Shown: piece by piece, positions 1-45,732 of the stretch
Position numbering within the stretch: the stretch's first letter is position 1
How the letters are laid out: every line of letters starts with the position of its first letter
Assembly (NCBI GenBank): GCA_020852035.1
Contig: JADZBR010000241.1
Location: 1-45,732 of the forward strand
Length of the DNA stretch: 45,732 nt
Direction: 5' to 3'
Source: Caulobacteraceae bacterium
GTDB taxonomy: Bacteria > Pseudomonadota > Alphaproteobacteria > Caulobacterales > Caulobacteraceae
Made by a program: the position numbers and the translations under genes
The notes under the pieces: model-generated
Databases searched by the model: none
What the model was told of the DNA's origin: nothing
Seen by the model: only the letters and a program-made list of their open reading frames with translations

Positions 1-1
1 C

Positions 2-211
2 AACCCGATCAAGGGCAAGCAGCTGACTAATGTGCGCGCCTCCGGCAAGGACGAGGCGGTGCGCCTGACCCCGCCGCGGCGCCTGACCCTCGAACAGGCC
101 ATCGCCTACATCGAGGAGGACGAGCTGGTGGAGGTGACGCCCAAGTCGATCCGCCTGAGGAAGCAGGTGCTGAACCCCTCCTTCCGCAAGAAGCGCGCGC
201 GCGAGGACTGA
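2..211 (+). CDS. typA: Ribosome-associated GTPase TypA/BipA, C-terminal end (partial)
   Basis: Only the last 69 codons are in the window; the gene begins upstream. The visible part reads [19 protein letters not shown] and then [20 protein letters not shown], followed by a basic tail RKKRARED. This is the characteristic end of TypA/BipA, an EF-G-like translational GTPase that binds the ribosome and helps ribosome assembly and stress adaptation. The GTPase domain is outside the window, so its integrity cannot be judged. The stop is TGA, and the next gene starts about 70 nt later. The family call is firm because this C-terminal block is very conserved. Confidence 0.93.
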
Positions 212-283
212 GCGGCCTTGTCCGACCGCGCCGCCGCCCGCTAGACGGAAACAGGGCGGCCCTTCGTGTCGCCGGGGGAGTCC

Positions 284-1582
284 ATGGCCGAAGTCGCGCT
301 GACGCCGTCCCGAGGCGCCGCCCGAGAGCGGACGCTTCGTCTTCTGGGCGTGACGTTGGGCGCCCTGTTCCTGGCCTTTGCGGGGCTCGGCGGGGTGTTC
401 TTCTGGTATGACAGCGCCAGCGAGTGGGTGAACCACACGCGCGAGGTGCGCAGCGCGATCGCCGAGGTGATGGAGGGCCTGGCCGAGGCGGAGTCCGCGC
501 AGCGCGGCCTGCTGCTCACCGAGGACCGCCGGTTCATCGAACACCTGTCGCAGGCCCGCCGTCACATCGACGACGATATCCAGGCCATCGAGCGGCTGAC
601 CCGCGACAATCCCGAACAGCAGGGCCGGCTGGAGCGCCTGCGCGCGCTCACCCAGATCCGCCTGCAGGTGATCGACCGCACCGTGGCGATGGCGCAGGCC
701 GGCCAGGCGCGCGAGGCGACCGACCTGATCCTCCAGGGGCAGGGCCTCAGCGCGATGATCGATATCCGCGCCCTGTTGCAGGAGTTCGCCGCCGAGGAGG
801 CCCGGCTGGACGCGCGGCGCAGCGCCCGGGTCGGCGAGATCCGCATCATCCTGATCGTCGCCCTGGTGGTCTTCGCGCTCACCCTGGCCGGCCTGCTCGT
901 CCACGGGCTGCGCGAGATCGCCCTCGACCGCGAGACCGAGGCCCGGCAGACCGCCGAACTCCGCAAGCTGCTCGGCGAGCGCACCCTGCTGCTCGCCGAG
1001 GTCAATCACCGGGTGAAGAACTCCCTGCAGCAGGTGGCCAGCGTCATCCGCCTGCAGACCCGCACTGTCGTCCACGAGGGCGCCCGCCAGGCGCTGAACG
1101 ACGCGCTCAGCCGGATCATGGCCGTGGGTCGGGTGCACGAGCAGCTCTACCGCGGCGCCGACGTCGGCGAGTTCGACGCCGGCGAATACGCCGCGGTGCT
1201 GGCGCGCGAACTGGTCGACTCGATGGGCCGCGAGGACGTCGCGCTGGAGCTGGTGGTGACGCCGGCCAAGCTCGACCTCACCCGCGCGGTGCCGCTGGCG
1301 CTGATCCTCAACGAGCTTGTCACCAACGCCCTGAAATATGGTTGCCTACCCGACACAAGGGGTTGCATCCGGGTCGGGTTCGGTGCTGTAGACGAGGGCT
1401 ACCGGCTCAGCGTCGCCGACAAGGGGCCGGGTGTCCCGGGCGATTTCGCCCCAGAATCGAGTAAGAGTTTGGGCATGCGGGTGATTCAGGCGCTGGCGAG
1501 GCAACTGAATGGGCGCCTCGTCGTTGAGAAGCCTCCGGTCGGCGCGGAGTTCGCCGTCGTATTCCCCAAGGGTGTCTCATGA
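284..1582 (+). CDS. CHASE3-domain sensor histidine kinase of the HWE/HisKA_2 type
   Basis: This is a membrane-bound sensor kinase of about 432 residues. A first membrane helix (LFLAFAGLGGVFFW) is followed by an extracytoplasmic CHASE3-like region with the typical AEAESAQRGLLLT stretch, then a second helix (IILIVALVVFALTLAGLL) near residues 188-207. The cytoplasmic part has the HisKA_2-type phospho-acceptor box EVNHRVKNSLQQV (His about 242) and an ATPase domain with the N-box NELVTNALKYG and the G-box DKGPGVPG. HWE and HisKA_2 kinases are typical of alphaproteobacteria and often feed general-stress or light pathways. I chose ATG 284, which has GGAG just upstream; a GTG at 266 is an in-frame alternative. 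The stop overlaps the next start (ATGA), so kinase and regulator are translationally coupled. The ligand is unknown. Confidence 0.9.
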   Translation: MAEVALTPSRGAARERTLRLLGVTLGALFLAFAGLGGVFFWYDSASEWVNHTREVRSAIAEVMEGLAEAESAQRGLLLTEDRRFIEHLSQARRHIDDDIQAIERLTRDNPEQQGRLERLRALTQIRLQVIDRTVAMAQAGQAREATDLILQGQGLSAMIDIRALLQEFAAEEARLDARRSARVGEIRIILIVALVVFALTLAGLLVHGLREIALDRETEARQTAELRKLLGERTLLLAEVNHRVKNSLQQVASVIRLQTRTVVHEGARQALNDALSRIMAVGRVHEQLYRGADVGEFDAGEYAAVLARELVDSMGREDVALELVVTPAKLDLTRAVPLALILNELVTNALKYGCLPDTRGCIRVGFGAVDEGYRLSVADKGPGVPGDFAPESSKSLGMRVIQALARQLNGRLVVEKPPVGAEFAVVFPKGVS

Positions 1583-1938
1583 CCATGCGGATCATGGTCG
1601 TCGAAGATGACGCGCTGATCGCGCTGGATATCGTCTCTCTCCTGGAGGATCTGGGCCACGAGGTGGTGGCCGAGGCGGCTGACGCCTGCACGGCCTGGGG
1701 CCTGGCCGAGGACGACAAGCCGGACCTCGCCCTGGTCGACATCCGCCTGGCCAAGGACACCGACGGCGGCAAGCTGGCCAGGAAGCTCTACGAGGAGCTG
1801 GGCGTGCGCTCGCTGTTCGTCTCGGGCAGCATCACCGCGGAGTTCCGCGAGCAGATGCGCGGCATCGAGCCGGTGGGCTTCCTCGGCAAGCCGGTGACCC
1901 GCCGCACGCTGGGCGACGCCCTGCGCGGGCTGCACTAG
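1579..1938 (+). CDS. Single-domain response regulator (REC only)
   Basis: This 119-residue protein is a receiver domain with no output domain. It shows the acidic pocket (VVEDDAL, residues 7-13), the phospho-acceptor aspartate in LALVDIRL (Asp54) and the conserved lysine in FLGKPV (Lys104). The start overlaps the kinase stop by four bases (ATGA), so the kinase at 284-1582 is the likely partner. Stand-alone receivers usually act as phosphate shuttles or sinks, or bind a target protein. No DNA-binding or enzymatic domain is visible, so the output must pass through another protein not seen here. Confidence 0.92.
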   Translation: MTMRIMVVEDDALIALDIVSLLEDLGHEVVAEAADACTAWGLAEDDKPDLALVDIRLAKDTDGGKLARKLYEELGVRSLFVSGSITAEFREQMRGIEPVGFLGKPVTRRTLGDALRGLH

Positions 1939-1945
1939 CAACACC

Positions 1946-2054
1946 TTCCGCTCATTCCCGCGAAAGCGGGAACCCAGGCTTTTTAGGTCAAGCCGGAAAC
2001 GCCTGCGCCTCCGATAGAACACCTGGGTCCCCGCTTTCGCGGGGATGATCGGAA
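1946..2054. repeat. Dispersed palindromic repeat, copy 1 (REP/BIME-like)
   Basis: Two 33-nt arms (1946-1978 and 2022-2054) form an inverted repeat matching at 30 of 33 positions, built around CCCGCGAAAGCGGG and ending in CCCAGG/CCTGGG. A roughly 43-nt spacer separates them. A second copy lies at 27583-27691 in the opposite orientation: its right arm is the exact reverse complement of the left arm here, and the spacer is also similar. The element fills the gap between the convergent response regulator and GMC oxidoreductase genes. It could work as a bidirectional terminator or mRNA-end hairpin, but the second copy points to a mobile intergenic repeat family. Confidence 0.85.
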
Positions 2055-2060
2055 AATGGG

Positions 2061-3653
2061 TCAGGCCCTGGCCGCCAGGTGATCGGCCTGCTTCAGCGCC
2101 AGGGCGATGATCGTCAGGGTCGGGTTGGCCCAGCCGCTGGTGGGGAACAGCGAACTCCCCGCCACATAGAGGTTCTCGATCCCGTGCACCCTGCCGTCGC
2201 CGTCGGTGGCGCCGCGCGCCGGGTCGTCGGCCATGCGGGTGGTGCCCATGTGGTGGTAGCCGGCGATCGGGTTCTTGGAGATCAGCGGGTCGAACACCCA
2301 GTCAGCGGCGGGGTCCGCCAGCCAGGGCGAAAGCTCCACGCGGCCCAGGCCGAGGCGGCGCAGTTCGCCGTCGAGGGCCTGCATGGTGAGGGCCACCGAG
2401 CGCTTGTCGAGCGGGCTCGTGGCCCAGTGCAGCCGGCCGCGCGGCATCCCCAGGGCGTCGCGCGAGGCGGGGTCGAGGGTCACGCGACTGTCCGGGTTGG
2501 GCGCCTGCTCGGTGCGGACCACGGCGTAGATCCGCCGGTCGCTGGTGCGGGTCATCGCATAGGCCCGCCAGGGATCGACCATCTCCTGCAGGCGGGTGCC
2601 GCCGTGCTTGACCGCGTACCAGACGCTGCGCCAGCCGCGGCTGGGCGCGGCCATGCTGTGGCGCATGTAGTTGAAGCCCTGCATGAAGGCGCTGAGCGGC
2701 TTGCCGGGCGGGCGGCGCACATTGACCGTGAAGCTGCAGTTCAGCAGCCCCTCCTGGCGCATCAGCGCATCGCCCGAGCGCCAGGCGGCGGCGAAGCGGC
2801 TGCCGCGCATGCGGAACGCCTTGCCCATGCGCAGCACCCGGATCGGCTTGTCCGTGACGATCTCTCCGCCGCGGCAGTGGATGTGTTCCATGAAGGCGCG
2901 GCCGACCCAGTCGTTGCCGAGGCCGTTCGGCAGCACCGAGCGGGAGGCCAGCATCAGCCGGGCGTTCTCGATCCCGCCGCAGGCGAGCACGAAGGTTCTG
3001 GCCTCGATCCGCGTCTGGCGGCCCTGCAGGTCGGCGACGGCCGCGCCCGCGATGCTGCGGCCGTTCGCGGCGGCGACCACCTCGGTGACGGTGGCCCCGG
3101 TGATCACCCGGATGCGCGGATGGTCGAGGATCTCGCGCCGGTGCGAGGCGGTGAAGCGGTCGATGTGCAGGTCGAACTGCCAGTAGTCGGCGTCGATCCT
3201 GTCGCGGTTCACCCGCGGCAGGCTGGCCCGGCGGTCGAGCACGTGCATCGTGTGGTAGTCGCTGAGCAGTTCCAGCTGCCGCTCGGCCCGGTCGTAGTAG
3301 GGCGCCAGGGTCTCGGACCCATACGGCCAGCCGGAGAGCGGGATCGCCTCGCGCGCCTCGAAGTCGATGGGATCAAGCCGGCAGGTGCGTCCGCCCCAGA
3401 TGGCGGTGGTGCCGCCGAAGAACCGCAGGCGCGCCCGCTCCAGGTCATAGTAGGGCAGGCCGGTGTTCTCAGCCTTGTTGAGCGCCTGCACGCCCGGGTC
3501 GTAGTCGAAGCCGCCGCTCTCGACGAGCAGCACCTGGCGCCCCGCGTCGGCCAGGGCCTTGGCCAGCGTCTGGCCGGCCGCGCCCGCGCCGATGATGCAG
3601 ACCTCGGCGGTCAGCGGGCCGCTGGCGGCGACGTCGGCGAAGGTCTGATGCAT
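2061..3653 (-). CDS. GMC-family FAD-dependent oxidoreductase
   Basis: This 530-residue protein has an N-terminal FAD-binding Rossmann motif (IIGAGAAGQTLAKAL, near residue 20) and the typical GMC C-terminal block: YHHMGTTRM, then GIENLYVAGSSLFPTSG and WANPTLT. The first His region and the Asn of WANPT match the catalytic pair of the glucose-methanol-choline family, which oxidises alcohol groups of sugars, sterols or alkanols. The substrate cannot be read from the sequence. No signal peptide is seen. It starts 33 nt after the aminotransferase stop on the same strand, so the two may be co-transcribed. The start is ATG. Confidence 0.9.
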   Translation of the reverse strand: MHQTFADVAASGPLTAEVCIIGAGAAGQTLAKALADAGRQVLLVESGGFDYDPGVQALNKAENTGLPYYDLERARLRFFGGTTAIWGGRTCRLDPIDFEAREAIPLSGWPYGSETLAPYYDRAERQLELLSDYHTMHVLDRRASLPRVNRDRIDADYWQFDLHIDRFTASHRREILDHPRIRVITGATVTEVVAAANGRSIAGAAVADLQGRQTRIEARTFVLACGGIENARLMLASRSVLPNGLGNDWVGRAFMEHIHCRGGEIVTDKPIRVLRMGKAFRMRGSRFAAAWRSGDALMRQEGLLNCSFTVNVRRPPGKPLSAFMQGFNYMRHSMAAPSRGWRSVWYAVKHGGTRLQEMVDPWRAYAMTRTSDRRIYAVVRTEQAPNPDSRVTLDPASRDALGMPRGRLHWATSPLDKRSVALTMQALDGELRRLGLGRVELSPWLADPAADWVFDPLISKNPIAGYHHMGTTRMADDPARGATDGDGRVHGIENLYVAGSSLFPTSGWANPTLTIIALALKQADHLAARA

Positions 3654-3686
3654 GAAGGCTCCCCTGCGAGAGCGGCCCCTAGATGG

Positions 3687-4847
3687 CTACGGCCCGCGCA
3701 TCAAGAGCCTGGCCTTGGCCAGACGCTCGACGCCGGCGTCTAGGGTGGCGTCCGACTTGGCGAAGCACAGCCGCGCGACGTTGGTCACCGCCTCCTCCGT
3801 GTAGAAGGCCGAGACCGGGATCGCCGCCACGCCGGCCTCGACGACGGCGCGGCGGCAGAAGGTCTGGTCGTCGACGGCGATTCCCGAGGCGGCGAGGTCG
3901 ATGCTGAGGAAGTAGGCGCCCTCGCTCGCCAGGGTGACGAAGCCGGCGTCCTTCAGGCCGGCGGCCAGCCGGTCGCGCGAGCGCTGGAAGTCGCCGCGCA
4001 TGGCCGCGAAGTGATCGGCGGGCTTGGCGAGGCCGTAGGCGACGGCGGCCTGCAGGTTCGGCGGGGTGGTGAAGGTGAGGACTTGGTGCGCCTTGGCGAC
4101 CGCCTCGATCAGCCGCGGCGCCGCGCAGGCGAAGCCGACCTTCCAGCCGGTCATGGAGAAGATCTTGCCCGCCGAGCCGATCTTCACCGCCCGCTCGCGC
4201 ATCCCCGGCTGGGCGATCAGCGGGTGGTGCGCGCGGCCGTCGAACAACACGTGCTCCCAGACCTCGTCGCAGACGGCGACGACATCGAAGCGGCGACAGA
4301 AGTCGGCCAGCAGGGCGATCTCGCCCTCATCGAAGGCATGGGCGGCGGGGTTCAGCGGGTCGTTGAAGACCACCACCCTGGTCCGTTCGCTGAAGGCTTC
4401 GGCGAGCGCCGCCTCGGTCAGCCGCCAGGCCGGCGGTTTCAGGCTGACGAACCGGGGGACGCCGCCGGCCAGCCGCACCAGCGGCAGATAGGCGTCGTAC
4501 ATCGGCTGGATCAGCACCACCTCGTCGCCGGGCGAGACCAGCGCCAGCAGGCTCGCCGCCAGCGCCTCCGTCGCGCCGGAGGTGACCACCACTTCCTCGG
4601 AGGAGAGATCGAGTCCCTGGAAGCGCCGGTAGTGCTCGGCCACCGCCGCGCGCAGTTCCGGCAGGCCGCGCATCGGCGGATACTGGTTGGACCCCGCCAT
4701 CGTCGCCTCGGCGGCCTTGGCGCGGATGTCCTCGGGCCCGTCGCTCTCGGGAAAGCCCTGGCCGAGGTTCACCGCCCCGTGCTGGCGGGCGAGGCCGGAG
4801 ACCACGTCGAAGATGGTCGTCGGCATGTCGGCGAAGATCGGGTTCAA
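3687..4847 (-). CDS. PLP-dependent class I/II aminotransferase (methionine/kynurenine aminotransferase-like)
   Basis: A fold-type I aminotransferase of about 386 residues. It shows AVNLGQGFPESDGP near the N-terminus, NQYPPMRGLPELRAAVA, the substrate/PLP region VFNDPLNPAAHAF, CDEVWEHV, and the PLP-lysine motif GSAGKIFSMTGWKVGF. This combination resembles the YbdL / kynurenine-oxoglutarate transaminase group, which accepts methionine, glutamine or aromatic amino acids. The neighbouring transsulfuration genes make a sulfur amino acid role attractive, but that is inference. I start it at a TTG (4847) with AGGAG six bases upstream, giving MNPIFADMPTTIF; ATG 4826 is the alternative. The ORF-track extension to 5423 runs through a palindromic repeat and is not coding. 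It is divergent from the cystathionine beta-synthase gene. Confidence 0.88.
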   Translation of the reverse strand: MNPIFADMPTTIFDVVSGLARQHGAVNLGQGFPESDGPEDIRAKAAEATMAGSNQYPPMRGLPELRAAVAEHYRRFQGLDLSSEEVVVTSGATEALAASLLALVSPGDEVVLIQPMYDAYLPLVRLAGGVPRFVSLKPPAWRLTEAALAEAFSERTRVVVFNDPLNPAAHAFDEGEIALLADFCRRFDVVAVCDEVWEHVLFDGRAHHPLIAQPGMRERAVKIGSAGKIFSMTGWKVGFACAAPRLIEAVAKAHQVLTFTTPPNLQAAVAYGLAKPADHFAAMRGDFQRSRDRLAAGLKDAGFVTLASEGAYFLSIDLAASGIAVDDQTFCRRAVVEAGVAAIPVSAFYTEEAVTNVARLCFAKSDATLDAGVERLAKARLLMRGP

Positions 4848-4861
4848 ACGAGGCTCCTGCG

Positions 4862-5047
4862 CCAAATCCTCCCCCATGTAGCAAAGCGGAATGGGGGAGG
4901 GGGACCGCGAAGCGGTAGAGGGGGCGAGGTTCTGCACCGAGAGCCAGCAAGGAGGCGTCGGCGAGAACCTGCCGAGACTGACGCCCAGTCGCGCCCCTTC
5001 AACCGCTTCGCGGTCCCCCTCCCCCGCAGGCGGGGGAGGATTTTTGG
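4862..5047. repeat. Nested palindromic intergenic element
   Basis: This element occupies most of the 331-nt divergent gap between the aminotransferase and the cystathionine beta-synthase gene. The outer ends are complementary: CCAAATCCTCCCCC at the left against GGGGGAGGATTTTTGG at the right. Inside lies a perfect 21-nt inverted pair (4896-4916 and 5002-5022) containing ACCGCGAAGCGGT, itself a small palindrome. Each end also forms its own hairpin (CCTCCCCCAT...ATGGGGGAGG at 4868-4900; CCTCCCCCGC..GCGGGGGAGG at the right). The remaining roughly 130 nt up to the GTG at 5179 must hold the promoter of the transsulfuration operon; I recognise no riboswitch or clear promoter there. Confidence 0.8.
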
Positions 5048-5178
5048 GGCGGTCGCCCTGGTGCGGCGGGTCGAACCTGTCTGGTCGCGTGTCGAATCCG
5101 CAATAGAACTGGCCTGCCCCCGCGCGCGGGCCTATCTCTCGCGTCACCGTCCTTCGCACCCCTCCGAGAGGCGTATTC

Positions 5179-6573
5179 GTGACCGCCCAACCTTCCGCAT
5201 CGCCCGCGCCGGCCAGGTCGGCACTGGAGCTGATCGGCCATACGCCGATGCTGGAGCTGACCGGCTTCGACACCGGTCCCTGCCGTCTGTTCGTCAAGCT
5301 GGAGAGCGCCAATCCCGGCGGCTCGATCAAGGACCGCATCGCGCTCTCGATGATCGAAGCCGCCGAGGCCGACGGCCGATTGAAGCCCGGCGGGACGATC
5401 GTCGAGGCGACGGCCGGCAACACGGGCCTCGGCCTGGCCCAGGTGGGCGTGCTGAAGGGCTACAAGCTGCTGCTGGTGGTGCCGGACAAGATGGCGCGGG
5501 AGAAGATCCAGCATCTGCGGGCGCTCGGCGTCGATGTGCGCCTGACCCGCTCGGACGTCGGCAAGGGGCACCCGGAATACTACCAGGACATGGCCGAGCG
5601 GCTGGCCGCCGCCATCCCCGGGGCGATCTACATCAACCAGTTCGGCAACCCGGCCAATCCGAAGGCGCACGAGACCACGACGGGACCGGAGATCCTCGAG
5701 CAGATGGGCGGCGAGGTGGACGCGGTGGTGGTCGGCGTCGGCTCCGGCGGCACGCTGACCGGAATCGGCCGGTTCATGGCGAAGGCGTCGCCGAAGACCA
5801 GGATGATCCTCGCCGATCCGGAGGGGTCGATCCTCGCCCCGCTGGTCAACGAGGGCCGCAAGGTCGAGGCCGGCTCCTGGGTGGTGGAGGGCATCGGCGA
5901 GGACTTCGTGCCGGACAACTGCGACCTGTCGCTGGTCGCCAGGGCCTACGCCATTCCGGACCGCGAGAGCATCGCCGCGGCGCACGAACTGCTGGCCCGG
6001 GCCGGGGTGCTGGGCGGCTCGTCCTCCGGCACCCTGCTGGCCGCCGCCCTGCGCTACTGCCGCGAGCAGACCGAGCCGCAGCGGGTGGTGACCCTGGTCT
6101 GCGACACCGGCTCGAAATACCTCTCCAAGGTCTACAACCCGTTCTGGCTGGCCGAGCAGGGGCTGGCGGACCGCACGCTGCACGGCGACCTGCGCGACCT
6201 GATCGCCCGCGCCCCGTCGGAAGGCGGCGCGGTGACGGTGGGGCCGGCGGATACGCTGCTGACCGCCTACAACCGAATGCGACAGGCCGACGTCTCGCAG
6301 TTGCCGGTGCTGGATTCCGGGCGGCTGATCGGCCTGATCGACGAGAGCGACCTCCTGGAGGCGGTGGAGGATTCCAAGCCCGACAAGCGCTTTTCCCAGC
6401 CGGTCAGCGCGGCCATGACCGCCAAGCTCAACACCCTGCAGGTCTCCGAGCCGCTCGACGCCCTCTTGCCGGTGTTCGACCGCGACGAGGTGGCCATCGT
6501 GCTCGACGGGCGCGAGTTCCAGGGGCTGATCACCCGCATCGACCTGATCAACTACTTGAGGCGCGCCGCGTGA
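5179..6573 (+). CDS. Cystathionine beta-synthase with C-terminal CBS-domain pair
   Basis: Predicted to condense serine (or O-acetylserine) with homocysteine to cystathionine, the first step of reverse transsulfuration. The 464-residue protein begins with the family signature LIGHTPMLEL, then the PLP-lysine motif NPGGSIKDRIA (Lys51), the cofactor/substrate loop EATAGNTGLGLAQV, and the phosphate-binding loop GVGSGGTLTGIGRF. From about residue 340 a pair of CBS (Bateman) domains follows, as in the full-length enzyme, which suggests regulation by an adenosyl ligand; plain cysteine synthases lack this part. The start is GTG with a weak GAGAGG upstream. The stop overlaps the next gene's GTG (GTGA), so the two enzymes are coupled. 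Cysteine synthase activity is a possible alternative. Confidence 0.92.
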   Translation: MTAQPSASPAPARSALELIGHTPMLELTGFDTGPCRLFVKLESANPGGSIKDRIALSMIEAAEADGRLKPGGTIVEATAGNTGLGLAQVGVLKGYKLLLVVPDKMAREKIQHLRALGVDVRLTRSDVGKGHPEYYQDMAERLAAAIPGAIYINQFGNPANPKAHETTTGPEILEQMGGEVDAVVVGVGSGGTLTGIGRFMAKASPKTRMILADPEGSILAPLVNEGRKVEAGSWVVEGIGEDFVPDNCDLSLVARAYAIPDRESIAAAHELLARAGVLGGSSSGTLLAAALRYCREQTEPQRVVTLVCDTGSKYLSKVYNPFWLAEQGLADRTLHGDLRDLIARAPSEGGAVTVGPADTLLTAYNRMRQADVSQLPVLDSGRLIGLIDESDLLEAVEDSKPDKRFSQPVSAAMTAKLNTLQVSEPLDALLPVFDRDEVAIVLDGREFQGLITRIDLINYLRRAA

Positions 6574-7742
6574 CCGACGACACCCACGGGCGCAACCGCC
6601 TGGCCTTCGCCACCCGCACGATCCACGGCGGCCAGTCGCCGGACCCCACCACCGGGGCGGTGATGCCGCCGATCTACGCCACCTCGACCTACGCCCAGTC
6701 GAGCCCCGGCGTGCATCAGGGGTTCGAGTATTCCCGCAGTCAGAACCCCACCCGCTTCGCCTTCGAGCGGGCCATCGCCGACCTGGAGAGCGGGACCAGG
6801 GGCTACGCCTTCGCCTCGGGCCTGGCGGCCATCGCCACCTTCCTGGAGACCCTCGACGCCGGCAGCCACGTGATCGCCAGCGAGGACCTCTACGGCGGCT
6901 CCTTCCGGCTGTTCGACAAGGTGCGCCGCCGCACGGCCGGGCTGGAGTTCAGCTTCGTCGACCTTGCGGACATGGACGCGCTGGCGGCCGCGGTGCGGCC
7001 GAACACCCGGCTGATCTGGGTGGAGACGCCCACCAACCCGCTGCTGCGGCTGGTCGACCTCGCGGCGATCGCCGCCTTCGCCAGGCCGCGCGGCATCACG
7101 ACCTGCGCCGACAACACCTTCGCCAGCCCCTACATCCAGCGCCCGCTGGAGCACGGCATCGACGCGGTGATGCACTCGACCACCAAATACCTCTCCGGCC
7201 ATTCGGACATCGTCGGCGGCTGCCTGGCGGTGGGCGACAACCAGGCCCTCGCCGACCAGCTCACCTTCCTGCAGAACGCCATCGGTTCGGTGGCCTCGCC
7301 GTTCGACAGCTTCCTGGCCCTGCGCGGGGTCAAGACGCTGGCCCTGCGCATGGCCCGCCATTGCGAGAGCGCCCAGCGGATCGCCGAGTGGCTGGAGGCG
7401 CGCGCCGACGTGGCGCGGGTCTTCTATCCCGGCCTCGCCAGCCATCCGCAGCACGCGCTGGCCCGCCGCCAGATGCACGGTTTCGGCGGCATGATCACCG
7501 CCGTGCTCGACCGCGACCTGGCGGGGACGCTGAAGTTCCTGGAGCGCACGCGCCTCTTCACCCTGGCCGAGAGCCTGGGTGGGGTGGAGAGCCTGATCGA
7601 GCACCCGGCGATCATGACCCACGCCTCCATCCCGGCCGAGACCCGCGCGCGAATCGGCATCGCCGACGGCCTGGTGCGCCTCTCGGTCGGTGTCGAGGAC
7701 TGCGACGACCTGATCGCCGACCTGGATCAGGCGCTCGCCTGA
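6570..7742 (+). CDS. Cystathionine gamma-lyase/gamma-synthase family PLP enzyme
   Basis: A Cys/Met-metabolism PLP enzyme of 390 residues. Motifs visible are FATRTIHGGQSPDPTTGAV, EYSRSQNPTRFAFE, the cofactor region FASGLAAIATFLE, and the PLP-lysine motif MHSTTKYLSGHSD (Lys206), with ETPTNPLLRL before it. The family includes cystathionine gamma-lyase, gamma-synthase and O-acylhomoserine sulfhydrylase, which are hard to tell apart by eye. Directly behind a cystathionine beta-synthase, with the start codon overlapping its stop, gamma-lyase (cystathionine to cysteine, 2-oxobutyrate and ammonia) is the most likely activity. The larger ORF-track entry beginning at 4011 is a shadow before this GTG. 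Confidence 0.9.
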   Translation: MTDDTHGRNRLAFATRTIHGGQSPDPTTGAVMPPIYATSTYAQSSPGVHQGFEYSRSQNPTRFAFERAIADLESGTRGYAFASGLAAIATFLETLDAGSHVIASEDLYGGSFRLFDKVRRRTAGLEFSFVDLADMDALAAAVRPNTRLIWVETPTNPLLRLVDLAAIAAFARPRGITTCADNTFASPYIQRPLEHGIDAVMHSTTKYLSGHSDIVGGCLAVGDNQALADQLTFLQNAIGSVASPFDSFLALRGVKTLALRMARHCESAQRIAEWLEARADVARVFYPGLASHPQHALARRQMHGFGGMITAVLDRDLAGTLKFLERTRLFTLAESLGGVESLIEHPAIMTHASIPAETRARIGIADGLVRLSVGVEDCDDLIADLDQALA

Positions 7743-7936
7743 GGGGGGGGGGCGTGTATGACGCGCGGTTGCGCGGCCTGGGCGAAATTTCCGCGCGCAA
7801 GATTGCAGCGACGACACGCCCCGGCCCAAAAGCGCCGGCGCGATGGCGGATCGGACTTTGCGAACCCTCTCACGGATGTGAGTTTGGTCCCGATTCTGGG
7901 GATTGGAGCCGGCGCCGCCGCCGGCAGGGAGTGGGC
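7743..7936 (+). promoter_or_regulatory. Leader/regulatory gap before the TonB-dependent receptor
   Basis: This 194-nt gap starts with ten consecutive G bases (7743-7752), directly after the stop of the preceding gene. Two small dyads follow: TTGCGCGG...CCGCGCGCAA (7769-7800) and CTCAC-GGAT-GTGAG (7869-7882), the latter about 55 nt before the receptor start. A single TGCGAAC, like one half of a Fur box, occurs at 7858-7864 but without a partner half. The AGGGAG ribosome-binding site lies at 7927-7932. No promoter is clearly recognisable; the dyads are candidate operators only. Confidence 0.35.
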
Positions 7937-10900
7937 ATGACTATCGGGACGATTTCCATGCGCGCGGCGCTCTTCGCCGGCGTTTCGCTGCTGGCCGCCT
8001 CGGCGGCCCAGGCGCAGGACGCGCCGGCGCCTGCGGCCGATGGGGTGGCCGAGGTCGAGGAACTGGTGGTCGTCGGCTCGCAGATCCGCGGCGCCCAGGT
8101 CAACGAGGCGCTGCCGGTCACCGTGCTCTCGACCAACGACATCGAGGCCACCGGCGCCACGGGCGGCGACGAACTGCTGCGCTCGATCCCGCAGATGGGC
8201 GACGTGGCGTTCAACGAATCGCGCGACGCCGGCGGCATCAACGACGCCCGCGGCGACGTCGCCTCCATCAACCTGCGGGGCCTGGGCACCGGCAACACCC
8301 TGGTGCTGCTGAACGGCCGGCGCATGGTGCTGCACCCCGGCACCCAGGCCGAGAACCTGATCCCGGTCACTTCGGTGAACGCCAACGCCATCCCCGTGCT
8401 CGGCATCGCCCGGGTCGAGGTGCTGCGCGACGGCGCCGCGGCGATCTACGGCACCGACGCGGTGGCGGGCGTGGTCAACAACGTCCTGAAGACCCGCTTC
8501 GACGGCCTGACCGTCGAGGCCGAGGGCGGCTTCATGGAGGACACCGACTTCCAGGAGTACGAGCTCAACTTCGAGGCCGGCCACACCTTCAACGACGGCA
8601 AGAGCAACATCTCCCTCTTCGGCTCGCACCTCAACCGCGACCGGCTGCGCGCCAATGAGCGTCCGTTCTCGCGCTCCAGCGACCTGCGGCCCCTGGTCGA
8701 GGGCACCGCGTTCGCAGGCGACACCGAGTTCGACAACCGTTCGGGCGACAGCCCCTGGGGCGAGTTCATCCGCCTGAACCCCAACACCTTCGGCGCGGCC
8801 GGGACCACCACCTACGTCGGCTCGACCCAGCTGGCGGCCAGCAGCGGCAGCTTCCATGCCCAGCCCGCCACCAACGACGGCTGCATCGTCACCTTCGGGG
8901 ATGTCTGCTTCGACAATTCCACCGCCGCCGCCACCGCCACCGGCGCGGACTCCAACCTGCGCTACAACGTCAACGAGGTTCGCAACCTGCTCGGCGAGGT
9001 CGACCGCACCAACCTCTTCGCCTACTTCAACCACGAGTTCGACAACGGCCTGGAAGCCTTCGCCGAGGCGGGGGTCTACTACGCCGACTACAGTTCGCAG
9101 CGCGACCAGGAGACGGCCCTGGCCAGCCAGCGGCTGATCATCCCCGCCAACGCCTACTACCACCCGCTGGGCTCGGGCGCCGGCCGGCTGGCGAACCTGC
9201 ACAGCGGCTCCGCCACCGGCGCCTTCCCCGCCGCCGGCGTGCCGGTGGAACTGCAGGACTATCGCGTCGTCGACGCGGGCCCCCTGACCTATAACGTCGA
9301 GGACCTGGTCACCCGCTACCTGGCGGGCCTGCGCGGCGAGTTCGCCGGCTTCGACTGGGAAAGCGCCTTCCTCTATTCGCGCGCCAAGACCGACGACACC
9401 ATGCAGGTCGCCAGCATGACCCTGTTCCAGCAGGCGCTCAGCGGCACGACGGCCGACGCCTACAATCCCTTCAACGGCGCCGACCCGAACAATCCGGAAG
9501 AGGGCGATTCCTCGCCCAACCCGCAGAGCGTGATCGACAGCTTCATCGTCGACGTCTCGCGCATCAGCAAGACCTCGCTCAGGCTCTGGGACTTCAAGGT
9601 CTCCAAGCGCGACCTCTTCACCCTGCCGGCCGGCGACGTCGGCGTGGCGGCGGGTGTGGAACTGCGCCGCGAGACCTTCAGCGAGGACCGCGACCCGCGG
9701 CTGGACGGCACCATCGTCTTCACCGCCCTCGACGGCTCGTCCAACGGCAGCGACGTGATGGGCGCCTCTCCCACCCCCGACACCAAGGGCGCGCGCAATG
9801 TGCAGTCCGGCTGGCTGGAGTTCGCCGTTCCGGTGGTCTCGCCGGACATGAACATCCCGCTGGTCCGTTCCGTCGATCTGCAGCTGGCGGCCCGCTATGA
9901 GCACTACACCAGCTTCGGCGACGTGCTGAAGCCGAAGGTCGCCGTCGGCTGGCGGCCGGCCGAGTGGCTGCTGGTCCGCGGCTCCTGGTCGGAGGGCTTC
10001 CGCGCCCCCAACCTGCCGCAGCTCTACGAGCGCGGCATCCAGCGGTCCAACACCCGCAGCGACTGGGCCAAGTGCGAGATCGCCCGCCGCAACGGCGACA
10101 TCGCCAACTTCGACGAGTGCACCATCAGGCAGGGCGTGGTCTCCAACCGCTCGGGCAGCCTGGAGCTGGAGCCGGAGGAATCGGAAAACTTCACCGCCGG
10201 CGTCGTCTTCGAGCCGCCTCTGCCGTCCGGCTACGGCCGCCTGACCATCACCGGCGACTACTGGCAGGTGAAACAGAAGGGGCTGATCGGCCTGTTCGGC
10301 GATTCCAGCGCCATCACCCTGGACTACTTCCTGCGCCTCTCGGGCAGTTCCAACCCGAACGTGCAGCGCGCCGCGCCGACCCCGGACCAGATCGCCGACG
10401 CCCAGGCCGCGGGCATGCAGCCCGCGGGCGACATCATCCAGGTGATCGACAACTACTCCAACCTGGCCCCGCGCGAGGTCGAGGGCGTCGACATCGCCGT
10501 CTACTACTCGATCGACGACACCGCCTGGGGCGACTTCGACGTGAAGTTCAACGCCGCGCGCCTCCTGACCTTCTACCAGGACCCCGACGCCGACAAACAG
10601 GCGCTGATCGACGCCCAGAAGGCCGGGACCATCGACCCGTCGATCTTCATCCCCGGCGCCGAGAGCCTGATCCAGGAGAACGGCCTGCCCAAATGGCGCG
10701 CCACCGGCACCGTCACCTGGCGCAACGGGCCCTTTGGCGCGGGCTATTTCGCCTCCTACACCGGGCCGGTGAACGACACCTCCGCGACCCTGGCGGACGG
10801 CACGCCCTGGCGGGTGAAGTCGCACCTGACGCACAACCTCTATGGCCAGTACACCTTCGAGGGCGGTCGCTGGCTGGATGAGACGCGGGTGCGGATCGGG

Positions 10901-11017
10901 GTGCGCAACCTCACCGACAACAACCCGCCGCTGGCGGACGGCACCTTCGGCTATCTGGGCGAGCTGCATTCGGCCCGCGGGCGGTTCTGGTACGCGCAGA
11001 TCCGCAAGCGGTTCTAG
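7937..11017 (+). CDS. TonB-dependent outer-membrane receptor
   Basis: A 1026-residue outer-membrane transporter. It has a Sec signal peptide (MRAALFAGVSLLAASAAQA), then a TonB-box-like VEELVVVGSQIRG. The plug domain includes ELLRSIPQM, INLRGLGTGNTLVLLNGRRM and VEVLRDGAAAIYGTDAVAGVVN. The long beta-barrel shows GWRPAEWLLVRGSWSEGFRA and ends in a terminal phenylalanine (QIRKRF), as expected for BAM-assembled barrels. These receptors import scarce ligands such as iron chelates, cobalamin, sugars or peptides using TonB-ExbBD energy; the ligand cannot be read here. ATG 7937 has AGGGAG upstream; GTG 7931 is also in frame. The next gene encodes a periplasmic gamma-glutamyltransferase, so a peptide or glutathione-like ligand is conceivable, but a repeat separates the two genes. 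Confidence 0.93.
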   Translation: MTIGTISMRAALFAGVSLLAASAAQAQDAPAPAADGVAEVEELVVVGSQIRGAQVNEALPVTVLSTNDIEATGATGGDELLRSIPQMGDVAFNESRDAGGINDARGDVASINLRGLGTGNTLVLLNGRRMVLHPGTQAENLIPVTSVNANAIPVLGIARVEVLRDGAAAIYGTDAVAGVVNNVLKTRFDGLTVEAEGGFMEDTDFQEYELNFEAGHTFNDGKSNISLFGSHLNRDRLRANERPFSRSSDLRPLVEGTAFAGDTEFDNRSGDSPWGEFIRLNPNTFGAAGTTTYVGSTQLAASSGSFHAQPATNDGCIVTFGDVCFDNSTAAATATGADSNLRYNVNEVRNLLGEVDRTNLFAYFNHEFDNGLEAFAEAGVYYADYSSQRDQETALASQRLIIPANAYYHPLGSGAGRLANLHSGSATGAFPAAGVPVELQDYRVVDAGPLTYNVEDLVTRYLAGLRGEFAGFDWESAFLYSRAKTDDTMQVASMTLFQQALSGTTADAYNPFNGADPNNPEEGDSSPNPQSVIDSFIVDVSRISKTSLRLWDFKVSKRDLFTLPAGDVGVAAGVELRRETFSEDRDPRLDGTIVFTALDGSSNGSDVMGASPTPDTKGARNVQSGWLEFAVPVVSPDMNIPLVRSVDLQLAARYEHYTSFGDVLKPKVAVGWRPAEWLLVRGSWSEGFRAPNLPQLYERGIQRSNTRSDWAKCEIARRNGDIANFDECTIRQGVVSNRSGSLELEPEESENFTAGVVFEPPLPSGYGRLTITGDYWQVKQKGLIGLFGDSSAITLDYFLRLSGSSNPNVQRAAPTPDQIADAQAAGMQPAGDIIQVIDNYSNLAPREVEGVDIAVYYSIDDTAWGDFDVKFNAARLLTFYQDPDADKQALIDAQKAGTIDPSIFIPGAESLIQENGLPKWRATGTVTWRNGPFGAGYFASYTGPVNDTSATLADGTPWRVKSHLTHNLYGQYTFEGGRWLDETRVRIGVRNLTDNNPPLADGTFGYLGELHSARGRFWYAQIRKRF

Positions 11018-11060
11018 GACGCGCCGCCAGATCTCCGGATCGAGGGGATCGGAAACAGGG

Positions 11061-11163
11061 TGTCATCCCGGACGGCCGGCAAGGCCGATCCGGGACCCGG
11101 GGCCGCGCGCGGTGCAGAACCTCCTGGGTCCCGGCTCTCCGCTGCGCTACGGCCGGGATGACA
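11061..11163. repeat. Palindromic intergenic repeat with TGTCATCCCGG ends
   Basis: The outer arms TGTCATCCCGGACGGCCGG... (11061-11098) and its imperfect complement ending ...GGCCGGGATGACA (11126-11163) are most similar at their tips (TGTCATCCCGG and CCGGGACCC). The spacer is 27 nt. The element fills most of the gap between the TonB receptor stop and the gamma-glutamyltransferase start. It is unrelated in sequence to the CCCGCGAAAGCGGG family. I see no clear promoter in the 20 nt left before the next gene, so the promoter may lie inside or before the repeat. Confidence 0.65.
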
Positions 11164-11183
11164 CGAGAGTGGAGAGCTTTGCG

Positions 11184-12905
11184 ATGGTGACCTGGAAGCG
11201 CGCGACCGCCGTCTTCGCCGCGGCTCTGCTGTTGCTCGCCGGGGCGCCCGCGGCGGCCCAGCAGCGGCTGCTCGAATACCCCTCGATCCATCATCCGGCG
11301 ATCACCCAGCACGGCATGGTGGTCAGCCAGAACGCCATCGCCACCGAGGCGGGCGTGGAGATGCTGCAGAAGGGCGGCAATGCGGTGGACGCCGCCGTCG
11401 CCACCGCCTTCGCCCTGGCGGTCACCCTGCCGCGCGCCGGCAACCTGGGCGGCGACGGCTTCATGCTGGTGCATCTGGCCAAGACCGGCGAGACCCTGTT
11501 CATCGACTACCGCTCGATCGCGCCCCGCGCGGCGCGGATCGAGGACTTCGTCGGGCCGGACGGCAAGGAGCTGAAGCTGGCCTCCGAGGGCTACCGCGCG
11601 CCGGCCGTGCCGGGCACGGTCGCCGGGCTGGAGCTGGCGCACCGCAAGTGGGGCAGGCTGCCGTGGAAGACGGTGCTCGCCCCGGCTATCCGGCTGGCGG
11701 AGAAGGGCGTGGTGCTGTCGCCGGACGAGGCCTTCGTCTTCACCTGGGGCCGCGATCGGCTGTCGCAGAGCGAGCCGGCTAAGGCCGCCTTCTACCACCG
11801 CGACGGCTCGCTCTACGGCGCGGGCGAAACCCTGCGCCAGCCGGACCTGGCCTGGACCCTGCGGCAGGTCTCGCGCGGCGGCGCCAGGGCCTTCTACGAG
11901 GGCCCGGTGGCCGAGCGGCTGGTCGCCGACCTGCAGGCCCACGGCGGGCTGATCACGATGCAGGACATGGCGGCCTACCGCGCGGTCGAGCGCAAGCCCC
12001 TGGTCGGCAGTTACCGCGGCCTGACGGTGGTCACCGCCCCGCCCGCCAGCGCCGGCGGGGCCAGCCTGCTGCAGATGCTGAACATCCTGGAGCGGTTCGA
12101 CATGAAGGCCGCCCGGCAGGGTTCGGCCAGGTCCACCCACCTGATCGCCGAGACCCTCAAGCTGGGCACCGCCGACCGCTACCGCTACCTGGGCGACACC
12201 GGGTTCGTGAAGGTCCCGCTCGCCGGCTTCACCTCCAAGGCCTACGCCGCCGAGCGCGCCCGGCTGATCGACCCCGACCACGCCAAGCCGGCCAAGGCGT
12301 TCGGCGTGGGCGACCCCTGGGCCTACGAGAGCCCCAACACCACGCATCTGTCGGTGGCCGACGCCGAGGGCAATGCGGTCAGCAACACCTTCACACTGGG
12401 CGCCGACTTCGGCTCCGGCGTGATGGCCAGGGGCACCGGCTTCCTGCTCAACAACCAGATGAACAACTTCAGCCACGAGCAGGTGGTGGAGGCGCGCGAA
12501 CGGGGCGAGCCGCCGCCGGCCAACGGCATGGCGCCGGGCAAGCGCATGCTCTCGACCATGATGCCGACCATGATCTTCAAGGACGGCAAGCCCTGGATGA
12601 TCGCCGGCACGCCCGGCGGCGGGGCCATCGTCAGCGCCATGCTGCAGCTGATCGTCAATGTGGTGGACTACGACCTCAACATCGCCGAGGCGACCCACCG
12701 GCCGCGCATCCATCAGGACACCGGCGAGTTCCTGCAGGTCGAGCCCGGCTTCAACCCCGACACCGCCGACCGGCTGGTCGAGATGGGCCACAAGCTGCGC
12801 CCGCGCCAGACCATCGGCAGCACCCAGTCGATCATCGTGCAGGACGGCCTCTTCCTCGGCGCGCCCGACCCGAGGCGCCCGGGCGCGGAGGCGGCTGGGC
12901 CCTGA
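11184..12905 (+). CDS. ggt: Gamma-glutamyltransferase / glutathione hydrolase
   Basis: An N-terminal-nucleophile enzyme of 573 residues with a Sec signal peptide (ATAVFAAALLLLAGAPAAAQ). It is exported to the periplasm as a proenzyme that cuts itself into two subunits. The self-cleavage and catalytic threonine lies in SPNTTHLSVAD (Thr386, the first T of TTH). Conserved blocks LQKGGNAVDAAVATAFALAV, GGDGFMLVH, NNQMNNFS, PGKRMLSTMMPT and GTPGGGAI are all present. It hydrolyses or transfers the gamma-glutamyl group of glutathione and related peptides, releasing cysteinylglycine. Start ATG has GGAG nine bases upstream. With the transsulfuration genes nearby it could contribute to sulfur supply, though co-regulation is not shown. 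A perfect hairpin begins at the base after the stop. Confidence 0.94.
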   Translation: MVTWKRATAVFAAALLLLAGAPAAAQQRLLEYPSIHHPAITQHGMVVSQNAIATEAGVEMLQKGGNAVDAAVATAFALAVTLPRAGNLGGDGFMLVHLAKTGETLFIDYRSIAPRAARIEDFVGPDGKELKLASEGYRAPAVPGTVAGLELAHRKWGRLPWKTVLAPAIRLAEKGVVLSPDEAFVFTWGRDRLSQSEPAKAAFYHRDGSLYGAGETLRQPDLAWTLRQVSRGGARAFYEGPVAERLVADLQAHGGLITMQDMAAYRAVERKPLVGSYRGLTVVTAPPASAGGASLLQMLNILERFDMKAARQGSARSTHLIAETLKLGTADRYRYLGDTGFVKVPLAGFTSKAYAAERARLIDPDHAKPAKAFGVGDPWAYESPNTTHLSVADAEGNAVSNTFTLGADFGSGVMARGTGFLLNNQMNNFSHEQVVEARERGEPPPANGMAPGKRMLSTMMPTMIFKDGKPWMIAGTPGGGAIVSAMLQLIVNVVDYDLNIAEATHRPRIHQDTGEFLQVEPGFNPDTADRLVEMGHKLRPRQTIGSTQSIIVQDGLFLGAPDPRRPGAEAAGP

Positions 12906-12944
12906 CCCCAAATCCTCCCCCATTGCGTGGGGGAGGATTTGGGG
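12906..12944. repeat. Perfect 17-bp-stem hairpin directly after the ggt stop codon
   Basis: CCCCAAATCCTCCCCCA, a TTGCG loop, and its exact reverse complement form a 39-nt hairpin starting at the base after the TGA. It shares the 16-nt string CCAAATCCTCCCCCAT with the outer arm of the element at 4862-5047, so it looks like a minimal member of that repeat family. There is no U-run after the stem (GCGCGCC follows), so a classical intrinsic terminator is doubtful. It could still stop polymerase or protect the mRNA 3' end. Confidence 0.85.
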
Positions 12945-12990
12945 CGCGCCGCCTTGCCCGGCCCTCACGCGCCGGTAGTATCGCGCCGGC

Positions 12991-13641
12991 ATGCAGCAGG
13001 CGCCCGTCCCTGGCGACACCGGCGCGGGACCGTCCGGCTGGGACGCCTCGCTGGCCGCCGCGCATGCCGAGCTCCTGAAGGACAAGAGCCTGCAGTTCCA
13101 GATGCAGGGCGCGCCCAGGCCGCCGGATCCGCCGCGCTGGCTGGACTGGCTGCCGGATTTCTTCCAGGCCATCGGGCCGGTCGCCAAATACCTGTTCTGG
13201 GGCGTGGTGATCCTGGCGGTGCTGCTGATCGCCTGGCTGATCCTGCGCGAGGTGATGGGCCTGCGACTGAGCTTCCGCCGGCGGGCCGCCGCCCGCACCC
13301 ACCCTGCCGACTGGGCGCCCGACCGCGAGAAGGCCGCCGTCCTGCTGGCCGACGCCGACCGGCTGGCCGCCGAGGGGCGCTTCGAAGAGGCCGCCCACCT
13401 GATCCTGCTGCGCGGCGTTGAGGACATCCGCGCCCGCCGCCCCGGCGTGGTGGCGCCGGCGCTGACCAGCCGCGAGATCGCCGCCTCCGAACGCCTGCCC
13501 GAGCGCGCCCGCCCGGCCTTCGCCGAGATCGCCCGGATCGTGGAGCGCAGCCTGTTCGGCGGCGGCCGGCTGGACGAGCCCGCCTGGCGCGACTGCCGCT
13601 CGGCCTATGAGCGGCTGGTGTTCGCGGACGCCTGGCGATGA
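12991..13641 (+). CDS. DUF4129-type membrane protein, first gene of a MoxR operon
   Basis: A 216-residue protein with one strong membrane helix (YLFWGVVILAVLLIAWLIL, about residues 67-86). A cytoplasmic region follows, with AAVLLADADRLAAEGRFEEAAHLILLRG and a C-terminal part containing LTSREIA and AFAEIARIVERSLFGG, typical of DUF4129. Members sit in clusters with MoxR ATPases and DUF58 proteins; their biochemical role is not established. The stop overlaps the next start (ATGA). Start ATG 12991 lacks a strong ribosome-binding site. It is the likely first gene of the six-gene operon that ends at 18965. Confidence 0.82.
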   Translation: MQQAPVPGDTGAGPSGWDASLAAAHAELLKDKSLQFQMQGAPRPPDPPRWLDWLPDFFQAIGPVAKYLFWGVVILAVLLIAWLILREVMGLRLSFRRRAAARTHPADWAPDREKAAVLLADADRLAAEGRFEEAAHLILLRGVEDIRARRPGVVAPALTSREIAASERLPERARPAFAEIARIVERSLFGGGRLDEPAWRDCRSAYERLVFADAWR

Positions 13642-14856
13642 CCGCGGTTCCGGCCGAGATGCAGAGGCGGGGGCCGTTCTCGGTTCTGACGGTGGTCTCG
13701 CTGATCCTGGGCGCCGCGGTGGCGGCCGGCGCGCTCTCGGTGCTGTCGGCCTATGCGCCGCAGCTGCGCTCGGGAAACGACGGGGGAGGGCACGCGCTTT
13801 CCAAGTCCGCGATCGGATTCGCCGCGATCGTCCGCCTCCTGCCGAAGGCCGGCCGCCAGGTGGTGGTCACGCGCGCGCCGTTGCGCGGCAAGCGCGGGTT
13901 CGCGCTGATGGTGGTCACCCCGACGCTCGGCATGGACGCCAAGAGGATCGCGGAAGTGGGCTATGGGCCGCCGATGCTGGTGGTGCTTCCCAAGTGGCGA
14001 TCCGCGCCGTCGAACACCCGCCGGGGCTGGGTGACCCGGATCGGCCCGGCGCCCGCCGAACGGGTCAAGGCCGGAGCGCTCGAGTTCTATTCGCCGGACG
14101 CCGAGCTTGCGCGACGGCGCGAGGCCGGCGCCACGCCGCTCTTCGTCATCCAGAACGGAGCCGTGCTCGGCCGCACGGGGCCGATCGACAATCTGCAGAC
14201 CATCAGCGGCCGCAACATCGAGCCTGTGGTGGTCGACGACGCCGGTCAGATCGTGGTGGGGCGCTTCAAGGGAAACCGGACCTACATCCTCTCCGATCCG
14301 GACCTGCTGAACACCCAGGGCATGCGCAGCCTGGACACCGCCCGCGCGGGGGTCGCGATCATCGATCTCGTCGCCGAGGGGCGCGGCGCGGTCGCCTTCG
14401 ACGCCACCCTCCACGGCTTCAACCGGTCTCGGAACCTCTTGCGCCTGATCCTGGAGCCGCCGTTCCTGGGGGGCACGCTCTGCCTGCTGGCCGCCGCGAT
14501 CCTGGCCGGCGTGCACGCCGCCGTGCGCTTTGGGGCGCCGCGGCCGCCCGAGCGAGCCATCGCCTTCGGCAAGCAGGCGTTGGCCGACAGCACCGCCGGC
14601 CTCATCCACATCGCCGGCCGCGAGCATCGCATGGGCGGCCGCTACGCCGCCTTCGCCCGCGCCGACGCCGCCCGCGCGGTGGGCGCGCCGGCGAACCTGG
14701 CCGAGGAGGAGCTCGACGCCTTCCTCGACCGGCTGAGCGAGCAGCAGGGCCTTGCCCGTTTCACCGCCCTGCGCGAGGAGGCGCGGCGGGCCGGCGGGCT
14801 CGGCGAGTTGATGGGCGCGGCCCATAAGTTGTTCCAGTGGAGAGTGGAGATGACCC

Positions 14857-14870
<14 letters not shown>
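13638..14870 (+). CDS. DUF4350-type membrane protein
   Basis: A 410-residue protein with an N-terminal membrane helix ([23 protein letters not shown]) and a second helix near residues 270-290 ([20 protein letters not shown]). Between them is an extracytoplasmic part that begins [18 protein letters not shown] and resembles the DUF4350 region. The C-terminal roughly 110 residues are likely cytoplasmic and helical. The order DUF4129-DUF4350-MoxR-DUF58 is a recurrent bacterial arrangement, which supports the family call more than any single motif. The function is unknown. It overlaps the neighbours on both sides (ATGA upstream, 14 nt downstream). Confidence 0.75.
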
Positions 14871-15809
<939 letters not shown>

Positions 15810-15813
<4 letters not shown>

Positions 15814-17126
15814 TCTACCCCGCCCGCAGAGCCATCCTCGTGACCGCCGCCGGCGCGCCGGTGGCGGTGGCCGCGGGGCTGGCCGGCGGCGGGCTGTGGA
15901 TGACCGGCCTGGCGTGGATCGGCGTGGTGGGCCTGTTGATCCTCATCGACGCGGCGCTGGGCGCGGCCTCGCGGGGCTTCGAGCTGGCGGCCAGCGGGCC
16001 GGGGCCGCTGGGGGCAGGCGGGGCGGGCGGCGTCGCCCGTTTCCAGCTGGATTTCGGCGGCCCGGTGAAACCGCGCCGGGTGGAGGTGTCCGCGCAGGCC
16101 GATCCGCGCCTCGCGGTCTCGCCGCGGCGGCTGGCCACGCGGGTGGCGGGCGGGCGGGCCGAGGCGGAGGTGGCGGTCTCGCCGGTGCGGCGCGGGGCGG
16201 CGGCGCTGGAGCAGCTCTGGGTGCGCTGGCGCGGGCCGCTGGGCCTGGCCTGGAACCAGGACGTGCGGCGGCTCGACATCGCCACGCCGGTGACCCCCGA
16301 CATCCAGGGGGTGAAGGCGGAGGCCCTGCGGCTCTTCGCCCGCGACGCCCTGCACGGCATGAAGGTGCAGCTGGACGCCGGCGACGGCTCGGAGTTCCAC
16401 GCCCTGCGCGACTTCATGCCCGGGATGGACCATCGCGCCATCGACTGGAAACAGTCCGCCCGTCACGGCCGGCTGGTCGCCAAGGAACGGCGCACCGAGC
16501 GCAACCACACCATTGTGCTGGCCATCGATTCCGGCCGCGCCATGTGCGAGCCGGTCGCCGGCGTGCCCCGGGTGGACGCGGCGATCAACGCGGCCCTGCT
16601 GCTCGCCTACGTGGGCCTGAAGACCGGCGACCGGCTGTCGCTCTTCGCCTTCGACGCCCGGCCGCGCATCTCCACCGGGGCGGTGAGCGGGGTCGGCGGC
16701 TTCGGCCAGTTGCAGCGGCAGGCCGCGCGCATCGACTATGCGGCCGAGGAGACCAACTACACCCTAGCGCTCTCGGCGCTGGCGGTGGACCTCGACCGGC
16801 GTTCGCTGGTGGTGGTGTTCACCGAGTTCACCGACCCCACCGGCGCGGCCCTGATGGTCGAGAGCGTCGGCCGCCTGCTGAAACGCCACGTGGTGCTGTT
16901 CGTCGTGCTGCGCGACGAGGAGCTGGAGAGCCTCACCCGCGCCGAGCCCAAGGCGCCGGCCGACGTCTCGCGCGCGGTCGCCGCCGCCGCCCTGCTGCGC
17001 GAACGCGAGCTGGTGCTGACCCGGCTGCGGCGCATGGGCGTGCAGATCGCCGAGGCGCCGTCCGGGGGCCTGGCCTCGGCGGTGGTCGCCGCCTACCTCG
17101 ACATCAAGCGCAAGGAACTGCTGTGA
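15810..17126 (+). CDS. DUF58 / VWA-like protein, MoxR partner
   Basis: A 438-residue protein with two closely spaced N-terminal membrane helices (about residues 9-50), a beta-rich middle part, and the DUF58 signature [31 protein letters not shown] near residues 190-220. A von Willebrand A-like segment follows ([12 protein letters not shown], DxSxx-like metal site). DUF58 proteins are standard partners of MoxR ATPases and may act as their adaptor or substrate. Start GTG overlaps the moxR stop by four bases, and the stop overlaps the next GTG in the same way. Confidence 0.9.
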
Positions 17127-18121
17127 GCGGCCCGGCGGTCCTGCGCAGCCAGCGCTTCCGCGCCGAGCGCGAGGGCGACTGGAAGCGGCTCGAGCGGCTG
17201 CTCGGCAAGGTCGAGGGCGCCTCGGCGGGCGCGCTCTCCGACGAGGAGCTGCTGGCCCTGCCGGTGCTCTATCGCGCGACGCTCTCGTCGCTCTCGGTGG
17301 CGCGCGCGACCTCGCTGGACAAGAGCCTGATCGACTATCTGGAGGACCTCTCCACCCGCGCCTACTTCCTGGTCTACGAGGTGCGCGGCAAGCCGCTGGA
17401 GCGCATCGGCCGGTTCGTCGCCCACGACTGGCCGGCGGCGGTGAAGGCGGTCTGGCCCGAGACCCTGGCCTCGGGGTTCGCCTTCATCCTGGGCGCGGTG
17501 GTCGCCTTCGTGCTGGTCGGCGGCGACCCGGACTGGTTCTACGCCTTCGTGCCCCAGGGGATGGCCGGCGGCCGCGACCCGGCCGCCACCGCCGAGTTCC
17601 TGCGCCACACGCTCTATGATCGGCCACAGGGGCAGACCGGGCTTTCGGCCTTCGCCACCTTCCTCTTCACCCACAATGTGCAGATCAGCCTGCTGGCCTT
17701 CGCGCTCGGTTTCGCCTTCGGCCTGCCGACGGTGGTGCTGATCTTCTGGAACGGCTGCACCCTGGGGGCGATGTACGCCGTCTTCGCCCGCCACGGCCTG
17801 GGGGTCGAACTCGGCGGCTGGCTGATGATCCACGGCGCGACCGAGCTCTTCGCCTGCGTGCTGGCCGGCGCGGCGGGCCTGCGGATCGGGCTCTCGCTGG
17901 CCTTTCCGGGCGAGCGGAGCCGCATGGAGGCCGCCGCCGTGGCCGGGCGCACGGCCGGGGCGGTGATGGCCGGGGTGGTGGTGATGCTGCTGTTCGCGGG
18001 CCTGCTGGAGGGCTTCGGCCGCCAGCTGATCACCGCCGCCGCCGTGCGCTACGCCATCGCCATCGGCACCGGCGGCCTCTGGCTCGCCTATTTCTACGGG
18101 CCGCGCCGTGTCGGACGCTGA
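17123..18121 (+). CDS. SpoIIM-family (stage II sporulation protein M-like) membrane protein
   Basis: A 332-residue integral membrane protein. The N-terminal roughly 100 residues are soluble and helical (LERLLGKVEGASAGALSDEELLAL). At least five membrane segments follow, among them TLASGFAFILGAVVAFVLVG, ISLLAFALGFAFGLPTVVLIFWNGCTLGAMYAVF and GWLMIHGATELFACVLAGAAGLRIG; the HGATELFA stretch is typical of the SpoIIM/DUF95 family. In spore formers SpoIIM takes part in engulfment, but this organism is almost certainly not a spore former, and homologs in MoxR clusters have no settled role. The start is GTG, overlapping the DUF58 stop. Confidence 0.88.
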   Translation: MSGPAVLRSQRFRAEREGDWKRLERLLGKVEGASAGALSDEELLALPVLYRATLSSLSVARATSLDKSLIDYLEDLSTRAYFLVYEVRGKPLERIGRFVAHDWPAAVKAVWPETLASGFAFILGAVVAFVLVGGDPDWFYAFVPQGMAGGRDPAATAEFLRHTLYDRPQGQTGLSAFATFLFTHNVQISLLAFALGFAFGLPTVVLIFWNGCTLGAMYAVFARHGLGVELGGWLMIHGATELFACVLAGAAGLRIGLSLAFPGERSRMEAAAVAGRTAGAVMAGVVVMLLFAGLLEGFGRQLITAAAVRYAIAIGTGGLWLAYFYGPRRVGR

Positions 18122-18965
18122 CGCCCGCTTCGAGCGCCCCCTGGTGACGCCGGAGGGGGTCGACCTGCGCGTCAGGCTCGGCGAGGCGGGCCAGCGGGCG
18201 GCGGCCTTCCTGATCGATTTCACGATCATCGTGGCCGTGCTGATCGGCCTGACGATCCTCTGCCTCGGCGCGGCCTGGGTCTCCAAGCTGGAGGCGACCG
18301 AGTGGATCGCCGTGGTCTGGCTGCTGGGCGCCTTCCTGCTGCGCAACGCCTATTTCATCGGCTTCGAGATGGGGCCGAAGGCGGCGACGCCCGGCAAGCG
18401 GATCATCGGCCTGCGGGTCGCCGCGCGGAACGGCGGGCGGCTGACCGCCGAGGCCATCCTGACCCGCAACGCCATGCGCGAGCTGGAGATCTGGATCCCC
18501 CTGTCGGTGCTGTTCAGCCCCGGCGGCGGGGACCGCGTGGAGGGCTGGATGTTCCTGCTCGGCTTCACCTGGTGCGCGGTCTTCGTGCTCCTTCCGCTGT
18601 TCAACCGCGATCGCCTGCGCGCCGGCGACCTGGCGGCCGGCACCTGGGTGGTCCGCAGCCCCCGGCGCAAGCTGCTGCGCGACCTGGCGGCCGAGGGGCG
18701 CTCGGCCCGCTTCGCCTTCACCGAGCGGCAGGTGCAGGCTTATGGCGTCAAGGAACTGCAGGTGCTTGAGGAGGTGCTGCGCGTCGCCGACCGGCGCACC
18801 ATGCAGGCCGTCGCCGCGCGCATCCGCAGGAAGATCGACTGGGCCGCCGGGCCGGACGAAAGCGACGGCGACTTCCTGGCCGCCTACTACGCGGCCCTGC
18901 GCGAGCGGCTGGAGCAGCGGCTGCTGTTCGGCCACCGCCGGCGCGACAAGCACGACGTGGCCTGA
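18108..18965 (+). CDS. RDD-family membrane protein, last gene of the MoxR operon
   Basis: A 285-residue protein with an RDD domain in the first about 190 residues: AGQRAAAFLIDFTIIVAVLIGL (helix 1 with the conserved Arg/Asp), a second helix near residues 65-85, then the typical ATPGKRIIGLRVA and LTAEAILTRNAMRELE. A third helix segment follows around residues 145-165. After that comes a charged cytoplasmic tail of about 100 residues rich in Arg and Glu. RDD proteins are often of unknown transport function. It begins at a GTG inside the SpoIIM gene (14-nt overlap) and ends 14 nt from the convergent gene at 18980. Confidence 0.87.
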   Translation: MSDADARFERPLVTPEGVDLRVRLGEAGQRAAAFLIDFTIIVAVLIGLTILCLGAAWVSKLEATEWIAVVWLLGAFLLRNAYFIGFEMGPKAATPGKRIIGLRVAARNGGRLTAEAILTRNAMRELEIWIPLSVLFSPGGGDRVEGWMFLLGFTWCAVFVLLPLFNRDRLRAGDLAAGTWVVRSPRRKLLRDLAAEGRSARFAFTERQVQAYGVKELQVLEEVLRVADRRTMQAVAARIRRKIDWAAGPDESDGDFLAAYYAALRERLEQRLLFGHRRRDKHDVA

Positions 18966-18979
18966 CGCCGGGCTGGCCG

Positions 18980-19267
18980 TCAGCGCCGGGCGCCGAAAAA
19001 GTCCAGGATGTGGCGCGCGGTCGCCGCGGCGCTGGCTATCAAGCCGGCAAGGAGCGCCAGCGCCACCAGCGCCGCCCAGATCACCAGGGCGCCGAACCCC
19101 GCCTCGCCCGACGGCGCGGCCAGCTGCCACAGAAGCCCCGCCGCCAGCGCTGTCACGGCGACCCCGGCGGCGCTGCGCCAATAGACCCCGTGCGGGCGGG
19201 CAAAGGCGCGCAGGCCGATCCAGATCAGGCCGGCCGCATAGGCCAGCAGGAGCAACGCTTCCAGCAT
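18980..19267 (-). CDS. Small hypothetical membrane protein
   Basis: A 95-residue, mostly hydrophobic protein with three likely membrane helices: MLEALLLLAYAAGLIWIGL, SAAGVAVTALAAGLLW and LVIWAALVALALLAGLIASAA. It ends in a short charged tail (HILDFFGARR). I recognise no family. It lies 34 nt downstream of the larger membrane protein gene on the same strand and is probably co-transcribed with it. Coding is supported by a sensible start (ATG), a protein-like composition, and a tight fit between neighbours. Confidence 0.65.
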   Translation of the reverse strand: MLEALLLLAYAAGLIWIGLRAFARPHGVYWRSAAGVAVTALAAGLLWQLAAPSGEAGFGALVIWAALVALALLAGLIASAAATARHILDFFGARR

Positions 19268-19301
19268 GGCGGACAGCTTAGCCGCGGCCCGTTAACGGAC
19301 T

Positions 19302-20099
19302 TCAGTCGAACACCGCGGCGACCGCGTCGGGTCCGGCGCCTTCCTTTATGCGGCGTAGCTCGAAGAAGATGGCCGCGAGGCCGATCGACTGGAAGACCCC
19401 GGCCACCGCGCCGGCGACCGCGTCGAGGACCGCCTCCACATAGCCGGCGGCCGCCGGCCAGGTCGTCGCGGCCGCCGCGCTGCCGATGCCGGAGACCACC
19501 GCGAAGATGATCACCATCACGACGATTCCGCCGATCAGCAGGCCCAGGATGGGCAGCCGCGCGCCGCGGGTCAGTTCAAGGCTGCGGCCCAGACTGTCGA
19601 AGACCCCGCGCCCTTCCACCACCCGCACGGGGGCGGCCACGCACCAGGCGGCGGCGAGGATCAGGCCGGGCACGATCAGCAGCAGCAGCCCGAGGACGAT
19701 CCCGACGCCGGCGATGATCTGGATGCCGAACAGCGCCAGCAGGTGCCGCGTGGCGCCCGCGCAGTCCTTCAATTCCGGCTTGCGGCCCGCCCAATGCGTC
19801 ATCACCGCCTGGATCGCCGCCGCCTGCATGACCAGTTGCAGGATCGAATCCAGCAGCCGGTTCAGCGGGCCGAGCAGCGCCCCGTCCGGGCTTCCCGTCG
19901 AAATCGTGACCGCCACAGCGACGCACCCCAGGATCGCGCCAGGCAGGGCGACCAGGGCGAGGGCCAGCGGCAGCAGGAGCGGAGCGGTCCGGCCGAAGCT
20001 GGTGAAGGTGGCCCCGACCACGCGACCGAGGTCGAAGGACGGCCGGGCGGCGGGAGGGCTCAAACGGGTCTCCGAGGCGATCCGATCCCAAGGTTGCAT
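19302..20099 (-). CDS. Multi-pass membrane protein (YciC / glycerophosphodiesterase membrane-domain-like)
   Basis: A 265-residue protein with about six membrane segments. The central motif LLLIVPGLILAAAWCVAAPVRVVEGRGVFDSLGRSLELTRG is characteristic of a widespread membrane domain seen in YciC/UPF0259-like proteins and next to some glycerophosphodiesterases. The N-terminus contains SFDLGRVVGATFTSFGRTAPLLLP, also typical of that group. The function is unknown. The gene is divergent from the PepSY/DUF2271/DUF4198/ApbE operon, and the Fur-like site between them lies 53 nt from its start, so iron control of this gene too is possible but unproven. Confidence 0.75.
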   Translation of the reverse strand: MQPWDRIASETRLSPPAARPSFDLGRVVGATFTSFGRTAPLLLPLALALVALPGAILGCVAVAVTISTGSPDGALLGPLNRLLDSILQLVMQAAAIQAVMTHWAGRKPELKDCAGATRHLLALFGIQIIAGVGIVLGLLLLIVPGLILAAAWCVAAPVRVVEGRGVFDSLGRSLELTRGARLPILGLLIGGIVVMVIIFAVVSGIGSAAAATTWPAAAGYVEAVLDAVAGAVAGVFQSIGLAAIFFELRRIKEGAGPDAVAAVFD

Positions 20100-20151
20100 G
20101 TGTCCGTCGCGAAAGAAACCGCGCCTTGCCAGCCGGCGGCGGAGCCGCTAG

Positions 20152-20166
20152 TGCGAACCATTCGCA
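20152..20166. promoter_or_regulatory. Predicted Fur box
   Basis: TGCGAACCATTCGCA is a 7-1-7 dyad whose halves match at six of seven positions (TGCGAAC against TGCGAAT read from the other side). It agrees with the Fur-family pattern TGATAAT-N-ATTATCA in its alphaproteobacterial GC-shifted form. It lies 65 nt before the GTG of the PepSY gene and 53 nt before the start of the divergent membrane protein gene. A weak promoter-like pair, TTGCCA (20126) and TAGTGC (20149) with 17-nt spacing, would place the site over the -10 region, as expected for repression by iron-loaded Fur. The promoter is tentative; the dyad itself is clear. Confidence 0.6.
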
Positions 20167-20230
20167 ACTCGTGCCGGGCGACCGCGCACCCTTCGGAGGC
20201 CGCCCCAGCTTGGCGTCACCGTCTCGACCC

Positions 20231-20890
20231 GTGCCGGCCAACGACGCCATCGACGAGCGCGCGCGCGCCAAGAGGAAGGCGCAGGCGCGCGCGGCGCTGA
20301 TGCGCCAGATGGTCCAGTGGCACTGGATCAGCGCCGCCATCTGCCTGATCGGCATGCTGCTGTTCTCGATCACCGGGATCACGCTCAACCACGCGGGCCA
20401 GATCGCCGGGGCGCCGAAGACCACCAACCGCGAGGCGGTGATGCCGGCCGCGCCGCTCAGCGCCGTCGCCGCCGCCGAGCCGAGGCAAGGCGCGCTGCCC
20501 GACGCCGCCCGCGACTGGCTGCGCGGCGAACTGAAGGTCCGCGCGCCGAAGGACGCGGCCATCGAGTGGTCCGACGGCGAAGCCTACGTCGGCCTGCCGC
20601 GCCCCGGCGGCGACGCCTTCCTGACCATCGATACGGCCACCGGCGACGTCGCCTACGAGCGCACCGATCGAGGCTGGATCTCCTACCTCAACGACCTGCA
20701 CAAGGGCCGCAACACCGGCCCGGTGTGGAGCTGGTTCATCGACATCTTCGCGGTCGGCACGGTCGTCTTCTGCGTGACCGGCCTGGTCCTGCTGCAGCTG
20801 CATTCCCGGGCGCGCAAGTCGACCTGGCCGCTGATCGGCCTCGGCCTCATCGCCCCCGTGCTGCTCGCCGTCCTGTTCATCCACCTATAG
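20231..20890 (+). CDS. PepSY-associated transmembrane protein, likely electron-transfer subunit
   Basis: A 219-residue inner-membrane protein: helix 1 at about residues 29-52 (WHWISAAICLIGMLLFSITGI), a periplasmic PepSY-like part to about 160, helix 2 at 167-191 and helix 3 at 200-218. The periplasmic part contains AYVGLPRPGGDAFLTIDTATGDV and ends with YLNDLHKGRNTG, typical of PepSY-TM proteins. Histidines near the membrane (31, 54, 157, 191) could bind heme; this is inference. Related proteins occur in ferric-siderophore reduction systems. I chose GTG 20231; the ORF-track start at 20126 would run through the Fur-like site. It is first in the operon; the DUF2271 gene follows after eight bases. 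Confidence 0.82.
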   Translation: MPANDAIDERARAKRKAQARAALMRQMVQWHWISAAICLIGMLLFSITGITLNHAGQIAGAPKTTNREAVMPAAPLSAVAAAEPRQGALPDAARDWLRGELKVRAPKDAAIEWSDGEAYVGLPRPGGDAFLTIDTATGDVAYERTDRGWISYLNDLHKGRNTGPVWSWFIDIFAVGTVVFCVTGLVLLQLHSRARKSTWPLIGLGLIAPVLLAVLFIHL

Positions 20891-20898
20891 AGTTCCTG

Positions 20899-21414
20899 AT
20901 GCGCCTCGCCGTTTCCGCCGCCCTGCTTTCCGGACTTGCGACCACCCCGGCCCTGGCCGCGGACCTCAACGTCTCCCTGACCATCCCGACGTTGAAGGTG
21001 GCCGAGTATCACCGGCCCTACGTGGCGGTGTGGATCGAGAAGCCCGACCAGACGGCGGTGAAGACGCTCGCCGTCTGGTACGACACCAAGCTCGCCAAGC
21101 GCGAGGGCGAGACCTGGCTGAAGGACATGCGCCAGTGGTGGCGCCGGGCCGGGCGCGAGATGAAGATGCCGGTCGACGGCGTCACCGGCGCCACCCGCGC
21201 GCCGGGCAAGCACCAGATCAGCTTCAAGGGCGGCGCCAACCCGCTGGGGAACCTGCCGCCGGGCCAGTACAACCTGGTGGTCGAGGCCGCCCGCGAGGTC
21301 GGCGGCCGCGAGATGCTGAAGGCCCCCTTCCAATGGCCGCCGGCCAAGGCCGCCACCGCCTCCGCCAACGGCTCCAGCGAGCTTTCGGCGATCGTCGTCT
21401 CCACCAAGCCCTAG
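20899..21414 (+). CDS. DUF2271 exported protein with ApbE-type flavinylation motif
   Basis: A 171-residue protein with a Sec signal peptide (MRLAVSAALLSGLATTPALAA). The mature part is beta-rich, as in DUF2271: YVAVWIEKPDQTAVKTLAVWY, WLKDMRQWWRRAG, and a C-terminal VEAAREVGGREML. The stretch PVDGVTGATRAPG fits D-x-x-(S/T)-G-A-T, the motif at which ApbE couples FMN to the last threonine in NqrC, RnfG and other FMN-binding proteins; here that is Thr99. An apbE gene lies two genes downstream. I therefore predict a periplasmic flavoprotein that carries electrons, possibly from the PepSY membrane protein to ferric iron. The domain call is fairly sure; the flavinylation is a prediction. Confidence 0.82.
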   Translation: MRLAVSAALLSGLATTPALAADLNVSLTIPTLKVAEYHRPYVAVWIEKPDQTAVKTLAVWYDTKLAKREGETWLKDMRQWWRRAGREMKMPVDGVTGATRAPGKHQISFKGGANPLGNLPPGQYNLVVEAAREVGGREMLKAPFQWPPAKAATASANGSSELSAIVVSTKP

Positions 21415-21426
21415 AAGAAGCCCGCC

Positions 21427-22230
21427 ATGAAACGCCTCGCCCTCGCCGCCCTCGCCGCCGCCCTCGCCCTGCCGATGAGCGCCGAGGCGCACCGTCAGTG
21501 GCTGTTGCCCTCGATGACCGTGCTCTCGGGCGACGACCCGTGGGTGACGGTGGACGCGGCGGTCTCCAACGACCTGTTCGTCTTCGAACACGTGCCGATG
21601 CGCCTCGACGGCCTGACCATCGTCGGGCCGGACGGCGCCAAGGTGGAGCCGCAGAACGCCTTCACGGGCAAGTACCGCAGCGTCTTCGACGTCCACCTGA
21701 CCAAGCCCGGCACCTACCGCATCGCCAACGCCGGCGTCGGCGTGAACGCCAACTGGAAGCAGGGCGGCGAGACCAAGCGCTGGCGCGGCCCCGCCTCGGA
21801 GCTTTCCAAGGCGATCCCGGCCGACGCCACCGAGGTGAAGATCAACGAGTCCGTCCGGCGCGTGGAGACCTTCGTCACCGCCGGCGCGCCGACCTCCGAG
21901 GCCCTGAAGCCGACCGGCGTCGGCCTGGAACTGGAGCCGATCACCCACCCGACCGACCTCTATGCCGGCGAGGCGGCCAGGTTCCGCCTCGTGATGGACG
22001 GCAAGCCGGCGGCGGGCGTCGAGGTCACGCTCGCGCCCGGCGGGGTGCGCTATCGCGACGACCGCGGGGAGATGAAGCTGCAGACCGACGCCGCCGGCGA
22101 GTTCTCCGTCACCTGGCCCACCGCCGGCTTCTGGTGGCTGGAGGCGTCCGTGCGCGGCGGCCAGTCGAGCATCCCCAACGCCCAGCGCAGCGCCATGTAT
22201 GTCGCCACCGTCGAGGTGCTGAAGAACTGA
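21427..22230 (+). CDS. DUF4198 periplasmic protein
   Basis: A 267-residue protein with a Sec signal peptide (MKRLALAALAAALALPMSAEA). The mature protein starts HRQWLLPSMTVL, the usual beginning of DUF4198, whose members occur with metal-uptake systems; the His at the new N-terminus could be a metal ligand. The rest is predicted beta-sandwich, with an Ig-like C-terminal part (GKPAAGVEVTLAPGG, then TDAAGEFSVTWPTAGFWWLEA). The role in this operon is unknown; binding a metal or handing it to the reductase are possibilities. The ribosome-binding site AGAAG precedes ATG 21427, 12 nt after the DUF2271 stop. Confidence 0.85.
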   Translation: MKRLALAALAAALALPMSAEAHRQWLLPSMTVLSGDDPWVTVDAAVSNDLFVFEHVPMRLDGLTIVGPDGAKVEPQNAFTGKYRSVFDVHLTKPGTYRIANAGVGVNANWKQGGETKRWRGPASELSKAIPADATEVKINESVRRVETFVTAGAPTSEALKPTGVGLELEPITHPTDLYAGEAARFRLVMDGKPAAGVEVTLAPGGVRYRDDRGEMKLQTDAAGEFSVTWPTAGFWWLEASVRGGQSSIPNAQRSAMYVATVEVLKN

Positions 22231-22268
22231 CCCGCATCGCGATCCCGCTCGGCCTGACGCGCGCGAGC

Positions 22269-23216
22269 GTGCGGCCCAGGCCCGGCGCCCTCGTCGACCT
22301 CGGCGGGCCGACGATGGGCATGAGCTGGTCGGCGCGGGCGCTGCTGCCGGCCGGGCTGGCCTCCGACGTGGCGCGGGACGCAGTGCAGGCGCGGCTGGAC
22401 CGGCTGGTCGCCGAGGTCAGCCACTGGGAGCCGCAGTCCGCGCTCAGCCGGTTCAACCGCGCGGACGCGGGCGAATGGGTCCCCCTGCCCGACGATCTCT
22501 GGACGGTGCTGCGCGCCGGGCTGGTGCTGGCGGCGCGCTCGGACGGCGCCTTCGACCCGACAATGGGGCGGCTGGTCGACCTCTGGGGCTTCGGCCCCGC
22601 CGGACCTTGCACCCCCCCCGCCGAAGACGTGGCGGCCGCCGCCCATGCCGCCGCCGGTTGGCGGCGGTTGCGGTTGTCGCCGGCCGACCAGAGCGCCTGT
22701 CAGCCCGGCGGCCTCGCGCTCGACCTGTCCGGCATCGCCAAGGGGTATGGCGTCGACCTTGTTGTCGACACCCTGGCCGGCCTCGGCGTAGCGGCCTGTC
22801 TCGTCGAGATCGGCGGTGAGTTGCGAGGCGCCGGCGTGCGCCCGGACGGCGAGCCCTGGTGGGTGGAGATCGAGACGCCGCCGGACCTGGCGGCGCCGCC
22901 GTCGCCGATCCGGCTGGCGCTGCACGGCCTGGCGGTGGCGACCTCCGGCGACTACCGGCTGATGCGCGAGGTCGCCGGCCGGCGGCTGTCGCACACGCTC
23001 GACCCGCGTACCGGCGCGCCGCTCAGGGACGCCCCGGCCTCGGTCACGGTGCTCCATGAGCGCTGCATGATGGCCGATGCCCTTTCGACCGTCCTGACCG
23101 TGCTCGGGCCGGACGCCGGCATGGCCTACGCAGAGGCCGAGGGGCTGGCCGCGCGCATCCTGACCCGCGACGGGCGCGAGCGGCTGAGCCGCGCCTTCGC
23201 CGCCATGCTCGACTGA
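22269..23216 (+). CDS. apbE: ApbE-family FAD:protein FMN transferase
   Basis: Predicted to transfer FMN from FAD onto a threonine of a target protein, most likely the DUF2271 protein of the same operon. Family motifs are GGPTMGMSW, LSRFNRADAGEWVPL, FDPTMGRLVDLWGFG, the core DLSGIAKGYGVDLVVD, VEIGGELRG, ATSGDYR, LSHTLDPRTG and ADALSTVLTVLG (metal site). Length (315 residues) is normal for the catalytic domain, but no signal peptide or lipobox is seen, unlike exported ApbE lipoproteins. The start is uncertain: GTG 22269 lacks a Shine-Dalgarno, while CTG 22227 overlaps the DUF4198 stop as CTGA and has GAGG upstream, giving a start MTRIAIPLG. Confidence 0.92.
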   Translation: MRPRPGALVDLGGPTMGMSWSARALLPAGLASDVARDAVQARLDRLVAEVSHWEPQSALSRFNRADAGEWVPLPDDLWTVLRAGLVLAARSDGAFDPTMGRLVDLWGFGPAGPCTPPAEDVAAAAHAAAGWRRLRLSPADQSACQPGGLALDLSGIAKGYGVDLVVDTLAGLGVAACLVEIGGELRGAGVRPDGEPWWVEIETPPDLAAPPSPIRLALHGLAVATSGDYRLMREVAGRRLSHTLDPRTGAPLRDAPASVTVLHERCMMADALSTVLTVLGPDAGMAYAEAEGLAARILTRDGRERLSRAFAAMLD

Positions 23217-23263
23217 AGGCGCGTCCGGACGGCTCGAACGGCCCTCGGCGAGGCATTGCGTGG

Positions 23264-23350
23264 TTCGAGACGCGGCTTCGCCGCTCCTCGCCATGACCAG
23301 GTTTGTGCTGAGTTCGTCATCCTGAGGGCCCGCGAAGGGGGTGTCTCGAA
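23264..23350. repeat. Imperfect palindromic intergenic repeat (GGTTCGAGAC type)
   Basis: TTCGAGACGCGGCTTCGCCGCTCCTC...ATGAC on the left and GTCATCCTGAGGGCCCGCGAAG...TGTCTCGAA on the right form an imperfect inverted repeat between the convergent apbE and Mur ligase genes. The left half contains a small hairpin (GCGGCTTCGCCGC). The 3' part of the gap (to 23397) adds a GGCTGGCGAAGCCAG hairpin. It belongs to a different sequence family from the other repeats in this window. It may act as a bidirectional transcription end, which I cannot test. Confidence 0.6.
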
Positions 23351-23397
23351 GCCTGCCTCGGGCTGGCGAAGCCAGACCCGTGGGGACGCAGGGCCGC

Positions 23398-24807
23398 TCA
23401 GCGATCGGCCTTCAACTGCGCCAGCAGCTCGCCGGCGAACACCGAAAGCGTGTCGTCCCGCGCGCCCATGACGACGATCCGGTCGCCGGGCCGAGCCAGC
23501 TCCAGCAGCTTCGCCCCGCCCGCTGCCCGTTCGGGGATGGCGAGGGCTTGGCGGCCGCGGGCGGCGACGGCGCCGGCGATGTCGGCGCTGCCGACGCTGC
23601 GGTCGACGGTGCCGCCGAAATAGGCTGGGTCGGGCAGGATCAGCACATCCTCGGGCGCGAGGCGTTCGGCGAACATGTCGATGAATTCCTGGCGCATCAG
23701 CTTCAGCGGACCGTAGCCGTGCGGCTGGAAGAAGATCAGCAGGCGGCCGGGGAAGGCGTGCAGGGCCTCCAGGGTGGCGGTGATCTTGTCCGGGTTGTGC
23801 CCGAAGTCGTCGATCACCGTGACGCCGCCGGCCTCGCCGACCACCTCCAGGCGGCGGCGGATGCCCGCGAAGCCGGCGAGCGCGCCGGCGGCCTCGGCGA
23901 GGCTGGCGCCGGTCGCCATCACCGCGCCGACGGCCGCGAGCGCATTGGCGACGTTGTGCAGGCCGGGGACGCCCAGGTCGATGGCGGCGGTCTCTCCGCT
24001 CTGGCGCTCGGTGACGCGGAAGTGGACGCCGCCGGGCGACAGTCTCGCCTCCGAGCCGAGGAGGTCGGCTTCGTTGTCCGAGAGGCTATAGGTCACGCGG
24101 CGTTCGGCGGGCACGGTTGCGGCGAGGCGCGCGGTCTCGTCGTTGTCGAGGTTGAGGACCGCCGTCTTCGCCTTTCCGACGAAGGCCGAGAAGAGCTGGC
24201 GCAGCTCCTCCATCGTTTTGTGGTCGAGGGAGATGTTGTTCACCACCGCGACGCTCGGCGTGTAGCGGGCGATGGAGCCGTCGCTCTCGTCGACTTCCGA
24301 GACGAACAGCGCCTCGCCGCCGACCAGCGCGCTGGCGAAGGGTGTCTCGGCGGTGACGAAGTTCTTCATCTCCGCGCCGTTCATCACCGTCGGGTCGCGG
24401 CCCAGCCGGTGCAGCATCCAGGCGATCATGCCGGTGGTGGTCGACTTGCCGCTGGTGCCGGCGACGCCGATGGAGGTCGGCGCGACGTTGAAGAGCTCGG
24501 AGAGCAGTTCGGCCCGCAGCTTCACCGGCGCGCCGATGCGGTGGGCGGCCTCGACGTCGGGGACGGTGCCCTCGACGGCGGCGGAGGCGACGACGATCTG
24601 ATCCGGCGAGGTGACGCCCGAGCCGTCCTGCGGCGAGAGGGCCACGCCGCGGGCTTCGAGGAAGGCGAACCTGCCGGGGGTGCGGCCCTGGTCGCGGGAG
24701 CGGTCGGAGCCGGCGACGCGCGCGCCCTTGGCCTGGACGATCAGGGCCAGGGGCATCATGCCGCTGCCGCCGACGCCGCAGAAGAAATACGTCTGGCCCG
24801 GAATCAT
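23398..24807 (-). CDS. Mur ligase of the MurC/Mpl group
   Basis: A 469-residue three-domain Mur ligase. It begins with the UDP-sugar-binding glycine loop [16 protein letters not shown], followed by the ATP loop [47 protein letters not shown], the Asn-rich [15 protein letters not shown] and a C-terminal [17 protein letters not shown] and [12 protein letters not shown]. MurC joins L-alanine to UDP-MurNAc; Mpl joins a recycled tripeptide. The usual GTHGKTTT is GTSGKSTTT here, and the context is a divergent LD-carboxypeptidase rather than a cell-division cluster. Both facts favour a recycling ligase (Mpl-like), but MurC cannot be excluded. No good ribosome-binding site lies close to the ATG; GGAGG is 16 bases away. 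Confidence 0.85.
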
Positions 24808-24852
24808 CGTCGGAGCCTAGAAACCTCCCTGAGGGACGGCAAGCGAGGCGCG

Positions 24853-25683
24853 ATGGCGCGGCGAAGGGCGAGGATCGGCGTGGTCGCGCCGGGCGGGCGG
24901 ATCGAGCCCGAACTCGCCACGGCGGTGACCGACCTGGCCGGGCGGCTCTACGGCGCGCGGGCGCCGGAACTGCTCTTCCATCCGCAGTGCTTCCTCTCCA
25001 GCGGCCACTTCGCCGGCGAGGACGCCGAGCGCACGGCGGCCTTCCTCGACGTGGCCAACGACGAGAGCCTCGACGCCCTGTGGTTCGCGCGCGGGGGCTA
25101 TGGCGCGGGCCGGTTGGGTGAGGCGGTCCTGGCGGGCTTGGGCGAGGGCGCCGCGCGCAAGGCCTACCTCGGCTACTCCGACGCCGGCGCGCTTCTGGGC
25201 GGGCTCTACCGGCAGGGGTTCGCCCACGTGGCGCATGGGCCGATGCCTCAGGACCTGATCCGCGAGGGCGGGGAGGCGGCGGTGGCGAGGGCGCTGGCCT
25301 GGCTGGTCGACCGGGCGCCCGAAGCGGTGGAGCCGTCGGCGCGGACCGGCAGGACGGCGGCCTTCAACATGGTGATCCTTGCCAGCCTGATCGGCACGCC
25401 GCTGGAGCCGGACCTTTCGGGGCATGTGCTGATGCTGGAGGAGGTGTCGGAGTACATGTACCGGATCGACCGGCTGCTCTTTCAGATCACCAGCAGCTCC
25501 AACATCCGCAAGGTCGCCGGCATTCGCCTGGGCCGCTGCAGCCTGATCCCCGAGAACGACCCGGACTTCGGGCTCTCGGAGGAGGAGGTCGCCCGCTACT
25601 GGTGCGAGCGCTCGGGCATCCCCTACCTCGGGCGCGCCGACATCGGGCATGACGCCGGCAACAAGGTCGTCCCCTTCGGTTGA
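24853..25683 (+). CDS. LD-carboxypeptidase, peptidase family S66
   Basis: Predicted to remove the terminal D-alanine from cell-wall tetrapeptides in the cytoplasm, giving tripeptides for reuse. The 276-residue protein has RIGVVAPGGRIEPE at the start, ALWFARGGYGAGRL, the nucleophile motif GYSDAGALLGGLY (Ser109), the glutamate in LMLEEVSEYMYRIDR (about residue 197) and the histidine in DIGHDAGNKVVPFG (His266), the S66 Ser-Glu-His triad. No signal peptide is present. It is divergent from the Mur ligase gene with 45 nt between starts, which supports a shared muropeptide-recycling role. ATG 24853 has GAGG four bases upstream. Confidence 0.92.
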   Translation: MARRRARIGVVAPGGRIEPELATAVTDLAGRLYGARAPELLFHPQCFLSSGHFAGEDAERTAAFLDVANDESLDALWFARGGYGAGRLGEAVLAGLGEGAARKAYLGYSDAGALLGGLYRQGFAHVAHGPMPQDLIREGGEAAVARALAWLVDRAPEAVEPSARTGRTAAFNMVILASLIGTPLEPDLSGHVLMLEEVSEYMYRIDRLLFQITSSSNIRKVAGIRLGRCSLIPENDPDFGLSEEEVARYWCERSGIPYLGRADIGHDAGNKVVPFG

Positions 25684-25692
25684 CGCCGCGAG

Positions 25693-25831
25693 CCTTCCCC
25701 CAGCATGGGGGAAGTGGCCCGAAAGCCGTAGGCTGAGGGTCGATGGGGGAGATTTGAGAGGAAGCACCGGCTTCCCCCATCGACCCTCGCCCCTTCGGGT
25801 CTCAGGCCACTTCCCCCATGCTGGGGGAAGG
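25693..25831. repeat. Large nested palindromic element
   Basis: A perfect 27-bp inverted repeat (25693-25719 and 25805-25831: CCTTCCCCCAGCATGGGGGA... against its exact complement) encloses a second perfect 16-bp inverted repeat (25735-25750 and 25773-25788: GAGGGTCGATGGGGGA). Each outer arm also contains the small palindrome TTCCCCCAGCATGGGGGAA. The organisation (nested, C/G-rich, intergenic) resembles the element at 4862-5047, but the sequence differs. It fills most of the 226-nt gap between the LD-carboxypeptidase stop and the crotonase start. The 78 nt after it hold the ribosome-binding site GGGAGG; no clear promoter is seen. Confidence 0.85.
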
Positions 25832-25909
25832 TTTGCTCTCCCGCATCACGCCGTTGATTGCCGCAGCGTCCGGCGCTCCACTGTCGGCCGGAACGTCAGG
25901 GAGGACGCC

Positions 25910-26728
25910 ATGAACGATCGGGTGCAAGTCGAGATCAAGGACGGCGTGGCCGACGTCCGCCTGGTCCGCGTCGACAAGATGAACGCCCTGGACGACGCCA
26001 TGTTCGGCGCGCTGATCGAGACCGGTGAGCGGCTGAAGGGCGAGGCGGGGGTGCGGGCGGTGGTGCTCTCCGGCGAGGGCCGCGCCTTCTGCGCCGGGCT
26101 CGACATGGGCAACTTCGGCCAGATGGCCTCCGGCGAGCGTCGCCAGCGCGATGCGAACGCCGGCGAGGCCCTGCTGACCCGCGACCGCACCGAGGGCGGC
26201 TCCAACCGGGCGCAGCACGCGGTGATGGTGTGGCATGAGATCCCCGTGCCGGTGATCGCCGCGGTGCACGGCGTGGCCTTCGGCGGCGGCTTCCAGCTGG
26301 CGCTGGGCGCCGACATGAGGTTCGTCACGCCGGACGTGCGGCTGGCGGTGCTGGAGATCAAGTGGGGCCTGATCCCGGACATGGCCGGCATGGTGCTGAT
26401 GCGCACTCTCGTGCGTGACGACGTGGCCCGCGAGCTGACCTACACCGGCCGCATCTTCGACGGCGCCGAGGCGCTGGCCATGGGCCTGGCCACCCGCGTC
26501 TGCGCCGATCCGCGGGCCGAGGCCCTGGCTCTGGCGGCGGAGATCGCGGCCAAGAACCCCGACGCCATCCGCGCCGGCAAGCGCCTGCTCAACCTCGCCG
26601 CGGAGGGCGACCAGCACGCCGTGCTGCTGGCCGAGAGCCGCGAGCAGGGGGCGCTGATCGGCTCGCCCAACCAGGTCGAGGCGATCATGGCCAATATGCA
26701 GAAGCGCACGCCGGCCTTCGCGGACTGA
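25910..26728 (+). CDS. Crotonase / enoyl-CoA hydratase-isomerase family protein
   Basis: A 272-residue crotonase-fold protein acting on a CoA thioester, probably in fatty-acid or terpenoid/aromatic acid degradation. Visible are VDKMNALDDAMFGAL, the first oxyanion-hole segment GRAFCAGLDMGNF, the second AAVHGVAFGGGFQLALGADMRF, and the acidic region EIKWGLIPDMAGMVLM. The last resembles the dienoyl-CoA isomerase-like subgroup more than a plain hydratase, where two glutamates would be expected. The exact reaction is open. Start ATG has GGGAGG seven bases upstream. The SDR gene follows after five bases, so the two are almost certainly one operon. Confidence 0.9.
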   Translation: MNDRVQVEIKDGVADVRLVRVDKMNALDDAMFGALIETGERLKGEAGVRAVVLSGEGRAFCAGLDMGNFGQMASGERRQRDANAGEALLTRDRTEGGSNRAQHAVMVWHEIPVPVIAAVHGVAFGGGFQLALGADMRFVTPDVRLAVLEIKWGLIPDMAGMVLMRTLVRDDVARELTYTGRIFDGAEALAMGLATRVCADPRAEALALAAEIAAKNPDAIRAGKRLLNLAAEGDQHAVLLAESREQGALIGSPNQVEAIMANMQKRTPAFAD

Positions 26729-26733
26729 AGGGC

Positions 26734-27537
26734 ATGGGACAGGCCAACGGGCGCAAGAGCGCATTCATCACCGGCGCGGCGTCCGGCATGGGGCGCGAGA
26801 CGGCCAGGCTCTTCGTGGAGAAGGGCTGGTTCGTCGGCGGCTACGACGTCAACGACGAGGGCCTGAAGAGCCTGGAGGCTGAGCTCGGCGCGGAGAACTG
26901 CGTCGTGCGCCGGCTCGACGTGACCGACCGCGCCGACTACCAGGCCGCGCTGGCCGCGTTCGGCGAGGCGACGGGCGGCAAGCTCGACCTCCTCTACAAC
27001 AACGCCGGCATCGGCCGCGGCGGGCCGTTCGCCGACCAGCCGTTCGAGGACGTGCTGGCGGTGGTGCAGGTGAACTTCGTGGGTGTCTTGATCGGCATCC
27101 ACGCAGCCCTGCCGATGCTGCGGGCGACGCCGGGGTCGATGTGCTTCACCACCTCCTCGTCGTCGGCGACCTACGGCATGGCCAACATCGCGGTCTATTC
27201 GGCCACCAAGCATGCGGTGAAGGGCCTGACCGAAGCGCTGGCGGTGGAGTTCAAAGCCTATGGCGTGCGCGCCGCCGACGTGCTGCCGGGGCTGATCGAC
27301 ACACCGATCCTGCCGCCGGGCGCGGCGGCGATGGCGCCCAAGGAGGGCATGTGGCGCGCCATCCCGCCGGTGGAGGTGGCCAAGGTCGTTTGGGAGGCCT
27401 ACCACGCCGACAAGCTGCACTGGTACGTGCCGCCGGAGCTGGTCGAGTTCGACAAGGCCGCGACGCTGGACCCCGAGGCGATGCGCGACCAGTTGGCCAA
27501 GGGCGGGCTGTTCTCCGGGCCGATTGAGCCGAGCTAG
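26734..27537 (+). CDS. Short-chain dehydrogenase/reductase (SDR)
   Basis: A classical SDR of 267 residues. It has the NAD(P)-binding motif FITGAASGMGRETA near the N-terminus, DVNDEG after beta-2 (an Asp favouring NAD(H)), LLYNNAGIGRGG, the catalytic serine in TTSSSSATYGM, and the YxxxK motif VYSATKHAVKG. The C-terminal part (PPELVEFDKAA) is normal. It likely oxidises or reduces a hydroxy/keto group in the same pathway as the crotonase five bases upstream, for example a hydroxyacyl-CoA step; the substrate is not readable. Confidence 0.92.
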   Translation: MGQANGRKSAFITGAASGMGRETARLFVEKGWFVGGYDVNDEGLKSLEAELGAENCVVRRLDVTDRADYQAALAAFGEATGGKLDLLYNNAGIGRGGPFADQPFEDVLAVVQVNFVGVLIGIHAALPMLRATPGSMCFTTSSSSATYGMANIAVYSATKHAVKGLTEALAVEFKAYGVRAADVLPGLIDTPILPPGAAAMAPKEGMWRAIPPVEVAKVVWEAYHADKLHWYVPPELVEFDKAATLDPEAMRDQLAKGGLFSGPIEPS

Positions 27538-27582
27538 GGCGGTCCTCGCAACCAAGTTTCGGCCGATCTCGCCCCCAACCCC

Positions 27583-27691
27583 TTCGCTCATCCCCGCGAA
27601 AGCGGGGACCCAGGCGTTTTGTCGGAGGACGCCGGCGTTTCCCGCTGAACCAAAAAAGCCTGGGTTCCCGCTTTCGCGGGAATGAGCGGAA
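27583..27691. repeat. Dispersed palindromic repeat, copy 2 (REP/BIME-like)
   Basis: Arms TTCGCTCATCCCCGCGAAAG... (27583-27614) and its near complement (27659-27691) form a long stem with a roughly 44-nt spacer. The right arm is the exact reverse complement of the left arm of copy 1 (1946-1978), and the spacer, read in reverse, is clearly similar (both begin CTTTTT and contain GGAAACGCC). The unit is therefore a whole repeated element in reversed orientation, not just two chance hairpins. It lies between the convergent SDR and FAD oxidoreductase genes. Confidence 0.85.
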
Positions 27692-27739
27692 ATAATGTCA
27701 ATTGCCCTGGCGCCAGCCGAGTGAGCTTAGGCGCGCAGC

Positions 27740-29236
27740 TTAGGCAGGCAGCAGGTCCGCCGATGCATCCAGGCCCACCGCCGCCATCAGCTCGCTGCGA
27801 CCCGGCCCGGGCTTCAGCGGATAGGCGTCGGCCTTGGCGGCCTTCGGCGTCGCCCAGTGGCGCAGCACCTTGGCCATGTTCTCCGGGCGCTTCAGCCAGG
27901 CCGACGGGTGTTCCAGCATGTGGAAGCCGCGCATGGCCGCGCGCATCAGCGCCACGTCCGAGCGGACGGCGATGGCGACCCCATCCTCGGCGAAGCTCTT
28001 CAGCATCTTCGCGCGCAGGGTGGCGCGGTGGTTCGGGGTCAGCGCCTGGCGGGCCCGGCGGATCGCGGCGCGGTCCTGGCGGCGCATGTCGAGGTAGTAG
28101 GGGCGCAGCTCCTCGCGGATCAGCCGGGCGTAGGTGGTCAGGCGCTCGCCGGGAAAGGGGGTCTCGTCGAGCGCGGTGCGCAGCAGGCCCGCCTCCACCG
28201 CGGCGAAGGAGCAGCCGCGGCCGTATAGCGGATTGGTGCGGACCAGGGCGTCGCCCATCGGGAAGAAGCCGTGCACCGCCGCCTCGCCCTTCGGCGCGAA
28301 CTCGCGCCAGCGGCTGTTGAGGTCGCCCATGCCGAACACCTTGCTGACCGGCTCGGCGACGTCCGGCGCGAGCCAGGGGACGAGGCCCGGCATCTCGCGG
28401 CAGACCGCGTCGAAGGTCTCCGGCCGCACGATGGACTGGCGCAGCTCCATCTCGATCTCGGGCACGGCGATGGTGATCGAGAAACAGCCGCCGTCGCCGG
28501 GGAAGACGCCGAACTTCAGGTAGCCGAGGTCGCCGGAGGCCGGCCGCTTGCCGCGCGGCGGTTCGGTCGCGCCGGGGACGAGGCGGTAGTGGCGGGTGAA
28601 GTAGAGGATGCCGGCGGTCTCGCTCTCCTCCGCGATGGCCGCACCGGCCTCGACGAGCTGTTCGACCATCTGCGAGGTGCGGCCGGCGGCGTCGACCACG
28701 ACGGTCGCCGGGATCTCCACCTCGCCCTCGGCGGTCTCGGCCAGGACGCCGCGCACCTTGGGCGGCGGGCCATCCTCCAGCAGCAGACGGCGCGCCCAGA
28801 CGCCGGGGCGGAGCTCGACGTTCGGCAGGCGCTCGACGTAGCGGCGCATGACCAGCTCCAGGGTGGTGCGGCGGCTGGTCAGGATGACGAGATCGGCGTC
28901 CTCGGGCTCGGGCCGGTAGGCGGGCTTGTGCCGGTCGGTGAGCATGTCCGAGAAGCCGATCTCGCGGCAGCCGGCGGCCATCAGGTCGGCCAGCAGTTCG
29001 GGGTGCTCGTCGCGAATCACGGTGCGCAGGCGCGCCAGGAAGGCGTGGCTGTGGCGCAGGTGGCCGACGCCGCGCCTATGCCAGCTCTCGAAGGCCTCGT
29101 CGGCGTCGCCCTCCGGCGGCGGGCCGTCGCGCTCCAGCACCAGGATCCGCCGGCCGGTGGGGGCGAGCGCCAGGGCGGCGAACAGGCCGGCCATCCCGGC
29201 GCCCACCACCAGCACCTCTTCGTCATGGGACGCCAT
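27740..29236 (-). CDS. FAD-dependent oxidoreductase / monooxygenase-like flavoprotein
   Basis: A 498-residue flavoprotein of the p-hydroxybenzoate-hydroxylase-like fold. The FAD-binding motif VLVVGAGMAGLFAALALA is at the N-terminus, ending with Glu in VLERDGPPP. VVVDAAGRTSQMVEQL lies mid-protein, and the second FAD motif VHGFFPMGDALVRTNPLYGRGCSFA is near residue 310. Between is HLRHSHAFLARLRT, common in uncharacterised halogenase/geranylgeranyl-reductase-like members. The C-terminal roughly 120 residues are helical and Arg-rich. The substrate is unknown. No signal peptide is visible. The gene is divergent from the cytochrome c gene (107-nt gap). Confidence 0.85.
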   Translation of the reverse strand: MASHDEEVLVVGAGMAGLFAALALAPTGRRILVLERDGPPPEGDADEAFESWHRRGVGHLRHSHAFLARLRTVIRDEHPELLADLMAAGCREIGFSDMLTDRHKPAYRPEPEDADLVILTSRRTTLELVMRRYVERLPNVELRPGVWARRLLLEDGPPPKVRGVLAETAEGEVEIPATVVVDAAGRTSQMVEQLVEAGAAIAEESETAGILYFTRHYRLVPGATEPPRGKRPASGDLGYLKFGVFPGDGGCFSITIAVPEIEMELRQSIVRPETFDAVCREMPGLVPWLAPDVAEPVSKVFGMGDLNSRWREFAPKGEAAVHGFFPMGDALVRTNPLYGRGCSFAAVEAGLLRTALDETPFPGERLTTYARLIREELRPYYLDMRRQDRAAIRRARQALTPNHRATLRAKMLKSFAEDGVAIAVRSDVALMRAAMRGFHMLEHPSAWLKRPENMAKVLRHWATPKAAKADAYPLKPGPGRSELMAAVGLDASADLLPA

Positions 29237-29343
29237 GCTTCCGCCTCGTCAGCGCAACCTCTGTATCGCGAAAGAGATCACGGGCGCCCTTGCGTCCGTC
29301 CAGCCCCCTGTGGTGGATGGTCGCGCGGCGAGGTGGAGGGGGC

Positions 29344-29703
29344 ATGCGGGTTCTGGCGACGATGTTCGGCTTGGCGGCGGCCCTGGCCGGAACGCAGCAG
29401 GCCGCCGCCCAGGCTCCCGACGGGGCCAAGCTCTTCGCCAGTCAGTGCAAGATGTGCCACGGCGCGGCCTCGACGCCCGCGGGCCCGGCGCTGAAGGGCG
29501 TGGCCGGGGCCAGGGTCGCGAGCCGGCCAGGATACAAGTACTCGCCGGCCCTGACGGCCAAGGGCGGGACCTGGAGCGACGCGGCCCTGGACGCCTATCT
29601 GGCCGCGCCCGCCACCTTCGCGCCCGGGTCGCGGATGATGATGCGGGTGGCCAATCCCGCACAACGCAAGGCGCTGATCGCCCACCTGAAGACGCTGAAG
29701 TAG
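29344..29703 (+). CDS. Class I cytochrome c
   Basis: A 119-residue periplasmic c-type cytochrome. A signal peptide (MRVLATMFGLAAALAGTQQAAAQ) is followed by a single heme-attachment site CKMCH (Cys35, Cys38, His39) and, near the C-terminus, PGSRMMMRVANPAQRKALIAHLKTL, which supplies the methionine ligand. The fold matches small cytochromes such as c2/c550 that shuttle electrons in the periplasm. Start ATG has GGAGG upstream. Its stop codon directly abuts the stop codon of the convergent channel gene, with no base between. It could accept electrons from the IorAB enzyme 2.2 kb away, but no operon link exists. Confidence 0.92.
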   Translation: MRVLATMFGLAAALAGTQQAAAQAPDGAKLFASQCKMCHGAASTPAGPALKGVAGARVASRPGYKYSPALTAKGGTWSDAALDAYLAAPATFAPGSRMMMRVANPAQRKALIAHLKTLK

Positions 29704-30525
29704 CTAGTACGGGTTGGGGATGTTGAGAATCTGACCGCAAGCCTTGCAGTGCACCGCGTCCGGGTCGTGCCGGATGAGGCCGCAGGTGGGGCAGGGAAAG
29801 TGCACCTTGGGCGGTCGCATCAGCGTCTGGGCGAGGCCGACGAAGAGCGTGATGCCGGTCACCATCGTGACGATGGCGATCAGCTTGCCGATGGTTCCCG
29901 GCAGGGTGATGTCGCCGAATCCCGTCGTCGTCAGGGTGGAGATGGTGAAGTAGAGCGCATCGACATAACCGTTCACGTCCGGGTGCCGGCGGCCGAACAC
30001 CGCGTAGACGAACCCGGTCATGACGAAGACGAAGGTGACGAGATTGGCCACGGACTTGGCCACGTCTTCCCAGCGGCTTTCGTTGTAGCGGCGGCCCACG
30101 GTCTTCCAGAAGAAGTCCGAATGGAACAGCGTCCAGAGCCGCAGCACCCTGAGGAACGCGAAGGCGTAGAACCACTGCGGGAAGAGCAGGGTGGCGAGGA
30201 TGAAAAGGTCCACCCAGACGATCGGCTGGGCGATCCAGCGCCGGCGGGTCGAATAGGCCAGGGCGCGGGCGACCAGGTCCAACGCCAGGAGCGCGGCGAT
30301 CGCGTAGTCCACCGGCAGGAACAGCGGCGTGCCGCGCAGGAAGGGGCCGCCGATGAAGAAGGCGATGATCAGGATGTCGAGCGCGATGACGCTCAGCCTG
30401 AAGCGCACGGCTTCGCGGGAATGGCCGTGATAGAGCGCGCGCAGCCGGGCCCTCAGGCCCGCTCGAAGGCGACGGGCGTGCAGCCGTCTTGGTTTTCGTG
30501 ACGCCATTGTCGGCAAAGCGTCCAT
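29704..30525 (-). CDS. Voltage-gated-type K+ channel with C-terminal zinc ribbon
   Basis: A 273-residue inner-membrane channel. It shows the six-segment layout: S1 (LSVIALDILIIAFFIGG), S2 (DYAIAALLALDLVARAL), S3-S4 (WVDLFILATLLF, then FAFLRVLRLW with spaced arginines), S5 (LVTFVFVMTGFVYAVFG), a pore helix and selectivity filter STLTTTGFGDITLPG, and S6 (LIAIVTMVTGITLFVGLAQTL). TTGFGD is the bacterial variant of the K+ filter TVGYGD. The short C-tail carries CPTCGLIRHDPDAVHCKACG, a CxxC...CxxC zinc-ribbon pattern, unusual in place of the common RCK or cNMP domain. ATG 30525 was chosen; the longer ORF would run over the divergent nhaA start. Confidence 0.87.
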   Translation of the reverse strand: MDALPTMASRKPRRLHARRLRAGLRARLRALYHGHSREAVRFRLSVIALDILIIAFFIGGPFLRGTPLFLPVDYAIAALLALDLVARALAYSTRRRWIAQPIVWVDLFILATLLFPQWFYAFAFLRVLRLWTLFHSDFFWKTVGRRYNESRWEDVAKSVANLVTFVFVMTGFVYAVFGRRHPDVNGYVDALYFTISTLTTTGFGDITLPGTIGKLIAIVTMVTGITLFVGLAQTLMRPPKVHFPCPTCGLIRHDPDAVHCKACGQILNIPNPY

Positions 30526-30590
30526 CGAGCTTGACCGTTCCGCAAGCGCCGGCGGTTCAAATCCGCGATAGCGATGGTTAGACAGGCCCG

Positions 30591-31802
30591 ATGACCGCCG
30601 CATCCCATCGCCCCGCCTCGGCCCTGCGCCGCTTCATCGCCAGCGAGGCGGCGGGGGGCGTTGTGCTGATGGGCGCCGCGGCCGTCGCCCTGATCGTCGC
30701 CAACTCGCCGGCGTCGGACGCCTATTTCGGCGCGTTGAAGACCTATCTCGGGCCGCTGAACCTGCTGCACTGGATCAACGACGGCCTGATGGCGGTGTTC
30801 TTCCTGCTGGTCGGGCTGGAGATCAAACGCGAGCTCTTGGACGGCCAGCTGGCCACCTGGCCGAAGCGGGCGCTGCCGGGGGTGGCGGCGCTGGGCGGGA
30901 TGATGGTCCCGGCCCTGATCTATGTGGCCTTCAATCACCGCACGCCCGAGACCCTGGCCGGATGGGCGACGCCGGCGGCCACCGACATCGCCTTCGCGCT
31001 CGGCGTGCTGGCGCTGCTCGGGAAGAAGGCGCCGGTATCGCTGAAGATCTTCCTCACAGCCCTCGCCATCCTCGACGACCTGGGGGCGGTGCTGATCATC
31101 GCGGTGTTCTACACGGCCGAGCTTTCGATGCTCTGGCTCGCCGCGGCCGCGGCGGTGCTGGCGGTGCTGGCGGCGCTCAACGGGTTCGGCGTGCGGCGGC
31201 TCTGGCTCTATCTGATCCTCGGCGCGGTGCTCTGGGTCTGCGTGCTGAAGTCGGGGGTCCACGCCACCCTGGCTGGGGAGGCGCTGGCCTTCACCATCCC
31301 GCTCGACAAGTCGCCGGCGCGGCCGGACGACGCCAATTCGCTGCTGCACCGGCTGGAGCATGCGCTGGCGCCCTGGGTGGGCTTCCTGGTGGTGCCGGTG
31401 TTCGGCTTCGCCAACGCCGGGGTTTCGCTGGCGGGCATCGGCTGGGCGCAGATCATCGCCCCGGTCACGCTCGGCGTGGCGGCGGGGCTGTTCCTCGGCA
31501 AGCAGGTCGGGGTCTTCTCGGCGGCCTGGATCACCGTCAGGCTGAAACTGGCCGACTGGCCGGAGAACGCCTCGATCGCGCAGGTCTACGGCGTCTCCCT
31601 GCTCTGCGGGATCGGCTTCACCATGAGCCTGTTCATCGGCCTCCTGGCCTTCCCCGGTTCGGTGACGCTGCAGGACGAGGTGAAGATCGGCGTGCTTCTG
31701 GGCTCGCTGTCTTCGGCGCTGCTGGGCGCGACCGTGCTGCTGCTGGCGTCGCCGGAGCGACATCCGCCGCGCGCCTCGGATGTTGACGCTATCGCAAGCT
31801 GA
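30591..31802 (+). CDS. nhaA: Na+/H+ antiporter NhaA
   Basis: A 403-residue secondary antiporter that exports Na+ in exchange for H+. Family motifs are clear: [26 protein letters not shown] at the N-terminus, [17 protein letters not shown], the [19 protein letters not shown] segment, the ion-binding [13 protein letters not shown] (paired Asp), and the C-terminal [16 protein letters not shown]. Length agrees with the family norm. Its start is 65 nt from the divergent K+ channel start, so the two may be regulated together, making a small cation-homeostasis locus. TTGACC at 30531 is a possible -35 element, but I find no convincing -10. Confidence 0.96.
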
Positions 31803-31855
31803 CAAGCTCGCCGCCTTGGCCGTATGATTCCCTGAACAGACGACGGGGAACGCGC

Positions 31856-32332
31856 ATGGCCTATACGATCCAGGTGAACGGGCAGGGGCGCACTGTCGAT
31901 GTCGACGGCGAGATGCCGCTGCTCTGGGTGCTGCGCGACGAGCTCGACCTGAAGGGAACCAAGTTCGGCTGCGGCGCGGCGCTCTGCGGGGCCTGCACGG
32001 TGCATGTCGATGGTGAACCGGTGCGCGCCTGCGTCACCCCGATCTCGGCGGTGACCGGCAAGGTCACCACCATCGAGGCGGTGGGGGCCACGTCCGTCGG
32101 CAAGAAGGTGCAGGCCGCCTGGATCGCTCATGACGTGCCGCAGTGCGGCTACTGCCAGGCCGGTCAGATCATGTCGGCCTCGGCCCTCCTGGCCGCCACG
32201 CCCAAGCCGACCGACGCCGATATCGACGAGGCGATGAGCGGCAACCTCTGCCGCTGCGGGACCTACACGCGCATCCGCGCGGCGATCAAACAGGCCGCCG
32301 GCCTGCCCGTCGCCGACAGCCGGGAGACTTGA
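31856..32332 (+). CDS. iorA: [2Fe-2S] subunit of a molybdenum hydroxylase (IorA-like)
   Basis: A 158-residue small subunit of the xanthine-dehydrogenase family carrying two [2Fe-2S] clusters. The plant-type ferredoxin cysteines are in [24 protein letters not shown], and the second, all-helical cluster domain has [11 protein letters not shown] and [13 protein letters not shown]. It passes electrons from the molybdenum centre in the large subunit to an outside acceptor. The next gene, five bases later, is the large subunit; no FAD subunit gene is present, as in isoquinoline 1-oxidoreductase and related aldehyde oxidases. The name is by family; the substrate is not known. Confidence 0.92.
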
Positions 32333-32337
32333 GCCGC

Positions 32338-34557
32338 ATGGGCATCCATCCGCTGAAAGACGCCTTCGAGACCTCCCGCCGCGCCTTCCTGCGCACCGGC
32401 GCGGCGACCGGCGGCGGCCTGCTGCTCGGCTTCAGCCTGGCCGGCAAGGGCGCGGCCCGGGCCGCCGCCCCCGCGGCGCTCAACACCTATGTGAGGATCG
32501 CTCCCGACGGCTGGGTGACCATCGTCGCCAAGAACCCGGAGATCGGCCAGGGCATCAAGACCATGCTGCCGATGCTGATCGCCGAGGAGCTGGACGCAGA
32601 CTGGGAGAAGGTGCGCATCGAGCAGGCGCTGGCCGACGCGGCGCTCTATGGCCGCCAGTTCGCCGGCGGCAGCATGGCCACGCCCCTGCACTGGGATGAG
32701 CTGCGCCGCGTCGGCTCGGCCGGCCGCCAGATGCTGCTGACCGCCGCCGCCCAGAGCTGGAGCTGCCCGGTCGGCGAATGCGACACTACGCCCGGCGTCG
32801 TGCGCCACGCCGCCAGCGGCCGGACGCTGGCCTATGGCGCCCTGGCGCAGCGCTGCGCGACCATCGCGCCGCCGGAGCTGGCCACCGTGCCGCTCAAGGA
32901 TCCCGGGACCTACCGGATCATCGGCAAGTCGATGCCCAATGTGGACGGCGAGGCCATCGCCACCGGCCGGCAACAGTTCGGGATCGACGTGAAGGTCCCG
33001 GGCATGACCCACGCGGTGTTCGTCAAATGCCCGGTGTTCGGCGGCAAGGTGGTCTCGGCCAACCTCGACGAAGTGAAGGCGCAAAAGGGCGTGCGCGACG
33101 CCTTCGTGGTGAAGGGCGGCGATGCGCTCGACGGCCTGCTCGACGGCGTGGCGATCCTCGCCGACAGCTGGTGGGTCGCCAACAAGGCGCGGGACGTCCT
33201 GAAGGTCGAATGGGCCGAGGGCGAGACGGCCCGGCAGTCCAGCGCCGGCTACGCCGAGGCGGCGGCCAAGCTGTTCGAGGGTGAGCCGCAGGCCGTGCTG
33301 CGCAAGGACGGCGATGCGGCGGGCGCCTTCGCCAAGGCCGCCAAGGTGGTGGAGGCCGAATACGCCTATCCCTTCCTGGCGCACGCGAACATGGAGCCGC
33401 AGAACTGCACCGCCAGGGTCGAGGGCGGCAAGGTCGAGGTCTGGGCGCCGACCCAGAACCCCGAGGAGGGCCGCGGCCTGATCGTCAAGCACCTGGGCGT
33501 GAAGCCCGAGGACGTCACCATCCACATGGTCCGCTGCGGCGGCGGCTTCGGCCGGCGGCTGAACAACGACTGGATGGTCGAGAGCGCGGCGATCGCCAAA
33601 CAGGCCGGGCGGCCGGTCAAGCTGGTCTGGACCCGCCAGGACGACATCCAGCACGACTTCTACCGGCCCGCCGGCTTCCACAAGCTGAAGGCGGCGGTGG
33701 ACGGCGAGGGCAGGCTGACCGCGCTCAGCGACCACTTCGTCACCTTCGGCCAGGGCGAGGGCTTCTCGCGCAGCGCCGCGATGTCGCCGGTCGAGTGGCC
33801 GGCGCGGGCGATCCCCAACATCGACTATGGCGTTTCGAAGATCCCGCTAGGCGTGCCGACCGGGCCGCTGCGGGCGCCGGGCAGCAACGCGCTGGCCTTC
33901 GTCTTCCAGTGCTTCATCGACGAGGTGGCGCACGCCGCCGGCAAGGACCCGGTCGCGTTCCGCCTGGAGGTGATGGGCGCGCCGCGCGTGCTCGCCTCGC
34001 CCGCGCCGACCCCGCCAGGCGGGCGGCCGCCCGTGGGCTACGACATGGGCCGTCAGGCCGGCGTGCTGAAGCTCGCCGCCGAGAAGGCCGGCTGGGGCCG
34101 CAAGCTGCCAAGGGGGACCGGGCTCGGCTGCGCCTTCTACTTCTCCCACCTGGGCTATTTCGCCACCGTCATCCAGGCGACGGCGGCTCGCGACGGCGCG
34201 TTCAAGGTCGACAAGGTGTGGGTGGTCGGCGACGTCGGTTCGACGATCATCAACCCGATCAACGCCGCCAACCAGGTGGAGGGCTCGGTCATCGACGGCC
34301 TGGCCCACGCCAAGGGCCAGATCACCATCGAGAACGGCCGGACGGTGGAGAGCAACTTCGACGACTTCCCGCTTACACGGATGAACGAGGCGCCGCCGAT
34401 CGAGGTGCATTTCCTGAAGACCGACAATCCGCCGACGGGCCTGGGCGAACCCGCCCTGCCGCCGGTGATGCCGGCGCTCTGCAACGCCCTCTTCGCGGCC
34501 ACCGGCAAGCGCATCCGCAAGCTGCCGATCGACACCGCGGATCTGGCATGGAGCTAG
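32338..34557 (+). CDS. iorB: Molybdopterin-binding large subunit (IorB-like), Tat-exported
   Basis: A 739-residue large subunit of a molybdenum hydroxylase. The N-terminus has a twin-arginine signal (TSRRAFLRTGAATGGGLLLGFS), so the folded complex, with its small subunit, should be exported to the periplasm. Core motifs are NPEIGQGIKTMLPMLIAEEL, GGSMATP, AHANMEPQNCTA, RCGGGFGRRLNNDW, GPLRAPGSNALAF, and the active-site glutamate region GLGEPALPPVMPAL near the C-terminus. It oxidises N-heterocycles or aldehydes with water as oxygen source. Its stop TAG shares the tetranucleotide CTAG with the stop of the convergent GNAT gene. Confidence 0.92.
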   Translation: MGIHPLKDAFETSRRAFLRTGAATGGGLLLGFSLAGKGAARAAAPAALNTYVRIAPDGWVTIVAKNPEIGQGIKTMLPMLIAEELDADWEKVRIEQALADAALYGRQFAGGSMATPLHWDELRRVGSAGRQMLLTAAAQSWSCPVGECDTTPGVVRHAASGRTLAYGALAQRCATIAPPELATVPLKDPGTYRIIGKSMPNVDGEAIATGRQQFGIDVKVPGMTHAVFVKCPVFGGKVVSANLDEVKAQKGVRDAFVVKGGDALDGLLDGVAILADSWWVANKARDVLKVEWAEGETARQSSAGYAEAAAKLFEGEPQAVLRKDGDAAGAFAKAAKVVEAEYAYPFLAHANMEPQNCTARVEGGKVEVWAPTQNPEEGRGLIVKHLGVKPEDVTIHMVRCGGGFGRRLNNDWMVESAAIAKQAGRPVKLVWTRQDDIQHDFYRPAGFHKLKAAVDGEGRLTALSDHFVTFGQGEGFSRSAAMSPVEWPARAIPNIDYGVSKIPLGVPTGPLRAPGSNALAFVFQCFIDEVAHAAGKDPVAFRLEVMGAPRVLASPAPTPPGGRPPVGYDMGRQAGVLKLAAEKAGWGRKLPRGTGLGCAFYFSHLGYFATVIQATAARDGAFKVDKVWVVGDVGSTIINPINAANQVEGSVIDGLAHAKGQITIENGRTVESNFDDFPLTRMNEAPPIEVHFLKTDNPPTGLGEPALPPVMPALCNALFAATGKRIRKLPIDTADLAWS

Positions 34558-34871
34558 ATCCCCAGGGCGGTCCTGTAGTCCGGATGCACCAGGTCGTGCT
34601 CCTCGGGGTGGCGCTTGATGTAGCCGGCGAAGAAGGTGCAGACGGGCAGCACCTGAAGACCCCGCTTGCGCGCCGACTTCAGACCGGCCTTCACCAGCGC
34701 GCTGCCGACGCCGCGGCCTTCCAGCGCCGAGGGCACCTCGGTGTGGCTGAACAGGATCGTCTTGTCGGTCAGCCGGTACTCGGCGATCGCCAGGTGGCCG
34801 TCCACCGTCACCTCGAAGCGTTCGGCCTCGGGATTGTCGCGCACGTCGTAGGTGGTTTCAGCCATGATCAT
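34554..34871 (-). CDS. Small GNAT-family N-acetyltransferase (YjdJ-like)
   Basis: A 105-residue minimal GCN5-related acetyltransferase of the single-domain group. It shows DGHLAIAEYRL, ILFSHTEVPSALEGRGVGSALVKAGLKSARKRG, where EGRGVGSAL is the acetyl-CoA pyrophosphate-binding loop, and a C-terminal LPVCTFFAGYIKRHPEEHDLV, typical of this small family. The acetylated partner is unknown. The start is ATG 34871 (GGAG four bases upstream) or ATG 34865. Its stop overlaps the iorB stop in one CTAG, so the two convergent transcripts must overlap. Confidence 0.9.
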   Translation of the reverse strand: MIMAETTYDVRDNPEAERFEVTVDGHLAIAEYRLTDKTILFSHTEVPSALEGRGVGSALVKAGLKSARKRGLQVLPVCTFFAGYIKRHPEEHDLVHPDYRTALGI

Positions 34872-34977
34872 CGAGCTCCTTCCAAGCTGTGCATCTAGGC
34901 TGCGGAGCGGCCGGTCGCCAGTCTAAGAGGGCGTTAACCACGATCATGCTGGGGTGCCGCCTGACGGAGACCGCCCG

Positions 34978-35910
34978 ATGACCGCCCTGCCCAAGGCCGC
35001 AGCCGCTTCGCACCCGCTGGTGAAGAACCTGCGACGCGACGGCGCCCACATCTTCGATGAGCGGGTCAGCCCGGCGGCCGCGACGGCGTTGCTGGCCGCC
35101 CTGCGCGCCGACCGGCTCTACGACGAGAGCCTGTTCCTCAGCGAGGCCGAGTTCGACGCCGACCCGCAGTACGTCGGGGTCAATCCGCGCCCGGGCCGCA
35201 ACCTCCTCGACCGCTTCGAGGACCAGCTCGGCTTCGTCGAGCGCGCGCCGCACATCGTCGAGGGGCTCACCGCCCTGCTCGGCGAGGGCTACGAGCTGCT
35301 CAACCGCAAGATCGTCTGCGGCGTCCCGGCCCGCTCGATCCCGCCCTGGCTGAAGGCGCGGATCGAGGGCAATCCGGTCAACAACCTCGGCGCCTATGTG
35401 AAGCCGCAGCACCGGGACGTGACCTACTTCTACGGCATCGACTTTCACCAGGACCTGATCGACTACAAGGACCGCAGCGCCGATTTCGTGACGCTCTACG
35501 TCTACCTGCATCCCGTCAGCCGCCACGACGCGCCGCTCTATCTGCTGCGCGGCAGCCACGCGCTGGGCGGCTCGGTCTTTCCCCACGACCTGACCCCGGC
35601 CGGCGAGGGCGCCTGGCTCTATCGCAACCCCGGCTGCGGCGAGGCGCTGGTGGAGCAGCTGATGCTCACCGGCGAGACCGGCTTCGCCGCCGTCTGGCAC
35701 GCCTGCACCCTGCATGGCACCCAGCCGGACGCCGCCGACCATGAGCGCATCTCGCTGCGCTACCTCTACGCCCGCGGCGGCGCGGCGCAGGCTGGCATCG
35801 ACGACGTCAACGCCGCGCTGGAGGGGCCGGTGAGCCTGACGGACACCCGCGTCGACCTGGCCGCCAACGGCGCGGCGCAGATCAAGGCCAACAGCGTCAA
35901 CCGCGCCTGA
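34978..35910 (+). CDS. Phytanoyl-CoA dioxygenase (PhyH)-like Fe(II)/2-oxoglutarate oxygenase
   Basis: A 310-residue protein with the facial-triad pattern of non-heme iron dioxygenases: His157 and Asp159 in GIDFHQDLID, and the distal His246 in AVWHACTLHGTQPD. An arginine in ERISLRYLY probably binds 2-oxoglutarate. Between the halves lies VYLHPVSRHDAPLYLLRGSH, the usual PhyH-type strand. It likely hydroxylates a small organic substrate; which one cannot be told. Start ATG has GGAG eight bases upstream; GTG 34954 is an in-frame alternative. Its last 14 bases overlap the end of the convergent hybrid kinase gene. Confidence 0.82.
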   Translation: MTALPKAAAASHPLVKNLRRDGAHIFDERVSPAAATALLAALRADRLYDESLFLSEAEFDADPQYVGVNPRPGRNLLDRFEDQLGFVERAPHIVEGLTALLGEGYELLNRKIVCGVPARSIPPWLKARIEGNPVNNLGAYVKPQHRDVTYFYGIDFHQDLIDYKDRSADFVTLYVYLHPVSRHDAPLYLLRGSHALGGSVFPHDLTPAGEGAWLYRNPGCGEALVEQLMLTGETGFAAVWHACTLHGTQPDAADHERISLRYLYARGGAAQAGIDDVNAALEGPVSLTDTRVDLAANGAAQIKANSVNRA

Positions 35911-38251
35911 GGGCCTCCGGCTCGGCCGCGGCGGCGCAGGCTTCGTCGATCGCCGCCAGCAGCAGCGGCAGCTCGATCGGCTTTGCGACCACCGCGTCCA
36001 TGCCGCAGGCCAGATACTCGGCGCGGTGGTGATCCATCGCATTGGCGGTGAGCGCGATGATCGGCAGGCGCGGACGGCGGGTCTGCAGCTCGTCGGCGCG
36101 GATCAGGCGGGTGGCGGCCAGGCCGTCGAGGTTGGGCATCTGCACGTCCATCAGCACCAGGTCCCAGTCGCCGCCGATCACCGCGGCCACCGCCTCGGCG
36201 CCGTCGTCCACGCAGGTCACCTGCATGCCGAGTTGGCCGAGCAGGGTGGTCAGCACCAGCCGGTTCATCTCGTTGTCGTCGGCGGCCAGCACCCTGAGCG
36301 GGCGATCCTCGACGGGCGCGGAGGGCTCCGGCGCGGCGGCGGCCGGCGCGGCGGCGCGTTCGACGGGCAGGCGCAGGGTGAAGGTCGAGCCTTCGCCGAC
36401 GATGCTGCTGGCCTCCACGTCGCCGCCCATCAGCACCGCCAGCTCCTTGCAGATCGCCAGCCCGAGGCCCGAACCGCCGTGACGGCGGGTGGTGGAGGCG
36501 TCCGCCTGCACGAACTTGTCGAACAACAGCGGCAGGCGGTCGGCGGGCACGCCCGGGCCGGTGTCGCTCACGGTCAGCACAAGGCCCCGGCGCGTCGCCT
36601 CCACGGCGATGCCCACCTCGCCTTCCGAGGTGAACTTCACCGCGTTTGAGACCAGGTTGGAGAGAATCTGCCGGACCCGGGTGGGATCGCCCCGCCAGAA
36701 CCCTTCGGCGGCCGGCGCGATGTCGGCGACCAGGGCCACGCCCTTGGCCTCGGCGAGCGCCTGGAAGGTGGACTGCACGCCGCCGACCACGCCGGCGAGG
36801 TCGATCACGCCGTCCTCCAGCTCCATTCGGCCGGATTCGATGCGCGACAGGTCGAGGAGGTCGTTGAGCAGCACCAGCAGGGTTTCGCCGGATTTGCGGA
36901 TGACGCTCAGGCGTTCGCGCTGGGCGCCGGGCAGATCGTCGTTGGTCATGGCCTGGGCCATGCCGAGTACGCCGTTCAACGGCGTTCGGATCTCGTGGCT
37001 CATGGTCGCCAGGAAATCCGACTTCGCCGCATTGGCGGCGTCGGCCGCGTCGCGGGCCTTCTTCAGGCTGGCGTTGGCTTCCTTGAGGCGCGCTTCGGAA
37101 ACCTTCAGGTCGGCGATCGACTGGGTGATGACCACACAGCGCACCGGCCCCTCGCCGGCGAACCGGGCGGCGGTCATGCGGAACCATTCGCCGTTCCTGG
37201 ACTGATAGGCGCGGGTGAAGCTCTCGGCCTCGCCGTCGAGGACGCTGCGGACGCCCTTGATCACCGCACGGCCGTGAACCCCGGGCAGGCGTGAGAGCAC
37301 GGCGAACATGTCGCCGCCCATCGGGTAATCCTCGGTTCCGCGAATCTGCGCCCCCAGGGCGCGAAAGGCGCGGTTGGCCTCGATGATCGTTCCGGCTTCG
37401 TCGATCACCACCAGCATGGCGCCGATGCCGTCGATCACGCCGCGCGCGAAGCGTTCGGACTCCCGCAGCTCGGCGGTGGCGGCGCGTTCGTGCGTGATGT
37501 CCTGGCTGGCGCCGTGGATCGCCACGCAGACGCCGTCCTCGAACACCGCCTCGCCCAGCATGCGCATCCAGATGAACTCGCCCGCGGCGTTGATGGCGCG
37601 GCCTTCGAGGTCGAAGCGGCCGTTGTCGGCGCCCGCGATCGCCCGACCGGCCGCCTCGCGCACCTGTGTGCGGTCGGGCTCGGGATAGACGGCGAGGGAG
37701 CCTTCGATGCCCTCGGTCGCCGCCGCCCGGCCCAGCACTTCGACCAGTTCCGGACTCCAGGAGACGACGCCGCGACGCATATCGACCTCCCAGCCGCCGA
37801 TCCGCGCCAGCTTGCCGGCCGAGCGCAAGGCGGCGGTGGTGGCGTTCAGCCGGGCCTGGCTTTCCTGGGCGTCGGTGACCTCCACGCCGACGGCGATGCA
37901 ACCGTCGCGTTCGCCGGCCTCGTTGAACGCCGGCCGCACGTCGAGATCAAGCCAGTAGGCGGCCTCTCCCCTCAGGCACCGGATCGGCTCGAGCCGGGCG
38001 CCGACACCGCGCATGGCGTCGCAGACGGCCTGCGACGCCTGCGGCTGTTCGGCGATGGCCGCGATCAGTTCGGGGAGCGGTCGGCCGATGAGCTGGTCGG
38101 CGCTTCGCCCGCTGAGGGCGATCAAGCCCGCGTTGACCCAGGTGATGCAGCCGCCGGGATCGCAGACCGCGACCGCATGCGGCGTGACCAGGGCGACCTG
38201 CGCCAGCTTCGCGGCGAGCGGGCCTGCCGCCGCCGGATCCGACGCCCTCAT
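35897..38251 (-). CDS. PAS-domain hybrid sensor histidine kinase / response regulator
   Basis: A 784-residue soluble hybrid kinase. Three PAS-like sensor domains fill residues about 20-130, 140-255 and 265-385 (for example PHAVAVCDPGGCITWVNAGL and AMLVVIDEAGTIIEANRAF). Then come a HisKA domain with the phospho-acceptor in ATMSHEIRTPLNGVL (His419), an ATPase domain (NLVSNAVKFT, VSDTGPGVP, GSGLGLAI), and a C-terminal receiver with LVLMDVQMPNLDG (Asp702) and AKPIE. No membrane helix is seen, so it senses a cytoplasmic signal. No output partner gene is adjacent. I start it at ATG 38251 with GAGAGGG upstream rather than at the longer ORF start (38317). Confidence 0.92.
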   Translation of the reverse strand: MRASDPAAAGPLAAKLAQVALVTPHAVAVCDPGGCITWVNAGLIALSGRSADQLIGRPLPELIAAIAEQPQASQAVCDAMRGVGARLEPIRCLRGEAAYWLDLDVRPAFNEAGERDGCIAVGVEVTDAQESQARLNATTAALRSAGKLARIGGWEVDMRRGVVSWSPELVEVLGRAAATEGIEGSLAVYPEPDRTQVREAAGRAIAGADNGRFDLEGRAINAAGEFIWMRMLGEAVFEDGVCVAIHGASQDITHERAATAELRESERFARGVIDGIGAMLVVIDEAGTIIEANRAFRALGAQIRGTEDYPMGGDMFAVLSRLPGVHGRAVIKGVRSVLDGEAESFTRAYQSRNGEWFRMTAARFAGEGPVRCVVITQSIADLKVSEARLKEANASLKKARDAADAANAAKSDFLATMSHEIRTPLNGVLGMAQAMTNDDLPGAQRERLSVIRKSGETLLVLLNDLLDLSRIESGRMELEDGVIDLAGVVGGVQSTFQALAEAKGVALVADIAPAAEGFWRGDPTRVRQILSNLVSNAVKFTSEGEVGIAVEATRRGLVLTVSDTGPGVPADRLPLLFDKFVQADASTTRRHGGSGLGLAICKELAVLMGGDVEASSIVGEGSTFTLRLPVERAAAPAAAAPEPSAPVEDRPLRVLAADDNEMNRLVLTTLLGQLGMQVTCVDDGAEAVAAVIGGDWDLVLMDVQMPNLDGLAATRLIRADELQTRRPRLPIIALTANAMDHHRAEYLACGMDAVVAKPIELPLLLAAIDEACAAAAEPEALRRG

Positions 38252-38407
38252 CGCACGCCCTCTCTGCGCCACATGCGGAAAACTATTTCGGGCAGATGTG
38301 AACAAAGGGGAAAGCATGTCGGGCGGCGATCGCCGGCGGGCCTAGCCGGGACGATCCGTCGCGCTATGGTTGGGACAAGCCCGCACGAAAACGGGCGGGG
38401 AGGGGCC

Positions 38408-40060
38408 ATGTCGTCGGCTGAGAGTGCGCCGGAACCGCCGCGTTCCAACCGGTTGGTGATCGCCGGCGCCTCCGCCGGCACGGTGTTCGAGTGGTACGAC
38501 TTCTACCTCTATGGCTCGCTGGCCGGGCTGATCACCCTGCACTTCTTCTCCGGCGTCGATCCGACGACGGGCTACATCTTCGCCCTGCTGGCCTTCGCGG
38601 CGGGCTTCGCGGTGCGGCCGTTCGGGGCGATCGTCTTCGGCCGGCTGGGCGACCTTTGGGGGCGCAAGAACACCTTCCTCGTCACCATGATCCTGATGGG
38701 GGTCTCCACCTTCGTGGTCGGCCTCCTGCCGGGCTACAGCCAGATCGGCGTCGCCGCGCCGATCGCCCTGATCGTCATGCGGCTGATCCAGGGCCTGGCG
38801 CTCGGCGGCGAGTATGGCGGGGCGGCCACCTACGTCGCCGAGCACGCCCCGCCCGGCAAGCGCGGGCTCTACACCAGCTGGATCCAGACCACCGCCACGG
38901 TGGGCCTGTTCCTCAGCCTGGTGGTGATCCTGGCCGTGCGCCTGTCGGTGGGCGAGGACGCCTTCGCCGCCTGGGCCTGGCGCATCCCGTTCCTGGTCTC
39001 GGCGCTGCTGCTGGGGGTCTCGCTGTGGATCCGGCTGAAGCTCGACGAGAGTCCGGTGTTCAGGAAGATGGTCGAGGAGGGCCGCGCCTCGAAGAAGCCG
39101 CTGGCCGAGTCCTTCGCCCGCTGGGGCAACCTGAAGCTGGTGATCCTGGCGCTGGTCGGGCTCACCGCCGGCCAGGCGGTGGTCTGGTACACCGGCCAAT
39201 TCTACGCCCTGTTCTTCCTGGAGAAGACGCTGAAGGTCGACGGGGTGACCACCAACACCCTGATCGCCGTCGCCCTGCTGCTGGCCACGCCGTTCTTCGT
39301 GGTGTTCGGCTGGCTCTCCGACAAGATCGGCCGCAAGCCGGTGATCCTCGCCGGCTGCCTTTTGGCCGCGCTCACCTACCAGCCGATCTTCAAGGCGCTC
39401 ACCGCCGCGGCCAATCCGCAGCTGGCCGCCGCGAGCGCCGGCGCCCCGGTGCGGGTGATCGCCGACCCGGCGACCTGCGCCTTCCAGTTCGACCCCATCG
39501 GACGCCAGACCTTCGCCAGCTCCTGCGACGTCGCCAAGGCCGCGCTCACCCAGGCCGGTATCTCCTACGAGAACGTCCGCGCCGCGCCGGGCTCCGTCGC
39601 CGTGGTGCAGATCGGTGAGCGGGCCATGCCGAGCTTCGACGGCAAGGCTTTGCCGGCGCCGGTGTTCATCGCCACCCGCACCGCCTGGCAGGCGCAGCTG
39701 AACGCCGCCCTCGCCGACGCCGGCTATCCCGCCAAGGCCGACCCTGAGCGGGTGAACAAGCCGCTGGTGGTGGGCCTGCTCTTCCTGCTCGTGCTCTATG
39801 TGACGATGGTCTACGGGCCGATCGCCGCGGCGCTGGTGGAGATGTTCCCGGCGCGCATCCGCTACACCTCCATGAGCCTGCCCTATCACATTGGCAACGG
39901 CTGGTTCGGCGGGTTCCTGCCGACCACGGCCTTCGCGATGGTGGTGGCGCAGGGCAACATCTACTTCGGCCTCTGGTACCCGATCGCCATCGCGGCGGTG
40001 ACCTTCGTGGTCGGGCTCTTCCTGGTCCGCGAGATGCGTGGCGCGGACATCGACGCATGA
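38408..40060 (+). CDS. MHS-type MFS transporter with a large periplasmic insertion
   Basis: A 550-residue major-facilitator transporter of the metabolite:H+ symporter group. Family motifs are AGTVFEWYDFYLYG (helix 1), FGRLGDLWGRKNTF (loop 2-3), RLIQGLALGGEYGGAATYVAEHAP, and GWLSDKIGRKPVILAG (loop 8-9). About 115 extra residues (332-450) are inserted between helices 9 and 10, by topology on the periplasmic side, with two cysteines (357, 373) and no similarity I recognise. Typical members have about 430-450 residues. The substrate is probably an organic acid, betaine or similar. ATG 38408 has GGGGAGG upstream. The acylase gene starts at or just after its stop. Confidence 0.88.
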   Translation: MSSAESAPEPPRSNRLVIAGASAGTVFEWYDFYLYGSLAGLITLHFFSGVDPTTGYIFALLAFAAGFAVRPFGAIVFGRLGDLWGRKNTFLVTMILMGVSTFVVGLLPGYSQIGVAAPIALIVMRLIQGLALGGEYGGAATYVAEHAPPGKRGLYTSWIQTTATVGLFLSLVVILAVRLSVGEDAFAAWAWRIPFLVSALLLGVSLWIRLKLDESPVFRKMVEEGRASKKPLAESFARWGNLKLVILALVGLTAGQAVVWYTGQFYALFFLEKTLKVDGVTTNTLIAVALLLATPFFVVFGWLSDKIGRKPVILAGCLLAALTYQPIFKALTAAANPQLAAASAGAPVRVIADPATCAFQFDPIGRQTFASSCDVAKAALTQAGISYENVRAAPGSVAVVQIGERAMPSFDGKALPAPVFIATRTAWQAQLNAALADAGYPAKADPERVNKPLVVGLLFLLVLYVTMVYGPIAAALVEMFPARIRYTSMSLPYHIGNGWFGGFLPTTAFAMVVAQGNIYFGLWYPIAIAAVTFVVGLFLVREMRGADIDA

Positions 40061-40068
40061 GGGTTCCC

Positions 40069-42435
40069 ATGATCCGAAAACTCGCCGCCCTCGCCCTGGG
40101 CTTCTGCGCCCTGGCCGCCCCGGCCGCCGCCGAGCCGGCGCAGGAAGCCCGCACCGTCGCGGGCCTGGCGGCGCCGGCGGAGATTCTCGTCGACAAGTGG
40201 GGCATTTCCCACATCTACGCCGGCAGCGTGCGCGACGCCTTCTTCCTGCAGGGCTACAACGTCGCGCGCGACCGGCTCTGGCAGATCGACCTGTGGCGCA
40301 AGCGCGGCCTGGGCCTGCTGGCCCGCGACTTCGGCGCGGCCTACGTGCCTCAGGATCGAGCCGCCCGCCTCTTCCGCTACCGCGGCGCCATGGAGCGCGA
40401 GTGGGCCGCCTACGGCCCCGACGCGAAGGGCTACGCCGAAGCCTTCGTCGCCGGCATCAACGCCTACGTCGGCGAAATCCGCGCCGGCGGCCGCCCGCTG
40501 CCGGAGGAGTTCGCCATCGCCGGGACGCAGCCCGACCTCTGGAAGGCCGAGGACGTGGTGCGTATCCGCAGCCACGGCCTGACCCGCAACGCCGCCGCCG
40601 AGGTCGCCCGCGCCCGCGTCGTCTGCCTGGGCGGCCTGGAGGCGACGCGCCTGCAACGCAAGCTGGAGCCGGACTGGACGCTGAAGGTCCCGGAGGGGCT
40701 GGATCCCTGCGACGTTCCCGAGGATGTGCTGGCCGACTACGGCCTGGCGACGCAGGGGGTGCGCTTCGAGCGCACCGCGCCGCTGAAGATCGCCGCCGAC
40801 GTTCCGCCGGACGCCATCGGCTCCAACAACTGGACCATCGCGCCCAGCCGCACCGCCACAGGCCGGCCGATCCTGGCCAACGACCCGCACCGCGAGCACG
40901 GCGCGCCCTCGCTGCGCTACATCGTGCACATGGAGGCGCCGGGCTTCTCGGCCATCGGCGCGGGCGAGCCGGCCCTGCCGGGCATCTCCATCGGCCACAA
41001 CGGGACCATCGCCTTCGGGTTGACGATCTTCGCGGCCGACCAGGAGGACCTCTACGTCTACGAGACCGATCCGGCCGACCCCTTGCGCTATCGCTACAAG
41101 GGCGGCTGGGAGCCGATGCGCCTGGTCCTCGAGACGATCCCGGTGAAGGGCGGGGCTGCCGCGGAGGTGGATCTGGCCTTCACCCGCCACGGCCCGGTGG
41201 TGAAGCGCGAGCCCGGCAAGCATCGCGCCTATGCGCTGCGCAGCGTCTGGAGCGAACCGGGGACCTCGGCCTATTTCGGCTCGGTCGGCTACATGACCGC
41301 CAGGGACTGGAAGGGCTTCACCGCGGCGATGGAGAACTGGGGCGCGCCCTCGGAGAACCAGGTCTATGCCGACGCCTCGGGCGACATCGGCTGGATCGTC
41401 GGCTCGCGCACGCCGGTGCGGCCGGGATGGGACGGGCTGTTCCCCGTGCCGGGCGACGGGCGCTACGAGTGGAACGGGTTCCTCAAGGCGGCCGAACTGC
41501 CGCAGAGCCACAATCCGGCCAAGGGCTGGTTCGCCACCGCCAACGAGATGAACCTGCCGGCCGACTATCCCTACGCCGAACGCAAGGTGGGGTTCGAGTG
41601 GTCGAACGATGCGCGGGTGCGGCGCATCTCCGAGGTGCTGGCGGCCAATGACAAGGTCAGCCTGGCCGACGCGATGGCGCTGCAGACCGACCCGATCAAC
41701 GTCACCGCCCGCCGCCTGCAGGCGCTTCTCGAGCCGCTGGCCTCGGACGACGCCGACACCCGCGCGGCGCTCGACCTGGTGCGCGGCTGGGACGGGCGAA
41801 CCGCGGCCGACAGCGCGGCGGCGGCGGTCTACGAGATCTGGATCGCCAAGCACCTGGGCCGCGCGACCGTGGCGCGGGCGACCCCGGCGGCGGCGCGGGC
41901 GGCGGTCGGCGCGGGCGACTTCGCCGCCGTGCTCGAACTGCTGGAGGTCCCCGACGCCAGCCTCGGCGCCGATCCCGACGGGGCGCGGGACGCGATCCTC
42001 AAGGACAGCCTCAAGGCGGCCTTCGCCGAAGTGCGCGGCAAGCTCGGGCCGGATCCCGCCCGCTGGCGCTGGGGCGACCTGCACCAGGCCAGGTTCGAGC
42101 ATGCGCTGACGCCGCTGGTCGATCCGGCCCGGCGCGCGCGGCTGTCGGTGGGGCCCGCGCCGATGGCCGGGACCATGCTCAGCCCGCTGGCGGCCAGCTG
42201 GCGGCCGAACGACTATCGGGTGGTGGCCGGCGCCTCGTTCCGCATGGTCCTGGACGTGGGGGCCTGGGACAACAGCCGCGTGATCAATACGCCCGGCCAG
42301 TCGGGCGACCCCTCCAGCCCGCACTTCGGCGATCTCTTCGACAAGTGGTCGAGGGGCGAATACGTGCCGCTGGCCTACAGCCGCCCGGCCGTGGAAGCGG
42401 TGGCCGAGCGCCGCCTCCGGCTGACCCCGCCTTGA
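40069..42435 (+). CDS. Penicillin-acylase-family N-terminal-nucleophile amidohydrolase
   Basis: A 788-residue periplasmic proenzyme with a signal peptide (KLAALALGFCALAAPAAA). The alpha part shows WGISHIYAGSVRDAFFLQGY and ARDRLWQIDLWRKRG. The self-cleavage point and catalytic serine lie in AIGSNNWTIAPSRTATGRPILANDPHR (Ser252). Later blocks LPGISIGHNGTIAFGLT, FTRHGPVVK and ANEMNLP are typical. It hydrolyses an amide such as an acyl-homoserine lactone, beta-lactam side chain or N-acyl amino acid; which is unknown. I chose ATG 40069 with GAGGG upstream; ATG 40057 overlaps the transporter stop (ATGA). The coupling suggests that transporter and acylase handle the same compound. Confidence 0.92.
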   Translation: MIRKLAALALGFCALAAPAAAEPAQEARTVAGLAAPAEILVDKWGISHIYAGSVRDAFFLQGYNVARDRLWQIDLWRKRGLGLLARDFGAAYVPQDRAARLFRYRGAMEREWAAYGPDAKGYAEAFVAGINAYVGEIRAGGRPLPEEFAIAGTQPDLWKAEDVVRIRSHGLTRNAAAEVARARVVCLGGLEATRLQRKLEPDWTLKVPEGLDPCDVPEDVLADYGLATQGVRFERTAPLKIAADVPPDAIGSNNWTIAPSRTATGRPILANDPHREHGAPSLRYIVHMEAPGFSAIGAGEPALPGISIGHNGTIAFGLTIFAADQEDLYVYETDPADPLRYRYKGGWEPMRLVLETIPVKGGAAAEVDLAFTRHGPVVKREPGKHRAYALRSVWSEPGTSAYFGSVGYMTARDWKGFTAAMENWGAPSENQVYADASGDIGWIVGSRTPVRPGWDGLFPVPGDGRYEWNGFLKAAELPQSHNPAKGWFATANEMNLPADYPYAERKVGFEWSNDARVRRISEVLAANDKVSLADAMALQTDPINVTARRLQALLEPLASDDADTRAALDLVRGWDGRTAADSAAAAVYEIWIAKHLGRATVARATPAAARAAVGAGDFAAVLELLEVPDASLGADPDGARDAILKDSLKAAFAEVRGKLGPDPARWRWGDLHQARFEHALTPLVDPARRARLSVGPAPMAGTMLSPLAASWRPNDYRVVAGASFRMVLDVGAWDNSRVINTPGQSGDPSSPHFGDLFDKWSRGEYVPLAYSRPAVEAVAERRLRLTPP

Positions 42436-42442
42436 GGGCGCC

Positions 42443-43165
42443 CTAGCCCGGCGCCGGGCGGGCGCGCTGGTTGTAGAGCAGCTTCATCCGCCGCTCGCGC
42501 TCCTCGGGGGTGACGCTGGCCGGATCCTCGGGGTCGCCGGCGGTCACCGCCAGGCCGCGCCGCACCGCCGGGCGGGCCGAGAGCTCCTCGAACCAGCGCT
42601 TGAAGTATTTGAACTCGTCCAGGTCCTGACCCTGGCCCTGCCAGTTCACGGTCCACGGGTAGCAGATCATGTCAGCGATCGTGTAGGCCTCGCCCGCCAG
42701 GTAGGGGCGGTCGTAGAGGCGGTTGTTGAGCACCCCGTACATGCGGTTCACCTCGTCGGCGAAGCGGCGCCTGGCGTAGGACTGGTCGCCCCTGTCCTCG
42801 CCGAGGCGATGGAAGTGGCCGTATTCGCCGGTCTTCGGCCCCTGGTTGGCCATCTGCCAGATCAGCCACTGGTTCACTTCATGCCGGCCGCGCAGGTCCT
42901 GCGGGTAGAAGCGGTCGTATTTCTCGCCGAGATAGAGCATGATCGCGCCGGACTCGAAGATGCTGAGCGGCGGTCCGCCGTCTTTCGGCTCGGTGTCGAC
43001 CAGAGCCGGCATGCGGTTGTTGGGGCCGATCTTGAGGAAGTCGTCGGTGAACTGGTCGCCGCGGCCGATGTTGCAGGGGATCACCTGGTAGGGAACGCCG
43101 AGTTCCTCGAGCAGGATGGTGACCTTCTTGCCATTAGGCGTGGGCCAGTAGTGCAGGTCGAGCAT
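42443..43165 (-). CDS. Glutathione S-transferase (Ure2p/YfcG-like, Nu-class type)
   Basis: A 240-residue GST. The thioredoxin-fold N-terminal half has HYWPTPNGKKVTILLEELGVPY, where TPNGKK is the hallmark of the YfcG/YghU disulfide-reductase-like group. KIGPNNRMPALVD and IFESGAIMLYLGEKY supply the gamma-glutamyl contact. The helical C-terminal domain shows YLAGEAYTIADMICYPW with the N-capping box. Members reduce disulfides of glutathione or conjugate electrophiles. Start ATG has GGAGG six bases upstream. It converges with the acylase gene, seven bases apart. Confidence 0.92.
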   Translation of the reverse strand: MLDLHYWPTPNGKKVTILLEELGVPYQVIPCNIGRGDQFTDDFLKIGPNNRMPALVDTEPKDGGPPLSIFESGAIMLYLGEKYDRFYPQDLRGRHEVNQWLIWQMANQGPKTGEYGHFHRLGEDRGDQSYARRRFADEVNRMYGVLNNRLYDRPYLAGEAYTIADMICYPWTVNWQGQGQDLDEFKYFKRWFEELSARPAVRRGLAVTAGDPEDPASVTPEERERRMKLLYNQRARPAPG

Positions 43166-43224
43166 GCCGTTCCTCCGCGATGGGCCACGATAGCGGCCGA
43201 TCGGCGCGGCGTCTCCCTGGCTCG

Positions 43225-43436
43225 TCGAGTGCGATTCTCATGTCTTCAGCAAGAACGCACGCCTGCAAATCCGGACTTCTCCAGGTAATGAAGGTAAATC
43301 CAAGTATTGTTGCTTGGAGGGCTAGAATGTCACGTTGGCGTGACGAAACTGTCATATTAGCTTCACAAAATCTACGATCGGCGTATCGTTCGCCCTGAGC
43401 TCCGCGCTGTTCGCGGGGCCGGGGAGGGAACGAAAA
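43225..43436 (+). promoter_or_regulatory. AT-rich upstream region with several dyads
   Basis: The stretch before the small secreted protein is much richer in A and T than anything else in the window. It contains inverted repeats CCAAG-N8-CTTGG (43300-43317) and GTCACG-TTGG-CGTGAC (43329-43344). Right after the second is CTGTCATATTAGCTTCAC (43349-43366); its first half matches a Pho-box half site and its second half only weakly. A GGGGAGGGAA ribosome-binding site precedes the GTG at 43437. I read this as a regulated promoter; the Pho-box idea is tentative. No ORF in it (for example the 72-aa entry at 43180) looks real. Confidence 0.45.
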
Positions 43437-43742
43437 GTGATCAGGATTGCAGTCGGCGGCCTCGCGGCGGCTCTGGTGCTGGCTTCCGGCGCGTCGGCCG
43501 GCCCGCAGCCGGCAGCGCGCTCGGCGGACGGTGCGGCGAAGAATGCGGCCAGCGGGCGCGAGGCGCGGGTGATGGTCTATGTCTGCGACCGCTCGGACGA
43601 GACCCGCCGGGCCTTCAAGCGCGAGTACGGCGCCCAGGAATTCGTCACCGCCGACAGCGTTCAGCGGGTCAGCGACGTGACCACGCCCAAGTGCATGACG
43701 GCCGCGGAGCTGCGCCGCTACAAGGACCGCTTCGCGCATTAG
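43437..43742 (+). CDS. Small secreted hypothetical protein
   Basis: A 101-residue protein with a signal peptide (MIRIAVGGLAAALVLASGASAG), leaving a small, charged mature part of about 80 residues. The mature part has two cysteines (YVCDRSDE and TPKCMTAAE) that could form a disulfide, and a central REYGAQEFVTADSV. I recognise no family. The start is GTG with GGAGG nine bases upstream. It sits alone on its transcript behind the AT-rich regulatory region, between a divergent GST gene and a PLP-enzyme gene. Confidence 0.7.
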   Translation: MIRIAVGGLAAALVLASGASAGPQPAARSADGAAKNAASGREARVMVYVCDRSDETRRAFKREYGAQEFVTADSVQRVSDVTTPKCMTAAELRRYKDRFAH

Positions 43743-43826
43743 CGCGCGTGGGGCGCGGCGCGCCCTCCTCGGGTCACCTCCCGGGCGCATTGGCGAAGGC
43801 GTGGCCGGTGCGCTAGTCCTTGGCGC

Positions 43827-45041
43827 ATGAGTGATCGCCTCGGCCCCCTCGCCACTTTCCGCCCGCCGCAGACCCCGGCCCTGGTGGTCCGGCGCGCGAC
43901 CCTGATGCGCAACCTGGCGGCCATGCAGGCCGCCGCCGACGCGGCGGGCGCGGCGCTGCGGGCGCACGGCAAGATGCACAAGTGCTCGACGCTCGGCCGG
44001 CTGCAGGTGGCCGGCGGCGCCGTCGGGCTCTGCTGCCAGACCGTCGGCGAGGCGGAGGCCTTCGCGGCGGCGGGGATCGGCGATGTCCTGATCACCTCGC
44101 CCCCCGCGCCCTGGGCGGCGGCGCGGATCGCGGCCCTGGCGGCGGGCGGGACAAAGGTCGGGGTGGTCGCCGACGATGAGGGGCAGATCGAGCGGCTGTC
44201 GGCGGCGGCGAGCGCGGCGGGGACGGTGATCGAGGTGGTGATCGACATCGACCTCGGCCTGCACCGCACCGGCGCCGCGCCCGGCGAGGCGGTCGGGCTG
44301 GCCGGCAAGGCGCAGAACTCGCCGGGCCTGCGCTGGCGCGGCGTGCAAGGCTACGCGGGCGACCTGCAGCACCTCGCCGATCTCGCCGTTCGCAAGGCGA
44401 AGGCGAAGGCGGCGCAGGACAAGCTCGCCGCCCTGGTCGCCGACCTGAAGGCCGTGGCCCTCGACCCGCAGGTGGTGACGGGGGCGGGCACCGGCACCTA
44501 TGCGCTGGACCTCGGCTCGGGCGCCTTCAACGAGATACAGGCCGGCTCCTACGCCTTCATGGACGTGGAGTACGAGGACTGCGGCGCGCCGGACGGCGGG
44601 CCCTGGCCGTTCGCGGCGGCGCTGTTCCTGGCGGCCGGCGTGGTCTCCGCCCGGCACAAGACGCATGTCACCTGCGACGTCGGCCTGAAGGCGCACTCGG
44701 TGGACGGGCCGCCGGCGCGGGTGGTCGGCGGGGCGCCGGAGGGCTCCACCTGGCGGGCGATGGGCGACGAGCATGGGGCGGTGTTCCATCCCGAGATGAT
44801 GGCGAAGCTGCGCGCGCTGGGGCGCGAGGCGGTCGACGCCATCGGGACGCTGGACGCCGACCCGGCGGTGGAGCGGCCGGCGGACCTGCCGAAGGTGGGC
44901 GACATCGTCTGGCTGCAGCCGGGCCACTGTGACCCGACCGTCAACCTGCACGACGTGCTCTACGTCGTGGACGAGGACGGGGCCTACGAAGTCTGGCCGA
45001 TCGACGCCCGGCGCGTGAGCCCTACTGCGCCGCGACCCTGA
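43827..45041 (+). CDS. DSD1-family PLP enzyme (D-threonine aldolase / D-serine dehydratase-like)
   Basis: A 404-residue fold-type III PLP enzyme. The alanine-racemase-like N-terminal barrel carries the cofactor lysine in LRAHGKMHKCSTL (about residue 49), then VDIDLGLHRTGAAPG and TGAGTGTYALD, which grips the PLP phosphate. The C-terminal domain ends with the metal-binding block LQPGHCDPTVNLHDVLYVV, whose His and Cys bind Zn or Mn in D-serine dehydratase and D-threonine aldolase. It cleaves or deaminates a D-hydroxyamino acid; which one is open. The last 20 bases overlap the convergent TauD-like gene. Confidence 0.9.
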   Translation: MSDRLGPLATFRPPQTPALVVRRATLMRNLAAMQAAADAAGAALRAHGKMHKCSTLGRLQVAGGAVGLCCQTVGEAEAFAAAGIGDVLITSPPAPWAAARIAALAAGGTKVGVVADDEGQIERLSAAASAAGTVIEVVIDIDLGLHRTGAAPGEAVGLAGKAQNSPGLRWRGVQGYAGDLQHLADLAVRKAKAKAAQDKLAALVADLKAVALDPQVVTGAGTGTYALDLGSGAFNEIQAGSYAFMDVEYEDCGAPDGGPWPFAAALFLAAGVVSARHKTHVTCDVGLKAHSVDGPPARVVGGAPEGSTWRAMGDEHGAVFHPEMMAKLRALGREAVDAIGTLDADPAVERPADLPKVGDIVWLQPGHCDPTVNLHDVLYVVDEDGAYEVWPIDARRVSPTAPRP

Positions 45042-45732
45042 GCTCGGCCGGCATCCGCGAGCGGTGGTACGGCCGGTCGCCCCGCACCGTGGCGCGGTTC
45101 ATGATCCGTCGGTGGGGCAGGTAGTCGTTGACCGCGTAGTGCTGCGTCACCCGGTTGTCCCAGAAGGCGATGGCGTTCGGGCTCCAGCGCCAGCGGACCA
45201 GGAACTCCGGCTTCTGGATGTGGTCGAACAGCATGCCAAGGATCGCATCGCTCTCCTTGCGGCGCAGGCCCTTGATCCGCTCGGTGAAGCCGTAGTTGAC
45301 GAAGAGGCCGTCCTCGCCGGTCTCCGGGTGGGTGCGGATCACCGGGTGGATCACCGGCGGATGCTCCTCCATCGCCCTGGCGTGCTTGTCGGCCCCGGCG
45401 TCCTTGGCCACCACGCCGCGCGTCGGGAAGCCGCGGGCGAAGTCGTGCACTGCGTCGAGCCCTGAGAGGAACTCGCGGAACGCCGGCGACAGGGCCTCAT
45501 AGGCCGCCTTCATGTTCGACCACACCGTGTCGCCGCCCGACGGCGGCAGGTGTTTGGCGTAGAGAATCGAGGCCATCGGCGGGGTCTCGATGAAGGTGAC
45601 GTCTGTGTGCCAGGCGTCGTTGTCGGTGGGGTTTTCCTTGTGGTTGTCGAGGATGAACAGCTCCGGCGCCTCGGGCACCCCCGGATAGAGCGGGTGGGTG
45701 TGCAGCGGCCCGAAGCGGGCGGCGAAGTCGCG
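45022..45732 (-). CDS. TauD-family Fe(II)/2-oxoglutarate dioxygenase (5' part outside window)
   Basis: The 236 visible codons are the C-terminal part; the reading frame continues off the right edge (RDFAARFGPLHTHPLYPG). Iron ligands are visible as His and Asp in AWHTDVTF and the distal His in VTQHYAVNDY, and HRRIMNRATVRGDRP supplies the arginine for 2-oxoglutarate. PPMASILYAKHLPPSGGDTVWSNM is the typical TauD central block. The family hydroxylates taurine, alkylsulfonates or herbicide-like acids to release sulfite or an acid; the substrate is not fixed by sequence. A sulfur-scavenging role would fit the transsulfuration theme elsewhere but is not linked by position. Confidence 0.9.
   Translation of the reverse strand, partial: RDFAARFGPLHTHPLYPGVPEAPELFILDNHKENPTDNDAWHTDVTFIETPPMASILYAKHLPPSGGDTVWSNMKAAYEALSPAFREFLSGLDAVHDFARGFPTRGVVAKDAGADKHARAMEEHPPVIHPVIRTHPETGEDGLFVNYGFTERIKGLRRKESDAILGMLFDHIQKPEFLVRWRWSPNAIAFWDNRVTQHYAVNDYLPHRRIMNRATVRGDRPYHRSRMPAELRVAAQ

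Follow-up and report, generated by a model that had tools for sequence, protein, structure and literature searches.

Palindromic repeat units of a Caulobacteraceae genome share their arms with small GIY-YIG nuclease genes, candidate movers of CGTC-type repeats

The 109-bp palindromic units that occur twice in a 45,732-nucleotide window of a Caulobacteraceae genome (the window being the whole stretch of DNA analysed here) are, to judge from their sequence and distribution, members of a mobile, dispersed REP/MITE-like family. Elsewhere in the same genome the arms of these units enclose a gene for a small GIY-YIG nuclease, and the association of this nuclease clade with REP arms is near-obligate. 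We consider it likely that the 109-bp units are non-autonomous derivatives of the GIY-YIG element and that the cognate nuclease would be responsible for moving arm-bearing DNA.

The first-pass annotation of the window had described a palindromic unit of about 109 bp present twice in opposite orientation, with one 33-nt arm identical between the copies. Alignment of copy 1 (positions 1946-2054) with the reverse complement of copy 2 (27583-27691), neither of which is assigned a strand, gives identity at 99 of 110 columns (90%), and the opening 39 bases are fully identical, a longer match than had been claimed. The chance of any 33-base match in 46 kb of the same composition is about 3e-9, and the two longest-scoring pairs (I1 and I2) in an inverted-repeat scan of the window are those that set copy 1 against copy 2. 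Each copy is a short non-coding, head-to-head REP dimer in which two inward-facing arms surround a spacer that itself has an orientation. An arm forms a small hairpin by itself (TCAT-YCCCGC-GAAA-GCGGGR-ACCCAGG), and each unit is predicted to fold into one long hairpin of about -70 to -77 kcal/mol. In copy 1 the left arm, TCATTCCCGCGAAAGCGGGAACCCAGG (1952-1978, plus strand), carries the TCAT head, the GAAA-loop hairpin and the CCCAGG tail, and the inverted right arm lies at 2022-2048 on the minus strand, both being exact matches to the arm pattern. The left arm of copy 2 (27588-27614, plus) is likewise an exact match; its right arm (27659-27685, minus) matches the pattern and, together with its outer and inner flank, accounts for the 39 bases that match the left arm of copy 1 exactly. 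Both copies do lie between convergent genes, as had been noted. Copy 1 is positioned between a putative response-regulator-like gene (1579-1938, plus), whose stop codon is 7 bp from the unit, and a putative GMC-type oxidoreductase gene, so named from its sequence (2061-3653, minus), whose stop codon is 6 bp away; copy 2 is positioned between genes at 26734-27537 (plus) and 27740-29236 (minus). A search of the window against Rfam returned no match.

The window also contains a second, different dimer, GTCATCCCGG...CCGGGACCC, at 11060-11164 (inverted-repeat pair I10, no strand assigned). It resembles the repeats that we call type D, and a dimer of this kind also adjoins the second GIY-YIG gene of the host genome (L075, contig C361). 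The inverted-repeat pairs at 25688-25836 (CTTCCCCCATGCTGGGGGAAG type) and 4893-5025 (GGGGGACCGCGAAGCGG type) look like additional repeat families.

Many further copies had been expected in the genome, and they are found. In the draft host genome (3.2 Mb, 392 contigs, 88% complete) an exact 14-base core occurs 86 times, against none for the reversed control pattern, and a 27-base arm pattern with up to three mismatches identifies 95 arms, again with none for the control. These arms form about 45 head-to-head pairs, bringing the element to about 45-50 dispersed copies in total; two loci (L037 and L049) hold lone hairpins that resemble collapsed dimers. Gene context, read with a simple codon-usage gene caller that placed 43 units and compared with 106 other gaps from the same loci, confirmed the bias towards convergent gaps, which hold 21 of the 43 units as against 8 of the 106 other gaps (p 5e-8). 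Codirectional gaps account for another 21 (63 of 106 in the comparison) and divergent gaps for a single unit (35 of 106; p 2e-5), such that 42 of 43 units are in convergent or codirectional gaps and promoter gaps are avoided. For many units a stop codon falls within about 6-20 bases of the unit start. The outer flanks of 45 units are pyrimidine-rich, with almost no G, at bases 10-17 beyond the arm; this may mean that the element prefers such targets, or that its outer end is weakly conserved.

In the his operon of the host genome a REP dimer (L043, 1990-2081, contig C69) lies between hisA and hisF, directly against the start codon of hisF, and the gap between the two genes is 109. Congeners with a readable junction have a hisA-hisF gap of -4 to 15 bp in all cases but one, the exception (L284) having a gap of 41 at which the upstream frame is probably misread; among the congeners read, the host genome alone carries a short unit between the two genes. 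This junction was used for the comparison of occupied and empty sites because the oxidoreductase gene beside copy 1 lacks a clear orthologue, no true one being found in the genus (best match 49% identity); the site compared is therefore a different one from those of the two window copies. Across the flanks of 45 units there was no consistent signal of target duplication and no clear similarity, and the hisA-hisF insertion shows a possible ATGC repeat as a single case. The number of core copies is very uneven across species of one genus, ranging from 0 to 86. Thus the REP/BIME or MITE-like mobility attributed to the units at first sight is sustained by their many copies, by the bias in the gaps that they occupy, and by the splitting of hisA from hisF at a site that is empty in congeners.

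Outside the window, at about 10296-10653 of contig C49 of the host genome, two arms 334 bp apart exactly enclose a GIY-YIG gene. Its 97-aa open reading frame (10328-10621; 2028-2321 on the minus strand of locus L040) scores 58 bits against PF01541, for which the cut-off is 22.6, and seven residues at catalytic motif positions (Y7, Y18, G20, R28, H32, E65 and N84) are invariant among 13 aligned nucleases; an NCBIfam search with the nuclease gave no match. Core pairs spaced 332-341 bp apart in three other genera were inspected, and all three encode the same GIY-YIG protein.

A profile built from the 13 proteins and searched against 149 genomes of the family matched 88 of them, as compared with 24 for Y1_Tnp. 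Inverted repeats (score at least 14, within 200 bp) flank 46 of 69 GIY-YIG loci and 2 of 393 displaced windows. One of nine listed arm or stem types was present within 300 bp of 60 of 70 nuclease genes; the corresponding figures are 1 of 161 for control windows and 0 of 29 for Y1_Tnp genes. The flanks of the remaining ten nuclease loci were read by eye: a different palindrome built on the same plan is present at nine, and a decayed remnant at the tenth (L124). Phylum-wide, 24 of 29 nuclease loci lie within flanking inverted repeats (0 of 111 controls), and most of the arms read GTCAT...TCCA. Similar repeats surround or adjoin the nuclease gene in Phenylobacterium, Xanthobacteraceae, Bauldia, Scalindua, Microbulbifer and Hellea, and palindromes of a similar kind flank or adjoin it in Neisseria gonorrhoeae, Sinorhizobium meliloti, Azospirillum lipoferum, Novosphingobium, Aeromonas, Shinella, Rhizobium CIAT894, Neorhizobium, Planktothrix, Sphingobium and others. 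The repeat beside the N. gonorrhoeae gene is one that we take to be dRS3. Possession of both arms is not universal, since Photobacterium carries a repeat copy on just one side and Rhizobium L51/94 lacks an inward pair. Phage matches to the GIY-YIG protein were all distant.

Other small GIY-YIG genes were seen in different settings. The host genome has a third, divergent one (L077, contig C214, near 1501-1704) just after a tRNA-like gene, and other palindromic repeats (CCTCCGAAGCTTTAGCGAAGGAGG) precede it along with that gene. In Allosphingosinicella (L098) inverted copies of an CTTCGACAAGCTCAGGCCGAACGG-type repeat bracket a GIY-YIG gene (3001-3228). A related small GIY-YIG gene adjoins tRNA-Pro(cgg) or tRNA-Leu(caa) in Planctomycetota (L089-L094, L097) and in Chlorobiota, Ignavibacteria (L095, L096); in most of these cases a degenerate tRNA-like copy is found at the gene's far side. 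It is tempting to speculate, from this arrangement, that these tRNA-adjoining genes may belong to a sister element type with tRNA genes as its targets.

Nuclease and arm type are paired. A maximum-likelihood tree of 65 nucleases was built from 93 columns, too few to settle many of its forks; on it the arm type changes 17 times, compared with 35.5 when the types are shuffled, and none of 200 shuffles was as low. Elements of the long-stem type D form a supported group separate from most others, and two genomes (G071 and G142) possess both kinds of nuclease, each beside its own arm type. The number of repeats is in turn coupled to the nuclease. Two further stem types were counted because the exact 14-base core is too narrow for all repeat types, and copies at the nuclease itself were removed. 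With p-values that are optimistic, overstating independence because the genomes are related, resident B repeats have a median of 20 in genomes with a type B-armed nuclease and 0 in others (p 8e-7), resident D repeats a median of 39 with a type D nuclease and 0 without (p 1e-5), and resident A repeats a median of 5 with a type A nuclease and 1 without (p 0.016), a weaker coupling than for B and D; similarly, a nuclease is present in 37 of 41 repeat-rich genomes (those in which one of three stem types reaches 10 copies or more, tallied by hand) and in 51 of 108 others (p 7e-7). The four repeat-rich genomes with no nuclease match (G070, G096, G113 and G125, of which G113 is 99% and G125 71% complete) may reflect loss of the enzyme, gaps in the drafts or a different enzyme.

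Insertion polymorphism between relatives extends to the nuclease element itself. In A. lipoferum 4B the nuclease gene and the two REP dimers that border it are situated between sufB and sufC, genes which in A. ramasamyi, A. oryzae, A. sp. B510 and A. thermophilum are 55-129 bp apart and carry no nuclease element. Sphingobium TomTYG46 and TomMM7A have a nuclease element between fnrL and a response regulator gene; on three Sphingobium plasmids the same junction holds a single palindrome (TomTYG64, L233; TomTYG74, L230) or neither (TomTYG72). This lone palindrome could be what is left after an element collapsed, or the target as it was before insertion. No clean junction emerged when empty sites were sought from two Rhizobium loci (L217 and L221). 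As for the origin of the short units, CAGGCTTTTTTG, lying inside the arms on one side, is common to the short units and the nuclease element of the host genome, and at L079 both the CCCAGGCTTTTTG and the AAAACACCTGGG inner edges are common to the two forms. These shared inner-arm bases suggest that the short units arose from nuclease elements by internal deletion.

An AlphaFold model of the nuclease (pLDDT 90) has the GIY-YIG fold, its nearest structures being the UPF0213 protein 1zg2 and then Slx1, a eukaryotic branched-DNA nuclease; at the sequence level the nuclease profile also matches 1zg2 and 1ywl. This modelled likeness would be consistent with an enzyme that favours arms in hairpin or cruciform form. 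In the mechanism that we propose, the full element consists of an inward REP arm, a GIY-YIG endonuclease gene of about 95 codons and a second inward REP arm. The nuclease would recognise its cognate hairpin arms, perhaps as branched or cruciform DNA in the manner of UPF0213 proteins and Slx1, and would cut the element ends, the target or both. Cutting could then lead to the copying or moving of its own element and of whatever short DNA carries matching arms, and insertions would survive mainly just 3' of stop codons, where they would do least harm.

Other movers, or none, have to be weighed against this scheme. The first-pass annotation had looked to a REP-associated transposase elsewhere in the genome, and the inverted, dispersed and intergenic REP pairs do have the general anatomy of REPINs, as would be expected if they were classical REP/BIME units moved in trans by a RAYT (a Y1/HUH tyrosine transposase); Y1_Tnp also occurs in 13 of the 41 repeat-rich genomes, a somewhat higher share than among the others (11 of 108). 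Nevertheless, the RAYT-type domain Y1_Tnp (PF01797) found no match in the host genome, at 88% completeness, or in 28 of the 41 repeat-rich genomes; none of the 29 Y1_Tnp genes examined in the family is flanked by window-type arms, many having their own, unrelated GGGGACAG-type ends; and no RAYT flanked by CGTC repeats is recorded in PMC3733652 either. These searches largely refute a RAYT as mover of the 109-bp units, and we reject it as highly improbable. Equally hard to credit is the notion that the units are immobile host features, such as transcription terminators or mRNA-stabilising hairpins, which were selected and then spread by ordinary recombination. Strong hairpins and the position of nearly all units just past stop codons or in convergent gaps would suit such a role, but it sits poorly with copies about 90% identical amid unrelated flanks, with the hisA-hisF insertion at a site empty in relatives and with the great unevenness of copy number within one genus.

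It counts against the nuclease as mover that homing nucleases do not normally recognise their own ends or jump to unrelated sites, as do the lack of a consistent target duplication and the weaker coupling of type A. The elements and short units studied here occupy many unrelated sites, and because these insertion sites are non-homologous we reject the reading of the nuclease as a homing endonuclease. A more serious, if still unlikely, competitor would have the repeats moved by some other enzyme of the host or element, and the GIY-YIG gene merely carried along as a passenger or as a captured repair-type nuclease. We infer the part played by the nuclease from sequence comparisons, some repeat-rich genomes do without its gene, and three small COG2827 genes of Caulobacter crescentus have been treated as possible repair nucleases (PMC1839093), all of which leave room for a passenger. 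A near-obligate association in unrelated taxa, the pairing of clade with arm and the coupling to copy number would be unexpected of one, however, and it is the nuclease as mover that we prefer.

The small GIY-YIG enzyme is thus probably the long-missing spreader of CGTC-type bacterial repeats. More broadly, we lean towards the existence of a widespread class of mobile element in which a stand-alone GIY-YIG protein serves as the dedicated enzyme and CGTC-type hairpin REPs as the ends, a class that would be the source of many intergenic palindrome families, including dRS3 of Neisseria and possibly the Rickettsia palindromic elements. The open-access full text searched reported no link between GIY-YIG proteins and repeats, and within that scope the novelty of the link is provisional. 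In Alphaproteobacteria few small repeats are as common as the CGTC-type REPs, and the cognate GIY-YIG gene offers a concrete, testable candidate enzyme for them. If this is correct, the known movers of bacterial DNA would come to include a new enzyme fold, and there would be an explanation for the many genes whose only annotation is 'GIY-YIG nuclease family protein' or UvrC-like repair enzyme.

The nuclease elements bear a likeness to several known systems. UPF0213/COG2827 proteins (1zg2, 1ywl) and Slx1 resemble the nuclease in sequence and fold, and the papers searched make no mention of repeat arms with either. I-TevI-type homing endonucleases and the GIY-YIG domains of Penelope-like retroelements share the fold and the association with mobile DNA (PMC1564403, a survey of the superfamily in which neither palindromes nor intergenic or inverted repeats are mentioned), whereas here a stand-alone protein of ~95 aa, which has no large DNA-binding extension and is accompanied by neither a reverse transcriptase nor an intron, is found with its own hairpin ends at non-homologous insertion sites. 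Like MITEs, the 109-bp units are short, non-coding and dispersed in many copies, have terminal inverted repeats, and appear to be internal-deletion derivatives sharing their ends and inner edges with a longer coding element, in this case the putatively autonomous GIY-YIG element; they differ in having no known transposase family (DDE, Y1 or serine) and no clear target duplication. REP/RAYT systems (REPINs, REPtrons and BIMEs) similarly combine non-autonomous inverted REP pairs with one REP-flanked gene for a dedicated nuclease, but they pair GTAG-type repeats with an HUH tyrosine transposase, whereas the repeats here are different, the head of the window units being CCG(C/A)TCAT with no GTAG tag, and the enzyme has a GIY-YIG fold.

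The closest resemblance is to the CGTC REPs defined by Di Nocera et al. 2013 (PMC3733652), which include dRS3 of Neisseria and RPE-4 and RPE-6 of Rickettsia, are prevalent in Alphaproteobacteria and occur mostly as head-to-head dimers at 3' locations. Much like the window units they have a short stem, a 4-5 base loop, a TCAT-like head and a CCA-containing tail, and they form head-to-head dimers between unidirectional and convergent genes; the 45 dimers of the host genome, with 42 of 43 placed units in convergent or codirectional gaps, agree with this arrangement. The published stem is 8-9 bp and that of the window units about 7 bp, with a GAAA loop of 4 bases and a fitting ACCCAGG tail. CGTC REPs carry a strict, unpaired CGTC tag (or TGTC/CCTC) at one end, whereas the window stem type has CGCTCAT/CGATCAT; the window units, reading CCG(C/A)TCAT, are near the strict tag without matching it, and for this reason we call them CGTC-like and not members. 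The type D units of the host and most phylum-wide nuclease elements read GTCAT or CGTCAT, the exact CGTCAT head being present on some nuclease elements, one of them in Neisseria (L214). CGTC REPs were described as ones that 'apparently lack a dedicated transposase' (PMC3733652); here, a GIY-YIG gene lies inside or beside such arms.

Follow-up and report, generated by a model that had tools for sequence, protein, structure and literature searches.

The locus described here raises the question of where a protein that appears destined for export acquires a covalently bound flavin when the modifying enzyme encoded in the same operon appears to stay in the cytosol. It lies in the window (a stretch of 45,732 nucleotides of contig JADZBR010000241.1, from a draft Caulobacteraceae genome of 392 contigs and 88% completeness), where profile matches place apbE fourth in a same-strand run, after the genes for PepSY_TM_like_2, DUF2271, and DUF4198 proteins (Table 1); the next gene found after apbE encodes a Mur ligase on the opposite strand. 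In the literature that we found, as far as the accessible text of these sources extends, this pairing of an exported substrate with an enzyme that appears to be cytosolic goes unremarked. It touches both on where flavinylation takes place and on how FAD gets to ApbE, a route that a 2025 review calls obscure (PMC12052999).

With PepSY_TM, DUF2271, DUF4198, and ApbE together, the window shares its four gene families, and its acceptor motif, with the PepSY-like flavinylation clusters of Méheust et al. 2021 (PMC8238504). Flavinylation is called extracytosolic in that study, whereas the window ApbE appears signal-less. The first screen of the study dropped genes without a predicted signal or lipidation site; we found no remark on signal-less ApbEs in PepSY/DUF2271 clusters in the accessible text of the paper, whose supplement may tabulate signal calls. 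In Caulobacter crescentus, which belongs to the Caulobacteraceae like the window's host, the operon CC_3059-3063 (CCNA_03155-03159) has DUF2271, DUF4198, and ApbE in the window's order behind a membrane protein; it differs in CC_3063, a sulfite-reductase-type flavoprotein, of which the window has none directly after apbE.

Table 1. Features of the operon and its upstream region, in window coordinates
Feature	Position	Strand	Remarks
Fur-box-like palindrome TGCGAACCATTCGCA	20152..20166	+	upstream of operon
PepSY_TM_like_2 membrane protein	20300..20890	+	PF16357 E 5.3e-78, PF03929 E 6.6e-12; start codon uncertain
DUF2271 protein, 171 aa, predicted exported flavinylation substrate	20899..21414	+	PF10029 E 8.2e-53
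Sec-type signal peptide MRLAVSAALLSGLATTPALA of DUF2271	20899..20958	+	by inspection
ApbE flavinylation motif DGVTGAT, GACGGCGTCACCGGCGCCACC	21175..21195	+	codon of Thr99, very probable acceptor, 21193-21195
DUF4198 protein	21427..22230	+	PF10670 E 6.7e-61
ApbE FAD:protein FMN transferase, no recognisable signal peptide	22227..23216	+	PF02424 E 1.8e-77
R-I-A-I-P, window form of conserved N-terminal RVLIP element	22233..22247	+	operon-type ApbE

The initial annotation had described the second gene product as an exported DUF2271 protein sharing an operon with apbE, and each part of this description is borne out. The PF10029 profile scores 178 bits against it (cut-off 27.3), with positions 2-135 of 136 covered, and inspection reveals a hydrophobic Sec-type leader with an ALA-ADL cleavage-like site. 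Phenylobacterium supplies most of its closest matches in the genome collection. The AlphaFold2 model is mostly beta (mean pLDDT 90.4), with helices at residues 66-76 and 78-85 and a later strand at 103-110, and is read as a beta-sandwich, in line with the literature. A fold search with this model against the PDB gave no match below E = 0.001, a sequence search against the PDB returned weak matches only (FlgD and others), and a phage search did not find DUF2271. Weak partial DUF2271 matches were also seen in proteins of ~250 residues; the one inspected (L184:4880-5638) looks FlgD-like, and these were set aside.

The motif reads D93 G94 V95 T96 G97 A98 T99 in frame with the ATG at 20899, the exact fit to D-x-x-(S/T)-G-A-T that had been annotated, and is unique to DUF2271 among the four operon proteins; in the model, Thr99 sits in the loop 86-102, between the helices and the strand. 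When this protein is shuffled, the pattern D..[ST]GA[ST] arises in 0.09% of cases. According to PMC12052999, ApbE requires only the seven-residue motif, and Méheust et al. 2021 (PMC8238504) reported DUF2271 to be an ApbE substrate with a conserved [S/T]GA[S/T]. In their work, the DUF2271 protein of Amantichitinum ursilacus is flavinylated by its cognate ApbE on the last Thr of the motif, and a Thr-to-Ala exchange abolishes the modification; because of this homolog, Thr99 is very probably the flavin acceptor in the window protein. The annotated prediction of FMN on Thr99 is thus very probably right but is not new, DUF2271 flavinylation having been known since 2021; covalent FMN at this residue is a prediction that matches published work and can be transferred to the present genome with confidence.

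Conservation was followed in 154 DUF2271 domains; the 159 sequences behind them comprise the window and 158 loci, and some loci of the two collections may share a genome. Because similarity and profile searches supplied the sample, it is biased toward relatives of the window protein. All 154 domains have Thr or Ser at position 99. Asp93 is kept in 0.89 and Gly94 in 0.85 of the weighted sequences; Gly97 and Ala98 are variable, and the G-A ahead of the acceptor is not constant even where apbE lies alongside (SAAT, SSAT, SGPT, TSPT). A separate ApbE is encoded in the same stretch for 124 members, nine are fused to ApbE, and 21 lack a local apbE; the strict motif is present in 77/124, 0/9, and 12/21, respectively, and the Ser/Thr acceptor is retained in all three groups. 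The suggestion that the motif is confined to members with apbE nearby fails in that form, since 21/21 without one keep the Ser/Thr. In the genomes of the latter that were checked, ApbE is encoded elsewhere.

In the ApbE-DUF2271 fusions, the acceptor is the sole strictly kept motif position, as if motif recognition were relaxed when the two form one chain. The fusions at L156, L157, L159, L160, L177, L178, and L180 keep the acceptor Thr in a degenerate motif (xRPT, xKPT), and a leader is visible in most of them. A second, divergent DUF2271 group (L161-L174) has the acceptor in TGAS or SGAS, with a signal-less ApbE ("MSKTSTDL...") mostly ~2.1 kb off and no PepSY_TM match in the stretch.

All signal-peptide calls rest on a simple in-house rule and on visual inspection. 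The rule flagged a leader in 132 of 145 stand-alone DUF2271 homologs; most of the 13 that it missed contain proline, and most look genuine. Among the 124 stand-alone ApbEs adjoining DUF2271, eight leaders were flagged, four of them genuine on inspection (three from Luteibacter, and L208) and four not; by rule and inspection combined, about 120 have no plausible signal. Some Cupriavidus ApbE leaders (VLIPVALSA) are moderately hydrophobic. All 17 ApbEs located away from DUF2271, from genomes without apbE beside DUF2271 or genomes of the divergent group, have by inspection leaders with a lipobox-like Cys. The window ApbE, whose active-site His in SHTLDP aligns with the 6NXI His that reads Gly in 6NXJ, starts LTRIAIPLGL, with neither a leader nor the signal or lipobox of periplasmic and lipoprotein ApbEs; its AlphaFold2 model (mean pLDDT 95.9) has residues 1-10 at pLDDT 93 and a strand at 3-5. 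An RVLIP-type segment is found in 88 of the 120 signal-less operon ApbEs, mostly 23-26 residues ahead of GxxMG, and a supported 54-row group of the tree (98/95) contains all 50 RVLIP rows. Mean Cys counts per ApbE domain are 3.7 and 2.9 for the two groups that lack a signal, 0.67 for each of the lipoprotein and stand-alone signal groups, and 2.4 for the fusions (pooled comparison, p = 1.5e-7, uncorrected for phylogeny, which the counts partly follow); Cys is absent from 152/154 DUF2271 and 121/137 DUF4198 proteins.

Because the export signal is absent, the N-terminal strand is conserved, and Cys residues are many, we infer that the operon ApbE is cytosolic and acts on the DUF2271 precursor. 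Judging localisation from sequence features, we regard it as on balance probable that DUF2271 is flavinylated in the cytosol before export, and we lean, a little more hesitantly, toward the general form of this reading, in which a signal-less RVLIP-strand ApbE subfamily, widespread in Alpha- and Betaproteobacteria, would flavinylate cytosolic DUF2271 precursors and the FMN-bearing chain would leave via Sec. SecYEG is reported to be able to pass bulky attached groups (PMC6028853); we found no demonstration of Sec export of an FMN-bearing chain in the accessible parts of the literature. The ApbE of the Klebsiella pneumoniae fumarate reductase system likewise has no signal peptide, but its substrate is cytosolic, whereas that of the window is exported (PMC12052999), and the Paracoccus denitrificans homolog Pden_3291 is, like the window enzyme, predicted to be cytoplasmic (PMC7660919). 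Counting against the cytosolic reading, the fused ApbE-DUF2271 proteins have leaders and an intermediate Cys content. Furthermore, the published experiment with A. ursilacus was run with a "signal peptide-truncated" ApbE (PMC8238504), so its authors took that cognate enzyme to be exported.

It is conceivable, though unlikely, that ApbE enters the periplasm through an unrecognised signal, or riding with an exported protein, and that DUF2271 is flavinylated in that compartment. Most of the ApbEs that have been characterised are periplasmic (PMC12052999), and a periplasmic route exists within this family, because the four operon ApbEs noted above clearly bear signals; moreover, 16 of 120 DUF2271 partner leaders are Tat-like (all MRR[LM]LTV), which makes co-export of a folded pair imaginable in those cases. 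The remaining 104, including that of the window protein, do not match the Tat pattern, however, and with Tat-like leaders in just 16/120, Tat export of folded, flavinylated DUF2271 was rejected as a general route. In contrast to a cleaved leader, the N-terminal segment of the enzyme is conserved in its sequence and its spacing, and the model shows it as an ordered strand; the enzyme is also rich in Cys where its exported partners are not.

Pairs of cytosolic ApbE and cytosolic substrate do exist, the Klebsiella fumarate reductase being one (PMC12052999), so the signal-less ApbE might modify some unknown cytosolic protein, with the DUF2271 motif modified incidentally or never. We consider this improbable: ApbE and DUF2271 share one operon, the acceptor residue is invariant, and the DUF2271 of a relative is flavinylated by its cognate ApbE (PMC8238504). 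Co-occurrence is also complete, with ApbE present in 78/78 DUF2271-bearing genomes searched and, in an even phylum sample of 399 genomes, in 65/65 DUF2271-positive versus 226/334 other genomes (Fisher 1.3e-10, uncorrected for kinship; the 65 were counted by listed rows and include the window's own genome). A search for two other substrate families, FMN_bind and NqrB/RnfD, found neither in 24 Caulobacteraceae and other Alphaproteobacteria genomes with one ApbE each, and control genomes were positive.

That the start codon of the window ApbE has been misjudged and a signal peptide lies upstream is very improbable. In its favour, no stop closes the frame for a long way upstream, and the apparent initiation codon, CTG, is a rare one; the probable start is this CTG at 22227, overlapping the DUF4198 TGA stop (22227-22230), with a GTG at 22269 as the next candidate. 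The upstream frame, however, overlaps DUF4198. Of the 88 RVLIP-type relatives, 37 have ATG as their nearest start-like codon, 11 TTG, 11 GTG, and 7 CTG, and 22 lack one within six codons; 20 have an in-frame stop at most 15 codons upstream of the motif and hence no space for a leader. RefSeq places the start of one Methylobacterium RVLIP-type ApbE at the same point (VRRVLIP). Finally, it is scarcely credible that DGVTGAT matches by chance and that Thr99 is unmodified, for although the motif is short and [ST]GA[ST] without the Asp appears in 2.8% of shuffles of the window DUF2271 protein, the Ser/Thr acceptor is invariant in 154 homologs and has a direct experimental precedent (PMC8238504).

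As to function, the TGMRAANNNTTYKCA pattern has a single match within the window (0.01 expected in shuffles), and similar palindromes precede PepSY in many, not all, Caulobacteraceae relatives. The C. crescentus operon is Fur-repressed, with Fur binding at CC_3059 seen by EMSA (PMC3751524), insertions in it reduce fitness under EDTA (PMC12004947), and PepSY/DUF2271/DUF4198/ApbE clusters have been linked to iron (PMC8238504). We think it reasonably probable that the operon in the window is one for iron starvation that serves electron transfer in the periplasm, probably to reduce ferric iron, and that its ApbE works in the cytosol, flavinylating the DUF2271 precursor ahead of export. ApbE would transfer FMN from FAD to Thr99 of the cytosolic precursor, which would then be exported with FMN already attached; the PepSY membrane protein, a putative transmembrane electron donor, would deliver electrons to this FMN from across the inner membrane, and their transfer to ferric iron would fall to DUF2271, perhaps together with DUF4198. 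If true, cytosolic flavinylation would bypass the FAD-supply question that a periplasmic ApbE poses. In a separate observation, on a Methylobacterium currus plasmid (L245:274-6302), the operon follows genes for a TonB-dependent siderophore receptor and an Fe2+-dependent dioxygenase.
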